From an uncultured Pelagibacteraceae bacterium (GTDB lineage: Bacteria; Pseudomonadota; Alphaproteobacteria; Pelagibacterales; Pelagibacteraceae), in NCBI GenBank assembly GCA_902595125.1, contig CACJOY010000002.1, positions 1 through 64,000 of the forward strand: a stretch of DNA of 64,000 nt, given 5' to 3'. The notes beneath the pieces were generated by a model. The model saw nothing but the letters and a program-made list of their open reading frames with translations, had not been told where the DNA came from and did no database searches. Below are positions 1-64,000 of the stretch, piece after piece. The stretch's first letter is position 1, and every line of letters begins with the position of its first letter. Both the position numbers and the translations under genes were made by a program.

Positions 1-2
1 GC

Positions 3-98
3 GCTGGAGTTCATAAAAAATGGAATATGCGAAGACAATATTCTTCTAAAATAGATACAGCTGATTTTTACTGTCTACCAACTATAAGAGCTGTATAA
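3..98 (+). CDS. C-terminal end of an unidentified gene
   Basis: An open frame enters from the left window edge and runs 31 codons to a TAA at 96-98. The visible tail is basic and aromatic (it contains HKKWNMRRQYSSK and ends CLPTIRAV). I do not recognise the family. It converges with the minus-strand gene that ends at 113, leaving 14 bases between them. It is called coding only because the frame is open to the edge and stops just before the neighbour, as is usual in this compact genome. Confidence 0.4.
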   Translation, partial: AGVHKKWNMRRQYSSKIDTADFYCLPTIRAV

Positions 99-112
99 TT
101 TAAAATATAATA

Positions 113-997
113 TTATTGATTTTCAATATCTTCACAAGAATAGCCTAAATCTTGGAGTTTGAGTTTTTTGCACGACTTTGCAAATCTTATTTCATCATAA
201 TAAGCAACTTGGGTTGGATCTGGCTCAGGTGTTCGGTGAATAAATGATCTATATACACCAACGTGAAACTCTGTTCGTTCTCCCTTTGATTGAGTAATTC
301 CTTTCCAATGATATTTTAATTTTCCATTAATCCAAATTTTAAAAAAACCATCATCTTTGTGGGTCCATTTGACATTAACTAAAATATCATTCCATTTTCC
401 ATTCATTTCCGTTTTATCTAGCAATTTTATTGGGACATTGTTTCCACCAACATATTCATCTATTTCAATCCAATATCCTCCGCCCTCTTTTGCACTACGA
501 TGAGATTGATTTTCAAAAGCAAAAGCAGGTGGTAAGTCACCATCATTATGAAATTGTGCTAACATAGTTTTGGCTGGAAAAATTATCTTATAATCATCTG
601 GTAAAAAAAGTGACCAAGCAGACCACGTTGTTTTCTTATTAACGCAGCATATTAGTAACTCTACTCTTTCTCTGTTATTCCTAGAGTCCCAACCCCATCC
701 ATCTCCATTTCTTACTTCAAATCTTAAAGACTGTTTACCAAATCTAACTGGATAATTTTCAGATTTATTTACTATTTTAATTACATGTTTTCTAAGATTT
801 TTATCTGAAGTTAAAATTTTTTTATTTGTAACTCTCCAGTTATTAGTTTTATTATCTTCTCCTCTATCTATTACTTTATTAAATCCTTGAGCAATATCTT
901 TATTTTTTTTAATTTCTTTTAAAACTTCTTCAACACCGGCAAGACTTAAATTGCTCCATAATAAACTAAAGACGAAAATTGAAATAATTTTTTTCAT
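113..997 (-). CDS. Secreted polysaccharide-lyase-like (heparin lyase I fold) protein
   Basis: 294 codons with an N-terminal signal peptide (MKKIISIFVFSLLWSNLSLA, cleavage likely after the final Ala). The mature part resembles the concanavalin-like jelly-roll of the heparin-lyase-I type polysaccharide lyase family: an early RxERxE-like stretch (RNNRERVELL), then WSAWSLFLPDDY, a QFHNDG segment, a YWIEIDEYVGG strand, KWNDILVNVKW and a terminal YYDEIRFAKS strand. It probably binds or cleaves an acidic glycan in the periplasm or outside the cell. It is followed on the same strand by nothing and preceded 13 bases upstream by a distant paralogue, so the two probably share a transcript. Whether it is a lyase or only a glycan-binding protein cannot be told from the sequence. 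Confidence 0.65.
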   Translation of the reverse strand: MKKIISIFVFSLLWSNLSLAGVEEVLKEIKKNKDIAQGFNKVIDRGEDNKTNNWRVTNKKILTSDKNLRKHVIKIVNKSENYPVRFGKQSLRFEVRNGDGWGWDSRNNRERVELLICCVNKKTTWSAWSLFLPDDYKIIFPAKTMLAQFHNDGDLPPAFAFENQSHRSAKEGGGYWIEIDEYVGGNNVPIKLLDKTEMNGKWNDILVNVKWTHKDDGFFKIWINGKLKYHWKGITQSKGERTEFHVGVYRSFIHRTPEPDPTQVAYYDEIRFAKSCKKLKLQDLGYSCEDIENQ

Positions 998-1010
998 TAA
1001 CTAGTATTTT

Positions 1011-1847
1011 TCATTTTTTGAATTTTTCGTCTTTTTTTGGTTTTCTAAATACGATGCTATCTAAATAAACTCTTTGATCTTGTAAGCTTTCCCAATCAGA
1101 ATTCCAATAACCAATAGTACGGTGTCTATAAATTCCAAATTTCATATAACCACCTGTGCAAGTGTCAGCTAAAGTTTTTATATTTTTAAGATCAGCTATA
1201 ACTTCATTATTTCTATAAATCTTAAATCTTCCAGTTTCATCAAGCTTCCAAAGAACATGAAATTTTAAATGAGTCCACTTCCCTTTTAAGTCTTCAATTT
1301 TTCCAATTATAACAGGCTCTGATGAGTAAGCTGCCTTACTCGCCCAACTGTAATAATGTTCACCTTTATATTTAAAATCTTGAGCCCAGAAATGGCAACA
1401 ACTATGACATCCCTTCGCTAAATTATCAGTATGCATTTGACCAATGATAACTACAGCACCTTTCTCTAAAGGTTCGTAACTTTCATCAAAGTACACCGCA
1501 TACTCAAAAATATGTTCTTTGTTTTTTAATCTCATATTACCAAGGTGGATCTCTTGCCTACTTCTATTACCTTTACCATCACATTGAATTTGTGTTGTTT
1601 GTGCTTTACCTTTTCCACAACCTGCATCCTCTCGATTTACAGTAACTTGAATACTTGTTTTTCCTTCATAAACAGGAAAACCATCTGAAGCTTTTACTTC
1701 TTTTATTCTATTTACTTTTTTTTCAGACATTGAAAGAAATTGTTTCTTATAACCTTTAATATCTTTAAAATTCGTTTTATGATTGTCTGAAAATACTGCT
1801 GTGGAAAATAAAAAAAATGTGAAGATTAAATAAAAAATTTTCTTCAT
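1011..1847 (-). CDS. Secreted polysaccharide-lyase-like paralogue, cysteine-rich
   Basis: 278 codons with a signal peptide (MKKIFYLIFTFFLFSTAVFS). It matches its downstream neighbour segment by segment: SRQEIHLGNMR against RERVELL, IIGQMHTDN against AQFHNDG, KWTHLKFHVLWK against KWNDILVNVKW, KFGIYRH against HVGVYRS and VYLDSIVFRKP against YYDEIRFAKS. It therefore has the same jelly-roll fold but is strongly diverged. It differs in cysteine content, with a CHSCCHFW cluster and CGKG/QIQC, suggesting disulfides after export. It lies 7 bases after the serine hydrolase gene and 13 before the paralogue. Fold similarity is fairly clear; activity is unknown. Confidence 0.6.
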   Translation of the reverse strand: MKKIFYLIFTFFLFSTAVFSDNHKTNFKDIKGYKKQFLSMSEKKVNRIKEVKASDGFPVYEGKTSIQVTVNREDAGCGKGKAQTTQIQCDGKGNRSRQEIHLGNMRLKNKEHIFEYAVYFDESYEPLEKGAVVIIGQMHTDNLAKGCHSCCHFWAQDFKYKGEHYYSWASKAAYSSEPVIIGKIEDLKGKWTHLKFHVLWKLDETGRFKIYRNNEVIADLKNIKTLADTCTGGYMKFGIYRHRTIGYWNSDWESLQDQRVYLDSIVFRKPKKDEKFKK

Positions 1848-1854
1848 TTATTAT

Positions 1855-3213
1855 TTATTTACCATTTTTAAATAGATCTAATATTAGTTTTTTATGATTA
1901 TATTTATATTGGGTATTGTTATAATGAAGTGAATTTAGAACCAGTATTCTTGAATTTTCTACATCAATTAAAATCATATTCCCACCATAACCACTCATCC
2001 CAAAGATAATCTTATCTTTTAATCCTGGATAATCCATATGGAATTGACCTCCATAAGATTTAGTACGACCAACTAAAGGCTCGTTTTTTTCTATGCTTCC
2101 TTTTGGTATTCTTCTTTTATAAATTTCTTTTAAATATTTTCCAACACAAGTATCATTCTGATAATCATCCATTATAGCTTTTGCAATTCTAAGATAGTCA
2201 AATCTTGTTGCCATTATGTTGGGATGTCCATTTCCATTTTTTTCTTGAAAACTAGTATAGCCATAACGAATGCTATTTTTGATCTTTATTTTATCATTAA
2301 AAACTTTGCTATAAAATTTGTCATAATCTTCACCGACTTTAAATTTCATATAATTTAAAATTAACTGAGTAACAAATCCATTGTAGTTATATCTTTCCTT
2401 AGATTTTTTTGTATTTTTGTTTCTGAAGTGTGAACGCATAGTTGTTTCAATATCCCTATCTTCATATGCACCTAATTTACTGGTACCATCTTCAAATTCA
2501 TCGATGTATTTTTGATCACCAGTATTCATATTTAAAAAATTAATTAATTTTTGATCATGATAAAGTGAATCTTTTATTATAGGCCAGTCATTTACTCTTG
2601 CATCAACTCCATCAATATAGCCCTCACATATGGCATGACCTACTAAATAAGAAGTTACTGACTTACCCATTGACATTGAATAAAATTTTGTTTCATTATT
2701 CAAAAACTCTCCCAGTCTTTCTTTAGGAGAAAGTTCGTCAATCAATACTTCACCATCTTGATAATATAAATAACTAAGGATACCTTTAGTTTTCAATTGT
2801 TTTTTTAAAAATTTATCTTCAATTAAATTGAATTTAAAATCGTAGGAATTATTTGTAGGTTTAAACTCTTTTAAATGCTGACTTCTATCTCGATATGAGT
2901 ATTTCCATAAATAATAAATTAGAGAGTCTCTATTTGGGTTCGAATGATAAGCAATATTAGTAGCTGATAATGCTTTATTTTTTATTTTGATATCAAGATT
3001 GTTGGATCCTTGAAATTTATCACATTTATTATAATACCAAAGATTACTATATTTTGGTTCTTCTTTACATACTGGGTTTTCTTTAATGTTTAAATATTGA
3101 TGATGTCCATTTTCATAAAGCCAAAAATTAAAATTATTAATTTTAAAATTCTCAGCAAAAAGATTGCTTGGAGTTAATAAGATTAAAGTTAGGATTAAAA
3201 TTATTTTTTTCAT
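1855..3213 (-). CDS. Exported serine hydrolase, beta-lactamase class C / esterase family
   Basis: 452 codons with a signal peptide (first ~20 residues, MKKIILILTLILLTPSNLFA). The nucleophile motif SxxK is SMGK at about residues 181-184, and a YNYNGF segment near 275-280 supplies the family's Tyr-Asn pair, as in 6-aminohexanoate-dimer hydrolase-like enzymes. A VDARVNDW stretch downstream of the nucleophile is also typical. The family contains penicillin-binding esterases, carboxylesterases and amidases, so the substrate cannot be assigned. It is first in a three-gene minus-strand run with two polysaccharide-lyase-like exported proteins, so a role on glycan esters or amides is an inference from context only. 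Confidence 0.7.
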   Translation of the reverse strand: MKKIILILTLILLTPSNLFAENFKINNFNFWLYENGHHQYLNIKENPVCKEEPKYSNLWYYNKCDKFQGSNNLDIKIKNKALSATNIAYHSNPNRDSLIYYLWKYSYRDRSQHLKEFKPTNNSYDFKFNLIEDKFLKKQLKTKGILSYLYYQDGEVLIDELSPKERLGEFLNNETKFYSMSMGKSVTSYLVGHAICEGYIDGVDARVNDWPIIKDSLYHDQKLINFLNMNTGDQKYIDEFEDGTSKLGAYEDRDIETTMRSHFRNKNTKKSKERYNYNGFVTQLILNYMKFKVGEDYDKFYSKVFNDKIKIKNSIRYGYTSFQEKNGNGHPNIMATRFDYLRIAKAIMDDYQNDTCVGKYLKEIYKRRIPKGSIEKNEPLVGRTKSYGGQFHMDYPGLKDKIIFGMSGYGGNMILIDVENSRILVLNSLHYNNTQYKYNHKKLILDLFKNGK

Positions 3214-3327
3214 AGTTATGCTCTTTTGTTATTGTTGTCCCTTTATTTACAAGTGAGCACAACCACACTTTATTTAAAAGTATATTTATCATTTTTGTTA
3301 ATATTGTAAAAGAGCTAAAATTATTAA
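3214..3327. other. Intergenic gap between ppc and the exported-protein run
   Basis: 114 bases separating the ppc stop from the serine hydrolase start. It should contain the promoter for the exported trio, but no clean -35/-10 pair stands out among the AT-rich sequence, and no strong terminator hairpin was seen. Confidence 0.4.
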
Positions 3328-6015
3328 TTAACCTGTATTTTTCATTGCAGCAGAAATTCCTGCTATAGAAGTTAATAAAGCATCATTTAAGTGATCTTTA
3401 TTTTTGTTATTCTTATTATTCTTAATTTTATTAATGACTATTGGTTGAATTATATTCAAAACCTCAGAATAAATATTTCTGACTATAATTGATGTTCTAA
3501 ATTGTTTTCTAGAAGCAATTATTTCTTTAGGTGTGATTTTCGTATTTAATTTTTTTATAACATCGAATTGAAATCTTAAATTTTTTCCAACTTTTTGAAG
3601 TTTTCTATCTGCAAGAAACTCTTCATAAATTTTTGATATATCAGGGTCGGCTTTAGAGATTACCATATCAAGCATATCCAACATGGCATTAAAAAATGGC
3701 CAATTTTTTTCCATATCAAAAAGAGTTTTTCTTAATTTTTTTCCATAAGAATATTCTAAAGCTTCAGCACTTCCTAACCAAGCTGGTAACATCAACCTAA
3801 TTTGAGTCCATGCAAAAACCCAAGGTATAGCTCTCAAACTTTTTATATTATCAACATTTTTTCTCTTCGACGGTCTAGATCCAATAGATAATTTTCCTAA
3901 AGCAACGTGCGGTGTAACAGTTTTAAAATATTTAATAAATTCTGAACTCTGGTTAATGTTTTTTCTATATGAATTTTTTGATATTTCAGACATTTTTTCA
4001 ATTAAAGATCTCCAATTTTTTTTGGGTATTGGGGGCGGATTTAAAGTGGCCTCAGTCACAGCTCCAATATAACTGCACAAATTATATTTTGCTAAAGGTT
4101 CGTAACCATATTTTTGTTGTATTACTTCACCTTGATCTGTAATTCTAATTTTTCCATTAACAGATTGTGGTGGTTGTGATCTCAAGGTTGCTTGAATTGG
4201 TCCTCCACCTCTACCTGCTGATCCACCTCTGCCATGAAAGAAAATGACTTGAATATTATATTTTTTTGCTAATTTTGTTATTTCCTCTTGTGCTTTATAT
4301 TGATGCCAACTAGCACATAACTTTCCAGCATCTTTACTAGAGTCTGAATAACCTATCATTACTTCTTGTTTATTTTTAATAAGACTCCTGTACCATTTTT
4401 GAGAAAATAAAGTTTCCATTATAGATTTTGCATTTATTAAGTCCTCTAAAGTTTCAAAAAGTGGAACAACTCTTAATTTATTTTTTATTTTTGCTTCTTT
4501 TTGTAAAAAATTTACAGCTAAAATATCAGATGCAGAGTTCGTCATTGAAATTACGTATGCACCTAAACACTCTGATGGTTCATATGAAAGAGTTTTAAAA
4601 GTTGCCCAAACTTCTTTATTTTCTCTATTTTTTATTGCAGAATTTTGAATAAATTTTCTTTTGTTTAATATTAACTTCTTAAAAAGTGAAATTTTTTGTT
4701 TTTCATCTAACTTTAAATAATCTTTTTTATACTTTTTTTTAACAAATTCTGAAATTAATTGACTGTGTCTTGCAGACTCTTGACGTATATCTAGTCTTGC
4801 CAAATTAACTCCAAAACATTTAGCTCTTCTCATTAAATCTAAAAGTTCACCACTTGCAATATTCTCATTATTGTTTTGTTCTAAAGACTCCCTTACAACT
4901 CTTAAAGGTTTTAAAATTTCCTCTCTCTCCTTTAACAATTTTTTTTGATCTAATGGTTTTTTGTTTACTAAATGTTGCTCTATACTTCTGTGGGTAATTC
5001 TCATTTTATCTCTTAATGGCCTTAAAAAAACCCGATATGGTTCAAAAGACTTTCCAACTTTACGAGATATTTTATTTGAACATTTCTTCATGGAATAAGA
5101 TCTAATAATTTTAGTTAATGATTTTTCATATAACTTTGCTGCTTCCCATCTTGACAATAAAATTACATTCTTAGTAACAGCAGCTGTAACATTTGGATTG
5201 CCGTCTCTGTCACCACCCATCCAAGAACCAAATTCAATAGGATTAAAATTTTTAGGCAAACCTCTTTTCATGTTCTTTAAAAATATTGAATTTAATCTTC
5301 GATAAACTTTTGGTATTGTATCCCACAAACTATCTTCTATTACCGCAAGACCCCATCTAGCTTCATCAAATGGAGAAGGTTTGAATCTTTTAAGATCGTC
5401 AGTATTCCAAATTATAGTTAATTCGTCGTAAAGTTTTTTATCAAGTGTTTTTAATTTTGATGGGCGATCCATTAATAAATCTCTCTGTTCTAATATCTCA
5501 ATTATTGTATGATATTTTTGGATAAGGGTTCTTCTTTTTACCTCTGTTGGATGAGCAGTTAAAACAATTCCAATATTTAAATTTTTTGTAAGATTATAGA
5601 TTTTATTATCAGAAATTTTTTTATCTTTAAAAAGACCTTCAAAAATTTCTTCGATAAATATATTTGAATTATCAATTTTTTTTTTACTATTTTCATATTC
5701 ATTCAAACTTCTCGAAGCATCGATGAACTCAGCTAAATTCATTAGATTCATAAAATGACTAAATGCTCTAGTTACTTTCAGAGTATTTTTAGCGTTTAAA
5801 CCTTTAATGGTTTTAATAATATTTTTATATGAGTGATTTTTTTTAAAATTTACACTGTTTGCTTTAGAAAGTTTTCTAATTTTTTCAATTAATTTGAATA
5901 AATTTTCTCCCTCTTGTTCTTTAATAACTTTTCCGAGAATATTGCCAAGATATCTAACGTTCTCCCTCAAAAGTTTTGTTGGAATTCTATCGTAATAAAG
6001 ATCTCTTTTTTTCAC
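3328..6015 (-). CDS. ppc: Phosphoenolpyruvate carboxylase
   Basis: 895 codons, normal for bacterial PEPC. It carboxylates PEP with bicarbonate to give oxaloacetate, the anaplerotic feed into the TCA cycle. The first active-site signature VLTAHPTEVKRR has the catalytic His near residue 155. The second signature is present as GYSDSSKDAG, with the glycine-rich loop FHGRGGSAGRGGGP downstream, and the C-terminus ends AAMKNTG as in the family. The start codon is GTG at 6015, inside a GTGA overlap with the stop of the preceding glycosyltransferase gene, so translation is probably coupled to it. The pairing of a central-metabolism gene with two glycosyltransferases is unusual and may only reflect genome compaction. 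Confidence 0.97.
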   Translation of the reverse strand: MKKRDLYYDRIPTKLLRENVRYLGNILGKVIKEQEGENLFKLIEKIRKLSKANSVNFKKNHSYKNIIKTIKGLNAKNTLKVTRAFSHFMNLMNLAEFIDASRSLNEYENSKKKIDNSNIFIEEIFEGLFKDKKISDNKIYNLTKNLNIGIVLTAHPTEVKRRTLIQKYHTIIEILEQRDLLMDRPSKLKTLDKKLYDELTIIWNTDDLKRFKPSPFDEARWGLAVIEDSLWDTIPKVYRRLNSIFLKNMKRGLPKNFNPIEFGSWMGGDRDGNPNVTAAVTKNVILLSRWEAAKLYEKSLTKIIRSYSMKKCSNKISRKVGKSFEPYRVFLRPLRDKMRITHRSIEQHLVNKKPLDQKKLLKEREEILKPLRVVRESLEQNNNENIASGELLDLMRRAKCFGVNLARLDIRQESARHSQLISEFVKKKYKKDYLKLDEKQKISLFKKLILNKRKFIQNSAIKNRENKEVWATFKTLSYEPSECLGAYVISMTNSASDILAVNFLQKEAKIKNKLRVVPLFETLEDLINAKSIMETLFSQKWYRSLIKNKQEVMIGYSDSSKDAGKLCASWHQYKAQEEITKLAKKYNIQVIFFHGRGGSAGRGGGPIQATLRSQPPQSVNGKIRITDQGEVIQQKYGYEPLAKYNLCSYIGAVTEATLNPPPIPKKNWRSLIEKMSEISKNSYRKNINQSSEFIKYFKTVTPHVALGKLSIGSRPSKRKNVDNIKSLRAIPWVFAWTQIRLMLPAWLGSAEALEYSYGKKLRKTLFDMEKNWPFFNAMLDMLDMVISKADPDISKIYEEFLADRKLQKVGKNLRFQFDVIKKLNTKITPKEIIASRKQFRTSIIVRNIYSEVLNIIQPIVINKIKNNKNNKNKDHLNDALLTSIAGISAAMKNTG

Positions 6016-6881
6016 TTTAGAATCTCCACATTGTCTATTTGATTTAATGAATTTTTATATTCATCCATATTTTCTCTTAATGCTAAATTTGAAATAGAAT
6101 AAACTGCTATGAAGAGAAATATTAAAGGTAACGATGTAATTATAGATGCATTATCTTTAATAAATAAAATATATAAAATAATAAAAACAGCAGAACGTAT
6201 TAAAAATGCTTTTCTAAAAACACTGATTATAGAAAGAGAATGTTTTAAGAGGTTATAAAAACTCATTTTAGATGGCTCAAAATATCTATATCCCCTGATA
6301 GATGGTATTTTTAATAGATCTATTTCAACTTTGCTCAATGAGCCTGAGAAACTATTCCATGTTGCTTTTTCATTAACCATTTTTTCTACAGTAATTTTTG
6401 GTAAACAAGAAAAATTTCCGAATTTGATAGATTTTCCAGTGAAGGTTAAAGTTATCAACTTATGTATTTGATAACAAATTTTAAATAATAAATTTTCTGA
6501 TCTTTTTATTCTTTCACCAACAATTGGTTTTTTTTCTGAATCTTGAATTTTTATTAAAAAATCTGATATTTCTTCAGGCCTATCTTCTCCATCTCCATCC
6601 ATAGGAATAACATAATCAAAATCTTCTTTTTCAAAAATATATCTTAGTCCAGTAGCAATACATCTTGAATGACCTTGATTTATTTTCATATTAATAATCT
6701 TAATAGATTTTATATTATCAAAATTTATATTTTCTTCTATTCGATCATGATTAGATGCATCATTTATAATAATTATAGAAATTTCAAATTTTTGATCGAT
6801 CGATAAATGGTTGATATTTTCTATAAGTTTAAAAACAGATTGCCAGTCATTATAAGCAGGAATTAAAATCTTTATTTTCAT
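6012..6881 (-). CDS. Family 2 glycosyltransferase with C-terminal membrane segments
   Basis: 289 codons from the ATG at 6881. That ATG overlaps the upstream gene's TGA as ATGA, so it is preferred over a longer frame starting at 6905. The N-terminus KIKILIPAYNDW is the GT-A nucleotide-binding start; VIPMDGDGEDRPEEI carries the DxD metal-binding motif (about residue 90) followed by the conserved Arg-Pro-Glu. Two hydrophobic helices close to the C-terminus (FLIRSAVFIILYILFI and LPLIFLFIAVYSI) anchor it in the inner membrane. Such enzymes pass a sugar to a lipid carrier or envelope glycan; the sugar is unknown. It works next to a GT39-like transferase, which suggests a two-step lipid-linked sugar route. 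Confidence 0.85.
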   Translation of the reverse strand: MKIKILIPAYNDWQSVFKLIENINHLSIDQKFEISIIIINDASNHDRIEENINFDNIKSIKIINMKINQGHSRCIATGLRYIFEKEDFDYVIPMDGDGEDRPEEISDFLIKIQDSEKKPIVGERIKRSENLLFKICYQIHKLITLTFTGKSIKFGNFSCLPKITVEKMVNEKATWNSFSGSLSKVEIDLLKIPSIRGYRYFEPSKMSFYNLLKHSLSIISVFRKAFLIRSAVFIILYILFIKDNASIITSLPLIFLFIAVYSISNLALRENMDEYKNSLNQIDNVEILK

Positions 6882-8272
6882 TTTATATTTAATCCAATCA
6901 TACAAAAACCCTGTTTATTTATTTTTCCAAAATCACCTGGGCATATTTGTTTAAGAACTTCTGCATTTCCAGTATACACAATACCACCATTAGGGTCTAA
7001 ATCAGTTATATTTTTTTTTAAACTTTTAAACCATTTCGGTCTCGTACTGATATGATAAGATAAATTTCCTCCATACCATTCATCGCCGATAACATACATG
7101 ATTTCATTCGAAAAATTTTTACTCCATCTTCTCTCAACTAAATTTGCTATTTCTTTTCCAGAATAGTCTGTTCTTTTATTATCATAATTAATTGAAATAA
7201 ATGAATAAAGGATGGGTGATAAAAAAAATAAAAATAAAAATCCATACAAAAATAAATTTATCTTTTTTAGATCTATTTGTGATTTCAAAATATAAATAAA
7301 TAATACTCCAAAAAATAAATAAAAAGGTGTCATCCACATTGTTCTTAATTTTGATCCTGTAACAATTGAAGTAATAAAAATTAAGATAATTGGTAAAAGA
7401 TTTATAAAAAATAAAAAAACTAGCTTTTTATCTTTGAATTTAATTTTTAATTTAATTTTTTTTAATAAAGAAAATGTAAGTAAAAAAAAAGGAATCAATA
7501 TTCCAATTTGTTTAAGGATAAAAATAACAGGATGCCATAAATGATCTATAATTTCTGACTCATCTAAACCAGTTCTCTTAAGGCCATAAAAAATAGATAC
7601 AAAATCATTTTTGTTAAGCCAAAGAATATGTGGAATTAACAAAACGATAAATATCTCTAGTATTATCAAATATTTAAAGTCAAATTTTTTATTTTTTTTA
7701 ATAAAAATTAAATAAATAAATAATAAACCGATTGAAACTAATAAATAAATAAATAAATATTTTGATAAAAACCCAAAAGCAGCAAATGATCCAACTAAAA
7801 GACAATCAACAAATTTTATTTCTTTTGCATCATATATTTTCCAAGTAAAATAAACTACTGATGACCAAAAAGGAAGCTGACAAACATTTACATTAAACTC
7901 TGGAGTAGTGAAATTATAAAAAAAAATAGACTCTAATAATAAAACAGAAATCAAACTTAACTTGAAATTTTCTAAAATTTCATTGGCAAACTTAAATACA
8001 AAAAAAAATGCAATTAAAACTGATATTTGACTTAATAAATAATATGCCCAATCTTGTGCTCCAAATAAAATGAAAAAAAATTCAGATAAAAAGGCACTCA
8101 TTGGTGGATGTTTACTAAAACCCCAGTCCAAATTACTACCCCATGCGAGAGCTTCTATAGTGTCTAAAGGTAAATTTTTATTAGTTAAAGATGGTACCAA
8201 AGTCCAAATTACCAAATGAGATAATACAAAAATAAAAAATATATTATTAATATTTCTGTTTAGAACATTCAT
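6878..8272 (-). CDS. Membrane glycosyltransferase, GT39/ArnT-like (GT-C fold)
   Basis: 464 codons from ATG 8272. A longer GTG frame from 8308 would run into the -35 box of the divergent dksA promoter and is rejected. The protein is a multi-spanning membrane protein with about ten hydrophobic helices. The first periplasmic loop has LPLDTIEALAWGSNLDWGFSKHPP, containing the acidic residue and the Lys-His-Pro-Pro typical of dolichyl/undecaprenyl-phosphate-sugar dependent transferases of the PMT/ArnT group. A periplasmic C-terminal domain ends CPGDFGKINKQGFCMIGL. It probably moves a sugar from a polyprenyl-phosphate donor made by the neighbouring GT2 enzyme to an envelope acceptor. The acceptor is unknown. 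Confidence 0.8.
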   Translation of the reverse strand: MNVLNRNINNIFFIFVLSHLVIWTLVPSLTNKNLPLDTIEALAWGSNLDWGFSKHPPMSAFLSEFFFILFGAQDWAYYLLSQISVLIAFFFVFKFANEILENFKLSLISVLLLESIFFYNFTTPEFNVNVCQLPFWSSVVYFTWKIYDAKEIKFVDCLLVGSFAAFGFLSKYLFIYLLVSIGLLFIYLIFIKKNKKFDFKYLIILEIFIVLLIPHILWLNKNDFVSIFYGLKRTGLDESEIIDHLWHPVIFILKQIGILIPFFLLTFSLLKKIKLKIKFKDKKLVFLFFINLLPIILIFITSIVTGSKLRTMWMTPFYLFFGVLFIYILKSQIDLKKINLFLYGFLFLFFLSPILYSFISINYDNKRTDYSGKEIANLVERRWSKNFSNEIMYVIGDEWYGGNLSYHISTRPKWFKSLKKNITDLDPNGGIVYTGNAEVLKQICPGDFGKINKQGFCMIGLNIK

Positions 8273-8301
8273 AATTAAATATTTACAATAATTAAGCTTG
8301 C

Positions 8302-8329
8302 TTGACACCCTTAATTTGCAGAATATACT
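8302..8329 (+). promoter_or_regulatory. Sigma-70 promoter of dksA
   Basis: TTGACA at 8302-8307, a 16-base spacer, and TATACT at 8324-8329. This is among the best sigma-70 matches seen in the window. It predicts a transcript starting near 8336, about 16 bases before the dksA ATG, and no Shine-Dalgarno sequence is visible in that short leader. It also argues that the divergent glycosyltransferase gene starts at 8272 and not at 8308. Confidence 0.7.
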
Positions 8330-8351
8330 CGCTCGAATTTAAATTAGTATT

Positions 8352-8876
8352 ATGCCTAAAGTAAGCAAACCTAAAATCAAAGCCTCCAAAACAAAAAAAA
8401 AGACCTTAACTAAAATTAAACCTAAAGTTATTGTTAAATCAAAAGAGGTGGCAAAGGGTCCAATTAAAATTTCTAAGACTTATATTCCTAAAGATACTGA
8501 AAAATATATGTGTGAAAAACACAAAGTTTTTTTTAGAATGAAGTTGCAAGAGTGGAAAAAAGAATTAGTTAAAGCAAATAATGAAGCTCTGTACAATGGA
8601 AGCATGGATGATAATAGTATTTCTGCAGATATTGTTGACCAAGCAAGTTCATATACTGACAAAAATGTAGAAATGAAAGCAATCAATAGACAGATCAAAT
8701 TAATTTCTGAAATTGATAAAGCTTTATTAAGACTTAAGGACGAGACCTATGGTTATTGTTTAGATACAGCTGAACCAATTGGGTTAAAAAGACTAATGGC
8801 AAGACCTGTTGCAAAATATACAATAGCAGCTCAAGAAAAACACGAAAAAAATGAAAAGGTTCATGCAGATGACTAA
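8352..8876 (+). CDS. dksA: DksA-type RNA polymerase-binding transcription factor
   Basis: 174 codons. A lysine-rich N-terminal extension of about 45 residues precedes the coiled-coil region (EKHKVFFRMKLQEWKKEL and onward). The C-terminal globular domain reads YGYCLDTAEPIGLKRLMARP followed by KYTIAAQEKHE. In classical DksA this domain has four zinc cysteines (CxxC ... CxxC). Here only the first Cys remains and the others are Thr and Ala, so zinc is probably not bound; a reduced site is known in alphaproteobacterial DksA and in P. aeruginosa DksA2. The protein acts with ppGpp in the RNAP secondary channel to adjust transcription during starvation. Two micro-ORFs follow with overlapping starts. 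Confidence 0.9.
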   Translation: MPKVSKPKIKASKTKKKTLTKIKPKVIVKSKEVAKGPIKISKTYIPKDTEKYMCEKHKVFFRMKLQEWKKELVKANNEALYNGSMDDNSISADIVDQASSYTDKNVEMKAINRQIKLISEIDKALLRLKDETYGYCLDTAEPIGLKRLMARPVAKYTIAAQEKHEKNEKVHADD

Positions 8877-8997
8877 AAAAAAGAAAAAAAATAAACAAGT
8901 TCATAATCCAATCACTTATAATTTTACAAAAAAATATATTTACTTTTATTATGCTTTTTTTTGGATCCTTTTATTATTATTTGTATTTACTAGATGA
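8869..8997 (+). CDS. 42-residue putative membrane microprotein
   Basis: The ATG at 8869 lies inside the dksA stop region (ATGACTAA), so its start overlaps the end of dksA. The product begins MTKKKKKNKQ, which is very basic, and ends in a single hydrophobic helix (IYFYYAFFWILLLLFVF) followed by Thr-Arg. That is the layout of a small inner-membrane protein with the positive end in the cytoplasm. Its stop TGA at 8995-8997 overlaps the next ATG. The tight overlaps on both sides and the membrane-protein composition support coding. No function can be given. Confidence 0.5.
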   Translation: MTKKKKKNKQVHNPITYNFTKKYIYFYYAFFWILLLLFVFTR

Positions 8998-9098
8998 ATA
9001 AAAAATTAGTATTAATAGTTATTGCAGTTTTATTAATTGAATTGTCTGGATATGGAATATTCGCTTCATTATTTAGATTGTTAAATTCAGTAAATTAA
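8994..9098 (+). CDS. 34-residue putative membrane microprotein
   Basis: Starts at the ATG 8994, overlapping the stop of the preceding micro-ORF as ATGA, and ends with TAA at 9096-9098. The product is MNKKLVLIVIAVLLIELSGY followed by GIFASLFRLLNSVN: one hydrophobic span after two lysines, then an amphipathic tail. Its last codons overlap the convergent glutathione transferase gene by 4 bases. Together with the preceding micro-ORF it forms a possible pair translated by coupling from the dksA message. Function unknown. Confidence 0.45.
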   Translation: MNKKLVLIVIAVLLIELSGYGIFASLFRLLNSVN

Positions 9099-9721
9099 GG
9101 TTTTGGTATAACTTCATTTTTATTCATAAAAGAAAAACCTTTTATCACAGCTTCTCTTTTTGAAATATCATTATACCATCTTGTCAAATTTTTATAACTA
9201 GAAAGCCCTATATCATGCCATTCGTGCCTAGCAATCCATGGGAATGTTCCAATATCTGCAATTGTGTATTCTTCGCCTGATAAAAATTTTGAATTTGAAA
9301 GTCTCTCGTCAAGTTCAGCGTAAATTCTTTCTGCAATTTTAAAATATCTCTCTTCTCCAAATTTACTTTTTCCTGGGTTGTAATGATGAAATTGGTGGTG
9401 TTGACCTAACATTGGTCCAATATAGCCCATCTGAGCCATAAGCCACTGATTTATCTCTAATCTATTTTCTTTGTCATAAAATTTTCCACTATCCTCCGCT
9501 AAATACATTAGTATGGCACCAGACTCGAAAATTGTTTTATTTTTATTCTGATCAATAATTACTGGGATTTTACTTAATGGACTAATCTTTTTAAATTCAA
9601 GTTTAAACTGTTCGCCCTTATCAAGATCTATCTTGATAGTTTTATATTCATAGCCAATTTCTTCGAGCATAATACTAATTTTTTTTCCATTAGGTGTATT
9701 TGCTGAAAAAAGTTCTATCAC
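9095..9721 (-). CDS. Glutathione S-transferase, YfcG/Nu-like
   Basis: 208 codons. The N-terminal thioredoxin-like domain starts IELFSANTPNGKKISIMLEE. The Thr-Pro-Asn-Gly turn is characteristic of the YfcG/YghU (Nu) group, and SPLSKIPVI provides the conserved cis-Pro. The all-helical C-terminal domain ends with YTIADIGTFPWIARHEW. Nu-class enzymes are glutathione-dependent disulfide reductases. The start is GTG at 9721 in a GTGA overlap with the stop of the ferredoxin reductase gene, so it is co-translated with the redox genes upstream. The substrate is unknown. Confidence 0.85.
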   Translation of the reverse strand: MIELFSANTPNGKKISIMLEEIGYEYKTIKIDLDKGEQFKLEFKKISPLSKIPVIIDQNKNKTIFESGAILMYLAEDSGKFYDKENRLEINQWLMAQMGYIGPMLGQHHQFHHYNPGKSKFGEERYFKIAERIYAELDERLSNSKFLSGEEYTIADIGTFPWIARHEWHDIGLSSYKNLTRWYNDISKREAVIKGFSFMNKNEVIPKP

Positions 9722-10734
9722 TCTTTTTTACCAAGTCTCTTTAATAAGTTTGAAGAAGTAGTAGTAAATTCAAATCTATATTTTTCGTTTGGTCTTGCTA
9801 ATTTAAAACATGCTCTAGCAGCTAAAGCTCCCTCGTGAAAACCTGATAAGATAAGTCTTAATTTACCTGGATAAGTACAAATATCTCCAACTGCATAAAT
9901 ACCTTTTTGGTTTGTTTCAAATTTTTCGGTATCAACGGCTATAGTTTTTTTATCAATATTCAACCCCCAATTAGCAATTGGGCCCAACTGCATAATTAAA
10001 CCAAAAAAACCTAGGACATAATCAGTTTTTAAGTTTTTAGTCTCTCCATCATCACTTTTGATGTCAATATTTTCTATTTTATTTAAACCATTTATGTTTA
10101 CTAGCTGATATTTTGTGAATAGATTTATTTTTCCAACACTTGTTAATTCTTTAACTTTATTTAATGTTGCTTGCGCACCTCTAAATTCATCTCTTCTATG
10201 AACAAGATTAACTTTTGAAAATTTTGATAATTCAACTGCCCAATCTAAAGCACTGTCTCCTCCACCAAAGATTGTAACTGTTTTTCCTTCAAATATTTTT
10301 TTATCTTTAACTGAATAAAACAAGGATTTATTTTCAAATTTTTCACACTCTTTTGGGGAAAATTTTCTAGGTTCAAAGGAGCCTACTCCACCAGCAATTA
10401 TAACATTTGGAGTAGAAAAAGACTTGCCATTATTTGTTTTAACAATCCAATTTTTTTCTTCTTTTTTTACTTCATCAACTCTTTCACCTAAATGAAATTT
10501 AATATCAAAAGGTTTTAATTGATTGATTAAATTATTTGTTAATTCTTCACCAGTACACTCCGGTACTGCAGGGATGTCGTAAATTGGCTTATCTGGATAC
10601 AGCTCTATACACTGCCCACCAATTTTATCTAAATTATCAACTATCTCACAATCTAATCCAATTAATTTTAATTGGTGTGCTGTAAATAAACCAACTGGCC
10701 CTGCTCCAATAATTAATGCATCTGTTTTAATCAT
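9718..10734 (-). CDS. Ferredoxin-NADP+ reductase, thioredoxin-reductase-like type
   Basis: 338 codons. The FAD-binding GxGxxG is GAGPVGLFTAHQ at residues 10-21, followed by IGGQCIELYPDKPIYDIP, a signature of the TrxR-like FNR (YumC-type) family. The NADPH fold has FGGGDSALDWA, with HRRDEFRGA downstream. The C-terminal FAD contact is IYAVGDICTYPGKLRLILSG. The CxxC redox pair of true thioredoxin reductases is absent, which agrees with a ferredoxin partner. Its start abuts the ferredoxin stop, so the two encode an electron-transfer pair between NADPH and the ferredoxin. Confidence 0.92.
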   Translation of the reverse strand: MIKTDALIIGAGPVGLFTAHQLKLIGLDCEIVDNLDKIGGQCIELYPDKPIYDIPAVPECTGEELTNNLINQLKPFDIKFHLGERVDEVKKEEKNWIVKTNNGKSFSTPNVIIAGGVGSFEPRKFSPKECEKFENKSLFYSVKDKKIFEGKTVTIFGGGDSALDWAVELSKFSKVNLVHRRDEFRGAQATLNKVKELTSVGKINLFTKYQLVNINGLNKIENIDIKSDDGETKNLKTDYVLGFFGLIMQLGPIANWGLNIDKKTIAVDTEKFETNQKGIYAVGDICTYPGKLRLILSGFHEGALAARACFKLARPNEKYRFEFTTTSSNLLKRLGKKE

Positions 10735-11055
10735 TTAAGTTTGCTTTGATGGAATGTTAACAATTAATCCATCCAGTTCATCAGAAACTATAAGTTGGCA
10801 ACTTAGCCTACTATTTGTTTTTGGTTCAAATGCCATATCTAACATGTCTTCTTCACCGTCTTCTTTTTTTGGAAGTTTATTAAACCAATCTTCTTTGACA
10901 TAAACATGGCAAGTAGCACAAGCCATTCCCCCACCACAATCAGCATCGATTCCTGGTATATCATTTTGTACAGCCCCTTCCATAACAGTTAAGCCGTTTT
11001 GTACTTCAACGGTATGGCTTTTGTTGTCATGAGTGATGTAAGTTATTTTTGGCAT
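10735..11055 (-). CDS. [2Fe-2S] ferredoxin, adrenodoxin/FdxB type
   Basis: 106 codons. The cluster ligands are in [14 protein letters not shown] (three cysteines) and SRLSCQL (the fourth), in the vertebrate/bacterial adrenodoxin-like pattern. It should carry electrons from the adjacent TrxR-like reductase to iron-sulfur assembly or to oxygenases. It lies immediately downstream of proteorhodopsin, a linkage known in SAR11. It has little room for a leader: the proteorhodopsin terminator ends 18 bases before its ATG. Confidence 0.95.
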
Positions 11056-11061
11056 AGGATG

Positions 11062-11089
11062 TATATAGCCCTAAAAAAAAATAGGGCAA
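11062..11089 (-). promoter_or_regulatory. Possible leaderless promoter for the ferredoxin operon
   Basis: Read on the minus strand, TTGCCC (11089-11084), a 16-base spacer and TATATA (11067-11062) resemble a sigma-70 promoter. A start about seven bases after the -10 box would fall on the A of the ferredoxin ATG at 11055, giving a leaderless message. The -35 box is part of the proteorhodopsin terminator stem. This is inference from spacing only. Confidence 0.35.
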
Positions 11090-11112
11090 GTATGCAAAAA
11101 CATACTCGCCCT
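11073..11112 (-). terminator. Intrinsic terminator of the proteorhodopsin gene
   Basis: On the minus strand the sequence forms AGGGCGAGTATG, a six-base loop, then CATACTTGCCCT (12 pairs including one G-T), followed by A and nine T residues. It lies 25 bases after the proteorhodopsin stop. A second, shorter hairpin (GCCCTA with TAGGGC around the T tract) shares the middle arm and would compete with it. Confidence 0.85.
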
Positions 11113-11136
11113 AAAATTATTAAATTACCTTAGTAA

Positions 11137-11910
11137 TTATCTGCTTCTTGCACCAGCTGAACTTACTGCAGCAGCCCATATTACAAGACCGAATGCAATT
11201 TTATTTATAAAGTCAGCTAAGTTGTACACTACGTTTAGTGAGTTAGCATCTACACCACCTGTTAAGTATCCAAATACATAACCTAATGGGTAAATTGCCC
11301 AACCTACAGTTACAATCATTCTCATTGCACTGAACGCAGTTACTAGAGCTTTGTTACCACTCTTAGCAGCAGCTTTTCCAGCTTCACCTGAGAATATTTC
11401 ATAAAGAATGTATACCCAACCAGCCATACCGATAATGAAACCAAGTGTAGCGTTGATGTATCCAGCTTCTCCTAAATATCCACCGATTAACATTACTAAT
11501 GAACCAATTAGCAATCTCCAGAATATTCCAGAACTTGCTTTTCTTACAGCTACTAGAATTAAGTAGAATTCTATCATCTGTAGTGGCACTGTAATTAACC
11601 AATCAATGTATCTGTATACTGTTGGTGAGTCACCAGTCATAACCCATACTTCTCTCATGTACATGTAGTGAATGAAAGCAATACCAGTTACAAGACCTGC
11701 AACAGTTACTGATGTTTTCCAGCCAGGTGCAACAGTGTTTCTTTCCATAAAAAAGAATGCTGTAGCAGCTAACATACCCATTGAAATTATCCAAAAAGAT
11801 ATTCCAACGAAGTCATCCTGAGCTAACATCGTAGCGTCTGCTGCATGTGCAATGCTCGTTAAACCTGTTAAGGCAACGATTGCAAGAGCAAACATTTTAA
11901 GTTTTTTCAT
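11137..11910 (-). CDS. Proteorhodopsin, blue-absorbing type proton pump
   Basis: 257 codons, signal peptide ending AHA (residue 23), seven helices. The retinal Schiff-base lysine is K237 (FINKIAFG). Helix C reads RYIDWLITVPLQMIEFYLIL: D103 is the proton acceptor (Asp97 in green proteorhodopsin), E114 the donor (Glu108) and Q111 the tuning position (105), where Gln gives blue absorption. H81 corresponds to His75, which pairs with the acceptor. The protein pumps protons out of the cell in light. A strong Shine-Dalgarno (GAGGGAG, six bases before ATG), its own promoter and its own terminator suggest high expression. No retinal synthesis gene is in this window. Confidence 0.97.
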   Translation of the reverse strand: MKKLKMFALAIVALTGLTSIAHAADATMLAQDDFVGISFWIISMGMLAATAFFFMERNTVAPGWKTSVTVAGLVTGIAFIHYMYMREVWVMTGDSPTVYRYIDWLITVPLQMIEFYLILVAVRKASSGIFWRLLIGSLVMLIGGYLGEAGYINATLGFIIGMAGWVYILYEIFSGEAGKAAAKSGNKALVTAFSAMRMIVTVGWAIYPLGYVFGYLTGGVDANSLNVVYNLADFINKIAFGLVIWAAAVSSAGARSR

Positions 11911-11943
11911 AAAAAACTCCCTCTTTAGTTAGTTTTTACTTTT

Positions 11944-11975
11944 TAGTTTATATAAACTAGGCCAAGGCGAACCAA
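11944..11975 (-). promoter_or_regulatory. Proteorhodopsin promoter with a 16-bp palindrome over the -10 box
   Basis: On the minus strand TTGGTT, a 17-base spacer and TATAAA form a plausible sigma-70 promoter upstream of proteorhodopsin. The -10 box lies within a perfect palindrome at 11944-11959 (TAGTTTATATAAACTA). A palindrome in that position could be an operator for a dimeric regulator. The assignment is by pattern only, and AT-rich palindromes can occur by chance. Confidence 0.45.
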
Positions 11976-12124
11976 AGCCAAAGTTGTGCGTTAAATATCA
12001 AATTAATAGAGTTAATTGAAGACAAAATTGACATTAATAAGCATTGATTTTACTTACTTTTTAAAATTAAATACAATTTTTAAGTTAAAAATCAAAAAAA
12101 AGGCAATAACGAATCAAGTTTTAA

Positions 12125-14026
12125 ATGTCAGACAAATTCAACAAAATCTACGAACAATCAATTAATAATCCAGAAAAATTCTGGGATGATGCTTCAAATG
12201 ATATCTTTTGGTTTAAAAAACCAACAAAAATTTTGAATAAATCAAACCCACCTTTCTATAAATGGTATGAAGATGGAGTAACGAATACTTGTTATAACGC
12301 ATTAGATATTCACATCGATCAAGGTAATGGGGGGAAAATAGCATTAATATACGATAGTCCTATCACAGGAAATAAAAGTAAGTTTACTTACAAGGAATTG
12401 AAATCAAAAGTTTCAAAATTTGCAGGGGCATTGAGAGATCAGGGTGTTAATAAAGGAGATAGAGTGATTATTTATATGCCTATGATACCTGAGGCAGTGG
12501 TTGCTATGCTTGCTTGTGGAAGAATTGGAGCAATCCATTCAGTAGTCTTTGGAGGATTTGCCTCTAACGAACTTGCAAGTAGGATCGATGATAGTAAAGC
12601 AAAAGTATTAGTTACAGCTTCATGCGGTTTTGAACCTGGAAGGACTGTAGAATATAAACCTTTAGTAGATGAAGCGATTAAGCTTGCTAATCATAAGATT
12701 GATAAAATGGTTTTATTTCAGAGATCGGGTCATGAAGTTAAACTAAATGCTCCTAATGAGGTAAACTGGGAAGAGATAATTTCAAAAGCAAATGAAGTTG
12801 ATTGTGTTGAAATGAACTCAAATGAATTTGCATACATTTTATATACATCTGGAACAACAGGCACTCCTAAAGGTATAGTTAGAGACATTGGTGGTCACAT
12901 AGTTGCATTAAAATGGACTATGAAAAACATTTATAATATAGACGCTGGAGACATTTGGTGGTCAGCAAGTGATATTGGTTGGATTGTCGGACATTCCTAT
13001 ATTGTTTATGCACCTTTATTTAAAGGATGTACTACAGTTCTTTTTGAAGGTAAGCCAGTTGGTACTCCTGATGCTGGAGCATTCTGGAAGATCATTTCAG
13101 ATTACAAAGTTAAATCATTATTTACTGCTCCTACTGCATTTAGAGCAATTAAGAAAGAAGACCCTGATGGAAAATTCTTTTCTAAGTATGATCTTTCTAA
13201 ATTTGAAAGTCTTTTTCTTGCTGGAGAAAGAGCTGATCCAGATACAATCAAATGGGCTGAAAATTTATTAAATGTTCCAGTTATTGATCACTGGTGGCAA
13301 ACTGAAACAAGCTGGGCAATTAGTTCTAATTGTACAGGTATTGAAATGATGAAAACGAAATATGGTTCTGCTTGTAAAGCTGTTCCTGGATATGACGTCA
13401 AAATTATAAAATCAGATCAAACTTTAGCTAAACCAAACGAAATGGGAGATATAGTTGTTAAACTCCCTTTGCCTCCTGGGACCTTCCCTACACTTTGGAA
13501 TGCAGACGAAAGGTATAAGGAAAACTATATGTCTAATTACGAAGGATACTACCAAACTTATGATGCCGGACACATTGATGAGGAAGGTTATATTTGGATC
13601 ATGTCAAGAACAGATGACATTATAAATGTGGCTGGTCATAGACTGTCTACCGGTGCGATTGAAGAAGTTTTATCTGAACATCAATCAGTTGCTGAATGTG
13701 CGGTTCTTGGCATTGCTGACAAATTGAAAGGACAGCTGCCTATAGGATTAATTGTACTAAAAGCAGGTGTTGATAAAGATAATGAGACAATTTCAAAAGA
13801 GTGTATTCAAATGGTTAGAAATAACATTGGTCCTGTGGCTGCTTTTAAAGTTGTAATAGTAATTAAGAGACTTCCCAAAACAAGATCAGGAAAGATACTA
13901 AGAGGAACTATAAGAAAAATTGCAGATAATATTGAATATAAAATGCCTCCAACTATTGATGATCCAGCAATTTTAGATGAGATAAAAGAAGATTTAATAA
14001 AAAATAATATTTTAAAAAGTTCTTAA
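12125..14026 (+). CDS. Propionyl/acetyl-CoA synthetase, ACSS3/PrpE type
   Basis: 633 codons, the normal length of the acyl-adenylate enzymes. The P-loop is YTSGTTGTPKGIVRD; the following Arg-Asp, then SASDIGWIVGHSYIVYAPL, FEGKPVGTPDAGAFW and DHWWQTETSWAI are closer to PrpE/ACSS3 propionyl-CoA synthetases than to Acs. The adenylating lysine lies in LPKTRSGKILRGTIRK near the C-terminus. It activates a short-chain acid to its CoA thioester using ATP. It is transcribed divergently from proteorhodopsin across a 214-base gap. The preference for propionate over acetate is inferred from motifs. Confidence 0.88.
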   Translation: MSDKFNKIYEQSINNPEKFWDDASNDIFWFKKPTKILNKSNPPFYKWYEDGVTNTCYNALDIHIDQGNGGKIALIYDSPITGNKSKFTYKELKSKVSKFAGALRDQGVNKGDRVIIYMPMIPEAVVAMLACGRIGAIHSVVFGGFASNELASRIDDSKAKVLVTASCGFEPGRTVEYKPLVDEAIKLANHKIDKMVLFQRSGHEVKLNAPNEVNWEEIISKANEVDCVEMNSNEFAYILYTSGTTGTPKGIVRDIGGHIVALKWTMKNIYNIDAGDIWWSASDIGWIVGHSYIVYAPLFKGCTTVLFEGKPVGTPDAGAFWKIISDYKVKSLFTAPTAFRAIKKEDPDGKFFSKYDLSKFESLFLAGERADPDTIKWAENLLNVPVIDHWWQTETSWAISSNCTGIEMMKTKYGSACKAVPGYDVKIIKSDQTLAKPNEMGDIVVKLPLPPGTFPTLWNADERYKENYMSNYEGYYQTYDAGHIDEEGYIWIMSRTDDIINVAGHRLSTGAIEEVLSEHQSVAECAVLGIADKLKGQLPIGLIVLKAGVDKDNETISKECIQMVRNNIGPVAAFKVVIVIKRLPKTRSGKILRGTIRKIADNIEYKMPPTIDDPAILDEIKEDLIKNNILKSS

Positions 14027-14029
14027 AAC

Positions 14030-15337
14030 TTAATTAAATTTTAAAGGAGTGCCATCTGGATCTCCTATAATTTTACCGTCTTTCATTTTTATTTTTCCAG
14101 CAATTATAGTTGAAACGGGTGTCCCTTTGAATTCAACTCCATTAAATGGAGACCATCCACACTTACTCTCTATATTTTCATCTTTAATCACAATTTTTTT
14201 GTTCATATCCACAATGGTGAAGTCTGCATCAAATCCTTCTTTTATAAATCCTTTATTCTTTATCCCAAAAATTTTTACTGGATTTTCACAAACAAAATTT
14301 ATTAATTGGTTTAGAGATAATTTTCCATCATTGATGTGATTTAACATCACTGGCATTAAAGTTTGAACGCCAGGCATACCAGATGGTGAATTTGGGTATT
14401 CTTTATCCTTATTAACTTTTAAATGAGGTGCGTGATCAGAACCTATAGTGTCATTAAAATTATTTTTAACCGCATACCACAATCTATCATAATGAGTCTT
14501 ATCCCTAATTGGGGGATTCATCTGAGCATAAGTGCCAAGTTTATCATAACACTCTGGTGCATAAATTGTTAAATGCTGCGGTGTAATCTCAAAAGTAATA
14601 TTTCCTTTATGTTGAGATAAGAAATCAATTTCTTGCTTTGTCGTTATATGAAGAACATGTGCTTTTTTATTATACCGTTCTGCAATACGAACTATCCTTC
14701 TTGTTGATGAAATTGCACACTCATCACTTCTCCAAATTGGGTGAGAGTGAACATCACCTTTTTTAATCAATTTTTTATTAACATTTAAAATTGCTTCATC
14801 TTCAGAATGAACAGCTACAACTTTAGAACTATTTTGAAATACTGTTTCAATATCTTTCTCATCTGCAACCAAAAGATTTCCTGTTGAAGAACCTGCAAAA
14901 AGTTTTATCCCACAACAGCCTTCTAGATTCTTTAAATCTGCTAACTCATTAGCATTATCTGCTGTTGCACCAAAATAAAAAGCATAATTACAATACATCC
15001 TATTTTTTGCGAGATCTAATTTTCTTTGAAATTCTTTTTTATTTGATGTTGGGGGATTAGTGTTCGGCATTTCAAATACTGCTGTTATCCCTCCAACAAT
15101 AGCTGCTCTACTTCCTGAGTGAAGATCTTCTGTATCTGTAGATCCAGGCTCTCTAAAATGAGTTTGAGTATCTATACATCCTGGTAAAACGGTTAGACCT
15201 TTAGCATCTATAGTATCTTTTGCTTCTTCATTGATTTTGCCTATGTTTTGGATTTTGCCATCTTTGATGGAGACATCAACGTTTTTAAGCTCCCCATCAA
15301 TATAACATTGACCATTAATAATTATAAGATCTAACAT
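14030..15337 (-). CDS. pyrC: Dihydroorotase, class I
   Basis: 435 codons from ATG 15337; a TTG two codons upstream is less likely. The metal-binding HxR motif is THFREPGSTDTED. AGSSTGNL and later His residues (AVHSEDE, HVLHITT) fit a class I amidohydrolase dihydroorotase, and IGSDHAPH supplies the catalytic Asp. It makes dihydroorotate from carbamoyl aspartate in pyrimidine synthesis. The carA/carB genes that feed the same pathway are about 42 kb away in this window. It converges with the acyl-CoA synthetase with a 3-base gap. Confidence 0.92.
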   Translation of the reverse strand: MLDLIIINGQCYIDGELKNVDVSIKDGKIQNIGKINEEAKDTIDAKGLTVLPGCIDTQTHFREPGSTDTEDLHSGSRAAIVGGITAVFEMPNTNPPTSNKKEFQRKLDLAKNRMYCNYAFYFGATADNANELADLKNLEGCCGIKLFAGSSTGNLLVADEKDIETVFQNSSKVVAVHSEDEAILNVNKKLIKKGDVHSHPIWRSDECAISSTRRIVRIAERYNKKAHVLHITTKQEIDFLSQHKGNITFEITPQHLTIYAPECYDKLGTYAQMNPPIRDKTHYDRLWYAVKNNFNDTIGSDHAPHLKVNKDKEYPNSPSGMPGVQTLMPVMLNHINDGKLSLNQLINFVCENPVKIFGIKNKGFIKEGFDADFTIVDMNKKIVIKDENIESKCGWSPFNGVEFKGTPVSTIIAGKIKMKDGKIIGDPDGTPLKFN

Positions 15338-15380
15338 TTTCAAAAAAAGTAATTATATTAAAAGTTCATTCGATGCAAAT

Positions 15381-16268
15381 ATGAATAATAGTGTTTTTAT
15401 ATTACAGGATAGGGCCATAATCTATGTCAATGGTTCAGATGCTAAAGATTTTTTACAAAATCTTATAAGCAATGATATCAATAAAGTTACAGATAATTCA
15501 AGTTGTTTTGCCTCTTTACTTACACCACAAGGTAAATTTCTATTTGAATTTATTGTAGTCAAACATAAGTCAGGCTTCTTCATTGATTGTGAAAAAAATC
15601 AATCTGATGAAATATTTAAACAACTGAGTCTATATAAAATTAGATCAAAAGTAGAAATTTTGAATTTAAGTAACGAGTTTGTTGTTGCAAGTTTTGGGTA
15701 TGAAAAATACCTATCGATTGAAGGCTCTAAAGATATTTTAGGTTTCACATTCAAATATAGAGAAGATCCAATTATTTTAGATCCAAGAAATAAAAATTTA
15801 GGTGCAAGATTAATTATTAACTTAGAAAAACTTTATTTATCCCTTAAAAAATTAGATCTTAAAGACGATAAAATTGAAAACTATTATAATCAAAGCCATA
15901 ATCTTGGAATTGTTCCAAAAAACTTGAACCAACTACAAAACAAATTATTTGGTATTGAGTGTAATTTTGAAGAGCTAAATGGCATTGACTTCAAAAAGGG
16001 TTGTTATGTTGGTCAAGAAAATACTGCAAGAATAAAATTAAAAGATAAGCTTTCAAAAAGGTTACTACCCATCAAGGTAATTGAAGGAAAACTTTCTGAA
16101 AACGAAAAAATTTATAATAATAATATCGAAATTGGAAAAATTTTAATAAGTAATGATTACCCTTTTGGACTAATCAAGTATCAGGATGAAAATTTTGATA
16201 AAGACCAAACTTTTGAAAGTGAAAATGGTTCTTTTAAGATTTTTATACCTCCATGGCTCAAAATTTGA
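15381..16268 (+). CDS. ygfZ: YgfZ/CAF17 folate-binding iron-sulfur cluster assembly protein
   Basis: 295 codons, related to the T-protein of glycine cleavage. The hallmark KGCYVGQE of the YgfZ/IBA57 family is present near residue 208, with the essential Cys. The N-terminal part (YVNGSDAKDFLQNLISNDI, then LTPQGKFLFEF) is the GcvT-like tetrahydrofolate-binding domain. Family members help mature [4Fe-4S] enzymes; the neighbouring NadA is such an enzyme. It is divergent from pyrC with a 43-base gap. Confidence 0.9.
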   Translation: MNNSVFILQDRAIIYVNGSDAKDFLQNLISNDINKVTDNSSCFASLLTPQGKFLFEFIVVKHKSGFFIDCEKNQSDEIFKQLSLYKIRSKVEILNLSNEFVVASFGYEKYLSIEGSKDILGFTFKYREDPIILDPRNKNLGARLIINLEKLYLSLKKLDLKDDKIENYYNQSHNLGIVPKNLNQLQNKLFGIECNFEELNGIDFKKGCYVGQENTARIKLKDKLSKRLLPIKVIEGKLSENEKIYNNNIEIGKILISNDYPFGLIKYQDENFDKDQTFESENGSFKIFIPPWLKI

Positions 16269-16272
16269 GTTT

Positions 16273-16358
16273 TGGTGCGGCCAGAGAGACTCGAACTCTC
16301 ATGGACTAGGTCCACACGGCCCTCAACCGTGCCTGTCTACCAATTTCAGCATGGCCGC
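16273..16358 (-). tRNA. tRNA-Leu (GAG)
   Basis: On the minus strand, acceptor GCGGCCA pairs with TGGCCGC over seven bases, followed by A and an encoded CCA. The anticodon arm is CACGG, loop TTGAGGG, CCGTG, giving anticodon GAG. A long variable arm and T-loop GTTCGAGTC fit a class II leucine tRNA of 86 bases. Confidence 0.95.
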
Positions 16359-16414
16359 AAATATGACCCACATTAAATCAATGACAAGTAGGTTTCAAAT
16401 TGATAAATTTTCTC

Positions 16415-17404
16415 ATGGAATTTAATCAAGAGGTTAAAAAGGCTACAGACCCAATTTATCAAAAGATATCAAAGGTTATGCCTGAGATTGAATGGTCTGT
16501 GCATGCTCCCTATATTCATAAAATTAATAAATTAAAAAAAGAAAAAAACGCTGTTATTCTTGCTCATAACTATCAAACTCCAGAAATCTATCATGGTATA
16601 GCAGATTTTTCTGCCGACTCTTTAGCTCTTGCAGTTGAGGCATCAAAAACTTCAGCAGATATTATTGTAATGGCCGGAGTTCACTTTATGGCTGAGACAG
16701 CAAAATTAATGAGCCCCAATAAAAAAGTTTTGTTACCTGACATGAAAGCAGGTTGCTCTTTATCATCGTCAATTACTGCTAAAGATGTGAGACTTTTAAA
16801 AGAAAAATATCCTGGAGTTCCTGTTGTTTCATATGTCAATACATCAGCAGATGTAAAAGCAGAAACAGATGTATGTTGTACTTCTGCTAATGCTGTAAAA
16901 ATTGTCAAATCACTTGGAGTTAAAAAAGTAATTTTTTTACCTGATGATTATTTAGCCAAATATGTTGCTTCTCAAACAGATGTTGAAATTATTGCATGGA
17001 AAGGCATTTGCATCGTTCATGATCAATTTAATGAAAAAGAAATTAATGATATTAGAAACAAAAATCCTGGAATAAAAATTATAGCTCATCCAGAATGTCC
17101 ACCAGAAGTTATCAAAGCAAGTGATTTTGCTGGCTCGACTTCAGGAATGATTAATTATGTGAAAGATAATCAACCTAAAAAAGTTATGATGGTCACTGAG
17201 TGTTCAATGAGTGATAATATTCAAGTAGAAAATCCAAATGTTGAATTTATTAGACCATGCAATCTCTGCCCACACATGAAAAGAATAACTTTACCAAAAA
17301 TCTTAGACTGTTTAGAAAATGAAACTGGTGAAATTATTATGGATCAGGAAACAATTAATAAAGCAAGATTGTCTGTAGAAAAAATGGTTGCTATTGGTAG
17401 ATAG
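16415..17404 (+). CDS. nadA: Quinolinate synthase
   Basis: 329 codons from ATG 16415; the upstream in-frame TTG at 16400 is less likely. It condenses iminoaspartate with dihydroxyacetone phosphate to quinolinate, using a [4Fe-4S] cluster. Family motifs: LAHNYQTPEI, DFSADSLALA, MKAGCSL, VCCTSANA and CNLCPHMKRI, the last three supplying the cluster cysteines. It is followed six bases later by nadC. nadB (aspartate oxidase/dehydrogenase step) is not next to it. Confidence 0.96.
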   Translation: MEFNQEVKKATDPIYQKISKVMPEIEWSVHAPYIHKINKLKKEKNAVILAHNYQTPEIYHGIADFSADSLALAVEASKTSADIIVMAGVHFMAETAKLMSPNKKVLLPDMKAGCSLSSSITAKDVRLLKEKYPGVPVVSYVNTSADVKAETDVCCTSANAVKIVKSLGVKKVIFLPDDYLAKYVASQTDVEIIAWKGICIVHDQFNEKEINDIRNKNPGIKIIAHPECPPEVIKASDFAGSTSGMINYVKDNQPKKVMMVTECSMSDNIQVENPNVEFIRPCNLCPHMKRITLPKILDCLENETGEIIMDQETINKARLSVEKMVAIGR

Positions 17405-17410
17405 CTTTTT

Positions 17411-18244
17411 GTGTCAAAAATAAAACTTAGCGAAAATTTTATAAGAAACACAGTTAAGCTTGCCCTTAATGAGGATTTGTATCCATCAGGAGATATAACA
17501 TCTAATCTTGTTGAAAATAATAAAATAATAAAAGTAAAATTAATATCAAATCAAGATGCTATAATTGGTGGTCTTTTATTTGCTAAGCATGCTTTTTCTT
17601 TAGTTGATAAAAAAATCAAATTCTTGATTAAAAAAAAAGACGGTTCTTTTGTAAAGAAAAAGTCGTTAATTGCTACAGTGCAAGGAAAAGCCCAAAATAT
17701 ATTAATTGCTGAGAGAGTTGCTTTAAATTATTTGTCTCATATTTCAGGAATTGCAACTAAAACAAACCAATTTGTTAAATTGGCTGGTAAAAAATGTAAA
17801 ATTTGTTGTACACGTAAAACAATTCCAAACTTGAGAGTAATTCAAAAGTATGCTGTTAAACTAGGTGGAGGAACAAACCACAGATTTAATTTAAGTGATG
17901 AATATTTAATTAAAGATAACCATATTGCTTCTTCAGATATTAAAAGATTAGTTTCTTTAGCTATTAAAAATAAGAGGGGAAAAAAAATTACTGTTGAGGT
18001 GGATAACCTAAAGCAACTTAAAAAAATATTAGGTCTTAAATTTAATACTATATTATTTGATAACATGAATATAAAAAATCTTAAAACAGGTGTTAAAATT
18101 GCAAAAAAATATTATAAAACTGAAGCCTCAGGAAATATTACACTCAAAAAAGTTAAGTTAATTGCAGCTACTGGCGTGGATAGAATTTCAGTAGGAAGTA
18201 TTACTCACAGTGTTCCTGCTGTAGATCTAAAACTTGAAATCTAA
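17411..18244 (+). CDS. nadC: Nicotinate-nucleotide pyrophosphorylase (carboxylating)
   Basis: 277 codons starting with GTG. It converts quinolinate and PRPP to nicotinate mononucleotide, the step after NadA. Visible family motifs: NEDLYPSGDITSNLV near the N-terminus, ERVALNYLSHISGIAT, CTRKTIPNLRVIQKYAVKLGG with the active-site Arg and Lys, HRFNLSDEYLIKDNH, and EVDNL. The stop overlaps the end of the convergent MazG-like gene by 4 bases. Confidence 0.96.
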   Translation: MSKIKLSENFIRNTVKLALNEDLYPSGDITSNLVENNKIIKVKLISNQDAIIGGLLFAKHAFSLVDKKIKFLIKKKDGSFVKKKSLIATVQGKAQNILIAERVALNYLSHISGIATKTNQFVKLAGKKCKICCTRKTIPNLRVIQKYAVKLGGGTNHRFNLSDEYLIKDNHIASSDIKRLVSLAIKNKRGKKITVEVDNLKQLKKILGLKFNTILFDNMNIKNLKTGVKIAKKYYKTEASGNITLKKVKLIAATGVDRISVGSITHSVPAVDLKLEI

Positions 18245-18612
18245 TTAAGAAATTTTGAAAGATCTGGTTTAAAATAATTGGGACCTTTCATAACTTTTCC
18301 TGACTCATTATAAATGGGCTTTCCATTTTCATCCAATTTACTCATATTAGAATTTTGAACCTCTTCGAAACACTTGTCCAAATCAATTCCAAATGCATGA
18401 CCCGCTCCATAAGTAACATACAAGATATCTGTAAGTGCATCTGCTACTTCCAATAAATCATTATTTTTCATAGCCTCTGTAAGTTCCTCAAGCTCCTCTT
18501 TAATCAGATCGATCCTGAGTTTATTGATTTTATCAGTGCTAAATGAGGGTTTATTCTTTACCTCTTGACCAAAAGTTTTCATGAAAGTTCCAACCTTACT
18601 AAAATTTGACAT
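18241..18612 (-). CDS. MazG-like / phosphoribosyl-ATP pyrophosphohydrolase-like protein
   Basis: 123 codons, all-alpha NTP pyrophosphatase fold. The ExxE...ExxD metal motifs are EELEELTEAM and EVADALTDILYVTYGAG, followed by LDKCFEEVQNSNMSKL. Proteins of this size are single-domain members of the MazG/HisE superfamily; similar ones occur in phages and alphaproteobacteria. It probably hydrolyses a (modified) nucleoside triphosphate, with the substrate unknown. HisE is unlikely, as no his genes are near. Confidence 0.8.
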   Translation of the reverse strand: MSNFSKVGTFMKTFGQEVKNKPSFSTDKINKLRIDLIKEELEELTEAMKNNDLLEVADALTDILYVTYGAGHAFGIDLDKCFEEVQNSNMSKLDENGKPIYNESGKVMKGPNYFKPDLSKFLN

Positions 18613-18678
18613 ATTGCTCCTGTAAGTTTTATAAAATTTATGTATATTTATAATAATTTATTAATTACTTGTTAATCA

Positions 18679-20067
18679 ATGAAATTAAGAAAAGAATTCG
18701 ATAGCATTGGCTCAATAAATGTCCCTAAAGATAAATATTGGGGGGCTTCAACACAGAGATCAAAAAAATATTTTGATATAGGTGAGTTTTTGGTCAGACC
18801 AGTTTTAATTAAATCTATTGCCATAATTAAAAAAGCTGCCGCAACAATTCATGGTAGAGAAAAACAAATTTTACCTCAGATTTCAAAAGCCATCATAAAG
18901 GCATCTAATGAAGTTATATCTGGTAAATTAAACGAGCATTTTCCTTTAAAAGTTTGGCAAACAGGATCTGGTACTCAAACTAATATGAATGTCAATGAAG
19001 TCATAGCTAACAGGGCAATTGAAATTTTAGGCGGTAAAAAAGGTTCCAAAAAACCTGTGCACCCTAATGATCATGTTAATAAATCTCAATCTACTAATGA
19101 TGTATTTCCTACTGCAATGCATATTGCTATTGCAATGGAAACTAAAAATAAACTATTGCCCTCTCTTGAGTTGCTAAATAAAGAGTTAAAAAAAAAAGTT
19201 TCTCAGTTCAAAAATATAATTAAGGTTGGTAGAACACACTTACAAGATGCAACACCATTGTCCTTAGGCCAAGAGTTTTCTGGATATCAATCTCAAATAG
19301 AAGATTGTATTTATAGAATAAAAAATGCTTTAAATGAAATTTATTCTTTAGCACAAGGTGGTACTGCGGTTGGAACTGGAATAAATAGTAAAAAAGGATT
19401 TGATAAAAAAATTATCAATGAAATTAAAAAGATCACTAAACTACCCTTTAAACCAACTAAAAATAAATTTGCAGCTTTAGCGGCTCATGATGAAATTGTA
19501 AATTTTTCTGGTACTTTAAATACCACAGCAGTTAGTCTAATGAAAATTGCAAATGATATTAGATTTTTAGGATCAGGTCCAAGAGCTGGCTACGGTGAGA
19601 TTATTTTACCTGCTAATGAGCCAGGTTCCTCGATAATGCCTGGTAAAGTTAATCCTACACAATCTGAAGCAGTAACCATGGTATGTGTTAAAGTTATTGG
19701 AAATCACAATGGGATTACGATGGCAGGATCCCATGGTCACTTTGAATTAAATGTTTTTAAACCTTTAATTGCTCATAACATTTTGCAATCGGTTGATCTG
19801 CTTGCAGACAGTACTAAAAATTTTTCATTGTATTGTGTAAAAGGGATAAAAGCTGACAAGATTAAGATTAAAAAATTTTTAGATAATTCATTAATGCTTG
19901 TTACAGCACTCGCACCACATATCGGGTATGATAATTCAGCAAAAATTGCAAAAAGAGCACTTAAGAATAATACTACTCTAAAAGTAGAAGCCCTAAAAAC
20001 TGGGCTTATAAATGAGAAAGATTATGATAGGATAGTAAATCCTAAAAAAATGATCTATCCAGCATAG
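18679..20067 (+). CDS. fumC: Fumarate hydratase, class II
   Basis: 462 codons, the usual size. It hydrates fumarate to malate in the TCA cycle without an iron-sulfur cluster. Motifs: [53 protein letters not shown] and the superfamily signature [16 protein letters not shown]. It stands alone, divergent from the MazG-like gene over 66 bases. Its end overlaps the convergent AsmA-like gene by 13 bases. Confidence 0.97.
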
Positions 20068-21545
20068 GCACCAAAAAAATTATTTACAAAGTTTTTAAAC
20101 GTAATTTTATTAAAAAATTTTTCATTTTCTAAATTAAAATTTTGAATAAATTTTTCTACATTTAAATTCGAATTTTTATCTATTCTTGGATTATCGAAGT
20201 TAATTTTTTTGTTATTGATATTATAAACAAAATCAAATTCAATTTGATCAATTTTTTTTCTATTGATCTTTTTTATTTGAAATGAACTAAAAAAATCATC
20301 AATATTATCAAAATTAATTATTACTTTTCCTATAAGGCTAATTTGATTTTTATCATAACTAAGCAAACTATTTTTTAAACTAATTTTAAAATCGTCTTTC
20401 CACATGACATGAGAGTCAGAAAAATTAATATCTCCTTCTATAATTTCAATATTTAAGTTTAAATTTTTCAATTGTTGAAAGTTAATTATATTTTCTAATA
20501 GGAAATTAACTTTAATATTTAAATTTTTGTTATTTAAGATCTCTGATTGAATTATTTCGAACAGAAAAGAGTCGTCTTTCAATAAATTTTTTAGATTTAA
20601 ATTTTGATAATTAACATTTGCGCTTAAATAAAAAGGCTTAAAATCAATTTTTCCATCATAAGAATTTTTTTTATCTTTTGAGATAAAATTGAGAGATTTG
20701 TCATCTAGGCTGTAATTTATAAAAGTTTTTTTATTGAACAAAGAAATATCTAATGTTCCATTTTTAGTTTTATCTGAAAAATCAATCTCATTAATTAAAT
20801 CAAATCTTATTTTTTTAGACTCAAGTTCAATCAATAAATTATCTTTCAAATTATCATTTTCGATTTTAAGTATAAAGGGTAAATTAAAAATTTCATTTTT
20901 TGAAATTAAATTATTATTTAATTTTTTTTCATCATAAAAAAATTTACCATTATTAATTTTACCTAAGAATAAAACTTCTTCACTTAAATTTTTGAAAAAA
21001 ATAGTGCTATTCTTAATTGTAACATGATTCTTACTAGGTTTTTTTACAAAAAGTTTTTTAAATAGATTTATATTGTCTTTATTTAAACTGAATTCTGTAT
21101 CATCAAATATCACATCTTTTACATTTACGTAATTTATCTTAAAAAATTTATCTAATGAAATAAAAGTCTTAAATTTTTTTACTTCAGCAATAACTTTTTT
21201 ATTATCCAAAATTGATAAATTATTTGTAAAAAAATATGGTTTAGGGAATAAAGCATATTTTACTTTTTCATTAAATTTAATTTCAATATTATACTGGTCA
21301 TATATTTGATTCTTTATCTTTGATTGGATAATTTTTTTATCATAAATTGTTGGTAATAAAAAATAACCTAAAATTGATATAAAAATTATACCAAATATTA
21401 TAAATCCCTTGCTATTATACTGTGACTTTATTTTTTTAAAATTTAAAATAAAAAACTTTAATTTATTAAAATAACTTTCTATTGTGTTATTAATTGATAA
21501 AAAGTGTTTTTTAAGTGCTTTTGAAAAATAGTTGTGTTTGCTCAT
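20055..21545 (-). CDS. AsmA-like membrane-anchored protein
   Basis: 496 codons. One transmembrane helix lies near residues 48-66 ([19 protein letters not shown]), followed by a long region of short alternating strands rich in Asn, Lys and Phe. [19 protein letters not shown] and a [12 protein letters not shown] segment match the AsmA N-terminal pattern. AsmA-family proteins are anchored in the inner membrane and span the periplasm as lipid-transfer or outer-membrane maintenance factors. The protein is very low in GC-rich residues and diverged, so the call depends mainly on the N-terminal segment and overall architecture. Confidence 0.65.
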
Positions 21546-21580
21546 AAATTTTAAAGAATACTTATATTAAAAAAATTAAA

Positions 21581-23614
21581 ATGTTAAACTCAGAATATCT
21601 TAAAGATCTTAATAAAGCACAAAAAGAAGCGGTAAATCACATTGATGGTCCGCTTTTAATTGTTGCGGGAGCTGGATCTGGTAAAACAAAAGTTTTAACC
21701 TCAAGAATAGCCAATATTATAAAAGAGAAGAAAGCATTTCCAAATCAGATATTAGCAGTAACTTTTACAAACAAAGCTGCTAAAGAAATGCAGAATAGAG
21801 TAAGTAAGATATTAGGATCTAGTGCCACTGGCTTATCTTGGCTAGGAACTTTTCACTCTATATGTGCTAAACTTTTGAGAAAACATGCTCCAGCAGTAAA
21901 TCTAAATTCAAATTTTACTATAATTGATACAGATGATCAGGTTAGATTAATTAAAAATATCTGTAAGGCTGAAAATATTGATGTAAAACAGATTTCACCA
22001 AGATATATTCTGGCCATAATTGATCGTTGGAAAAATAAAGGATATTATCCTAATGAAGTTTTAATAAATCATAAAGATATTTTCGAAAAAACTATTCTAC
22101 CAATATATAAAATTTATCAGCAAAAACTTGTTGAGCTAAACTCATGTGACTTTGGAGACTTAATTTTACATGTAGTTAAAATTTTAGAAAAAAATTCTGA
22201 TATAAAGAAAATATATTCAAAAAACTTTAAATATATTTTAGTCGATGAGTACCAAGATACAAACTATATTCAAAGTAAATGGTTAAATCTTTTAGCTGAA
22301 GATAATAATAATATTTGTTGTGTGGGTGACGACGATCAATCCATATACAGTTGGAGAGGTGCAGAAATAAAAAATTTTTTAGATTTCGACAAAGTTTATA
22401 AAAATACAAAAGTAATTAGACTTGAGGAAAACTACAGATCAACACAAAATATATTATCAGTAGCGTCAGATTTGATTGCAAATAATCAAAATAGATTAGG
22501 AAAAACTTTAAAAACATCGATGGAAGAAGGAGATCTAATTCAACTTAATTGTTTTAAAAATGGAAAAGATGAAGCAATTGGAATCTCAGATGAAGTTGAA
22601 AAAATAAAAAAAAAATATTCATTAAATAATATTTCAATATTAGTCAGAGCAATTTTTCAAACTAGAGAATTTGAGGAAAGATTTCTTAAAATAGGATTGC
22701 CATACAGAATATTGGGAGGAACAAAATTTTATGAGAGAGCTGAAATTAAAGATTGTGTTGCTTATTTAAGGTTGATTCATCAAGATAGAGATGACTTAGC
22801 TTTTGAGAGGATTGTAAATAATCCAAAAAGAGCTATTGGTGAAAGTACAATCAAGAATATTCATGAATATTCAAAGAAAAACTCTATTTGTTTAGAGACA
22901 TCATCTAAAAGAATGATTGAGGAAAATTTAATAAAACCAAAAGCAAAAATTGGATTAAATTTATTTTTAAATTTATTGGCAAAATGGAGAAACGAAATAA
23001 AAATAAAAAAAATAAATCATACTAAATTATTACAATCAGTTCTTGATGAATCTGGGTATTCATCAATGCTTAAAAATAAAAAAGATTTAGAAAATGAAAA
23101 TAGATTGGAAAATATAAAAGAGCTTTTAAATGCAATGAAAGAATTTGATAACTTAGAGAGTTTTCTAGAACATGTATCTCTAGCAACCGCAATAGATCAA
23201 GACTGGGAGGGAGAAAAAATCAATATGATGACAATGCATGCATCTAAAGGATTAGAGTTTGATGTGGTATTTTTACCTGGATGGGAAGAAGGTCTTTTTC
23301 CGCATCAGAAATCGATTGAGGAAAAGGGGCAAAGTGGTTTGGAAGAGGAACGAAGGCTTGCTTACGTTGGTATAACAAGGGCTAAAAAAAAGGCATTAAT
23401 ATCATTTTCAATGAATAGATTTTATCAAGGTGATTGGATAGATAGTATGGCCTCAAGATTTATAGATGAACTCCCTGAAAAATTTATTGAAAAAAATTCT
23501 TTTTTTGAAGAAGCAAAAGATGAGATTGATGATTTCGAATTTAATCAAGATTTTGATACAGATAGTGACTATAGAAGCCCTGGTTGGATTAGATATCAAA
23601 AAAGAATTAAATGA
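21581..23614 (+). CDS. uvrD: ATP-dependent DNA helicase, UvrD/PcrA family
   Basis: 677 codons of superfamily 1 helicase. Motif I is VAGAGSGKTKVLTSR, motif Ia TFTNKAAKEM, motif II VDEYQDTN, motif III VGDDDQSIYSWRGA, motif IV/V region MTMHASKGLEFD and motif VI EERRLAYVGITRAKK. It unwinds 3'-to-5' in excision and mismatch repair. It is shorter at the C-terminus than E. coli UvrD (720 residues). Its stop overlaps the pepP start as ATGA. UvrD versus PcrA is a matter of naming. Confidence 0.93.
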   Translation: MLNSEYLKDLNKAQKEAVNHIDGPLLIVAGAGSGKTKVLTSRIANIIKEKKAFPNQILAVTFTNKAAKEMQNRVSKILGSSATGLSWLGTFHSICAKLLRKHAPAVNLNSNFTIIDTDDQVRLIKNICKAENIDVKQISPRYILAIIDRWKNKGYYPNEVLINHKDIFEKTILPIYKIYQQKLVELNSCDFGDLILHVVKILEKNSDIKKIYSKNFKYILVDEYQDTNYIQSKWLNLLAEDNNNICCVGDDDQSIYSWRGAEIKNFLDFDKVYKNTKVIRLEENYRSTQNILSVASDLIANNQNRLGKTLKTSMEEGDLIQLNCFKNGKDEAIGISDEVEKIKKKYSLNNISILVRAIFQTREFEERFLKIGLPYRILGGTKFYERAEIKDCVAYLRLIHQDRDDLAFERIVNNPKRAIGESTIKNIHEYSKKNSICLETSSKRMIEENLIKPKAKIGLNLFLNLLAKWRNEIKIKKINHTKLLQSVLDESGYSSMLKNKKDLENENRLENIKELLNAMKEFDNLESFLEHVSLATAIDQDWEGEKINMMTMHASKGLEFDVVFLPGWEEGLFPHQKSIEEKGQSGLEEERRLAYVGITRAKKKALISFSMNRFYQGDWIDSMASRFIDELPEKFIEKNSFFEEAKDEIDDFEFNQDFDTDSDYRSPGWIRYQKRIK

Positions 23615-25308
23615 CACAAAAAATCATAAAAAATTTAAGAAAACAATTTAATAAATTGAGTATTGATGGTTACATCATCCCAAAAAATGATGAATTTTTT
23701 TCAGAATATTCCAGAACAGATAGATTAAAGATTATCTCAAATTTTAGTGGATCAGCAGGTTATGCTGTAATCCTTAAAAATAAGAATTACTTATTTGTTG
23801 ATGGTAGATACACTATTCAGGCACAATTAGAGTCAGGTAATAATTTTCATATAGTAAAATACCAAAAAATTATTAATTGTAATTTATTTAAAAATTTAAC
23901 ACTTGGTATAAATCCTAAACTTTTCACTTTTACTCAAATCGAAAAATTTTTTTTGAAAAATAATAAAATAAAATTTATTAATCATGACCTAATAAATAAA
24001 ATTTCAAAGAAACAATCTGATAGCTCAAAACCATTTTATTCTTTAGATGATAAAATAGTTGGTGAAAAACATGAAAAAAAAATATTTAAAGTAATGAAAT
24101 TTTTAAAAAAAAATAAATCAAATTTTTTATTCATCACGGCACCAGAAAATGTAGCTTGGCTTTTAAATATAAGAGGATATGACAATCCAAATAGCCCAAT
24201 ACCTAATTGCAACTTATTATTAGATGATAAAAAAAATATATATTTTATAGCAAATAAAAATAAAACAAAAAAAATATTAAAAGATAAAAAGGTAAAACCA
24301 CATTTAATTATTGAGCCAAAAAGATTTGGGAAATTTGTAGATAGTTTAAAAGGAAAAAAAATCATTATCGACTATATGACTTGTTCCATATTTAATGAAA
24401 TTATTCTTGATAAAAAATTTAAAATTTTAAAAAAAGAAGATCCAATCTATCTATTAAAAGCAATCAAAAATAAAATTGAGATTAAAAATATGGTAAAAGC
24501 TCATATAGATGATGGAGTGGCATTAACTAAATTTATCTATTGGATTAAAAAAGTAAATAAGAAAAAAATTACAGAATTTGATGCTCAAAAAAAACTTGAA
24601 AAATTTAGAAAAAATAATTCAAACTACTTATACCCAAGTTTTAATACAATAGCTGGGAGTGGAGAAAATGGAGCAATAATCCATTATAGAGCTTCAAAAA
24701 ATAATACAAAATATATTAGAAAAAATGAACTTTTTCTTTGTGACTCCGGAGGACAATACAAGTATGGAACAACTGATGTTACAAGAACTATTAGTTTTTC
24801 AAAACAAAGATCAAGAATTAAGAATATTTTTACAAAAGTATTAAAGGGGCATATTGCTGTTGCAGAAGCTGATTTAAAAAAAAAACAATACGGAAAACTA
24901 ATTGATATTGAAGCAAGAAAATACTTAAAAAGTATTGGTCTTAACTATAACCATGGTACAGGTCATGGAGTAGGCTTTTTTTTGAATGTCCACGAAGGAC
25001 CGCAGTCAATTTCAAAATATAACTCAGTCAAGATAAATGAGGGTATGATTTTAAGCAATGAACCTGGCTTTTATCAAAAAGGGAAATTCGGTATAAGAAT
25101 AGAAAATTTGGTTTACGCTAAAAAAACTCAAGGTAAATTATTTTTCGAAAATTTAACACTAGCACCTATTGAGAAAGATTTGATTAATTATGAACTTCTT
25201 AATTTTAAAGAAAAAAATTATTTATTTAAATATCATTTAGAAGTCTATTCAAAATTATCTAATTACCTAAATAAAAGCGAAAAAAAATGGTTAGCCAGTC
25301 TTATTTAG
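23611..25308 (+). CDS. pepP: Xaa-Pro aminopeptidase (M24B)
   Basis: 565 codons with an N-terminal creatinase-like domain (NFSGSAGYAVIL, FVDGRYTIQA) and a C-terminal pita-bread M24 domain. The dinuclear-metal residues appear as CDSGGQYKYGTTDVTRT, GTGHGVGFFLNVHEGP, SNEPGFYQKGKFGIRIENL. The enzyme removes an N-terminal residue preceding proline. The length matches the larger three-domain bacterial/eukaryotic form. It is translationally coupled to uvrD. Its 3' end overlaps the convergent ligA gene by 18 bases. Confidence 0.93.
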   Translation: MTQKIIKNLRKQFNKLSIDGYIIPKNDEFFSEYSRTDRLKIISNFSGSAGYAVILKNKNYLFVDGRYTIQAQLESGNNFHIVKYQKIINCNLFKNLTLGINPKLFTFTQIEKFFLKNNKIKFINHDLINKISKKQSDSSKPFYSLDDKIVGEKHEKKIFKVMKFLKKNKSNFLFITAPENVAWLLNIRGYDNPNSPIPNCNLLLDDKKNIYFIANKNKTKKILKDKKVKPHLIIEPKRFGKFVDSLKGKKIIIDYMTCSIFNEIILDKKFKILKKEDPIYLLKAIKNKIEIKNMVKAHIDDGVALTKFIYWIKKVNKKKITEFDAQKKLEKFRKNNSNYLYPSFNTIAGSGENGAIIHYRASKNNTKYIRKNELFLCDSGGQYKYGTTDVTRTISFSKQRSRIKNIFTKVLKGHIAVAEADLKKKQYGKLIDIEARKYLKSIGLNYNHGTGHGVGFFLNVHEGPQSISKYNSVKINEGMILSNEPGFYQKGKFGIRIENLVYAKKTQGKLFFENLTLAPIEKDLINYELLNFKEKNYLFKYHLEVYSKLSNYLNKSEKKWLASLI

Positions 25309-27321
25309 CATTTTGAGCCAGGTAGATTGATCTAAAATATTAATGTTTAAACTTTTTGCTGCATCAATTTTTCTATTAGTTGGTTTTTCACCAACAACTA
25401 AATAATCAAGTTTTTTTGTAACGTTACTTACTATTGATCCTGAATTTTGCTCAATAAGTGATTTAGCTTCTGATCGACTAATATTTGAAAGTTTACCAGT
25501 AAACATGAAAGTTTTACCTCTTAACAAACCATCTTTTTTTTCATTTTTTGAATCCTTTACTTCAAGTATTTTTTCTAATTGGTTTAAAACTTTTAAGTTC
25601 GTTTTACTTAAGAAGAAATTTTTAATTGAACTAATTTGTGTTTCTCCGATACCGTCAATGTTAAGTAATTCATCAAATTTATTTTTCTTAGATAATGAAA
25701 TAAAATTTTTTATAGATTTTAAATTTTTAGATATTATCTTTGCATTTTCTAAACCGATATGTCTTATACCTAAAGCAAAAATAAATCTCTCAAATGTAAT
25801 TACTTTTTTTAAATTTATAGAATATCTAAGATTAGCTACTGATTGTTTACCCCAGCCATCTAAACTTTCGATTATTGAGTAGTCTAGATTGAATATATCA
25901 TGTGGTAATCTAATTAATTTCAAATTCCAAAAATTTTCAACAATTTTTTTTCCAAAACCTTCTATATTAAAAGCATCTTTGGATACAAAATGTTTTATTT
26001 TTTCAATAGCAACTTTTTCACAACTGTAACCTTCGTTTGAACATCTTCTAACCGCGTCTTCTTTCTTTGTAGTTGAATTAAAATCTTTAATAGTTTGAGA
26101 CCCACATGAGGGACAATTAATAGGAAATTTGAATTTTTTTAAATCTTTATTCCTTTTTTTAAGATCTACAGAAATTACATGAGGTATTACATCTCCTGCT
26201 CTTTCAATCTCTACTGTGTCACCTATTCTGATATCTTTACGAATTATTTCTTCTTCATTGTGTAACGTGGCATTAGACACAACAACTCCACCTATATTAA
26301 TTGGTTTTATTTTAGCCACAGGTGTTAAAGCTCCAGTTCTTCCAATTTGAATTTCAATATTTTCAATTATTGAAACTCCGCTATTTGCTGAAAATTTATG
26401 AGCTATTGCCCATCTTGGTGCATTAGCTACATTGCCCAATCTTTTTTGCAATCTAAAGTCATTCACTTTATATACAATTCCATCAATATCAAAATCTATC
26501 TTATCTCTTTTTTTTTCAATTTCATAATAGTTGTCCATTAAGTTTTCAACTTTACTGATAGTTTTATTTAAAGAATTAGTTTTAAATCCCCAGTCTTTTA
26601 ATTGAACCAAATATTCATTTTGTGATGACACTTTTAAACCTTTTTCATGTCCGTATGTATAAGCAATAAATCTTAATGGTATTTTTTTTGTTTCATTTGG
26701 ATCTTTTTGTCTTAAGGAGCCTGAAGCAGCGTTCCTTGGATTTGCAAATTTATCTTTTAATTTTTTAAAGTCACTATTTTGAATAAAAACTTCGCCCCTT
26801 ATATCGATTTCCTCTGGAAAATTTTTTAATTTTATAAGTTTAGGTATATCATTTATTGTCTTTAGATTATCAGTTATATCTTCTCCTTCCTTTCCATCAC
26901 CTCTTGATAAACCTGTAATTAATTTACCATTTTTATATATTAAAGATGCTGATATACCGTCGATTTTTGGTTCGGCGCTATACTCGATATCTAATTTATT
27001 TTTCTCATTTAAATAATTGGATATTTTTTTTTCAAAGTTAATTAAATCTTCTTCACTAAAAGCATTTGCCAGTGAAAGCATCGGTACTTTATGTTTTATT
27101 TTTTTAAAATTTTTCGAAGGTCTGAAGCCAACAGATAATAAGGGAGATTTTTTACTTTTTAAAAAATTATATTGTTTTTCATAATCAATAATATCTTTTT
27201 TTAGTTTATCAAAATCTGAGTCAGTAATTTCCGATATGTTTTCGTCGTAATATTTTTTGTTGTAATAATTAAATAAATCGATTTTTTTTTGATAATTTTT
27301 TTTGATTAAATTTTTATTCAT
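25291..27321 (-). CDS. ligA: NAD-dependent DNA ligase
   Basis: 676 codons from ATG 27321, which lies one base after the bamD stop; a TTG three codons earlier is less likely. Domains in order: Ia, adenylation domain with the catalytic Lys in AEPKIDGISASL (about residue 119), OB fold, four-Cys zinc finger (NCPSCGSQ, RRCSNEGYSC), HhH repeats and a C-terminal BRCT domain (LRGKTFMFTGKLSNISRSEA). It seals nicks in replication and repair using NAD+. In many alphaproteobacteria recN lies between bamD and ligA; here it does not. Confidence 0.97.
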   Translation of the reverse strand: MNKNLIKKNYQKKIDLFNYYNKKYYDENISEITDSDFDKLKKDIIDYEKQYNFLKSKKSPLLSVGFRPSKNFKKIKHKVPMLSLANAFSEEDLINFEKKISNYLNEKNKLDIEYSAEPKIDGISASLIYKNGKLITGLSRGDGKEGEDITDNLKTINDIPKLIKLKNFPEEIDIRGEVFIQNSDFKKLKDKFANPRNAASGSLRQKDPNETKKIPLRFIAYTYGHEKGLKVSSQNEYLVQLKDWGFKTNSLNKTISKVENLMDNYYEIEKKRDKIDFDIDGIVYKVNDFRLQKRLGNVANAPRWAIAHKFSANSGVSIIENIEIQIGRTGALTPVAKIKPINIGGVVVSNATLHNEEEIIRKDIRIGDTVEIERAGDVIPHVISVDLKKRNKDLKKFKFPINCPSCGSQTIKDFNSTTKKEDAVRRCSNEGYSCEKVAIEKIKHFVSKDAFNIEGFGKKIVENFWNLKLIRLPHDIFNLDYSIIESLDGWGKQSVANLRYSINLKKVITFERFIFALGIRHIGLENAKIISKNLKSIKNFISLSKKNKFDELLNIDGIGETQISSIKNFFLSKTNLKVLNQLEKILEVKDSKNEKKDGLLRGKTFMFTGKLSNISRSEAKSLIEQNSGSIVSNVTKKLDYLVVGEKPTNRKIDAAKSLNINILDQSTWLKMLNKTG

Positions 27322-27322
27322 A

Positions 27323-28162
27323 TCAATCAAAAAGTTTTCTAAGTCGATTAAGAACGCCTTTCTTTTCTTTTTTTGTTATCTTAATTTTTTTTACTTCATA
27401 ATTTCTATTAAAAACCTTATATGATTTTTTATACCATTCACTTGAAAGATAGTTGTATCCCAACAAATTTGCATATTTTTGCGACTCATCTATTAGACCT
27501 ATTTTGTAATTTATCTCTACTAATCGATGAAGTGCTTCTTCAACAAAAATAGTTCTATCATAAGTTTTTATAACATGTTTGAACCTATTTATTGCGGCAA
27601 TCCATTTTTCCTTCTTTATGTAATGTCTCCCTAAATACATTTCTTTTGAGGCGAGTATATCCTCAATTAAGCCAATTTTGAATTGTGCATCTAAAGCAAA
27701 ATCTGTATTTGGATATTCTTCAATAATAAAAGTAAATTTATTTTTAGCTTTAATCAGCGGACCTGAATCTCTTTTCTCATCCTCGATTGTTTCGTAATAA
27801 CATACTGCAATCAAATAATGTGCATATGATATATTTTTATCAGCAGGATAGGTTATTATAAATCTTTCTAAATTTGAAAGGGCCTCAGCATAAAAATTCT
27901 GCATATAGTAAGAATAGGATGCCATTAAAGAAGATCTTGGTGCCCATTCTGATTGCGGAAATAAAAGTTCTGCCTCTAAAAATTTTTTAGCTGCAAAAAA
28001 TGGATCGTTATTAGCTAAAGCTTCATAACCCTCTCTATAAGCTGATATCATTTCTAAATTTTGATTTGATTCTTTTATAATTGATATTTCTTTATTTTCT
28101 TTTGAACACGAAGAAAATGAAATCAAAAAAATAATCACCAATAAATATCGAAAACTATTCAT
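27323..28162 (-). CDS. bamD: Outer membrane assembly lipoprotein BamD
   Basis: 279 codons. The signal peptide ends in a lipobox, LISFSSC, so the mature protein is a lipoprotein starting at Cys near residue 19. TPR-type helical repeats follow (YREGYEALANNDPFFAAKKF, YADKNISYAHYLIAVCYYE-like segments), the family pattern for BamD/ComL, which works with BamA in beta-barrel insertion. Its place after lpxC is normal for alphaproteobacteria. The last ~20 residues are lysine-rich. Confidence 0.9.
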   Translation of the reverse strand: MNSFRYLLVIIFLISFSSCSKENKEISIIKESNQNLEMISAYREGYEALANNDPFFAAKKFLEAELLFPQSEWAPRSSLMASYSYYMQNFYAEALSNLERFIITYPADKNISYAHYLIAVCYYETIEDEKRDSGPLIKAKNKFTFIIEEYPNTDFALDAQFKIGLIEDILASKEMYLGRHYIKKEKWIAAINRFKHVIKTYDRTIFVEEALHRLVEINYKIGLIDESQKYANLLGYNYLSSEWYKKSYKVFNRNYEVKKIKITKKEKKGVLNRLRKLFD

Positions 28163-28208
28163 AAAATTTTATAATATTTTAGTGAGTAATTATAAAGATC
28201 TAAATTGA

Positions 28209-29129
28209 TTATGCTATAGATCTTAATGAGCTTCTATTAACAATAGTGTGAGGTAGACTTCGTTCTTGAATTTCTATGATGGAGAAATTTTCTTTATTTT
28301 TGAATACTTTTCTTAATAATTGGTTAGTAAGATAATGGCCACCCTGAGAGCAAACAACACTAGCTAACATCCTATAGCCACATGTATAAAGATCACCTAT
28401 ACAATCAAGTATTTTATGGTTTACGAACTCTTTAGAATTTCTTAAGCCATCTTCATTTAAGATTGTCTTGTCTTTTACTACAATAGCATTATCCAATGAT
28501 CCACCTTTGGCAAGGCCGTTTTTTTTTATTATTTCAATATCCTCAAATAAACAAAATGTTCTAGAATTATAAATATCTGTTAAATCTTCTTCATAAACAT
28601 TAATTTTATTTTTTTGATTTCCAATTATATTATTTTTATATTTCAATTCAAAATCTATATCCAAACTCAATTTTGACGGTTCAATTGAAATAAATCTATT
28701 TCCATCATCAAATTTGATTTTTTTATTAATCTTTATAATTTTGATAGGTGAATCGCTTATCCTAAATCCGCAGGTAATTATTTTTTCAACAAATTCTTTC
28801 GCAGAGCCGTCTAAAATTGGAACTTCTTCATTATCAATTTCAATTAATGCATTGTCTACACCAACTCCAAGTAAAGCTCCCATCAAATGTTCGATAGTTG
28901 AAACTTTAGCACCATACTCGTTTGAGATAGTAGTATTTAATGAAGTGTTGCTCACATTTTCAAAATTTGGAAAGATAGTGTTATTTGAATATAAATCAGT
29001 TCTTTTGAATATTATTCCTGAATTTGGTTCTGCTGGTTTAATATTTAATTTAACAGTTTTTCCACTATGCAGCCCAATTCCACTAAACTTAATAGTATCT
29101 TTAACTGTTTTTTGATTAAGATTAGACAT
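28209..29129 (-). CDS. lpxC: UDP-3-O-acyl-N-acetylglucosamine deacetylase
   Basis: 306 codons. It performs the committed step of lipid A synthesis and needs zinc. Motifs: TVKDTIKFSGIGLHSGKTV at the N-terminus, STIEHLMGALLGVGVDNALI with a zinc His, ILDGSAKEF, VNHKILDCIGDLY with the second His and Asp, and GGHYLTNQLLRK with the catalytic His. It lies downstream of the shortened ftsA-like gene, the standard alphaproteobacterial position although ftsZ has left this spot. Confidence 0.96.
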   Translation of the reverse strand: MSNLNQKTVKDTIKFSGIGLHSGKTVKLNIKPAEPNSGIIFKRTDLYSNNTIFPNFENVSNTSLNTTISNEYGAKVSTIEHLMGALLGVGVDNALIEIDNEEVPILDGSAKEFVEKIITCGFRISDSPIKIIKINKKIKFDDGNRFISIEPSKLSLDIDFELKYKNNIIGNQKNKINVYEEDLTDIYNSRTFCLFEDIEIIKKNGLAKGGSLDNAIVVKDKTILNEDGLRNSKEFVNHKILDCIGDLYTCGYRMLASVVCSQGGHYLTNQLLRKVFKNKENFSIIEIQERSLPHTIVNRSSLRSIA

Positions 29130-29191
29130 TAAAAGCTTTTAATATTGTTTTAATTTTAAAGAAAAACAACAAATGTTACTGGAAACTACAA

Positions 29192-29896
29192 TTAACTAAA
29201 AAAATTAAAGAATTTCTCGAAAAAACCTTGTTTTTTGTGGTTTTTAGTTACTATCATAACTTCATTTTCAAATGATCCTTTGACTATTTTCTTTGACAAG
29301 TTGTAAATATCTGAACTGTCCTCATCAATAAATTTTTTGATATAGTCATATGCTGTAACACTCTTGAGTGATATTTGGTATCTTTTTAATATTTGCTCAA
29401 AAGATTTAAATAAGTGATCAGAAAGACAAATAAATTTTAAATCTAATGAAAAATTTCTACATTTTAGGTTTTTTGGTAATTTTAAAAAATGTTTTTCATC
29501 AATTATGTAATTCTCAATAATTAAGTGAATTATTTTTTTTTTTTCCAAAGTTTTTCTACATATATCTTTAGCTTCATTTAATGTATGAGATAAACTATTC
29601 GATGATAATTGATTTCCAAAATTATCTTTTTTTATCGAAATTTTAACGGGAAAAAAATTATTAAAATCGATTATTAAATAGATATTCTTTACAAAATTTT
29701 TTAGAATTTTTTCTATTTTAAAAATATTATTGTCTAAAAAGTCATTCAATCCATTAAAATCAATGTTACTAGTATTATTTGATAATTCTATTTCCTCTAA
29801 ATAAATTTTTTGTAAGTCAAATTTTCTTATCACTAGAATAGAAAATTTTTTATTACTTACTAATAAAAAAGTTTCAAATTGAATATCACTTGTCAT
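29192..29896 (-). CDS. ftsA: Shortened FtsA-like protein lacking subdomains 2A/2B
   Basis: 234 codons against about 400-420 for normal FtsA, in the ftsA slot after ftsQ. Residues 8-75 follow subdomain 1A: a strand pair without the phosphate-1 loop (VSNKKFSILV where FtsA has an IGTSK-type sequence), then a helix and NIYLIID matching SVYLALS. Residues 104-196 follow subdomain 1C: LNEAKDICR, IIHLIIENYIIDE (compare ILHVIPQEYAIDE), FICLSD, and LKRYQISLKSVTAYDY. The second half of the actin fold is missing. The tail KKQGFFEKFFNFFS is amphipathic, like the FtsA membrane-targeting helix. It may link FtsN/FtsQ-type partners to the membrane without ATP binding. The assignment rests on synteny and motif alignment by eye. 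Confidence 0.7.
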   Translation of the reverse strand: MTSDIQFETFLLVSNKKFSILVIRKFDLQKIYLEEIELSNNTSNIDFNGLNDFLDNNIFKIEKILKNFVKNIYLIIDFNNFFPVKISIKKDNFGNQLSSNSLSHTLNEAKDICRKTLEKKKIIHLIIENYIIDEKHFLKLPKNLKCRNFSLDLKFICLSDHLFKSFEQILKRYQISLKSVTAYDYIKKFIDEDSSDIYNLSKKIVKGSFENEVMIVTKNHKKQGFFEKFFNFFS

Positions 29897-30563
29897 TTAT
29901 TATAATCTGATCTTCTTGTCGCAAATCTATTAGACTTACTTTTTCAAATTTCTTATCTGCTAATATAATTGTTGATAGGTCGATATTTTCTTTTACTTTG
30001 TTTTTCGATAACTTAATCAATATACCAGAATATGTTTCTAAGTCCCATCTCCCAGATGGAAAAAAATAGAGATTTTTTATCTCTTTAAAATCAAAATTTG
30101 ATTTATCAATTAGATATTTTAAATTTTTAAAATCATTATTTTTAAAATTTCCATGTATTAAAGGAATTTTTTCTATTATGTCTTCTGTATAAATAAATTT
30201 ACCATTTGATCCTAATAAAAAATTCACTCCATCTTTTTTTACATAGGCTAAAAACTTTGTCTTATGAATCTTAATTTCAAGTGATGAGGGATATCTTTTA
30301 AAAATTAGATATTTTTCAACAAGGTTATTTGAGCTAATTATCTTGTCTATTTTTTTTTTATCTAAAGTAAATAGATTTTCTATTTGTAAAAAAACAAAAT
30401 TATTTAATAGTTTAGAATTTTCTTCATCACTTAAACCTATTATGTTTATTTTATTTATTTTTGGAATTTCAAATTTATCCAAATTTTTGTTAGAAATCGT
30501 TCCTAATAAAATAAATAAGAAAAGATAAATTAAAATTTTGTTATTTTTTAGTTGAAGCATCAT
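29886..30563 (-). CDS. ftsQ: Cell division protein FtsQ
   Basis: 225 codons. A short cytoplasmic start is followed by one transmembrane helix (ILIYLFLFILLGTI) and a POTRA-like domain (PKINKINIIGLSDEENSKLL), then a beta domain (FLAYVKKDGVNFLLGSNGKFI). FtsQ links early and late divisome proteins. The start overlaps ddl by 23 bases; two consecutive ATGs (30563 and 30560) are possible. Its end overlaps the ftsA-like gene by 11 bases. Identity rests on synteny plus this architecture; the sequence itself is diverged. Confidence 0.85.
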   Translation of the reverse strand: MMLQLKNNKILIYLFLFILLGTISNKNLDKFEIPKINKINIIGLSDEENSKLLNNFVFLQIENLFTLDKKKIDKIISSNNLVEKYLIFKRYPSSLEIKIHKTKFLAYVKKDGVNFLLGSNGKFIYTEDIIEKIPLIHGNFKNNDFKNLKYLIDKSNFDFKEIKNLYFFPSGRWDLETYSGILIKLSKNKVKENIDLSTIILADKKFEKVSLIDLRQEDQIIINDK

Positions 30564-31455
30564 TTAAAATTAACTCAAGTAATTTAATAAAATTAATTCC
30601 ATGATAAGCTGCTATCTCTGGTACTAAAGATAAGCTCGTCATACCTGGTTGTGTATTAATTTCAAGAAGGAAAAATTTTCCATTGTAGTATTTAAAATCT
30701 GATCTCGTAACACCTCTACAACTTATAAGCTTATGAGCTTTAATGGCGATATCCATTAACTTATCATATTCACTTTTTTTTAGATTAACTGGAATTATAT
30801 GTTTTGTATTTGCTTTGGAGCTATATTTTGCTTGATAATCATAAAATTTTCTTTTCGGCCTAAGTTCTATTGCTCCCAGCTTTTTATTATTAATAATTGC
30901 AGCTTGTATCTCTCTCCCTGGTATAAATTCTTCAATCATTATCTTTTTATAATTTTCTAATAATTTTAAATTTTTAATAATATTTTTCCTTGAACAAATA
31001 AAAACATTTACACTGGAGCCTTCATTTATAGGTTTTATAACCACAGGAAATTTTAGTTTTTTATCAATTAACTTAATTAAATTTTTGTTTGATTTATCAA
31101 ACAAATAAACAAAAAATTTAGGAGTAATTATATTATTTCTAATGAAAAGTTTTTTTGATATCTCTTTATCCATAGCTATTGCTGAAGAAATTACTCCTGA
31201 GTGAGTGTATGGAACACCAGTGCTCTCTAGAATAGTTTGTATATAACCATCTTCACCAAACTGACCATGTAAAGCATTAAAAATAATATTTGGTTTAAAT
31301 GATTTTATTTTACCAACTAATTCAAAGTCTGGTTCAGCAATTTTTACTTTATATTTATTTTTAACAAGTTCTTTCATAACTTGTTTACCTGTATCCAAAC
31401 TAATCGTTCTCTCTTTAGATATACCACCAGAAATTATTAATATTTTTTTTTTCAA
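30541..31455 (-). CDS. ddl: D-alanine-D-alanine ligase
   Basis: 304 codons of ATP-grasp enzyme. Motifs: ISGGISKERTISLDTG, FNALHGQFGEDGYIQTILE, PYTHSGVISSAIAMDK, PVVIKPINEGSSVNVF (ATP-grasp Lys/Glu) and FLLEINTQPGMTSLSLVPE at the C-terminus. It makes the D-Ala-D-Ala dipeptide used by MurF. The start codon appears to be TTG (31455), one base after the murB stop; no ATG or GTG in a suitable place was seen. Confidence 0.95.
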   Translation of the reverse strand: MKKKILIISGGISKERTISLDTGKQVMKELVKNKYKVKIAEPDFELVGKIKSFKPNIIFNALHGQFGEDGYIQTILESTGVPYTHSGVISSAIAMDKEISKKLFIRNNIITPKFFVYLFDKSNKNLIKLIDKKLKFPVVIKPINEGSSVNVFICSRKNIIKNLKLLENYKKIMIEEFIPGREIQAAIINNKKLGAIELRPKRKFYDYQAKYSSKANTKHIIPVNLKKSEYDKLMDIAIKAHKLISCRGVTRSDFKYYNGKFFLLEINTQPGMTSLSLVPEIAAYHGINFIKLLELILNDASTKK

Positions 31456-31456
31456 A

Positions 31457-32365
31457 TTATTCCAAAATTTTAATTTCTTTTTCTAAACTAATACCAGTTT
31501 TTTCTAAAACTTTTTTTGCAACAAAATCTATTAAGTTTTTCATATCCTCAAATTTTGCATCTCCTTTATTTACAAAAAAATTACAATGTTTTTTTGAAAT
31601 ATAGGCATCTCCAAAATTTGTATCTAAAGGAACAGACTCTTTAATAAGTTCCCAGACTTTTTTTTTTGTCTGGAATATTGGATTTTTAAATGTACTACCA
31701 CTTGTTTTTATTCTTGTCGGTTGAGATTTTTCTTTTTTTAGTTTTAACTCATTTATCAAATTTTTAATTTTTTCCTTCTTTCCTTTTTTACCTATGAAAG
31801 AAGCACTCAAAAAAATTAGATCTTCATGCAAACTAGTATTTCTATACTCAAATTTTATGTCATCGGCTGGTAAAGTTATTACATTACCTAAAAAATCAAT
31901 TGCCTGAATAGATAATAATATATCTTTAAATTCTTTATTAAAACAACCAGCATTCATTCTTATGCCTCCTCCAATGGTTCCTGGAATACATGATAAAAAT
32001 TCAAAACCACTTAAATTATTATTTGCTGCAAAATCGGATAAAGCTTTATCTGATGTAGCACTTCCTGCAATTATAACATCATCACCAAGCAAAGAAATAT
32101 TATTAAAATTTTTACCTAATTTTATTACTACACCATCAAACATATCATCTGTAATCAAAGTGTTTGATCCAGCGCCTAGAATAAATATTTTTTCTCTTCC
32201 ATTTAATTTTTTAATAAAACTGACTAATTCCTTTAAATTATTGACTTTATAAAAAACTTTTGATTTTCCACCAATATTAAACCAATTCTTTTTTTTTAAA
32301 TCATGTTCAAATTTTACATGCTCACCAAATTCCTTAAATAAATCTTTGAGTTCGTCTATTTTCAT
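31457..32365 (-). CDS. murB: UDP-N-acetylenolpyruvoylglucosamine reductase
   Basis: 302 codons. FAD-binding MurB with KKNWFNIGGKSKVFYK, FILGAGSNTLITDD, LSCIPGTIGGGIRMNAGCF, the type-specific SQPTRIKTSGSTFKNP with the catalytic Ser, and ISKKHCNFFVNKGDA near the end. It reduces the enolpyruvyl group to give UDP-MurNAc, the substrate of MurC. Its ATG overlaps the murC stop (TAATG). Confidence 0.96.
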   Translation of the reverse strand: MKIDELKDLFKEFGEHVKFEHDLKKKNWFNIGGKSKVFYKVNNLKELVSFIKKLNGREKIFILGAGSNTLITDDMFDGVVIKLGKNFNNISLLGDDVIIAGSATSDKALSDFAANNNLSGFEFLSCIPGTIGGGIRMNAGCFNKEFKDILLSIQAIDFLGNVITLPADDIKFEYRNTSLHEDLIFLSASFIGKKGKKEKIKNLINELKLKKEKSQPTRIKTSGSTFKNPIFQTKKKVWELIKESVPLDTNFGDAYISKKHCNFFVNKGDAKFEDMKNLIDFVAKKVLEKTGISLEKEIKILE

Positions 32366-33759
32366 TATAATAATTCAGGAAGTTTTCTCATCCAATTTGA
32401 GATTGAACCAGCCCCCATTCCAATCACGATTTTTTTTCCATACATATTTTTTTTGAGAAATTTTGCTAACTGATAATTATTATCGACCAAAAATAATTTT
32501 ACTTTAGAATTTTTAATAATTTCTTTTGCAAAATTTAAATAACTAAATCCCAATTTTATTCTTTCCCCAGCAGTATATATAGGGCATAAAACAACTATAT
32601 CTGAGTTTTTAAAAGCAAATGAAAATTGTTTTCTTAAATCTTTCAATCTTGTAATACGGTGAGGTTGAAAAATACAAACTTTTTCATATCCATTGAAAAC
32701 TTTTTTAACACCATCTAAAACATTATTGATTTCTGTTGGATGATGAGCATAGTCATCATAAAAATCTATATTGTTGTAAGAAAATATTTTATTAAATCGT
32801 CTTTGTACCCCTCTAAAATTTAATAAACCTCTTTTTATATCATATACAGAAATTCCAACGGTAAGTGCAACTGCTGTTGCTGCAACAGCATTTCTTATAT
32901 TATGATTTCCAAATAAAGGAATTCTAATTTTTTTAATATCAATTTTTTTTTTATTTGGAACTTTTATCTGCAGGTCAAATTCAGATAAACTTATGCTCTG
33001 TTTGATGTTTTTGATCAAAAAATTGGATTTTAAATTTGTACCGTAAGTGTAAAAATTTTTATTCTTCAATTTTTTTACTAAATCATGATTAATTTTATCA
33101 TCTAAGCAAATAAATGATTTTCCAAATGAGGGGACCCTCTCTATAAATTGAATAAAATAGTTTTTTAGCTTATCTATAGATTTATAAAAATCCATGTGTT
33201 CCCTGTCTATATTTGTAATAATTGAATAAGTTGGTGGAATGTGAACAAAACTTCCATCCGACTCATCAGCTTCCAAAATAGACCAGTCACTCCTTCCAAG
33301 TTTCGCTGAATTTTTTATTGAATTTATTACACCACCATTAATTACTGTAGGATCTATTTTAGTTTTCTGAAAAATTGAAGCTATTAAAGACGTGGTAGTA
33401 GTCTTTCCGTGAGATCCAACAACAACAATATTCTTCATCAAGGAAACTATATGAGCTAACATTTCTCCTCTAGTTATAATTGGTAAATTTTTTCTTTTAG
33501 CCTCTATAACTTCTGGGTTTTTATTTTTTATAGCAGAGGAAATAACTAATATTGTAGCATTTGTTATATTTTGTTTTTTTTGTCCTATAAAAACTTTAAT
33601 TTTATCTTTTTTAAGTCTTTCAATATTTTTATTCAAATATAGATCGCTGCCTTGAACTTTAAATCCTTTACCTTTCATTATAAGAGAAAGTCCACTCATG
33701 CCTATGCCCCCAATACCAACAAAGTGGATTATTTCATTTTTTGCTAATTCAATTTTCAT
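32365..33759 (-). CDS. murC: UDP-N-acetylmuramate-L-alanine ligase
   Basis: 464 codons. N-terminal Rossmann motif FVGIGGIGMSGLS, P-loop VVGSHGKTTTTSLIA, ILEADESDGSFV, TNIDREHMDFY and FQPHRITRLKDL are standard for MurC. It adds L-Ala to UDP-MurNAc. It overlaps the end of murG by 11 bases and touches murB. Confidence 0.97.
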   Translation of the reverse strand: MKIELAKNEIIHFVGIGGIGMSGLSLIMKGKGFKVQGSDLYLNKNIERLKKDKIKVFIGQKKQNITNATILVISSAIKNKNPEVIEAKRKNLPIITRGEMLAHIVSLMKNIVVVGSHGKTTTTSLIASIFQKTKIDPTVINGGVINSIKNSAKLGRSDWSILEADESDGSFVHIPPTYSIITNIDREHMDFYKSIDKLKNYFIQFIERVPSFGKSFICLDDKINHDLVKKLKNKNFYTYGTNLKSNFLIKNIKQSISLSEFDLQIKVPNKKKIDIKKIRIPLFGNHNIRNAVAATAVALTVGISVYDIKRGLLNFRGVQRRFNKIFSYNNIDFYDDYAHHPTEINNVLDGVKKVFNGYEKVCIFQPHRITRLKDLRKQFSFAFKNSDIVVLCPIYTAGERIKLGFSYLNFAKEIIKNSKVKLFLVDNNYQLAKFLKKNMYGKKIVIGMGAGSISNWMRKLPELL

Positions 33760-34813
33760 TTATTGTTTTTGTAATTTTTTGATTAACATTTATCCATGAA
33801 TTTTGGTAATTTAATTTTTTTAAATTTTCTTTTTTTTTTAAAAAACTTCTTTTAACTTCAAGAATTTCATCTAAAACACGTTCAATTTCACTATCAAAGT
33901 GCTTTTGTTCAATAATCCAACAACAATCATTCTTTTTATAAAAAAGCGCATTCTCTAGTTGATGATTATCCTTTGAGTTTGGTAATGGAACAGCAATAAA
34001 TGGAATATTTAATAAAGAAAGTTCAGCTAAAGTTGAAGCCCCTGCTCTTGTAATACAAAGGTCAGCTTGTTGAATAGTGCTTATAAAATTCTCATCAAAA
34101 CTAAAAATTTTGTTTTCAATATTATTTTCACTATAAAATTTATTTAAATTTACTATATTTTTTTCATTAGTTTGATGTATTACTTTTATTGATTTTTTTT
34201 TTGAAATATTAGCAATAGAATTTTTTAAATTTTTGTCAAAAATATTTGCTCCTTGGCTTCCGCCAACTATTAATAGAGTAAATTTTTCGTTTGTTTGTTT
34301 AGAGATATTTGAATCGTATATTTTTTTTCTCACCAAAGGTTTTATTACTATCATTTTATCTCTAAGTAACTCAGGAAAATTCCTAATTTTTTCTGAATAG
34401 CAAAAAATTTTTTTACAATAATTTAAAAAAAACTTATTAGCACGACCCAAAACTTGATTGGGTTCTATCAAATAAATATCAAGTTTTAATAATTTAGCAG
34501 CTAAAATTAATGGTATTGACATATATCCCCCAATAGAAAATATCTTTTCAATTTTTTCTCGCCTTATTAAAAGGATAGATTTCACAGTCAAAAAAATAAT
34601 CAAAAATAAATTCAATGGTAGAAACAGAAAATTATTTAGTTTTGGTGTATTAACAATTTCAATTTGATAATTATTTTTGTCTAAAAATTTTAAACCTCTG
34701 ATATCAGTTGAGATTATTATATCATTTTTTTTTGACAAATGTTCATATAAAATGATTGCTGGAATTACGTGACCTCCTGATCCTCCAGTCGTAATTAAAA
34801 GTTTTTTTTTCAT
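33749..34813 (-). CDS. murG: Undecaprenyl-PP-MurNAc-pentapeptide GlcNAc transferase
   Basis: 354 codons, GT28 family. The N-terminal glycine loop ITTGGSGGHVIPAIILYE, FSIGGYMSIPLILAA, EPNQVLGRANKFF, LIVGGSQGANIFD and TRAGASTLAELSLLNIPFIAVPLP with DNHQLENA are the MurG lipid- and UDP-GlcNAc-binding motifs. It makes lipid II at the inner face of the membrane from the lipid I produced by MraY. Confidence 0.97.
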   Translation of the reverse strand: MKKKLLITTGGSGGHVIPAIILYEHLSKKNDIIISTDIRGLKFLDKNNYQIEIVNTPKLNNFLFLPLNLFLIIFLTVKSILLIRREKIEKIFSIGGYMSIPLILAAKLLKLDIYLIEPNQVLGRANKFFLNYCKKIFCYSEKIRNFPELLRDKMIVIKPLVRKKIYDSNISKQTNEKFTLLIVGGSQGANIFDKNLKNSIANISKKKSIKVIHQTNEKNIVNLNKFYSENNIENKIFSFDENFISTIQQADLCITRAGASTLAELSLLNIPFIAVPLPNSKDNHQLENALFYKKNDCCWIIEQKHFDSEIERVLDEILEVKRSFLKKKENLKKLNYQNSWINVNQKITKTINEN

Positions 34814-34814
34814 T

Positions 34815-35939
34815 CTAATGAATTTTTCTTTTCGTTAAATTTAGAATTATACCTGATAAAATTGAAATACTTATTATTGAAGATCCACCATAACTTATAA
34901 ATGGAAGCGTCATTCCTGTCGTTGGAAATAATCTGATATTTACTCCAATGTGTATCATTGCTTGAATCAAAATAAGACTTGTACATCCGACTAAAATCAA
35001 TTTTATTTTTTCTTCATTTTCTAAATAAACTTTTTTAAAAATTGAATAGATAAATATTAAAAACAACAATAAAATTAAAATTATGGCAATAACACCAAAC
35101 TCCTCGGAAATTACTGAAATAATATAGTCTGTATGAGCCTCTGGCACTCTATTTTTTAAAGTCCCCTCGCCAATTCCTTTACCAAAAAACCCTCCACTAA
35201 CAATAGATTCAATTGCTTTATCTGATTGAAAATTATGAGTACCACCTTGAGAGTCAAAAAAAGAAAGTAATCTGTTTTTAATATATTCAAATTTTGGAAT
35301 AAAAAAAATTAGATATGAAAATATAAAGATTAAAATAATAAAAAAAATTCCTAAAAACAAGATACTTATACCAGAAGTAAAAATTAAAATTGACCAACTA
35401 AGAAAAATTAAAATTGTTTGTCCAATATCTGGTTGAATGGCTAATAAAAACGCCACTGATAATGTTGTTAAAAAAGAAAAAAAATACTTAATAAAAATAT
35501 TGTTATATTTTTGAGCACTTAAAATTAAACTAATTACAATTATCAAAAACGGTTTAACAAGCTCAATAGGTTGAAATCTCGGTAAAAGGAATAAATCAAT
35601 CCATCTTTTAGATCCTTTAACTTCAATTCCTATAAAAGGCACTAAAATCAAGAATATGATTGAAAATAAAAAAATTATAGGAGAAATTCTAAAAAGTTTT
35701 TTTTCATCAAGTGAGGAAAAAAAGAAAATTATAACTATTCCTAGAAAAACAAATACCAGGTGTTTAAAAAAAAATAAATAATCATTCGTATTTAATTTAT
35801 CTGAAGCTATTAAAGAAGTTGAAACTAATGAAAAAAATAAACCAGTTACAAATAATAAAAGAATTAGAGAAAAAATAAATTTATCAATATTTTTCCACCA
35901 TTCATAATATAATTTATAAAAAAAATTTTTATTTTGCAT
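34815..35939 (-). CDS. ftsW: Septal peptidoglycan polymerase FtsW (SEDS)
   Basis: 374 codons from ATG 35939; a TTG one codon earlier is less likely. About ten transmembrane segments. SEDS motifs: KGSKRWIDLFLLPRFQPIELVKPF, AIQPDIGQTILIF with the catalytic Asp region, GGFFGKGIGEGTLKNRVPEAHTDYI-type loop, and TTGMTLPFISYGGSS. It polymerises glycan strands at the septum together with FtsI. The start overlaps the murD end by 11 bases. Confidence 0.96.
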   Translation of the reverse strand: MQNKNFFYKLYYEWWKNIDKFIFSLILLLFVTGLFFSLVSTSLIASDKLNTNDYLFFFKHLVFVFLGIVIIFFFSSLDEKKLFRISPIIFLFSIIFLILVPFIGIEVKGSKRWIDLFLLPRFQPIELVKPFLIIVISLILSAQKYNNIFIKYFFSFLTTLSVAFLLAIQPDIGQTILIFLSWSILIFTSGISILFLGIFFIILIFIFSYLIFFIPKFEYIKNRLLSFFDSQGGTHNFQSDKAIESIVSGGFFGKGIGEGTLKNRVPEAHTDYIISVISEEFGVIAIILILLLFLIFIYSIFKKVYLENEEKIKLILVGCTSLILIQAMIHIGVNIRLFPTTGMTLPFISYGGSSIISISILSGIILNLTKRKIH

Positions 35940-37230
35940 CAAAATAATTTTTTACTATTTTACTAAAATATAAACCTCTATCTTCAAAATTTTTAAAGCT
36001 ATCAAATGATGCTGCACAAGGACTAAACAAAATTGTTTTATTAATTGATTTTTCTTTATTTAAAAGAAAAAATATTCTTCTTAAAGCAATTTTAAGATTT
36101 TTAAAATTCTCAAATTTTATTTTATTTCTAAGTTGTTTGTTAAAAAATAAATAATTTTTCCCATATATGAATGCTCTAATTTTATTCAAATATCTATTTG
36201 GCAAAATAAATTTATCTCCTTTTTTTGGAATACCTCCTAATAACCAGTAAATATTTGAATTTATCTTTAATGCACCAATCGATGAAGAAAAACTTGTAGA
36301 TTTTGAGTCATTTATGATTGTTAATTTATTTTTATCATAAATAATTTGTTGACGATATTTTAGTCCTTTAAATTTCTCAATTGCATCTAGCAATAGTTTT
36401 TTATCAAGATTAAGTTTTTTTGATATTTCATAAACAAATGATAAATTTTCTTTATTTGTTTCATTTAAAAAATATTTATTTTTAATTTTTTTAAAAAATT
36501 TTTTTTTACTTTTTGTATTAACTTTGATTACTTTAACTTTTAAATTACATAATTTAAGTTCATTATTAATAAATTTGTCATTCCTTTTTACGAATGCTAA
36601 ATCTCCTTTTAATTGGTTTTTCAGTAATTTAAATTTGGCTTTAGTATATTTTTTTATAGTTTTATGTCTTTCAATATGATCAGGTGAAATGTTAAGGATT
36701 GCAGCATAATTTGATTTAAAAATTTTGCTATATTCTAACTGGTAAGAAGAAGCTTCAATCACAAAAAGTGTTTTTCTATTTATATTTTTAATTGATAAAA
36801 TTGGCGTTCCAATGTTGCCCACTAACCTCACGTCAAATTTTTGTTTTTGTAATACTTCATATAAAATTTGACAAGTTGTAGATTTTCCATTTGTCCCTGT
36901 GATCGTAATACAGTTGTTATTATAAAATGAACAAAATACATCAAGATCTGTATAGATCTTATCTTTATTTTTTTTTAAAAAAGCTGATAACTTGCAATTA
37001 TTTATATCGATGCCTGGACTTAGAATTATTTTGTCAAATTTAAATTTTGAGATCTTGTCAAATTTTATTATTTTTTTTTTTATTTTAAAAAATTTAATCT
37101 TTTTAATGAAATCATCATAAACATAAATTTCACACTTATTTTGTAAAAATTTTAGTGTAGATAGTCCACTTTTTCCTAACCCATATATTAATATTTTTTT
37201 TTTCAAAAAAATATTCAAAGTATTTTTCAT
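35929..37230 (-). CDS. murD: UDP-N-acetylmuramoylalanine-D-glutamate ligase
   Basis: 433 codons from ATG 37230, whose T overlaps the mraY TAA (TAATG); the longer TTG frame is rejected. Motifs: LIYGLGKSGLSTLKFL, ITGTNGKSTTCQILYEVL, IEASSYQLEY, NISPDHIERHKTIK, INDSKSTSFSSSIGAL and FSPCAASFDSFKNFEDRG. It adds D-Glu to UDP-MurNAc-L-Ala. Lysine- and asparagine-rich insertions make it look diverged, but every Mur ligase motif is present. Confidence 0.96.
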   Translation of the reverse strand: MKNTLNIFLKKKILIYGLGKSGLSTLKFLQNKCEIYVYDDFIKKIKFFKIKKKIIKFDKISKFKFDKIILSPGIDINNCKLSAFLKKNKDKIYTDLDVFCSFYNNNCITITGTNGKSTTCQILYEVLQKQKFDVRLVGNIGTPILSIKNINRKTLFVIEASSYQLEYSKIFKSNYAAILNISPDHIERHKTIKKYTKAKFKLLKNQLKGDLAFVKRNDKFINNELKLCNLKVKVIKVNTKSKKKFFKKIKNKYFLNETNKENLSFVYEISKKLNLDKKLLLDAIEKFKGLKYRQQIIYDKNKLTIINDSKSTSFSSSIGALKINSNIYWLLGGIPKKGDKFILPNRYLNKIRAFIYGKNYLFFNKQLRNKIKFENFKNLKIALRRIFFLLNKEKSINKTILFSPCAASFDSFKNFEDRGLYFSKIVKNYFDAK

Positions 37231-38315
37231 TATCTTAATTTTAAAGTAGCTAAACCAATCATGGCTAAAATTATTGATATAATCCAAAATCTAATAACCA
37301 CTGTAGATTCAGGCCATCCTTTCTTCTCAAAATGATGATGAATAGGTGCCATCTTAAATATTCTTTTCCCTGTAAGCTTAAAAGAAATTACCTGGACCAT
37401 AACTGAAACTGCCTCTAAAACAAAAAGACCGCCAGTTATTGCTAAAACAATTTCGTGTTTAGTAATTATTCCTACAGCTCCTAAAGAACCTCCAAGAGAT
37501 AATGAGCCAGTATCTCCCATAAAAATTTTAGCTGGAGGTGCATTAAACCATAAAAATCCCAAACAGGAACCAATAATTGCTCCACAAAAAACTGAGATTT
37601 CTCCTGTTCCTTCTATGTAAGGTATTTGTAGATAATCTGAAAATACAATATTTCCAGTTACATAACTTATAAAAGCGAAACAAGCTGCAACTAATATTAC
37701 TGGCACTGTAGCTAAACCATCAAGTCCATCTGTAAGATTAACAGCATTAGATGAACCAACAATTACAAATATTGAAAAAGGAATAAAGAACCACCCTAGA
37801 TCGATTATTAAATTTTTAAAGAAAGGAAAATACAAGTAACTAATATCTTGATAATCTACCAGGTAAATAAAAAAACTTACTCCCACTAAAGCAATTAAAA
37901 TTTGTAATATAATCTTTAATTTAGATGAAATTCCTGATGAGTTATTTTGTTTAATTTTTTTATAGTCATCAAGAGCACCAAGTAATCCAAATGAAACTGC
38001 TATGAATAAACAAAACAAAATATTTATATTTGAAAGATCTGCCCAACATAATACTGATATAAGTAATCCTAGTAAGATTATTACACCTCCCATTGTTGGG
38101 GTACCAATTTTTTTTATGATATGATCCTCAGGTCCATCATCTCTAATCGGATTTAAAATTTTTTGATTTGAAAAAAATTTTATAAAAGGACCTCCAATTA
38201 TCAGGACAATAACTAAAGATGTAAAAAATGATAAACCTGTTCTAAATGTCAAATATTTAAAAACATTCAAAAATCCAAAACTATCTACAAAATTTAATAA
38301 AAATTGATAAAGCAT
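37230..38315 (-). CDS. mraY: Phospho-MurNAc-pentapeptide transferase
   Basis: 361 codons, ten transmembrane helices. Motifs: GTPTMGGVIIL, GALDDYKKI (Asp pair), NAVNLTDGLDGLATVP, FMGDTGSLSLGG and MAPIHHHFEKKGWPE with the histidine triplet. It transfers phospho-MurNAc-pentapeptide to undecaprenyl phosphate, forming lipid I. TAATG overlaps join it to murEF above and murD below. Confidence 0.97.
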   Translation of the reverse strand: MLYQFLLNFVDSFGFLNVFKYLTFRTGLSFFTSLVIVLIIGGPFIKFFSNQKILNPIRDDGPEDHIIKKIGTPTMGGVIILLGLLISVLCWADLSNINILFCLFIAVSFGLLGALDDYKKIKQNNSSGISSKLKIILQILIALVGVSFFIYLVDYQDISYLYFPFFKNLIIDLGWFFIPFSIFVIVGSSNAVNLTDGLDGLATVPVILVAACFAFISYVTGNIVFSDYLQIPYIEGTGEISVFCGAIIGSCLGFLWFNAPPAKIFMGDTGSLSLGGSLGAVGIITKHEIVLAITGGLFVLEAVSVMVQVISFKLTGKRIFKMAPIHHHFEKKGWPESTVVIRFWIISIILAMIGLATLKLR

Positions 38316-41158
38316 TAATTTATTCCTTTTAAATCTTGTACTATTCGATTAAAACCTGTCGCATTTGAGGCTTTGATCATTAAATAATCATTATTATCTA
38401 ATTTATTTTTAATCAATTCAATTATTTGTGATTTATTGTGTAAAATTCCTCCCTTTTTTGATTTTGAAAGTTTTTGAAATATAGACACTGCGTTATTTCC
38501 TTTTACGAAAACTTTGTCAATTTTTGATTTATTTATTAAAGGTGAAATTGATTGATGGAGTTTTTTTGAGTGTTTACCTAATTCAAGCATATCACCTAAT
38601 AAAAGATATCTTTTTTTATTATTTGAAAAAATTTTATCATAATTAAGGATTGCAGATTTTAATGAAAGAGGATTTGAATTATAACTTTCATCAATCAAAT
38701 TAATATTTTTTTTATTGATTTTTAACTTAGAAAAATCCCCTCTACCTTCAGGAGTCCTAAAATTTAAAAAAATATTTTTATCTAATTTCAAAATATTTTT
38801 ACAGATACCTATTACAGCTACAGCAGCTATGATATTATAAATATTGTTTTGAAAATTATTTGAAATTAAAAAATATTTTTTTTTAGTTTTAATCTTAATA
38901 TTTAATTTATATATTTTTCCAATTTTTTTAATATCGATAAATTTGATATTTGATTTTTTATTTTTTATTCCAAAAGAAATAACCTTTAGATTATTTTTTA
39001 AAGCCAATCTTTTATGTAACCTAAAAAAATTATCATCAGCATTTAATACAATGTGGCCATTTTGTTTAGTATTATGTATAATTTCTGATTTAGCTAGAGC
39101 AATTTGATTTATATTCTTAAAATTTTTTGCATGAGCATAATTAACATTTGTTATGACACTAATGTCTGGCTGAATAATTTTTGACAAATTATCAATTTCG
39201 CCTTTTTTATCCATACCTACTTCTAAAACTCCATATTTGTCATTTTTATTTAGATTAAAAAGACTTAAAGGCACTCCAAATTTATTATTATAGGATTTTG
39301 GAGAAAAACTTGTTTTATCAATTTTTTTTAGTGAATTTCCAAGTAATTCTTTAAGGGTTGTTTTGCCAGAACTACCTGTTACAGCAATAATTCTAGTTTT
39401 AATATTCTTTCTTAGTATTTTTGAAATTTCAGTTAAAAACTTAAGTGTATCCTTCACTTTTATTTGTCGTTTGATATTACAATCACTTTGTATTGTATTA
39501 ACAATTGCTAAAGATGCTTTTTTTTTGAGAGATTGTTTAACAAATTTATTACCATCATTTTTTTTTCCTTTAATTGCAAAAAAAATATCATTTTTTTTAA
39601 TTTCTTGGGAATTGATTCTTGCCTTTTTTAAAACTATAGAAGATAAAGATTTCTTGGATCCAGATACTTCTTTAATTATCTCAAATTTAAGATTATTAGA
39701 TAAATTCTTATTTTTAATCTTAATAGAGTCTAAAATAATTTTTTTATCTGAGAAATTAATTTTTCTTTTACCAATATCCTGAGTTTTTTCATGACCTTTA
39801 CCTGCAACTAATAAAATTTCACCAGTATTTAGATCTTTAATGGCATTTGATATTGCTTTTGCTCTATTGGAAATTTCTATAACTTTTTTTCTTTTAATTC
39901 CTTTTTTTACATCTTTTCTAATTTTATTAGGTTTTTCATACCTTGGATTATCATCGGTAAGATAAATTTTATGAGATAAATTATCTGCAATTTCTCCCAT
40001 CTTTGATCTTTTATTTTGATCTCTATTTCCACCGCATCCAAATAATAAAATAACTTTTTTATCCGGGAATTGTTCTTTTAAATTTAGAATACATGTTTTT
40101 AAGGCTTCTGGGGTATGAGCATAATCAATGATTACTTTTGATTGATTCTTAATTTTACCAACTTTTTCAAATCTTCCTTCAACAGATTTTAGTTTTGGAA
40201 TAACTTTTAAAATTCTACTTATATTTATATTACTTTTTTCTGCTGCAATAATTGCCATTAAAATATTTTTTAATTGAATTTTTCCTATTAAATTGAGCTT
40301 AATTTCTTTAATAGAATTTTTGAATTTAATTTTTAATAATTGCGCTTCTCCTAAAAACGAATGTGAAAGGATTTTAAAATTATTTTTTTTATCATCAATA
40401 CTGTTTAATTTTAAGTTTTTATTTAAACAAATTTTTTTAATCTTTTTAAATTCAGGTATCTTTTCGTCAATAATGACTTTACCTTTTTTTTTTACAAGAT
40501 TTTCAAATAAATAAAGTTTTGCTTTTAAATACTCTTTTAAATTTTTATGATAATCTAAATGATCTTGAGATAAATTAGTAAATATTCCTAAATTAAATTG
40601 TAATCCATCCAATCTGTTTTGTTTTAATCCATGACTTGATGCTTCCATAATAACATTTTCTATTTTTTTCTCTGTAAGTTTTTTTAATATCTTTCCTAAT
40701 TGCAATGGATTAATAGTTGTATTTGATAATTTTAAATTAAAGTTGTTAGATTTAACTCCTAAAGTACCTATTGCGGCTACCTTTTTATTATTCAATTTTA
40801 GAATTTGATAATAGAAATCTGCAATAGATGTTTTTCCATTTGTTCCAGTGACAGCAATCAAATTTTTAGGTTTTTTTTTATAGATTTTAAATGAAACTTC
40901 AGCGAGTAATTTTCTTATATTTTTTGTTTGGATATATAATATTTCATCTTGAAATTTTCCAATTTTTTTTTCTGAGATGATGACTCTAGAACCTTTTTTT
41001 ATTGCAGCTGATATAAAATCATTACCATCAATATTATTTCCTTTAATGGCAAAGAAAACGTCATTTTTTTTTACTTTAGAGCTATCAAAAGAGACTCCAG
41101 AAAAAAAAGTTTTTCTAAATTTATTTTTAACATTTGGAATGTAATCTTTAAGAAGCAT
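38315..41158 (-). CDS. murEF: MurE-MurF fusion: meso-DAP-adding and D-Ala-D-Ala-adding ligase
   Basis: 947 codons in one frame, where most bacteria have two genes of about 480 and 460 codons. Residues 1 to about 480 are MurE: P-loop GTNGKT at 105-110, EASSHGLKQNRLDG, and DNPR at 403-406, the signature for meso-diaminopimelate. A linker of about 15 residues leads to MurF from about 497: KKNDIFFAIKGKKNDGNKF, P-loop GSSGKT at 595-600, NVNYAHAKNF and LIDESYNSNPLSLKSA. The fusion would pass UDP-MurNAc-tripeptide directly between sites. The frame has no internal stop near the junction. Confidence 0.95.
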   Translation of the reverse strand: MLLKDYIPNVKNKFRKTFFSGVSFDSSKVKKNDVFFAIKGNNIDGNDFISAAIKKGSRVIISEKKIGKFQDEILYIQTKNIRKLLAEVSFKIYKKKPKNLIAVTGTNGKTSIADFYYQILKLNNKKVAAIGTLGVKSNNFNLKLSNTTINPLQLGKILKKLTEKKIENVIMEASSHGLKQNRLDGLQFNLGIFTNLSQDHLDYHKNLKEYLKAKLYLFENLVKKKGKVIIDEKIPEFKKIKKICLNKNLKLNSIDDKKNNFKILSHSFLGEAQLLKIKFKNSIKEIKLNLIGKIQLKNILMAIIAAEKSNINISRILKVIPKLKSVEGRFEKVGKIKNQSKVIIDYAHTPEALKTCILNLKEQFPDKKVILLFGCGGNRDQNKRSKMGEIADNLSHKIYLTDDNPRYEKPNKIRKDVKKGIKRKKVIEISNRAKAISNAIKDLNTGEILLVAGKGHEKTQDIGKRKINFSDKKIILDSIKIKNKNLSNNLKFEIIKEVSGSKKSLSSIVLKKARINSQEIKKNDIFFAIKGKKNDGNKFVKQSLKKKASLAIVNTIQSDCNIKRQIKVKDTLKFLTEISKILRKNIKTRIIAVTGSSGKTTLKELLGNSLKKIDKTSFSPKSYNNKFGVPLSLFNLNKNDKYGVLEVGMDKKGEIDNLSKIIQPDISVITNVNYAHAKNFKNINQIALAKSEIIHNTKQNGHIVLNADDNFFRLHKRLALKNNLKVISFGIKNKKSNIKFIDIKKIGKIYKLNIKIKTKKKYFLISNNFQNNIYNIIAAVAVIGICKNILKLDKNIFLNFRTPEGRGDFSKLKINKKNINLIDESYNSNPLSLKSAILNYDKIFSNNKKRYLLLGDMLELGKHSKKLHQSISPLINKSKIDKVFVKGNNAVSIFQKLSKSKKGGILHNKSQIIELIKNKLDNNDYLMIKASNATGFNRIVQDLKGIN

Positions 41159-42846
41159 TAATTAATTTCACTGTATTTTGTGGCTAAAATAGGCCCAATT
41201 TTTTCTATAATTTGACCAGCTACTTCAACAGTAGTCCAACCTGCTGTATTAAAAGGTGTACCTTTATATTTAATATTTGAACCGTCTCTGTAATGGTAAA
41301 TATAATCTTCACTGGTTTTAGGCTCATCAAGCATAATTGCTAAAACGAATTTTGGTTTTGATACTGGAAATACAGATACGAAAGTATTTACCTTTTTTTT
41401 TGAATAACCGCCGACTGTACTCTTTTGAGCAGTTCCTGTTTTTCCTCCAATTTCAAATCCATCTACATTTGCTAAAGATGCTGTTCCATTTTTATTTGTT
41501 ACTATTTTTCTCAAAATTGGTAAAACTTTTTTTGAAACATCTTCATTTAAAATTCTTTTTGACTCCTTTTTTTTGTTATTTTTAATTAGAGTTGGATTTA
41601 TTTGATAACCTCCATTCACAATGATCGAATAAGCTTTAGTAAGTTGTAATAAAGTAGTTGTTATGCCATGACCGAATGATGCCGTAGCAAGTGGACATTT
41701 TCCCCAATTAAATTTAATGGGTTTTCCCACTTCTGTAATATCAAATTTGAGTTCCTCCAAAATGCCTACCTTAGATAAAAATAATTTAAATTTCTCTTCG
41801 CCTACTTTTTGACCAATTCTTACTGAACCAACATTACCTGATCGGATTAATATTTGTTCTGCTGTTAAATTAGATGGAATTTTATCATCATATTCTTTGA
41901 TAGAAAATCCAGCACATGTTAAAGTTTTTGGTAAGTCAGAAAATTCTGTTTCTGGTTCGATGATTTTTTCATCGAATGCAGCTGCTAGAGTAAATGTTTT
42001 AAAAACAGAGCCAAACTCATACACCCCTTTTGTTGCTCTATTAATATAATTTACATCTTCTATTTTTTCTCTTTTATTGGGATCAAAATCGGGTAATGAA
42101 ACTAAGGATAAAATTTCACCATTGTTTACATTCATCAAAATTGCGGCGCTACCTTTCGATCTGAAAATTTTATTAAATCTATTCAATTCGTCTCTTAATA
42201 AAAATTGGATATCTTTATCTACAGTCAATTTTATCGGTTTACGATAATTTTTTAGATCTTCGTCTAAGGATTTCTCTAAACCAGATATACCATTATTTTC
42301 ATTATCAATTTGTCCAATGATATGGCTAAATAAATTTTTTTGTGGGTAAATTCTTAATAAATTATCTCTTGGTTCAATTGATTTATCCCCAAGTTGCATT
42401 AATTTTTCGTAATTTTCATCTGAAACTTTTTTCTCAAGATAAAAAAATTTACCTTTATCAATTCTTTTCTTAATCTTATCAAAATCTTTATTTGGAAAAA
42501 TATATTTTAAGTTTATAACTAATTTTTTTTTATCTATAATTTTTGAGGGACTTATGCCAATATCAACCGAACTAATTGTTTTACCGATATAGTCATCATT
42601 AGCCTCTAATATATCAGCCCTAAAAAGATTATTAAGTTGATTATTAAACTTATTTACAGTTCTGCTTTCTGATACACGTGAACCTAAGTGTATTAAATGT
42701 ATTATATAGATAATTGATACAACAAAAAATATAAAAAAAATAAATGCTATCCTATTAAATGATATATTCAAATTTGATTTACTTTTTTGAAAAATAAAAT
42801 TTTTATATTGTTCTTCTAAAATAATTCTTGAGCCTTTATTAATCAT
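41158..42846 (-). CDS. ftsI: Septal transpeptidase FtsI (PBP3)
   Basis: 562 codons. A cytoplasmic start, one transmembrane helix (about residues 32-52), a pedestal domain, then the transpeptidase domain with GSVFK (nucleophile S280), SGNVG and KTGTAQ motifs. It crosslinks septal peptidoglycan and pairs with the FtsW glycan polymerase encoded three genes downstream. TAATG overlaps with ftsL upstream and murEF downstream support a single transcript. Confidence 0.96.
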   Translation of the reverse strand: MINKGSRIILEEQYKNFIFQKSKSNLNISFNRIAFIFFIFFVVSIIYIIHLIHLGSRVSESRTVNKFNNQLNNLFRADILEANDDYIGKTISSVDIGISPSKIIDKKKLVINLKYIFPNKDFDKIKKRIDKGKFFYLEKKVSDENYEKLMQLGDKSIEPRDNLLRIYPQKNLFSHIIGQIDNENNGISGLEKSLDEDLKNYRKPIKLTVDKDIQFLLRDELNRFNKIFRSKGSAAILMNVNNGEILSLVSLPDFDPNKREKIEDVNYINRATKGVYEFGSVFKTFTLAAAFDEKIIEPETEFSDLPKTLTCAGFSIKEYDDKIPSNLTAEQILIRSGNVGSVRIGQKVGEEKFKLFLSKVGILEELKFDITEVGKPIKFNWGKCPLATASFGHGITTTLLQLTKAYSIIVNGGYQINPTLIKNNKKKESKRILNEDVSKKVLPILRKIVTNKNGTASLANVDGFEIGGKTGTAQKSTVGGYSKKKVNTFVSVFPVSKPKFVLAIMLDEPKTSEDYIYHYRDGSNIKYKGTPFNTAGWTTVEVAGQIIEKIGPILATKYSEIN

Positions 42847-43145
42847 TAAAAAAACCTTAGTTGTTTTATTTCAATTTTATCTGATATTTTATGAATGATT
42901 TTGAATTCTTTTAAATTTTTTTTAATAAGTTGATCATCAAAATATAACTTTTTAAGTTCAGTCAGTCTTTCTGTTGAACCAAGAAAATTGTGTTCCAATT
43001 TAACATTTTCAAAATCTTTTTTTAATATTCTGATATTTTCTTTAACAACAAAAATTTCATCATCTATTCTTTTTGTTGAATTCTTTATAAATGCAGTGAA
43101 AAAAATTAATAATAAAATCAAAAAAGTGAAAAAGAACTTTATCAT
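42846..43145 (-). CDS. ftsL: Cell division protein FtsL-like
   Basis: 99 codons. A hydrophobic N-terminal helix ([17 protein letters not shown]) is followed by a coiled-coil region ([22 protein letters not shown]) and a short tail. Size, topology and place between rsmH and ftsI match FtsL, the bitopic subunit of the FtsQLB complex. Sequence conservation in this family is too low to confirm it by motif. ATGA overlap with the rsmH stop. Confidence 0.8.
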
Positions 43146-44149
43146 AGTTTATTTCCAAAATTTTCTATACTGATCAAGTATTCAAATTTTTCAAATATAT
43201 CTGTTTTAAAATCATAAAAATCCTCTTTTTTAATAACGTACCTCAATTTTGCTGATCTTGAGGGTAAATTTTCCTTTAATTCTTTTAATGAAGGGGTAAT
43301 AGGTTTTTTTTTAATTAGGCTAAATAAATTTTTTGGTTGATCTATTTTTGGAACATATCGGGAAACACTTTTGTTTTCTGATAAACTTTTAAAAAAATAT
43401 TTTACAATTTTATCCTCTAATGAATGGAATGTAACTACTGCCAAAATACCATCTTTTTTAAGAACTTTTGTCGCGGCGATTAACCCATGAATTAATTCAC
43501 TAATTTCATTATTTACAAAAATCCTCAATGATTGAAAAACTTTGGTTGCACTGTGTGTCTTAAAATTTTTTTTTTTTGTTTTTTCTATAATTTCTACTAA
43601 ATCTTTATTATTTAATTGTTTACTTTGCCTTTTTTGAACAATTCTTAAGGAAATTCTTTTTGCCTCTTTTTCGTCTCCAAAAAATTTAAAGATTTTTTCT
43701 AATTCTTTTGCATCTAATTTATTAACTGCATCACTAGCTGAAAAATCATTTAAGCCCATTTGCATGTTTAATTCACCTACAGAATTAAATGATAACCCTT
43801 TTTCTTGATCTTTTATTTGGGCAAAAGAATATCCTAAATCAAAAATCACACCTCTTATTTTTTGATCTTTTAATTTAAGATTGTCTAACTGACTAAATTT
43901 TTTATTTTTAAATAGCAGTCTACCAGAAAATTTTTTTTCAATTTCATCAGCTTTTTTTTTACTTTTTATATCTCTATCTAAAGCAATTATTTGAGTTTTT
44001 TTAAATTTTAAAATTTCTTTAGTGTATCCACCTTGACCAAAAGTGCAGTCAATAAATGTGCCACCATGTTGAGGGGTAATAATGCTAATTATTTCATTAA
44101 GCAGTACCGGATAATGTTTTGGAGTATCCGATACCATGGTGGCTTCCAT
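43142..44149 (-). CDS. rsmH: 16S rRNA m4C1402 methyltransferase RsmH
   Basis: 335 codons. [27 protein letters not shown] (SAM loop), [37 protein letters not shown]-type [12 protein letters not shown] and [16 protein letters not shown] are the MraW/RsmH motifs. It methylates C1402 of 16S rRNA. Starts at 44149 or, less likely, the Met four codons in (44137). Here it follows ftsZ with 18 bases between, instead of following mraZ. Confidence 0.96.
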
Positions 44150-44167
44150 TTATTTTTTTGAAGACCA

Positions 44168-45619
44168 TTAATTTTTTTGTCTTCTTAAAAATGCTGGTAT
44201 TTCTAAATCATCTTCATCCTGATCCTCTTCAGTAGATCCTAGTAAATCTGAAGTTTCATTGTCAGAACTAAATAAATCTGGCTCATCAGTATTTACTCCA
44301 AACTCTTTGAGATCGCTTGAAGGTTCCTGTTCACTTTCTGAAGTTGAAATGGCTTCTTGTGAAAAAGATGTTTCATTTTCATCGCTTGTATTTTCCACAA
44401 TATTTTGTGCTTCTTGATTTTTTAATAGTTCTTCGTGATATTGATTATTTACCTCATCAACAGAGTTATCAAAATTTTCTGAAACAACCTCATTCTCAAG
44501 TTTTAAAGCATTTGCTCCATGAGAGACTGGCGTTGTGTTATTATTAGAAAATGAAAAAGATGTATTTGAACTTATATTTGAAAAATCAGAATATCCTGGG
44601 TTGCGGTTTTGAATTCTATGAACCATGTTGATTACTGATTTTGTTTCTGGTTGTTGTCCATCTAATGAAGTTGCTACTATAGAAACTCTTATCTTCCCAT
44701 CAAGTAATGGATCAGTTATAGCCCCTATAATCACCTCTGCATCAGCTTCAACTTCTGATCTTATTTTATTAACCACCTCATCAACTTCAAATAATTTGAG
44801 GTCTTTTCCACCAGTAATATTTACTAACAAACCTTTTGCACCTTTCAGAGTATAGTCATCAATTAATGGATTGCTGATTGCCATTTCTGTTGCTTTCATA
44901 GCCCTTCCATCTCCTTCTGCTTCACCAGTACCCATCATTGCTTTACCCATAGATGCCATTACAGTTTCAACATCAGCAAAATCAAGGTTTATTATACCAG
45001 GCCTTACCATAAGATCTGTAACACTCTGAACACCATGCATTAAAACATTATTAGAAAGATTGAATGACTCCTCAAATGTAGTTTGCTCATTTGCAATTTT
45101 AAATAAGTTTTGATTTGGAATTACGATGATCGTATCAACATGTTTTCTTAACTCTTCAAGACCAATTTGAGCTCTTTTCATTCTAGATGGTCCTTCGTAA
45201 AGAAAAGGAAGTGTTACGACACCCACAGTTAGAATATTTAATTCTTTTGCTGCCCTAGCTATAACATGTGCTGCACCTGTTCCAGTTCCTCCGCCCATTC
45301 CAGCTGCAATAAAGACCATATTTGCACCTTGTAAAACATTTATAATATCGTTGAGTGACTCGTCAGCAGCAGCTTGACCAATGTCAATTTTTGCACCAGC
45401 CCCTAAACCTTTAGTCAAATTCAATCCAATTTGAATTTTAGATTTCGCTTTGCTATGCTTCAAATCTTGTGCATCCGTATTTACTGCTAAAAATTCTACT
45501 CCTTGCATTCCGTTTTCAATCATTTCATTTATAGCATTACCACCTGCACCACCAACTCCCATTACTAAAAGTCTTGGTTGCAATTCTTTTATCTCTGGTG
45601 TTTTAAAGTTAATTGTCAT
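44168..45619 (-). CDS. ftsZ: Cell division GTPase FtsZ
   Basis: 483 codons. The tubulin signature GGGTGTG is at residues 109-115, with [10 protein letters not shown] at 21-30 and the T7 loop [12 protein letters not shown] long acidic Asn/Ser/Glu-rich linker (about residues 320-465) leads to the C-terminal peptide [11 protein letters not shown], the alphaproteobacterial partner-binding tail. FtsZ polymerises at midcell. A Shine-Dalgarno GGGGGA lies upstream. Its position between mraZ and rsmH, away from ftsQ/ftsA, is unusual. Confidence 0.98.
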
Positions 45620-45645
45620 TTTATTATCCCCCGTTATTTGTTAAG

Positions 45646-46089
45646 TTAAAGCTCCCACTTAAGGCTAGCACGATTCAAATTTGCTTTTTTCTTTGCATTA
45701 GCCTTAAATTTTTCAAAAGCTGTTGGCTCCCATATTTGAAAAGTTTTGCCTTGACCAACAAACAACATGCTATTTTTTATCTTTGCATGTTTTAATAATT
45801 TTGCTGTTAGTGAAATTCTTCCTTCACTATCAAACTGTAAATTAATACTTTCGGATAATATCGATGTTGCAAAATAATCTCTTTTTTGCTCAAAAGGATT
45901 TAATGAGTCAATTGTATTTGAAATCTTTTCAATTCTATCTTGTGGCCATGCCTCTATTGATTGATGGTTGAAAGATGGGTAACAAATTACTCCATTATAC
46001 CCTAGGTTGGATAAATATGACCTATAGTTTGCCGGCACAGATACCCTTCCTTTCTTGTCTAACTTGTTTTCGTAACTTGATAAAAACAT
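45646..46089 (-). CDS. mraZ: Transcriptional regulator MraZ
   Basis: 147 codons with two AbrB/SpoVT-like half domains: FLSSYENKLDKKGRVSVPANYR at the N-terminus and NLQFDSEGRISLTAKLLKHAKI in the second half. MraZ forms a ring-shaped oligomer that binds repeated TGGG boxes at its own promoter and represses the division/cell-wall cluster. Such boxes lie 28-51 bases upstream. It is the first gene of the long minus-strand cluster. Confidence 0.95.
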   Translation of the reverse strand: MFLSSYENKLDKKGRVSVPANYRSYLSNLGYNGVICYPSFNHQSIEAWPQDRIEKISNTIDSLNPFEQKRDYFATSILSESINLQFDSEGRISLTAKLLKHAKIKNSMLFVGQGKTFQIWEPTAFEKFKANAKKKANLNRASLKWEL

Positions 46090-46116
46090 AAACCATAATT
46101 TCTATATACCCATATT

Positions 46117-46140
46117 TGGGAATATATGGGATATTATGGG
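46117..46140. promoter_or_regulatory. Putative MraZ operator: three TGGG repeats at 10-bp spacing
   Basis: TGGG occurs on the plus strand at 46117-46120, 46127-46130 and 46137-46140, exactly ten bases apart. Repeats of TGGG with 10-bp periodicity are the known MraZ binding pattern in E. coli. They overlie the -10 box and start region of the mraZ promoter, so binding would block transcription. Orientation relative to mraZ was not checked against other species. Confidence 0.65.
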
Positions 46141-46159
46141 TTTTTTAGAAAAGAGTCAA
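46131..46159 (-). promoter_or_regulatory. Sigma-70 promoter of the mraZ/dcw cluster
   Basis: On the minus strand TTGACT (46159-46154), a 17-base spacer and TAATAT (46136-46131). The predicted start near 46125 leaves a leader of about 36 bases before the mraZ ATG. The TGGG repeats of the operator flank and cover the -10 box. Confidence 0.7.
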
Positions 46160-46248
46160 TACCTTCAATTTTGCAACATTATGGTTGACTAGGCCTATAA
46201 AAAGTGAATCAAAACATGAACATTTGTTTAAAATTTTAAAGAAAATTT

Positions 46249-46602
46249 GCCAGATGAACTATAAGCCGGGTTCTGTCATTTAAACTTATCATTTGTCTAG
46301 GTTTAAGATCGCTCTTAAACTCAAGCAACTAACCCTGATGACTAGCCAAGGATGGCTTTTAGTTTTTCAACAATGTCATCTCTACTTAGTCTTGCTCTCA
46401 GTGGGGTTTTCCAGCGTTCATTGTTACCAATAGAACCGGTGTGCTCTTACCACACCTTTTCACCCTTGCCATGTTATGGCGGTTTATTTTCTGTGGCACT
46501 ATCCCTAGGGTTGCCCCTGCCAGGTATTACCTGGCACTGTATCCTTGTAGAGTCCGGACTTTCCTCTTTAAATAAATCAAAGCGATAAGTCGTTCATCTG
46601 GC
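46249..46602 (-). ncRNA. rnpB: RNase P RNA
   Basis: On the minus strand the RNA begins GCCAGATGAAC and ends GTTCATCTGGC, which pair as helix P1. Near the 5' end is the universal GAGGAAAGTCCGGAC (CR-I), and near the 3' end AGAACCCGGCTTATAG, the bacterial class A signature; the GGATAGTGCCACAGAAA stretch is also conserved. The catalytic RNA matures tRNA 5' ends. About 354 bases. An open frame on the opposite strand here is spurious. Confidence 0.95.
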
Positions 46603-46608
46603 AGTTCT

Positions 46609-46636
46609 AATCTATATTTAAATTTCAGAATTTCAA
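46609..46636 (-). promoter_or_regulatory. Probable rnpB promoter
   Basis: On the minus strand TTGAAA (46636-46631), a 16-base spacer and TAGATT (46614-46609). The expected start, about seven bases downstream, coincides with the P1 5' end near 46602. It lies between the end of the amidase gene and rnpB. Confidence 0.55.
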
Positions 46637-46645
46637 GCCTTAATA

Positions 46646-47389
46646 CTAATTTTTGAGGAGATTTTGACTTATTAAAAAACATTCTTTATCAATTTTTCCA
46701 TTGATTAGACTTTGTCTATATCTTCTTTGAAATGCTTTTATTAAATTAATTTTTTTACTTTTATATTTAGCGTCAAATATTTTTGAATAGCCTATCTTAT
46801 ATAGATTATTAAAAAATTTTTTTTCATTATAATTATCTAATTTTAAATTACGATAAATCTTTATCTTATTTTCACGTAAGTCATGCCATTTACACAATTT
46901 TTTTTTTGCTAGCTTATTCCAGGGAAATTTTTCGCCAGGATCTTTTTTACGATTAGGTGAGATATCTGAATGACCTAATATATTTTGTTTTTTTATTTTA
47001 TATTTTTTCTTTAAATTTTTTAATAATTTCATTAATGATGAAATTTGTTTTGAAGAATATTTCTTATACTTGAATTCATGACCAGGATTGTTAATTTCTA
47101 TACCAATTGAATATCTATTTAATGATTTAAATTTTTTCCAACTAGATTTACCCGCATGCCATGCATTGTATAAATCTGGAACTAGATTTAATAAATCTCC
47201 GTTATTTTTTATAAAATAATGTGAACTTACTTTTGAGCTAGAGTCACATAATCTTTTAATTGCCTTCGACTCACTGTTCATTCCAGTGTAATGTATAATT
47301 ACGAACTTTATTAAATTTTTTTTTCTTTTTGGTAAATCAAAATTAATTGAGTAATTTCTTGTCAAATTTACGCCTATTTTTAAGCTCAT
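46646..47389 (-). CDS. AmpD-like N-acetylmuramoyl-L-alanine amidase with peptidoglycan-binding tail
   Basis: 247 codons. Amidase_2 domain: VIIHYTGMNSES with the first zinc His, SSHYFIKNNGDL, AWHAGKSSW with the second, IGIEINNPGH, and ILGHSDISPNRKKDPGEKFPW containing the third zinc-ligand region and catalytic loop. The last ~70 residues look like a helical peptidoglycan-binding domain (YNEKKFFNNLYKIGYS, IKAFQRRYRQ). No signal peptide is evident, so it is probably a cytoplasmic AmpD-type recycling enzyme for anhydro-muropeptides. Confidence 0.88.
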   Translation of the reverse strand: MSLKIGVNLTRNYSINFDLPKRKKNLIKFVIIHYTGMNSESKAIKRLCDSSSKVSSHYFIKNNGDLLNLVPDLYNAWHAGKSSWKKFKSLNRYSIGIEINNPGHEFKYKKYSSKQISSLMKLLKNLKKKYKIKKQNILGHSDISPNRKKDPGEKFPWNKLAKKKLCKWHDLRENKIKIYRNLKLDNYNEKKFFNNLYKIGYSKIFDAKYKSKKINLIKAFQRRYRQSLINGKIDKECFLISQNLLKN

Positions 47390-47441
47390 TTATAATAAAT
47401 ACTTAATTTACTTTAGCTATGTATATAATATAACAACAACC

Positions 47442-48233
47442 ATGATAAAAAAATTAATAGTAATTCTATTTACAACTTTTACGCTAATTGCAAATGTTAG
47501 TGCATCTTCAGATGGGGAGTTATTATTGGAAAAAAATAATCCGTCTGAAGTTAAAGAATGTTTTGAAAATATTAATAGGGCTTCATTCGCCTTCAATCAA
47601 GTTTTGGACGGTATATTGTTTAAACCGGTAGCTAGTGTTTATAAAAAACTACCATCACCTATTAAGAGTGGTGTAAGCAACTCATTAGATAATTTATCAA
47701 ATCTTGTAACAATACCAAACAACCTGCTCCAAGGTGATTTTGCATTGGCAGGGGCAAATACTGGAAGATTTTTAATAAACACGACTGTTGGTGTTTTAGG
47801 TTTAGTAGATGTTGCTCAACATCTAGGTATGACTGATTATAATAAAGAAGATTATGGTCAATCACTTGCAAAAGCAGGTGTAGGACCAGGCTGTTATATT
47901 GTTTTACCAATCTTAGGACCAAGTACTGCTAGAGACACTGTTGCTTCAGTCGCAAATTTTTTTGGAGGAGATGCATGGTATAATGTAACAGTGAAAAATG
48001 ATACTCATTATTTTAGAGACATAGATTACTATAGCTCAAAAATTACTGGTGGAGTAGATTTTAGAGCAAAAAATTTTGATGCTTTAGAGAACTTGGAAAA
48101 AAATTCTCTTGATTTTTACGCTTCAGTAAAAAGTTTGTACTTACAAGATAGGCAGCAAAAGATTCTTAATGTTAAAAAAATCATAGATACCCAAAATGAT
48201 AGTGATTGGGAAGAAATAGAAGATCAACAGTAA
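47442..48233 (+). CDS. mlaA: MlaA (VacJ) outer-membrane phospholipid-transport protein without a lipobox
   Basis: 263 codons. Signal peptide MKK-like with cleavage likely after NVSA; no Cys follows, so the usual lipoprotein anchor is missing. The body has the MlaA pattern: ENINRASFAFNQVLDGILFKP, GVSNSLDNLSNLVTIPNNLL, GRFLINTTVGVLGLVDVA, EDYGQSLAKAGVGPGCYIVLP and PSTARDTVASVAN. MlaA removes misplaced phospholipids from the outer leaflet of the outer membrane. It is followed by mlaC, forming the periplasmic half of the pathway; mlaFED are elsewhere. Confidence 0.93.
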   Translation: MIKKLIVILFTTFTLIANVSASSDGELLLEKNNPSEVKECFENINRASFAFNQVLDGILFKPVASVYKKLPSPIKSGVSNSLDNLSNLVTIPNNLLQGDFALAGANTGRFLINTTVGVLGLVDVAQHLGMTDYNKEDYGQSLAKAGVGPGCYIVLPILGPSTARDTVASVANFFGGDAWYNVTVKNDTHYFRDIDYYSSKITGGVDFRAKNFDALENLEKNSLDFYASVKSLYLQDRQQKILNVKKIIDTQNDSDWEEIEDQQ

Positions 48234-48251
48234 CATTAAAGTTTCACAACA

Positions 48252-48845
48252 ATGAAATTAAATAAAATTTTACTTATAATTGCTATTTACTTTTTAAGTT
48301 TAAACAATTCGTTTTCTATTGAGCCTGATATATTTGTTCAATCAACAGTTAATAGAGCTTCAAAAATATTATCAGAAAATTTAACTAAAGAAAAAAAGAT
48401 CGAAGAGCTAAAAAAAATTGCAATTGAAACAGTGGACATTAAAGGTATTGGTTTTTATACCCTTGGATCTGCAAGAAAGAATTTGAGTGATGAACAAAAG
48501 AAAAGATATTCAGAATTATTTGAAAAATACTTTTTAAAAAGTTTTTCAAGTAGACTGGCTGAATATACAAACCCAGAAATTGATGTATTTGGGAAAGAAG
48601 TGTTAAATGATAAATACACTATAGTTAATAGTTTACTTAAAGGAACTTCCGAAAGACCAGAAGTCAAAATTGACTGGAGAATATATACAAAATCTAAAGA
48701 AAATCCATTAATAAGAGATTTAATTATTGAAGGATTGAGCTTAGCTAGAACTCAGAAAGAAGAATTTTCATCAATATTAGATTCAAACGATGGAAATATA
48801 GAAGCATTATTTAAAACACTAAAAGAATTTGCAAATAATCAATAA
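48252..48845 (+). CDS. mlaC: MlaC periplasmic phospholipid-binding protein
   Basis: 197 codons with a signal peptide (MKLNKILLIIAIYFLSLNNSFS). The Ttg2D/MlaC fold is recognisable: ETVDIKGIGFYTLGSARKNLSDEQKKRYSELFEKYFLKSFSSRL, then VNSLLKGTSERPEVKIDWRIY and RDLIIEGLSLARTQKEEFSSIL. It shuttles phospholipids between MlaA and the inner-membrane MlaFEDB complex. It lies 18 bases after mlaA. Its stop lies seven bases before a tRNA-derived repeat. Confidence 0.92.
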   Translation: MKLNKILLIIAIYFLSLNNSFSIEPDIFVQSTVNRASKILSENLTKEKKIEELKKIAIETVDIKGIGFYTLGSARKNLSDEQKKRYSELFEKYFLKSFSSRLAEYTNPEIDVFGKEVLNDKYTIVNSLLKGTSERPEVKIDWRIYTKSKENPLIRDLIIEGLSLARTQKEEFSSILDSNDGNIEALFKTLKEFANNQ

Positions 48846-48851
48846 GTCAAA

Positions 48852-48899
48852 TGGTGGGCCCGCCAGGACTCTAATCTGGGACCAATACATTATGAGTGT
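48852..48899 (-). repeat. Partial tRNA copy (attachment-site duplicate)
   Basis: 48 bases matching the 3' half of the CAT-anticodon tRNA at 50972-51048, from the anticodon stem through the encoded CCA, with two mismatches, both in the T-loop/T-stem region (plus strand CTCTAATC where the gene has CTCGAACC). The match stops right after the anticodon stem. That extent is typical of a tyrosine-recombinase crossover in a tRNA gene. The fragment itself cannot be a working tRNA. Confidence 0.85.
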
Positions 48900-48931
48900 C
48901 CAAAAGTAACTTAAATTAACATTGAATAGTT

Positions 48932-48978
48932 GACTAATTACTAAAACGTAAATTCATTTACATAATTTGGTATACAAT
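48932..48978 (+). repeat. Left inner repeat of the tRNA-bracketed element
   Basis: Contains AATTTGGTATACAAT at 48964-48978, identical to 50884-50898; the preceding ~30 bases (ACTAAT, CTAAAA, CA/TTTA elements) are similar with gaps. Both copies point the same way, as arm-type recombinase sites would. Confidence 0.6.
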
Positions 48979-49189
48979 CATTTATAAAAATTTCTTTTTT
49001 TAAACAAATTTGAGTCCAAATAAAAACAACAAGACTTGGTTTAAATAGAATCATGCATTGGATTTCATTCCTTTTCTCACGTTTACGTTTTTTTTCATTA
49101 TCTTCCTTGGTACGTAGACCTCTCGATAAGAAGAGGAGTGAAACCATTACTAATTACAAATTACTAACCTCAAAAAAGGAGCCAAAACT

Positions 49190-49768
49190 ATGAAACGTTT
49201 TCTTGTCTTTATTTCATTACATTTATTTTTGTTCGTATTAGTTATTGCTTATCAAGCTCAAGCTGATGAACATGAATGGAGTGTCCGGGAATTCGATACC
49301 TATATTACAACTACTAAAGCTGGTGAAATAACACATGGAGATAAACTAAGATTTTTTATAAATAAGGGTGATTGTTCGAGAATGGGTATCTTATTTACTT
49401 TCTCAACTATGAAAAATAAAAAAAATCTTGATAATTTACAAAATCAAACACTTCCAATTAAAATAAATGGTCACACAATTCATGACGGAGCTAAGGTCAT
49501 CTTAGTTCAACCTCTCTTTGGAGGAAGTATGAATATAGTAATGATGCAAGCACCAGGACTCAAAAGTATAGAAAATATGATTAGCTCAATAATGAGTTGG
49601 TATAATCAAGATAATTTTTTTGGAATTCAATTAATTGGTAAACAAGGTTTTAATCCAGAAGATTATTTTGATATAACAGATAATAATTGGAAAATGGATG
49701 GACTTCCTGAAAAAATCTCAGAAGCACAATCAATTTGCTATGGTCCTGAAGTGATTGAAACAAGTTGA
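49190..49768 (+). CDS. Secreted protein of unknown function, element cargo
   Basis: 192 codons. Signal peptide MKRFLVFISLHLFLFVLVIA with cleavage probably after QAQA (residue 25). The mature part begins DEHEWSVREFDTYITTTKAG and contains two cysteines (GDCSRMG and SICYGPE) that could form one disulfide, no transmembrane helix, and mixed alpha/beta character. I do not recognise the family. A strong ribosome-binding site (AAGGAG) precedes the ATG by nine bases. It is the plus-strand gene of the tRNA-bracketed element. Function unknown; a periplasmic protein is the only supported statement. Confidence 0.75.
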   Translation: MKRFLVFISLHLFLFVLVIAYQAQADEHEWSVREFDTYITTTKAGEITHGDKLRFFINKGDCSRMGILFTFSTMKNKKNLDNLQNQTLPIKINGHTIHDGAKVILVQPLFGGSMNIVMMQAPGLKSIENMISSIMSWYNQDNFFGIQLIGKQGFNPEDYFDITDNNWKMDGLPEKISEAQSICYGPEVIETS

Positions 49769-49788
49769 GAAAATAGAAATAGAGTTAT

Positions 49789-50796
49789 TTAATATTTGTT
49801 ACTTAACAATGATTTGTAAATTTTGGAAGTTGCACTAAACCTTGTCCAATATCTTAGATCTGTTGTAAACATATATGGATCACTTTTCAATTTTGAAGGG
49901 GAGCCCTTGGTGTCAAGCATCCACGATAATGAATAAAAGTATCTAGCACGAATTCTTCTTACACAAATACCCAAACTCTCACCTGGCACTAAAGATTGGT
50001 AACTTTTAAGTTTTTTTTCAAAAAATTCAAAATCTCTAATAAACACCTTCTTTTTTTTCTTATTATTCTTAAATATCAAATTATAGTCCCTTAATACCCA
50101 AAACATTTGTTGTGAAAAAAACTCAATCATGTCTTCAATCAAAATTTGATCTTTGTTTTCATCATTATACTTATTCCAAAGATTTATTTGATTTTGAATT
50201 ACATCTTCTCTACGCTTAATAAAATGATATAATATATTCTTTGAAAAATTATATTTATCTTCTATGACCTCCTCATAATGAAAGTCATAACGTTCTCCGT
50301 AAAATGCTTTAGTTTTTTTTCTTCCCCAGTCTTTAATTAACTCAATACTAAAATCCCTATCAATTGAGTCTTTTTTAAATTTTCTGACTTTCTTAATAAT
50401 AAAGAGTGGAATTTTTTTTCCAAAATAAATTGAGTCTAGGTAAAAAAGATGCCCTTTTTCTGGTCTCTTGCTCAAATGATTAATCATTACCTGCCCACTT
50501 GATATGTAGCATCTGCTTAAGAAGAAAATCGCTTCTTTAGGAGAAACATGATAGCATTCACTCCTCCAAAGTCTAAACTCACGAAGATAATACTTAAACA
50601 TTTTCTCCAAATTTCTTCCAAAAGACTTGGAAACTGGATATTTTCTAACTGGAGAGATGTATGGTAAAACTATATTATATTCTTTAAATCTTTGTTCAAC
50701 ATCATTAGCAATTCCAACTTTTATATGACTTGCCTTATGCTTTCGTCCATTGTCCCAAGTTGTGCCCCCAATACTTTCTGTAATATAAAAAATCAT
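49789..50796 (-). CDS. GIY-YIG-like (T5orf172/MUG113-type) protein, element cargo
   Basis: 335 codons. The first ~100 residues resemble the small GIY-YIG nuclease-like families: FYITESI at the start, HIKVGIANDVEQRFKEYN (KVGI plus a following Arg), then GRNLEKMFKYYLREFRLWRSECYHVSPKEAI, which supplies the Glu and a terminal Tyr-His-Val. The remaining ~230 residues are unrecognised, with helical, Lys- and Trp-rich segments. It might be a nuclease acting on DNA during element movement or defence. It converges with the secreted-protein gene, 20 bases apart. Family membership is moderately supported; catalytic competence is not established. Confidence 0.5.
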   Translation of the reverse strand: MIFYITESIGGTTWDNGRKHKASHIKVGIANDVEQRFKEYNIVLPYISPVRKYPVSKSFGRNLEKMFKYYLREFRLWRSECYHVSPKEAIFFLSRCYISSGQVMINHLSKRPEKGHLFYLDSIYFGKKIPLFIIKKVRKFKKDSIDRDFSIELIKDWGRKKTKAFYGERYDFHYEEVIEDKYNFSKNILYHFIKRREDVIQNQINLWNKYNDENKDQILIEDMIEFFSQQMFWVLRDYNLIFKNNKKKKKVFIRDFEFFEKKLKSYQSLVPGESLGICVRRIRARYFYSLSWMLDTKGSPSKLKSDPYMFTTDLRYWTRFSATSKIYKSLLSNKY

Positions 50797-50850
50797 TTAT
50801 TTTAACTAAACCTACTTAATTTATTAATAAATTTCAATTTTACTCAGATA

Positions 50851-50898
50851 GTAACTAATACATTCCTAAAAATGCACTTATACAATTTGGTATACAAT
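50851..50898 (+). repeat. Right inner repeat of the tRNA-bracketed element
   Basis: Partner of 48932-48978: the 15-base AATTTGGTATACAAT is identical, and the upstream AACTAAT...CTAAAA...CACTTA part aligns with gaps. It lies 73 bases from the tRNA 3' end. Confidence 0.6.
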
Positions 50899-50971
50899 GA
50901 AAAAGTTTTTAGAAGGTTTTTTGCTTAAATTTTTTAAAACCAAAATTTCTAAACGTTGATTTTGCTAGATT

Positions 50972-51048
50972 TGGTGGGCCCGCCAGGACTCGAACCTGGG
51001 ACCAATACATTATGAGTGTACTGCTCTAACCAACTGAGCTACAGGCCC
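50972..51048 (-). tRNA. tRNA with CAT anticodon (tRNA-Ile2 or elongator tRNA-Met)
   Basis: On the minus strand acceptor GGGCCTG pairs with CGGGCCC (one T-G), D-arm GCTC...GAGC, anticodon arm GTACA, loop CTCATAA, TGTAT, T-arm CCAGG, loop TTCGAGT, CCTGG, then A and encoded CCA. The CAT anticodon fits elongator Met or the lysidine-modified Ile2; the GGGCC acceptor and TTGGTC variable region lean to Ile2. Not an initiator type. It is the intact target of the integrated element. Confidence 0.92.
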
Positions 51049-51103
51049 TTAAAAGCAATTGAGTAAATACTATAATTTTTAAAGTCTTACAAGTTAACCT
51101 TTA

Positions 51104-52213
51104 TTAATTATTTCTGGAAAATGAAAGATAATTTGTGATGAATAAAAATAAAAAAATAAAAAGATTGCCTAATAAGACAACAATATTAGCATCTACATCA
51201 ATATTTAGCTCTTTAATCGCTCTTAAACCAAAAAAAATATATAAAATTAAGAGAATATTTATTTTTGATATTAAGTAATTTTCATAATATTTTAATGAAT
51301 GTAGTAAAAGTGGCAAAAGTAATATGTGATCATAGTTTCTAGTCGGGGAAAAAATAAGAATAATTAAACAGAATAAAGAAAGTTTAATTGACTCACTTTT
51401 AAACTTTTTAATCTTACTTAAAAGCAAAAAGCTGAAAATTATACTAAGTGATAAAATTAAAAGATTTAAATATTCGTACTGTTTAAATATAAATTTAAGA
51501 AAACTAAAACCGTACACTAACCCATCTGTTGTTTTAATGTACAGTGCTAGCTTTAAGGGTTCTAATAAATTAATAAACAAATTAGAATTTGTAATAAAAC
51601 TGTAAAAAAACCAGCTTAAAGTAAATATAATTAAAGAAAAAAAAACATTCTTAATTTGTCTATTAGACAAAAAATAAAGAAGTAACAAATAACCAATATT
51701 ATATTTTAGGTATGCAATTCCACTTAAAATTATATAAAATGATTTTTTGTAAAAAAAAGGCAAAAATAAAAAAGACATTACAATCAAACTAAACTGACCG
51801 TTTCCTATCACAACTCTACAAGGTGTACTTGCGATAAATAAAACTAAAAGATAAAAAGTTTTTTCATGATCAAGATTTAGTTTTTTTGAGAGAAAAATTG
51901 GTAAAAAAAATGACAAAAAAACATTAATTAAAGTCCAAACTAATTTTGAATAATCTAATGGAATTAAAGTCAAAGGATATAATAAGACAAAAAAACCTTG
52001 TCCATAATAACCATTTTGAATTTCCATTATTTCGTTACCTTTCATCATATATTGATAATGATTTATTCCTTCCCACATCAAAACTGCGCCTCTATAATCA
52101 AAATCATGGCCGATAAAGACTGCGTTCATTATTCCTTTAATAATAGAAGAAAGTGCAAGGATAATTAATAAAAACTTAAAAAATAAAATAAAATTTTTAT
52201 TCATATATTTCAT
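51104..52213 (-). CDS. GT87-like membrane mannosyltransferase (DUF2029 type)
   Basis: 369 codons, about ten transmembrane helices. The first loop has an acidic pair (FIGHDFDYRGAVLMWEG), as in GT-C enzymes. GNGQFSLIVMSFLFLPFF near the middle is the Asn-Gly-Gln motif of the alpha-1,2-mannosyltransferase family (GT87), followed by GIAYLKYNIGYLLLLYFL and a late SPTRNYDHILLLPLLL. It probably adds a sugar from polyprenyl-phosphate donor to an envelope glycan; donor and acceptor are unknown. Start at 52213 or, three codons in, 52204. It lies beside the tRNA-bracketed element but has no clear link to it. Confidence 0.75.
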   Translation of the reverse strand: MKYMNKNFILFFKFLLIILALSSIIKGIMNAVFIGHDFDYRGAVLMWEGINHYQYMMKGNEIMEIQNGYYGQGFFVLLYPLTLIPLDYSKLVWTLINVFLSFFLPIFLSKKLNLDHEKTFYLLVLFIASTPCRVVIGNGQFSLIVMSFLFLPFFYKKSFYIILSGIAYLKYNIGYLLLLYFLSNRQIKNVFFSLIIFTLSWFFYSFITNSNLFINLLEPLKLALYIKTTDGLVYGFSFLKFIFKQYEYLNLLILSLSIIFSFLLLSKIKKFKSESIKLSLFCLIILIFSPTRNYDHILLLPLLLHSLKYYENYLISKINILLILYIFFGLRAIKELNIDVDANIVVLLGNLFIFLFLFITNYLSFSRNN

Positions 52214-52272
52214 ATCTTATATCAAATAAATAATTATGAAGGCTATCTAAAAAAATTATATGATTAACATAA

Positions 52273-52348
52273 TGGTGGGCCGTGTTAGAATTGAACTAAC
52301 TGCCCCCTCGATGTCAACGAGGTACTCTAACCGGTGAGCTAACGGCCC
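52273..52348 (-). tRNA. tRNA-Val (GAC)
   Basis: On the minus strand acceptor GGGCCGT pairs with ACGGCCC; anticodon arm CCTCG, loop TTGACAT, CGAGG gives GAC; T-loop GTTCAATTC; discriminator A and encoded CCA. 76 bases. It lies eight bases before the rpoD end on the same strand. Confidence 0.94.
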
Positions 52349-52356
52349 TAAATAAT

Positions 52357-54183
52357 TTAACTTTCTAAGAAACTTTTTAATTGTTTTGATCTACTTGGAT
52401 GTTTTAATTTTCTTAAGGCCTTGGCTTCAATTTGTCTAATTCTCTCTCTCGTAACAGAAAATTGTAATCCAACCTCTTCCAAAGTATGATCGGTATTCAT
52501 ACCAACACCAAATCTCATTCTTAAAACTCTTTCCTCTCGTGGAGTTAGAGTGGACAATATTTTTGTAGTTGCCTCACCCAAATTTGATTTAATAGCTTGT
52601 TCAAGAGGAGCGAGTGCTTTAGTATCCTCAATAAAATCTCCCAAACTACTATCTTCTTCATCTCCTACAGGTTTTTCTAATGAAACTGGTTCTTTAGAAA
52701 TTTTTAAAACTTTTCTAACTTTATCTAGAGGCATTCTAAGTTTTTGCGCTAATTCCTCAGGTGTTGCCTCTCTGCCGAATTCACTTAAAATTAACCTTTG
52801 AGTTCGTACAATTTTATTTATAGTCTCTATCATATGAACAGGAATTCTAATTGTTCTGGCCTGGTCAGCTATTGACCTGGTTATTGCTTGACGGATCCAC
52901 CAAGTTGCATATGTTGAAAATTTATAACCTCTTCTGTACTCAAATTTATCAACCGCTTTCATCAAGCCAATGTTTCCCTCTTGTATTAAGTCTAAAAACT
53001 GAAGACCTCTATTTGTATATTTTTTAGCAATAGAAATTACTAACCTTAAATTAGCTTCAACCATTTCTTTTTTAGCAATTCTAGACTCTTTTTCTCCCTT
53101 TTGAACTCTACTTACTAGTTTTTTAAAATCTGTAACTGATATTCCTAGTTTATGACTTATTTCAACTAACCTATCTCTAATATTCTTAAATTCTTCTTTA
53201 TTTTTTGAAAAAAATTGTTTCCACGTTGGATTTGTATCCAAAAACTTCTTTAAGTTCGGATTAATCTCATTGCCTATGTAAAATTTTATAAACTCATTTC
53301 TTGAAATTTTATGATCCATTGCTAGCCTCAGAAGATTACCCTCTAATGAAACAATTTTTTTATTTTCTACATAGTGTTTTTGGACCAATTCTTCTAATAC
53401 GGAAGGAGATAATTGAAGGGATTTAATATTTTCTAAAATGTCATTTATAATTTTTTCTTGACCCTTCTCTTTTGTGGGCGAAAAAGTTTTAGAATTTAAA
53501 ACACAATCTAACTTTTCTTTTTGATATTTAATTAATTTATTATATTCTTTAGTAAGAGTGTTTACTGTTTTTAAAACTTTTGGCTTAATTTCTGACTCCA
53601 TTGCTGCGAGTGTTGGATTAAAATCCTCATCAGCATCATCAGAAGAATTTTCATCTTTATCAACTTCACCAGAATTTTTCTGCTTAGCGCTTGGCCCCGT
53701 TGACTCATCCTCCATATAATTTGTATCAATATCAATAATCTCTCTCACTAAAATTTCGTCTTTTTGTAATTTTTCATCCCAATCAAAAAATTGTTGAGCT
53801 GTTAAAGGACTCTGGGCCAAAGCTATTAACATGACATCTTTCCCAGCCTCAATTCTTTTGGCAATAGCAATTTCTCCTTCTCTAGAAAGTAATTCAACTC
53901 CACCCATCTCTCTTAAATACATTCTGATAGGATCATCACTTTTTTCGATAGTTTTGCCCTCTTCTTTTGATGAATTATCTTTTTTCCTTAATACCTTGAA
54001 GTCAGATTTTTTCTCAACAAGTGATATGTTTTCATTTAATATATGTATGAAAGCTTGTGCTAAATTTTGATCTGAAAGATTTCTTTTTCCTAAAGATTTG
54101 CTTAGTTCATCATATGTTATAAAGCCTCTATGGGTGCCCCGACCCATTAATCTAGCAAATGATTTTGTAATTATTCTTTCCAC
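52357..54183 (-). CDS. rpoD: Primary sigma factor, RpoD
   Basis: 608 codons, start GTG at 54183. Region 1.1 at the N-terminus ([12 protein letters not shown]), region 1.2 [21 protein letters not shown], an acidic non-conserved insert ([20 protein letters not shown] and on), region 2 [25 protein letters not shown] with [17 protein letters not shown] for -10 recognition, region 3 [14 protein letters not shown], and region 4.2 [20 protein letters not shown] for -35 recognition. It directs RNA polymerase to housekeeping promoters, such as those noted upstream of dksA and mraZ. Confidence 0.97.
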
Positions 54184-54251
54184 AGCAGTCTAATTTGAAG
54201 AGTCTTATATAATGTCAAATTTACAAAAATCCATTGTTAATTTTATAACTA

Positions 54252-56027
54252 TTAATTGATATTTTGCTTTTTTTTTAGCTCTTTTAGCTCATTAAATGTT
54301 GCTTCGCTTAAATCCTTTGAAAACTTCGATTCTAGTTCTTGAATTCTAAACTCTAAATCATAATTATTAAGATCCCGATTAATATCATCTAACAACTCTA
54401 TAATTTCATGGGCATTTCCAGACTTATTTTTTAAAATATGTTTTATTGGAGCAAACTTATTTATTTTATCAATTAGCTGTGGATCAATATCTAAATCACT
54501 CATTGATATTTGTTTTTCATTTCTTAATTTCATAATAATTTTTTCTAAAATTTGCTTATTTACCTTGGTAAATAATTTTACATTTTCAATCATATAAATA
54601 TTTTCCTGCATTAAATTTAAATTCGTTATAATTAGATAAATAAGTGAGAACTCTTTTAGCTCTACTCCAGTTAAAGATTGACTTTCATTGAAATGTTTTT
54701 TTGTGGATTCTAATGATCTAGTTTTTTTAACATAGAAATTTTTTTTAGTTTGACTTGTATGAGGAGTAAGTTCAGAAATTTTTTCTAAAAAATATTCTAA
54801 GACATATTTCTTTATATAATCATCTTTAATAGTATTTGCTATACCCCTTAATTTCTTATCAAAAATTGCCATTGAGGATGGATTATTTTCAGTTTGCTTT
54901 TTATAATGACTAAATATGAATTGGTGAATGGAGATTTTACTTTGTTTGGTATAATCAATGAAATAACTTTTGCCATTTTTGTTTACAAAACTATCAGGGT
55001 CTTCCTTGTCTGGTAAAAATAAAAATGAAATTTGTTTTTCAGGTTTTAAATCTTTTATTGAATTTTCAGCAGCTCTTAAAGCAGCTTTATAACCACTTTC
55101 GTCTCCATCAAAGCAGATAATAATATCATCGAAAAACTGATTTAAAGTTAAAATCTGTTTGTCTGTCAAAGAAGTACCAAGATTAGCTACAGCATTCTCA
55201 ATACCATTTTTACTTAAACCTACCACATCCATATAACCTTCGACTAAATAAATATTATTTAATTTATTTGATAACTTTCTAGCAGAGTCTAAATTATATA
55301 AATTTGCACCTTTTTTAAAAAATAATGTTTCAGGAGAATTTATATATTTTGCTAAATAGTCTAATTGCGTAATAATTCTTCCTCCTAATGCAATAGGCTG
55401 ACCAGAAATATTATTTATTGGAAAAATTAATCTTCCCCTAAATCTTTCAACATATGCTTTCTTTTTTTCATCTAAGTAGAACAAGCCACTTTCGATTAAT
55501 GTTTGTTCACTAAATTGACCTTTAAGCTGATTAAAAAAATTTGGATTTTTTTCTATATAACCAATTTTAAATTTCTTCACCTCTTCTTTCCCTAAAGATC
55601 TATTTTTTAAATATTCTCGTGCATTAGAATAAGTGTCATTTTTTAATAGCTCATTATGATAAAAATCAACGTATTGATTATAGATAGACAAATACTCTAC
55701 CCATTTTTTTTCTCTTTCTTCATCCTGTTTAGAAAACATATAGGGTTGCATACCTGCTAATTGAGCTAAATGTTTAACTGCTTCACCAAATTTAAAATTT
55801 TGTGTCTTCATTACAAAATCAAAAATATTTCCGTGTTCTGAAGTAGCAAAACAATGATAAAATTCTTTTTCATCATTCACAGTAAAGGAAGGTGTTTTTT
55901 CTGTTTTAAAAGGAGATAAACCGACGAACTCTTTACCTCTTTTTTTTAAAACAACTGATTTTGATACAACTGTTGAAACTTTTAATCTTGTTTTAATTTC
56001 ATCAAGATATTCTTTAGGGTATTTCAT
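54252..56027 (-). CDS. dnaG: DNA primase, zinc ligands mostly lost
   Basis: 591 codons. The N-terminal zinc-ribbon region is folded like other primases, but GLSPFKTEKTPSFTV replaces the usual CPFH motif (Cys to Ser, His to Lys) and FYHCFATSEHGN has only one Cys of the CxxC pair. Zinc binding is therefore unlikely. The RNA-polymerase core with the TOPRIM motifs is intact (YLVEGYMDVVGL, FDGDESGYKAALRAAE). The C-terminal DnaB-binding region ends at residue 591. Similar zinc-poor N-termini occur in some alphaproteobacterial primases. It overlaps yqeY as TAATG and precedes rpoD, the classical dnaG-rpoD pairing. Confidence 0.95.
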   Translation of the reverse strand: MKYPKEYLDEIKTRLKVSTVVSKSVVLKKRGKEFVGLSPFKTEKTPSFTVNDEKEFYHCFATSEHGNIFDFVMKTQNFKFGEAVKHLAQLAGMQPYMFSKQDEEREKKWVEYLSIYNQYVDFYHNELLKNDTYSNAREYLKNRSLGKEEVKKFKIGYIEKNPNFFNQLKGQFSEQTLIESGLFYLDEKKKAYVERFRGRLIFPINNISGQPIALGGRIITQLDYLAKYINSPETLFFKKGANLYNLDSARKLSNKLNNIYLVEGYMDVVGLSKNGIENAVANLGTSLTDKQILTLNQFFDDIIICFDGDESGYKAALRAAENSIKDLKPEKQISFLFLPDKEDPDSFVNKNGKSYFIDYTKQSKISIHQFIFSHYKKQTENNPSSMAIFDKKLRGIANTIKDDYIKKYVLEYFLEKISELTPHTSQTKKNFYVKKTRSLESTKKHFNESQSLTGVELKEFSLIYLIITNLNLMQENIYMIENVKLFTKVNKQILEKIIMKLRNEKQISMSDLDIDPQLIDKINKFAPIKHILKNKSGNAHEIIELLDDINRDLNNYDLEFRIQELESKFSKDLSEATFNELKELKKKQNIN

Positions 56028-56488
56028 TAATTATTTAACAATTCTTTAATAAGAGGACCAGCCTTAGAGAAATCAATTTCATCAGCGTGTAGTTTTTTTA
56101 ATTCGCCCATTATTTTACCCATATCTTTTACAGAATTTGCTCCAATTTTAGAGATTATCTCTGTGCATATTTTTTTTGTTTCATCTTCACTAAGTTGTTT
56201 GGGCAGAAATCCTGTTAAAATATCATACTCACTTTGTTCAACTTCTAAAAGATCTGTCCTATTATTTTTTTTATAAATATCAATTGATTCGGCTCTTTGT
56301 TTGACCATTTTTTTTAGAAGCTTTTTAATATCTTCATCATCAGTCTCTTTTTTATTTGGACCAGATCTATTTGATATATCTAGATCCTTTATTGAGGATA
56401 AAATTAACCTATAAGTTGATATTTTAGATTTATCTTTAGCTTTTAAGGCATTTTTGTATTCAGATTCAATTGTTTCTTTTAAAGACAT
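56027..56488 (-). CDS. yqeY: GatB/YqeY domain protein
   Basis: 153 codons. LKETIESEYKNALKAKDKSKISTYRLILSSIKD start, LLKKMVKQRAESIDIYKKNNRTDLLEVEQ middle and the tail helix MGKIMGELKKLHADEIDFSKAGPLIKELL are the stand-alone YqeY family pattern, homologous to the tRNA-binding tail of GatB. Role unclear; commonly found next to dnaG, as here. Confidence 0.93.
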   Translation of the reverse strand: MSLKETIESEYKNALKAKDKSKISTYRLILSSIKDLDISNRSGPNKKETDDEDIKKLLKKMVKQRAESIDIYKKNNRTDLLEVEQSEYDILTGFLPKQLSEDETKKICTEIISKIGANSVKDMGKIMGELKKLHADEIDFSKAGPLIKELLNN

Positions 56489-56614
56489 AATTTTTTAATC
56501 TACTTCAAAGAAATAAATCTTCAAAAGAAAAATTGTTTTTTTACAATTTTATAATACATCTCTGTTGCGATAATAAATCAATTATTGTATTAACCTTTAA
56601 CTTATGAGTTGTAA
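56489..56614. other. Divergent gap between yqeY and carA
   Basis: 126 AT-rich bases. A five-codon frame (ATG at 56604, encoding MSCN) ends in TGA at 56616-56618, overlapping the TTG proposed as the carA start. No clear pyrimidine attenuator hairpin or promoter pair was found. Confidence 0.4.
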
Positions 56615-57808
56615 TTGATCAAAAAAGTAAAAAAAACTAACTCAAATAAATTACAAATTAATACAGGCGTTTTAGTTCTTGAAAATAAGAGGGTTTTAAG
56701 AGGTACTGGAATTGGATACCAGGGAGAAGCTACTGGAGAAGTATGCTTCAATACCTCATTAACTGGATATCAAGAAATAATATCTGACCCATCTTATGCA
56801 GGACAAATTATAAACTTTACATTCCCTCATATTGGAAATGTGGGAACAAACAAAGAAGATTTTGAGTCTGATAAAATTTGGACAAAAGGAGTAATTTTTA
56901 ATTCAGAAATAACGTCACCATCAAATTATAGATCTTTTCAACATTTAGACTCTTGGCTAAAGAAAAATAAGATAGTTGGAATAACAGGCTTAGATACAAG
57001 AAGTTTAACTAATTTTATAAGGGATAAAGGTGCTCCTAAGGGGACTATTGCTTACTCAAAAAAAGGTAATTTTAATATAAGCAAGCTTACAAACTCAACA
57101 ACAAAATGGGGTGGATTAAAAAATTTAGATCTTGCAGAACAAGTAACAACACCAAAAAATTATATTTGGAAAGGACTTAGAACTTGGAAAAAAAATCTCG
57201 GGTATAAAAAAAATAAAAAAAATTCTTTTCATGTCGTTGCCATAGATTACGGAATAAAAAAAAATATTTTAAGATATTTCTCAGACTTTAATTGCAAAGT
57301 AACCGTAGTTTCTTGTAAAACATCGGCTGAAAAAATTCTAGCACTTAAACCAAATGGTATTTTTTTATCAAACGGTCCAGGAGATCCAGCTGCAACTGGA
57401 TTATATGCAATTAAAATAATTAAAGATCTAATTAAAAAAAATCTTCCATTATTTGGTATTTGTCTTGGCCATCAAATTCTAGCTTTGACATTGGGTGGCA
57501 AAACAAAAAAAATGAAATTAGGGCATAGAGGAGCAAATCATCCTGTTAAAAATTTAATTAATGATAATGTAGAAATTACTAGTCAAAATCATGGTTTTGA
57601 AGTTGTTAAAGAAAATTTACCAAAAAATATTGAAGTTACGCATAAATCTTTATTTGATAACAGTATTGAGGGAATAAAATTAAAAAATAAACCAATATTT
57701 TCAGTTCAATACCATCCAGAGTCAAACCCTGGGCCGCAAGATAGCATTTATTTGTTTCAAGAGTTTATTAATCATATGAAAAAAAATGCCAAAAAGAATA
57801 GATCTTAA
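56615..57808 (+). CDS. carA: Carbamoyl-phosphate synthase, small (glutaminase) subunit
   Basis: 397 codons. It releases ammonia from glutamine for CarB. N-terminal domain: [41 protein letters not shown]. Class I amidotransferase triad: Cys in [13 protein letters not shown], His and Glu in [20 protein letters not shown] forms the oxyanion loop. The start is TTG at 56615, because an in-frame ATG/GTG is not available nearby; it may be coupled to the tiny upstream frame. Overlaps carB by 23 bases. Confidence 0.96.
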
Positions 57809-60800
57809 AAAAATATTAGTCGTTGGTGCAGGACCAATCATTATTGGTCAAGCTTGTGAATTTGATTATTCTGGAACTCAAGCCTGTAAAGCATTAAGAG
57901 ATGAGGGTTACAAAGTTATTTTAATTAATTCAAATCCAGCAACGATTATGACTGATCCAGATGTTGCTGATAAAACTTATATTGAACCTATAACTCTTGA
58001 GGTTTTAGAAAAAATTTTAAAGAAGGAAAAGCCAGATGCAATTTTACCAACAATGGGAGGTCAAACAGCTCTTAACTTAGCAATGGAGGCTGAGAAAAAA
58101 GGAATTTTAAAAAAACATAAGATAGAACTAATCGGTGCAAATTCTAAAGCAATCGCTAATGCAGAAGATAGAAAAAAATTTAGAAAAAATATGATAGAAA
58201 TTGGTTTAGATTTACCAAAATCTGAAATCGTTAACAACATAAACCAAGCCTCAAAAGTTTTAAAAAAGATTGGTTTACCCGCAATTATCAGACCAGCATT
58301 TACACTAGGAGGTTTAGGAGGAGGAATAGCTAAAAATAAAAAGGACTACATAAAAATTATCAAGACTGGTTTGCACGAATCTCCTGTCAACCAGATACTA
58401 GTTGAAGAATGTTTAGAAGGTTGGAAAGAATTTGAAATGGAAGTTGTAAGAGATAAAAAAGATAATTGTATAATCGTCTGCTCAATTGAAAATGTTGATC
58501 CGATGGGAATACACACTGGAGATTCTGTGACTGTTGCTCCCGCTCTCACTTTAACTGATAAAGAATATCAAATAATGAGGAATGCCTCTATCGCTTGTTT
58601 GAGAAAAATTGGAGTTGAGACAGGTGGTTCAAATGTGCAATTTGCTATTAATCCTAAAAACGGACGCATGGTTGTAATTGAAATGAACCCTAGAGTATCT
58701 AGATCATCAGCTCTTGCATCAAAAGCAACTGGATTTCCAATAGCAAAAGTCGCGGCTAAACTTGCAATAGGCTTCACATTAGATGAATTAAAAAATGAAA
58801 TTACTAAAGTAACTCCAGCATCATTCGAGCCAAGTATAGATTATGTGGTAACTAAAATTCCAAGATTTACTTTTGAAAAATTTTCAACTTCTCCAGCAAC
58901 CTTAGGCACATCAATGAAGTCAGTTGGAGAAGCAATGGCAATTGGTAGAAACTTCAAAGAGTCACTTCAAAAAGCTTTGGTTTCTCTAGAAACTGGATTT
59001 TCAGGTTTAGATAGAATATTTGATTTAAATAAAAAACAAATTGAAAAAAAGCTTAAAGAAAATATTCCAAATAAATTGTTACTTGTTGCTGAAGCAATAA
59101 GAAAAAAAATAGATATAAGAAAAATATTTACATTATCCAAAATTGACCCTTGGTTTTTGGAACAGATAAAAGAAATAATAGATAGTGAGAATAAAATTAT
59201 TAGAAGAGGATTGCCAAAAAATTTTAATGAATTAAATGAAATAAAATCTATCGGATTTTCTGATAAAAAGTTAGCAGATTTAACTAATACTTCAGAAGAT
59301 ATAATTAGACAAAAAAGAACCGCTCTTAAAATTTTACCAGTATATAAAAAAGTAGATACTTGTGCTGCTGAATTTAAATCCTTCACACCCTATATGTACT
59401 CAACTTATCAGAGAAATTTCTCAATAAATTCTGAGTGTGAGGCAGATCCATCAACCAAAAAAAAAATTATAATATTGGGAGGAGGACCTAATAGAATTGG
59501 ACAAGGAATTGAATTTGATTATTGCTGCTGTCAAGCAAGTTTTTCTTTAAAAAATGTGGGTTTTGAAACTATTATGATTAATTGTAATCCTGAAACAGTT
59601 TCAACTGATTATGATACTAGTGACAGATTATATTTTGAACCTTTAAAAGAGGAATATGTTTTTAATATAATCAAGAAAGAAAAAGAAAAAGGTAATTTAA
59701 TTGGTATTATTGCACAGTTTGGTGGTCAAACTCCAATTAAACTAGCTAAGTTTTTGCATGACAATAGACTTCCAATTTTAGGAACACAATATGCTTCTAT
59801 AGACTTAGCTGAAGATAGAGATCGCTTTAGAAATCTTCTTAACAAATTAAGATTGAAACAAGCAGAAAGTGGAATTGCAAAAACTTACAAACAAGCAATC
59901 CAAATATCTGAGAAAATTGGCTTACCATTAATGATTAGACCTTCTTATGTCTTGGGTGGTAGAGCAATGGAGATTGTTCATGAAAAAAGTCAACTTAAAA
60001 ACTTTGTTCAAGAAGCATTCAAAGCGGCAGAGAATAACCCGATTTTAATAGATAAGTTTATTGATCACGCTATGGAGATTGATGTGGATGCAATATCAGA
60101 TGGGAAACAAGTTCATGTAGCTGGTATCATGCAGCATATTGAAGAAGCTGGAATTCACTCAGGAGACTCAGCTTGTAGTTTACCTCCAATATCAATTAAA
60201 CCATACTTGTTAAAAGAAATTGAAAATCAGACTAAAAAATTAGCTTTAGCTTTAAAGGTAAAAGGTTTCATGAATATTCAGTTTGCTATAAAAAAAGATG
60301 AAATATACGTAATCGAAGTAAATCCTAGAGCAAGTAGAACAGTGCCTTTTGTTTCAAAGGCAAAAGGTCTGCCTCTTGCTAAAATTGCATCACGAGTGAT
60401 GGTTGGTGAAAAATTATCTAAGTTTGATTTAAAAGATAAATCTAAAGGTATGTATGCAGTTAAAGAAGCTGTATTTCCATTTAACAAATTCCCTAATAGC
60501 GATTTACTTTTAGGTCCTGAAATGAAGTCTACAGGTGAGGTCATGGGTTTTGACAAAAACTTTGGGATGGCGTTTGCTAAAAGCCAAATTGCATCTTCAA
60601 ACTCATTACCTAAAGAAGGTCTTGCTTTTATATCGTTGAAGGACTCTCATAAAGATGAGGGGATATATTTAGCTAGGGAACTTATAAAATTGAATTTTAC
60701 ATTATGTGGGACAAGAGGTACAGCAGATTATATTCGAAAACATAAAATGAAATGTAGAATTATAAACAAAGTGAGCAGTGGATCTCCTCACATAGTTGAT

Positions 60801-61010
60801 ATTTTAGACTCTAAAAAAATTAGATTAGTTATCAACACCGGTGGAGGGGTTAGTGAGCATAGGCTAAATGATGCAATCGCTCTTAGAAGAGGAACACTTA
60901 AAAATAAAGTTCCTTACTGCACAAATATGTCAACTGCTCTTGCATGTTTAGAGGCCATTAGGTCACTTAAAACTAAAAGATTAGAAGTCACTTCTCTTCA
61001 AGATATTTAA
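57786..61010 (+). CDS. carB: Carbamoyl-phosphate synthase, large subunit
   Basis: 1074 codons. Two ATP-grasp halves, residues 1-~400 ([56 protein letters not shown]) and ~555-930 ([50 protein letters not shown]), an oligomerisation domain between, and a C-terminal MGS-like regulatory domain ([21 protein letters not shown]). With CarA it makes carbamoyl phosphate for pyrimidines (pyrC at 14 kb) and arginine. Its 3' end overlaps the convergent oxygenase-like gene by 4 bases. Confidence 0.97.
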
Positions 61011-61672
61011 TTATTTACTTTCCAATCAGTTTCAAAAGTTACATAATTTACTTGGATACATCGTCTTTCTTTAATTATTTTTTTCTTTTCCATCCCATGC
61101 CAAGTATTTGGTCCACTAGTAAACAAATAACCATAATTGTGTTTATAAGGAACTGTTTTTACTTTTTCCAATTTCTCGTTATAAAAATCTGTGCCTAGGT
61201 CTTCAGACTCATTTGCATTATTAACAAAAATTAATCCTGACATAAGTTTTTCTTTAATATCACAATGAGGCTTTAACCAAAACCCTTCTCGATCACATAT
61301 TACTTCAACTCTAACATATGAGTTTGATAAATCTTTATTTATCATTTTTGATATATTTTCATAAACAACTTTGGACTGCAGCTCATTAATAAATTTTACT
61401 AAGTGAGGAAAATTCGAGGAATTTTCTTTTGTTACAAAACACCTAAATTTAATTGCCTTGCCTCCTGAAGCGTCTCCTTTTCTAAACTCTGCAGTACCTC
61501 CGTCAATTGCTCTTGTTCCATCGTAATTAAGATTGTGTTTACTTACATCTGGAATATCTGCTTTAACGATTTCTTCTATAGCCGCATCAGTTAGTGCATT
61601 ATAATATTCATAATGTTCAAATGGAAACTTATGTTTTTGTGATTGATTTTGAATTGAATTTAGAAAAGACAT
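61007..61672 (-). CDS. 2-oxoglutarate/Fe(II) oxygenase-like protein
   Basis: 221 codons. The double-stranded beta-helix residues are visible: H136-x-D138 in [10 protein letters not shown], distal H192 in [10 protein letters not shown] and Arg 203/204 in [10 protein letters not shown] as the likely oxoglutarate anchor. A typical insertion [10 protein letters not shown] precedes the distal strands. The substrate is unknown; related proteins hydroxylate prolines, small molecules or sugars. Its start overlaps the end of the ELM1-like gene, so the two are one transcript. Confidence 0.75.
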
Positions 61673-62616
61673 TAAATATTTATTTTTTGTTTAATTATTC
61701 TTGCTACTCTATTCGTTTCATCTAGTTTTTGATAGTTCCAATTTTTCTCTTCTTCTCCTAGATTTCGAATTATATTTAATTCTCTAAATAAATTTCTAAA
61801 TTTTTTAAATCTTTTATCATTTTTTCTTGGTGAAATATTTGCGACATAAATGGGCTTTCCAGTTAAGGATGCTTCTGAAATCATTGAGCTTGAGTCACAA
61901 GTAACCACTATGTTTTGAGATATAGATAAAGCTGAAAGATAAGCTTTTTTATCAACATTATCTACAATTGTGTGATTTTTTCCAAAATATTCTTTAGCAT
62001 AATCAATTAAATTTTTTGGAGTTCTCATAGATGGTATTACAACAAGTTGAAAGTCTTTTTTTTTCAGTAAATCATTTAATATACAAAAAATATTTTCCAT
62101 ATTTTTTAAAGAATATTCATAATACTTTGTTGGACCACCCAAAATTAATGAGCAAATCTTTCTTTGGTCTTTTTTAATAAATGAATTTAAATAATCTTTA
62201 TTTCTTATAATTTCTTCATTTGTTAGATAGTGAATTGCACCTTTTGTATTAATTACATTTTTACCTTTAATAGAGTCATGTTCAGGCGCAACTATAAAAT
62301 CAAAATGATTATAATTAACTTTTGGATCTTGTATATGAATATTAAATACTTTTTTTTTTGAAATACTTTTTTGATGAATTGAAGGAATTACACTTTTTCG
62401 TCCACAAGAAATAATTATATCAAAATCATTTAAATGAATTTTTTTATAAACACTTTGTGAAATTGGAGTAAATTTTGGTGGAACCATTTTCCAAAAATTA
62501 TTTGGTTCAACTGTATGGTGTGTAAAATCAATGTCTAAAGCTTTTGCTAGTCCCTCTACTTGACTTATCATGCCATGCATACCTTGAGTTAATAATACAC
62601 CTTTTAATTTATTCAT
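61672..62616 (-). CDS. ELM1-like (DUF1022) glycosyltransferase-fold protein
   Basis: 314 codons. The fold is GT-B-like: GVLLTQGMHGMISQVEGLAKAL, IIISCGRKSVIPSI, NIHIQDPKVNYNHFDFIVAPEHD, SLILGGPTKYY and VTCDSSSMISEASLTGKPIYVAN match the family that includes plant ELM1 and bacterial DUF1022 proteins. Bacterial members are probably envelope glycan transferases; the precise reaction is unknown. Divergent from trxB over 21 bases. Confidence 0.82.
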   Translation of the reverse strand: MNKLKGVLLTQGMHGMISQVEGLAKALDIDFTHHTVEPNNFWKMVPPKFTPISQSVYKKIHLNDFDIIISCGRKSVIPSIHQKSISKKKVFNIHIQDPKVNYNHFDFIVAPEHDSIKGKNVINTKGAIHYLTNEEIIRNKDYLNSFIKKDQRKICSLILGGPTKYYEYSLKNMENIFCILNDLLKKKDFQLVVIPSMRTPKNLIDYAKEYFGKNHTIVDNVDKKAYLSALSISQNIVVTCDSSSMISEASLTGKPIYVANISPRKNDKRFKKFRNLFRELNIIRNLGEEEKNWNYQKLDETNRVARIIKQKINI

Positions 62617-62637
62617 TAATTACTATATAGCTTTCAT

Positions 62638-63585
62638 ATGAGTCAAAATCCAACTAAACACACAAAAGTGTTAATAATTGGATCCGGTCCAGCCGGATAT
62701 ACTGCAGCGGTTTATGCAGCGCGCGCAATGTTAAATCCAATTTTGGTTTATGGATCTGAGCCTGGGGGTCAATTAACAACAACTACTGATGTTGAAAATT
62801 ATCCTGGGTTTGCTGATGTTATTCAGGGACCTTGGCTAATGGATCAAATGAAAGATCAAGCAAAAGCAGTTGGTACTGAGATGATAGAGGATCATATTGG
62901 ATCGGTAAATCTAAAATCGACACCATTTGAGGCTGTTGGTGATAGTGGCCAAAAATATACTGCAGATAGTATTATTATTTCAACTGGTGCTCAAGCAAGG
63001 TGGTTAAACATAAAATCAGAACAAGAATTTAGAGGTTTTGGAGTATCGGCATGTGCTACATGTGATGGATTTTTCTTTAAAGAAAAAGAGGTAGCAGTTG
63101 TTGGTGGTGGTAATGCTGCTGTAGAGGAAGCAATGTTTCTTACAAAATTTGCTTCAAAAGTAAAATTAATCCATAGACGTGATAGTCTAAGGGCTGAAAA
63201 AATGCTTCAAAAAAAATTAATGGAAAATAAAAAAATTGAAATTATTTGGGACACTGTAATTGAAGACGTAATGGGTGACAAAGAACCTAAAAATGTAAAA
63301 GGTATTAAGGTTAAAAACGTAAAAACAAATAAAATTGAAGAAATTAAAGTTGATGGTTTATTTGTTGCGATTGGTCATGATCCAGCAACTTCTCTTTTCA
63401 AAGATCAATTAAAAATGGACAATGAAGGATATGTGATTACAAAACCAGATTCTACTGAAACTAATGTTCCTGGAGTTTACGCTGCAGGAGATGTAAAAGA
63501 CAAAACTTTTAGACAGGCTGTAACTGCTGCAGGTATGGGATGTATGGCTGCTCTTGAGGCCGAAAAATATCTTTCACACAAATAA
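62638..63585 (+). CDS. trxB: Thioredoxin reductase
   Basis: 315 codons. FAD loop IIGSGPAGYTAAVYAARA, active-site CATC at residues 139-142, NADPH loop VVGGGNAAVEEAMFL, HRRDSLRAEK and the C-terminal GVYAAGDVKDKTFRQAVTAAG. It reduces thioredoxin with NADPH. In contrast to the TrxR-like reductase at 9.7-10.7 kb, it has the redox cysteines. The next gene starts one base after its stop. Confidence 0.97.
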   Translation: MSQNPTKHTKVLIIGSGPAGYTAAVYAARAMLNPILVYGSEPGGQLTTTTDVENYPGFADVIQGPWLMDQMKDQAKAVGTEMIEDHIGSVNLKSTPFEAVGDSGQKYTADSIIISTGAQARWLNIKSEQEFRGFGVSACATCDGFFFKEKEVAVVGGGNAAVEEAMFLTKFASKVKLIHRRDSLRAEKMLQKKLMENKKIEIIWDTVIEDVMGDKEPKNVKGIKVKNVKTNKIEEIKVDGLFVAIGHDPATSLFKDQLKMDNEGYVITKPDSTETNVPGVYAAGDVKDKTFRQAVTAAGMGCMAALEAEKYLSHK

Positions 63586-63586
63586 A

Positions 63587-64000
63587 GTGAAAAATAATTT
63601 ACATGTTTTTTTAGGAGCAACTGTAGCTGATGCTGCAGCTAGACCATTGCATTGGGTTTATAATCAAAAAAAACTTTTAAGTTATATTAAAGGAAAAAAA
63701 GATTTTACCTTCTTAAAAAAAAATAAAAGTCCATTTTACAATATAAAAACTGGAAAAGTTTCTGGATATAATGCAATCAGTCAAATTATGTTTAAAACAT
63801 TACTTAAAGATAACAGGAATATTGAGGAAAGGTTTAAAAAAAATATTACAAAAAATTTTGGTCCGGGAAGTATTTACTGGAAAAATTTAAATCTAAGAGC
63901 AAAATATAGAAAAGTTAAAGACTGGCGAGGAATAATTAAAGGACCTTGGATCCATCAAAATATCATTGAAACTGTAAAAAATATTAAATCTAAAAAAAAA
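63587..64000 (+). CDS. ADP-ribosylglycohydrolase-like protein, cut by the window edge
   Basis: Starts with GTG one base after the trxB stop and stays open to the last base (138 codons seen). The N-terminus FLGATVADAAARPLHWVYN resembles the first metal-binding helix of the ADP-ribosylglycohydrolase / crystallin-J1 family (GAxxADAxxxPLHW). A later segment is rich in Lys and Asn. Function is not known, and later family motifs would lie beyond the window. Close spacing suggests co-transcription with trxB. Confidence 0.5.
   Translation, partial: MKNNLHVFLGATVADAAARPLHWVYNQKKLLSYIKGKKDFTFLKKNKSPFYNIKTGKVSGYNAISQIMFKTLLKDNRNIEERFKKNITKNFGPGSIYWKNLNLRAKYRKVKDWRGIIKGPWIHQNIIETVKNIKSKKK

Follow-up and report, generated by a model that had tools for sequence, protein, structure and literature searches.

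Non-autonomous elements at tRNA genes

Cis-mobilizable elements (CIMEs), as defined in PMC5704250, are described as arising by decay from conjugative or mobilizable elements, and the ssrA islands of Dehalococcoides have been suggested to be CIMEs (PMC3146451). Hitcher elements, which include MITEs and CALIN cassette arrays, have been reviewed (PMC11389934). Tycheposons are, as cited in PMC10872708, transposons of 4–200 kb with a tyrosine recombinase.

The stretch of DNA examined here (the window) comprises 64,000 nucleotides from an uncultured Pelagibacteraceae bacterium. Between 48852 and 51048 it holds what we regard, with a probability of roughly 0.8, as an integrated non-autonomous element that belongs to a SAR11-type family of very small elements (0.7–3.3 kb, one to four genes), probably moved in trans by the integrases of larger islands. 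The SAR11 bacteria, whose genomes are streamlined, belong to the most numerous cells of the ocean; to our knowledge, few mobile elements have been described in these genomes. At the level of titles and abstracts, and within the part of the literature covered, no description of such SAR11 elements was found. A family of minimal elements transporting genes for nucleases and secreted proteins from one divergent strain to another would provide a concrete, testable route for part of the gene exchange in SAR11. It would also illustrate the small size to which an integrative element can be reduced if its recombinase comes from another element.

The closest resemblance is to CIMEs. Integration and transfer genes are absent from the proteins scanned while both attL and attR are kept, so that in structure these elements answer to the definition; tandem accretion of related elements next to a single tRNA or ssrA gene is also common to both. 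Unlike CIMEs, they form a numerous and recently moving family of about 1–3 kb, in which the arm sites are constant and the cargo is interchangeable, and the adjoining islands are restriction-modification islands in whose examined parts no conjugation genes were seen. The Dehalococcoides ssrA islands use a serine recombinase, whereas the helper candidates in SAR11 are tyrosine integrases. With regard to the movement in cis of CIMEs after accretion, one tandem with an integrase island was found (genome G282), most elements standing alone; with regard to origin by gene loss, a resemblance to helper-island genes was seen in only two families of cargo.

Tycheposons, which occur in Prochlorococcus and in other bacteria of the sea, likewise integrate into tRNA genes (tRNA-Met among them), have a tyrosine recombinase in the system and carry cargo in streamlined marine bacteria. 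The initial annotation had considered a tycheposon-like unit; the tRNA site and the marine setting agree with this, but the elements measure 0.7–3.3 kb, outside the 4–200 kb range, and contain no recognised recombinase, and so differ in both of the features that were tested. Hitcher elements also take their recombinase from another element, and single-gene arrays resemble cassettes in effect. MITEs, however, use transposases and have no protein genes, and CALIN arrays involve attC sites and an integron integrase, in contrast to the tRNA cores, arm repeats and phage-type integrase found here. Phage satellites as a rule encode their own integrase and depend on a phage. Satellites such as PICI and PICMI have helper dependence and att-site integration in common with the SAR11 elements; these are, however, far smaller, neither phage genes nor a helper phage were found for them, and the two window proteins have no PHROG match.

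Structure of the window locus

The intact gene at 50972-51048 (minus strand) is called by ARAGORN as tRNA-Met(CAT) and constitutes one att-core end. A displaced copy of its 3' half, the att core beside mlaC, lies at 48852-48899 on the same strand, 6 bp from the end of mlaC. It covers the tRNA from its 3' CCA end up to and including the anticodon stem and matches it at 46 of 48 positions (96%; tRNA query positions 1–48), with an E-value of about 3e-16 in a search within its own genome, far beyond chance. From fragment start to tRNA start, the element bracketed in this way measures 2,120 bp. Both structural claims of the initial annotation are confirmed: the tRNA call and the 48-bp match with two mismatches bear out a half-tRNA copy bracketing about 2.1 kb, and the interior consists of two convergent genes, of 192 aa (plus strand) and 335 aa (minus strand), with no recombinase among the open reading frames between fragment and tRNA. 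Its view that the insertion is not brand new also holds, because the displaced core carries two mismatches. The 3' half of the now intact tRNA gene would have been supplied by the element.

In addition to what the initial annotation described, each end carries an arm-type site on the plus strand. On the left, a 20-bp tandem repeat (TACATAATTTGGTATACAAT) occupies 48959-48978, 62 bp from the core; on the right, a tandem repeat (TATACAATTTGGTATACAAT) at 50879-50898 opens a region (50879-50971) that continues as a conserved segment up to the tRNA, the arm being 74 bp from the core. An Rfam scan of the element returned just the tRNA, together with matches under the gathering score.

The tRNA-Met site in related genomes

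The flank and the site are syntenic among relatives (mlaC, tRNA, rpoD), and the site occurs both empty and filled. At least 18 related genomes have mlaC joined to the tRNA, the mlaC match ending 13–42 bp from an intact tRNA gene identical or nearly identical to that of the window. Filled sites were sought with the right arm plus core of the window element in 399 genomes of the genus, a large share of the sample being incomplete single-cell genomes. At thresholds of at least 84% identity over at least 128 bp, 15 genomes were positive, that of the window included, and the segment is 84–91% identical in the 14 others. A pattern scan of named genome contigs located 26 left ends; every one belongs to a Pelagibacteraceae or Candidatus Pelagibacter record, and several come from genomes already counted.

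Overall, about 28 distinct elements occupy this site, the window element and about 27 others, and their genes differ. Intact elements are 1.3–2.6 kb long, one diverged copy reaches 3.3 kb, and the median is about 1.8 kb; locus L113 is a tandem of two elements. Both the empty site and the other contents between the same ends that had been proposed as things to look for are therefore present. The outcome named as refuting, conservation of the two genes and the fragment throughout the relatives, did not occur, as the 335-aa gene is found in just one of the 399 genomes.

Cargo genes

The 192-aa gene (49190-49768, plus strand; family C0) encodes a protein with a signal-peptide-like N-terminal segment and no known domain, and the family is found in 53 of the 399 genomes. 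Its neighbour of 335 aa (49789-50796, minus strand) has an N-terminal nuclease domain of GIY-YIG type (MUG113/T5orf172), with Pfam PF13455 matched above cut-off. Searches with PADLOC and PHROGs gave zero matches for either protein. Structure prediction reached a pLDDT of 37 for the 335-aa protein alone and of 50 for the 192-aa protein with one homologue.

Across 32 elements, 62 protein clusters were distinguished, 12 of them shared. GIY-YIG nucleases recur in L107 and L113; other recognisable cargo includes a PDDEXK nuclease, for which NucS_C, MrcB_N and the PADLOC candidate PDC-S02 all give matches, as well as an HNH protein, alpha/beta hydrolases and a YdjM-like membrane protein, the last with a match below the curated cut-off. 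From this spectrum of nucleases (GIY-YIG, PDDEXK, HNH), secreted proteins and hydrolases, the cargo probably serves defence or competition. The cargo genes are under purifying selection: dN/dS is 0.28 for the 192-aa gene against its nearest small-element homologue and mostly 0.03–0.44 for the cargo as a whole, with one pair at 0.76 in which synonymous change is almost absent. No integrase was recognised in any small element, among either the cargo clusters or the cargo proteins scanned with Pfam, and the window reading frames and Pfam-scanned cargo proteins contain no recombinase or relaxase. A separate observation concerns otherwise unrelated cargo proteins of L104, L106, L109, L110, L118, L160 and L163, which have a nearly identical signal-peptide-like start (MKKLLGIVVLGLLLSGNAYA).

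The 192-aa gene is preceded by a conserved non-coding leader (48994-49189, plus strand), likewise additional to the initial annotation and present at 12 loci, with a conserved stem (CATTCCTTTTC / GAAGAGGAGTG). In the 12 sequences, the stem shows one covarying pair and several wobble changes; the single-sequence fold is only weakly better than that of shuffled sequences (z -1.6), and the leader matches no Rfam family. It is possibly an undescribed cis-regulatory RNA. In many genomes (L282-L294, e.g. L287 and L288), a 61-aa gene (MEI.RVCKYCHVSAYVAYDNC...) lies between the leader and the 192-aa family gene; it is missing from the window, L280 and L103.

Leader and 192-aa gene also occur together elsewhere. 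In genome G395 (L280:5481-6440) they match the window at 91.5% identity over 784 bp and adjoin a 3' tRNA fragment that reads, by eye from the sequence since ARAGORN does not call fragments, as tRNA-Thr. The arm repeat there is a different one (GTAGTGAATTTGTAGTGAATTT), and the tRNA-Met site of this genome is empty.

Arm sites and the question of decay

Lambda-type tyrosine integrases recognise arm-type sites, tandem repeats about 11 bp apart that flank the core. Intact elements at the tRNA-Met site have a corresponding organisation: a 20-bp tandem repeat (consensus TACACAATTTGGTATACAAT) lies 62–63 bp inside the tRNA fragment, the same kind of site lies 73–74 bp before the intact tRNA, and the segment from this right arm to the tRNA is conserved and terminates in AAACGTTGATTTTACTGGATTT. 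Agreement between the fragments and the tRNA breaks off in the anticodon region, where a crossover would fit. The left arms of three small elements (L116, L143 and L146) are close to the helper arm described below (GGACTCAATCTCG...).

These features bear on the most serious competitor, namely that the elements are immobile leftovers of larger islands or prophages that have lost their integrase. Decay is the usual explanation for CIMEs (PMC5704250), and the two mismatches in the window core, as well as decayed arms or cores in L118, L123 and L135, are in keeping with it. Against this, both arms are intact in most copies and element length falls in a narrow range; the cargo is under purifying selection and seldom resembles helper genes, the two families mentioned above being the exceptions; and near-identical elements (95–99%) are seen in distant hosts, indicating recent transfer. 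Decay as the general explanation is thus unlikely. The initial annotation had left the choice between a cargo-only unit moved in trans and a decayed prophage end. It is the former that is favoured, by the mostly complete arms at fixed distances, the selection on the cargo, the recent transfer and the number of elements (about 28); a prophage end is further disfavoured in that no phage genes were recognised.

Candidate helper integrases

The search for a tyrosine recombinase at the same repeats in relatives, which had also been proposed, was successful. Genome G010 has, immediately to the right of a 52-bp tRNA-Met core, the gene for a tyrosine integrase of 322 aa, with a tandem arm (GTACTCACTCTCGTACTCAAT) ahead of its start; other products of the island include a cytosine methylase, a Z1-domain helicase-like protein and an HNH protein. 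The integrase matches phage-type integrases. Homologues with 77–93% identity to it are found at the same tRNA in G282, G360 and G392, accompanied by other methylases. Only in G282 do helper and small element stand side by side, in the order mlaC, fragment, small element, core, integrase island.

The left arm sites of all four islands are at offset 62 and score 11.8–18.7 against a matrix derived from small elements, a few of which have helper-like arms; the background maximum over 119,124 positions is 8.75. Regions before ten integrases at other sites score between -20.7 and 1.6, under this maximum. The right arms of the islands fail the small-element motif (-11.6 to -13.9), yet CAATGAAAAAATTT is common to both. 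An integrase with exactly the arm type of the window (GTATACAAT) was not found; we place the islands in the helper group without equating any of them with the helper that serves this arm type.

The best reading is that the elements are minimal CIME- or satellite-like units, moved in trans by island integrases. The elements sit in the 3' half of tRNA-Met(CAT), with the original 3' half of the host displaced to the side of mlaC. The phage-type tyrosine integrase of a large restriction-modification island at the same tRNA gene would bind the arm sites and exchange strands in the anticodon region, such that the small elements would be both integrated and excised in trans, as circles. No excised or circular form was seen.

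A helper-integrase homologue was not found in the window's own genome, where the sole tyrosine recombinase detected is a 317-aa Xer-like protein. This protein might itself be the mover, and most genomes of the genus contain a match in its length class. By profile, however, it resembles XerC/XerD-type proteins, recombinases that act without arm-binding domains, whereas the elements have arm repeats; its gene is also unlinked to the tRNA-Met site. The Xer-like protein is accordingly a very improbable mover.

Movement of the elements by island integrases is also preferred over a phage satellite, another suggestion of the initial annotation, which gains no support: the helpers found are restriction-modification islands, and the viral collections gave nothing useful. 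Exact-pattern scans of viral contigs for right arm plus core, arm site, left junction and core, a method of low sensitivity, returned nothing, and no attP was found in these collections. Among viral contigs the helper integrase has one weak relative and the 192-aa family none; phage records contain no relative of the 335-aa protein, and their relatives of the helper integrase are at most 36% identical among the matches listed. Transfer by a phage thus gains no support from these scans.

Movement between hosts

Comparison of elements in different hosts shows where identity begins and ends. Element DNA is 90–99% identical across hosts, and the left flank, where alignable, 65–77%. In 150-bp bins, identity between L145 and L161 rises at the left edge from 51% outside to 97–100% inside; for L109 and L161 it falls at the right edge from 98–100% inside to 52% outside, and a drop from 99% to 51% on leaving an element also occurs. 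L106 and L107 show both edges: on the left, identity climbs from 71% to 97%, and on the right it drops from 99% to 83%. The window element is less closely matched, its nearest relative at the tRNA-Met site being L103 (80% over 860 bp). Elements are also mosaic, as L161 combines a left part of the L145/L110 kind with a right part of the L109 kind, and L031, L106 and L107 have their outer genes in common while the middle genes differ.

An exchange by homologous recombination over the conserved flanks (mlaC, tRNA, rpoD), with no site-specific step, would draw on the synteny of these flanks, and the mosaic interiors do need some homologous or other recombination. Yet identity ends at the att cores on both sides, the window cargo unit is found at another locus in G395, and neither the duplicated core nor the fixed position of the arm sites would be accounted for; flank recombination as the sole process is very improbable. 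The pattern fits site-specific transfer of units that end at the att cores, and neither old duplication nor flank-driven replacement. The central proposal of the initial annotation, site-specific insertion into a tRNA gene, is upheld by the empty sites, the other contents between the same ends and the jump in identity at the att cores. An old tRNA gene duplication or an assembly artefact, for which nothing speaks other than the presence of a partial copy, is refuted by the empty and alternative sites and by the same structure with different contents in independent genomes.

Related arrangements at tRNA-Met genes

In another family of the order, the same tRNA-Met gene carries tandem units of 704–1,348 bp with one recognised gene each (L061, L063, L068, L069 and L070). 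In most units each end bears a tandem repeat, which varies from unit to unit. A search of 53 genomes of this family with the helper integrase gave two weak or distant matches, and no helper was found there.

These single-gene arrays and the tRNA-Thr copy of the window cargo unit fit a broader scheme, to which we would give slightly less than even odds. SAR11-type bacteria might possess a tRNA-anchored, integron-like cassette system, in which units of one to four genes and 0.7–3 kb, with matched end arms, build up in tandem beside tRNA genes. A small set of integrases that differ in the arms they recognise would shuffle these units in trans, and cargo would be swapped between units that target different tRNAs.

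Several further arrangements were encountered. At L032, L034, L120, L122 and L124, about 1.1 kb follows mlaC, with right-arm-like sequence at the tRNA and no left fragment; in L032 and L034 this insert holds two genes of 194 and 151 aa. It is possibly an old, fixed element. In L056 (G019:C22, 864-5207), a 5'-half fragment of tRNA-Met lies 4.2 kb from the intact gene, on the opposite side; by eye, the insert encodes a ligand-gated-channel-like protein, a PrsW-like protein and others, with no integrase seen. A second class of small elements at the same tRNA, represented by L113:7786-10190 and L117:188-1793 (oriented coordinates), has arm repeats GTGAGTACCT and a longer core match that reaches position 62. 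Finally, in L238 and L240 an integrase-bearing stretch lies at a different tRNA-Met gene, 33 bp of which recur about 2.6–3 kb away; these stretches are possibly small autonomous elements.
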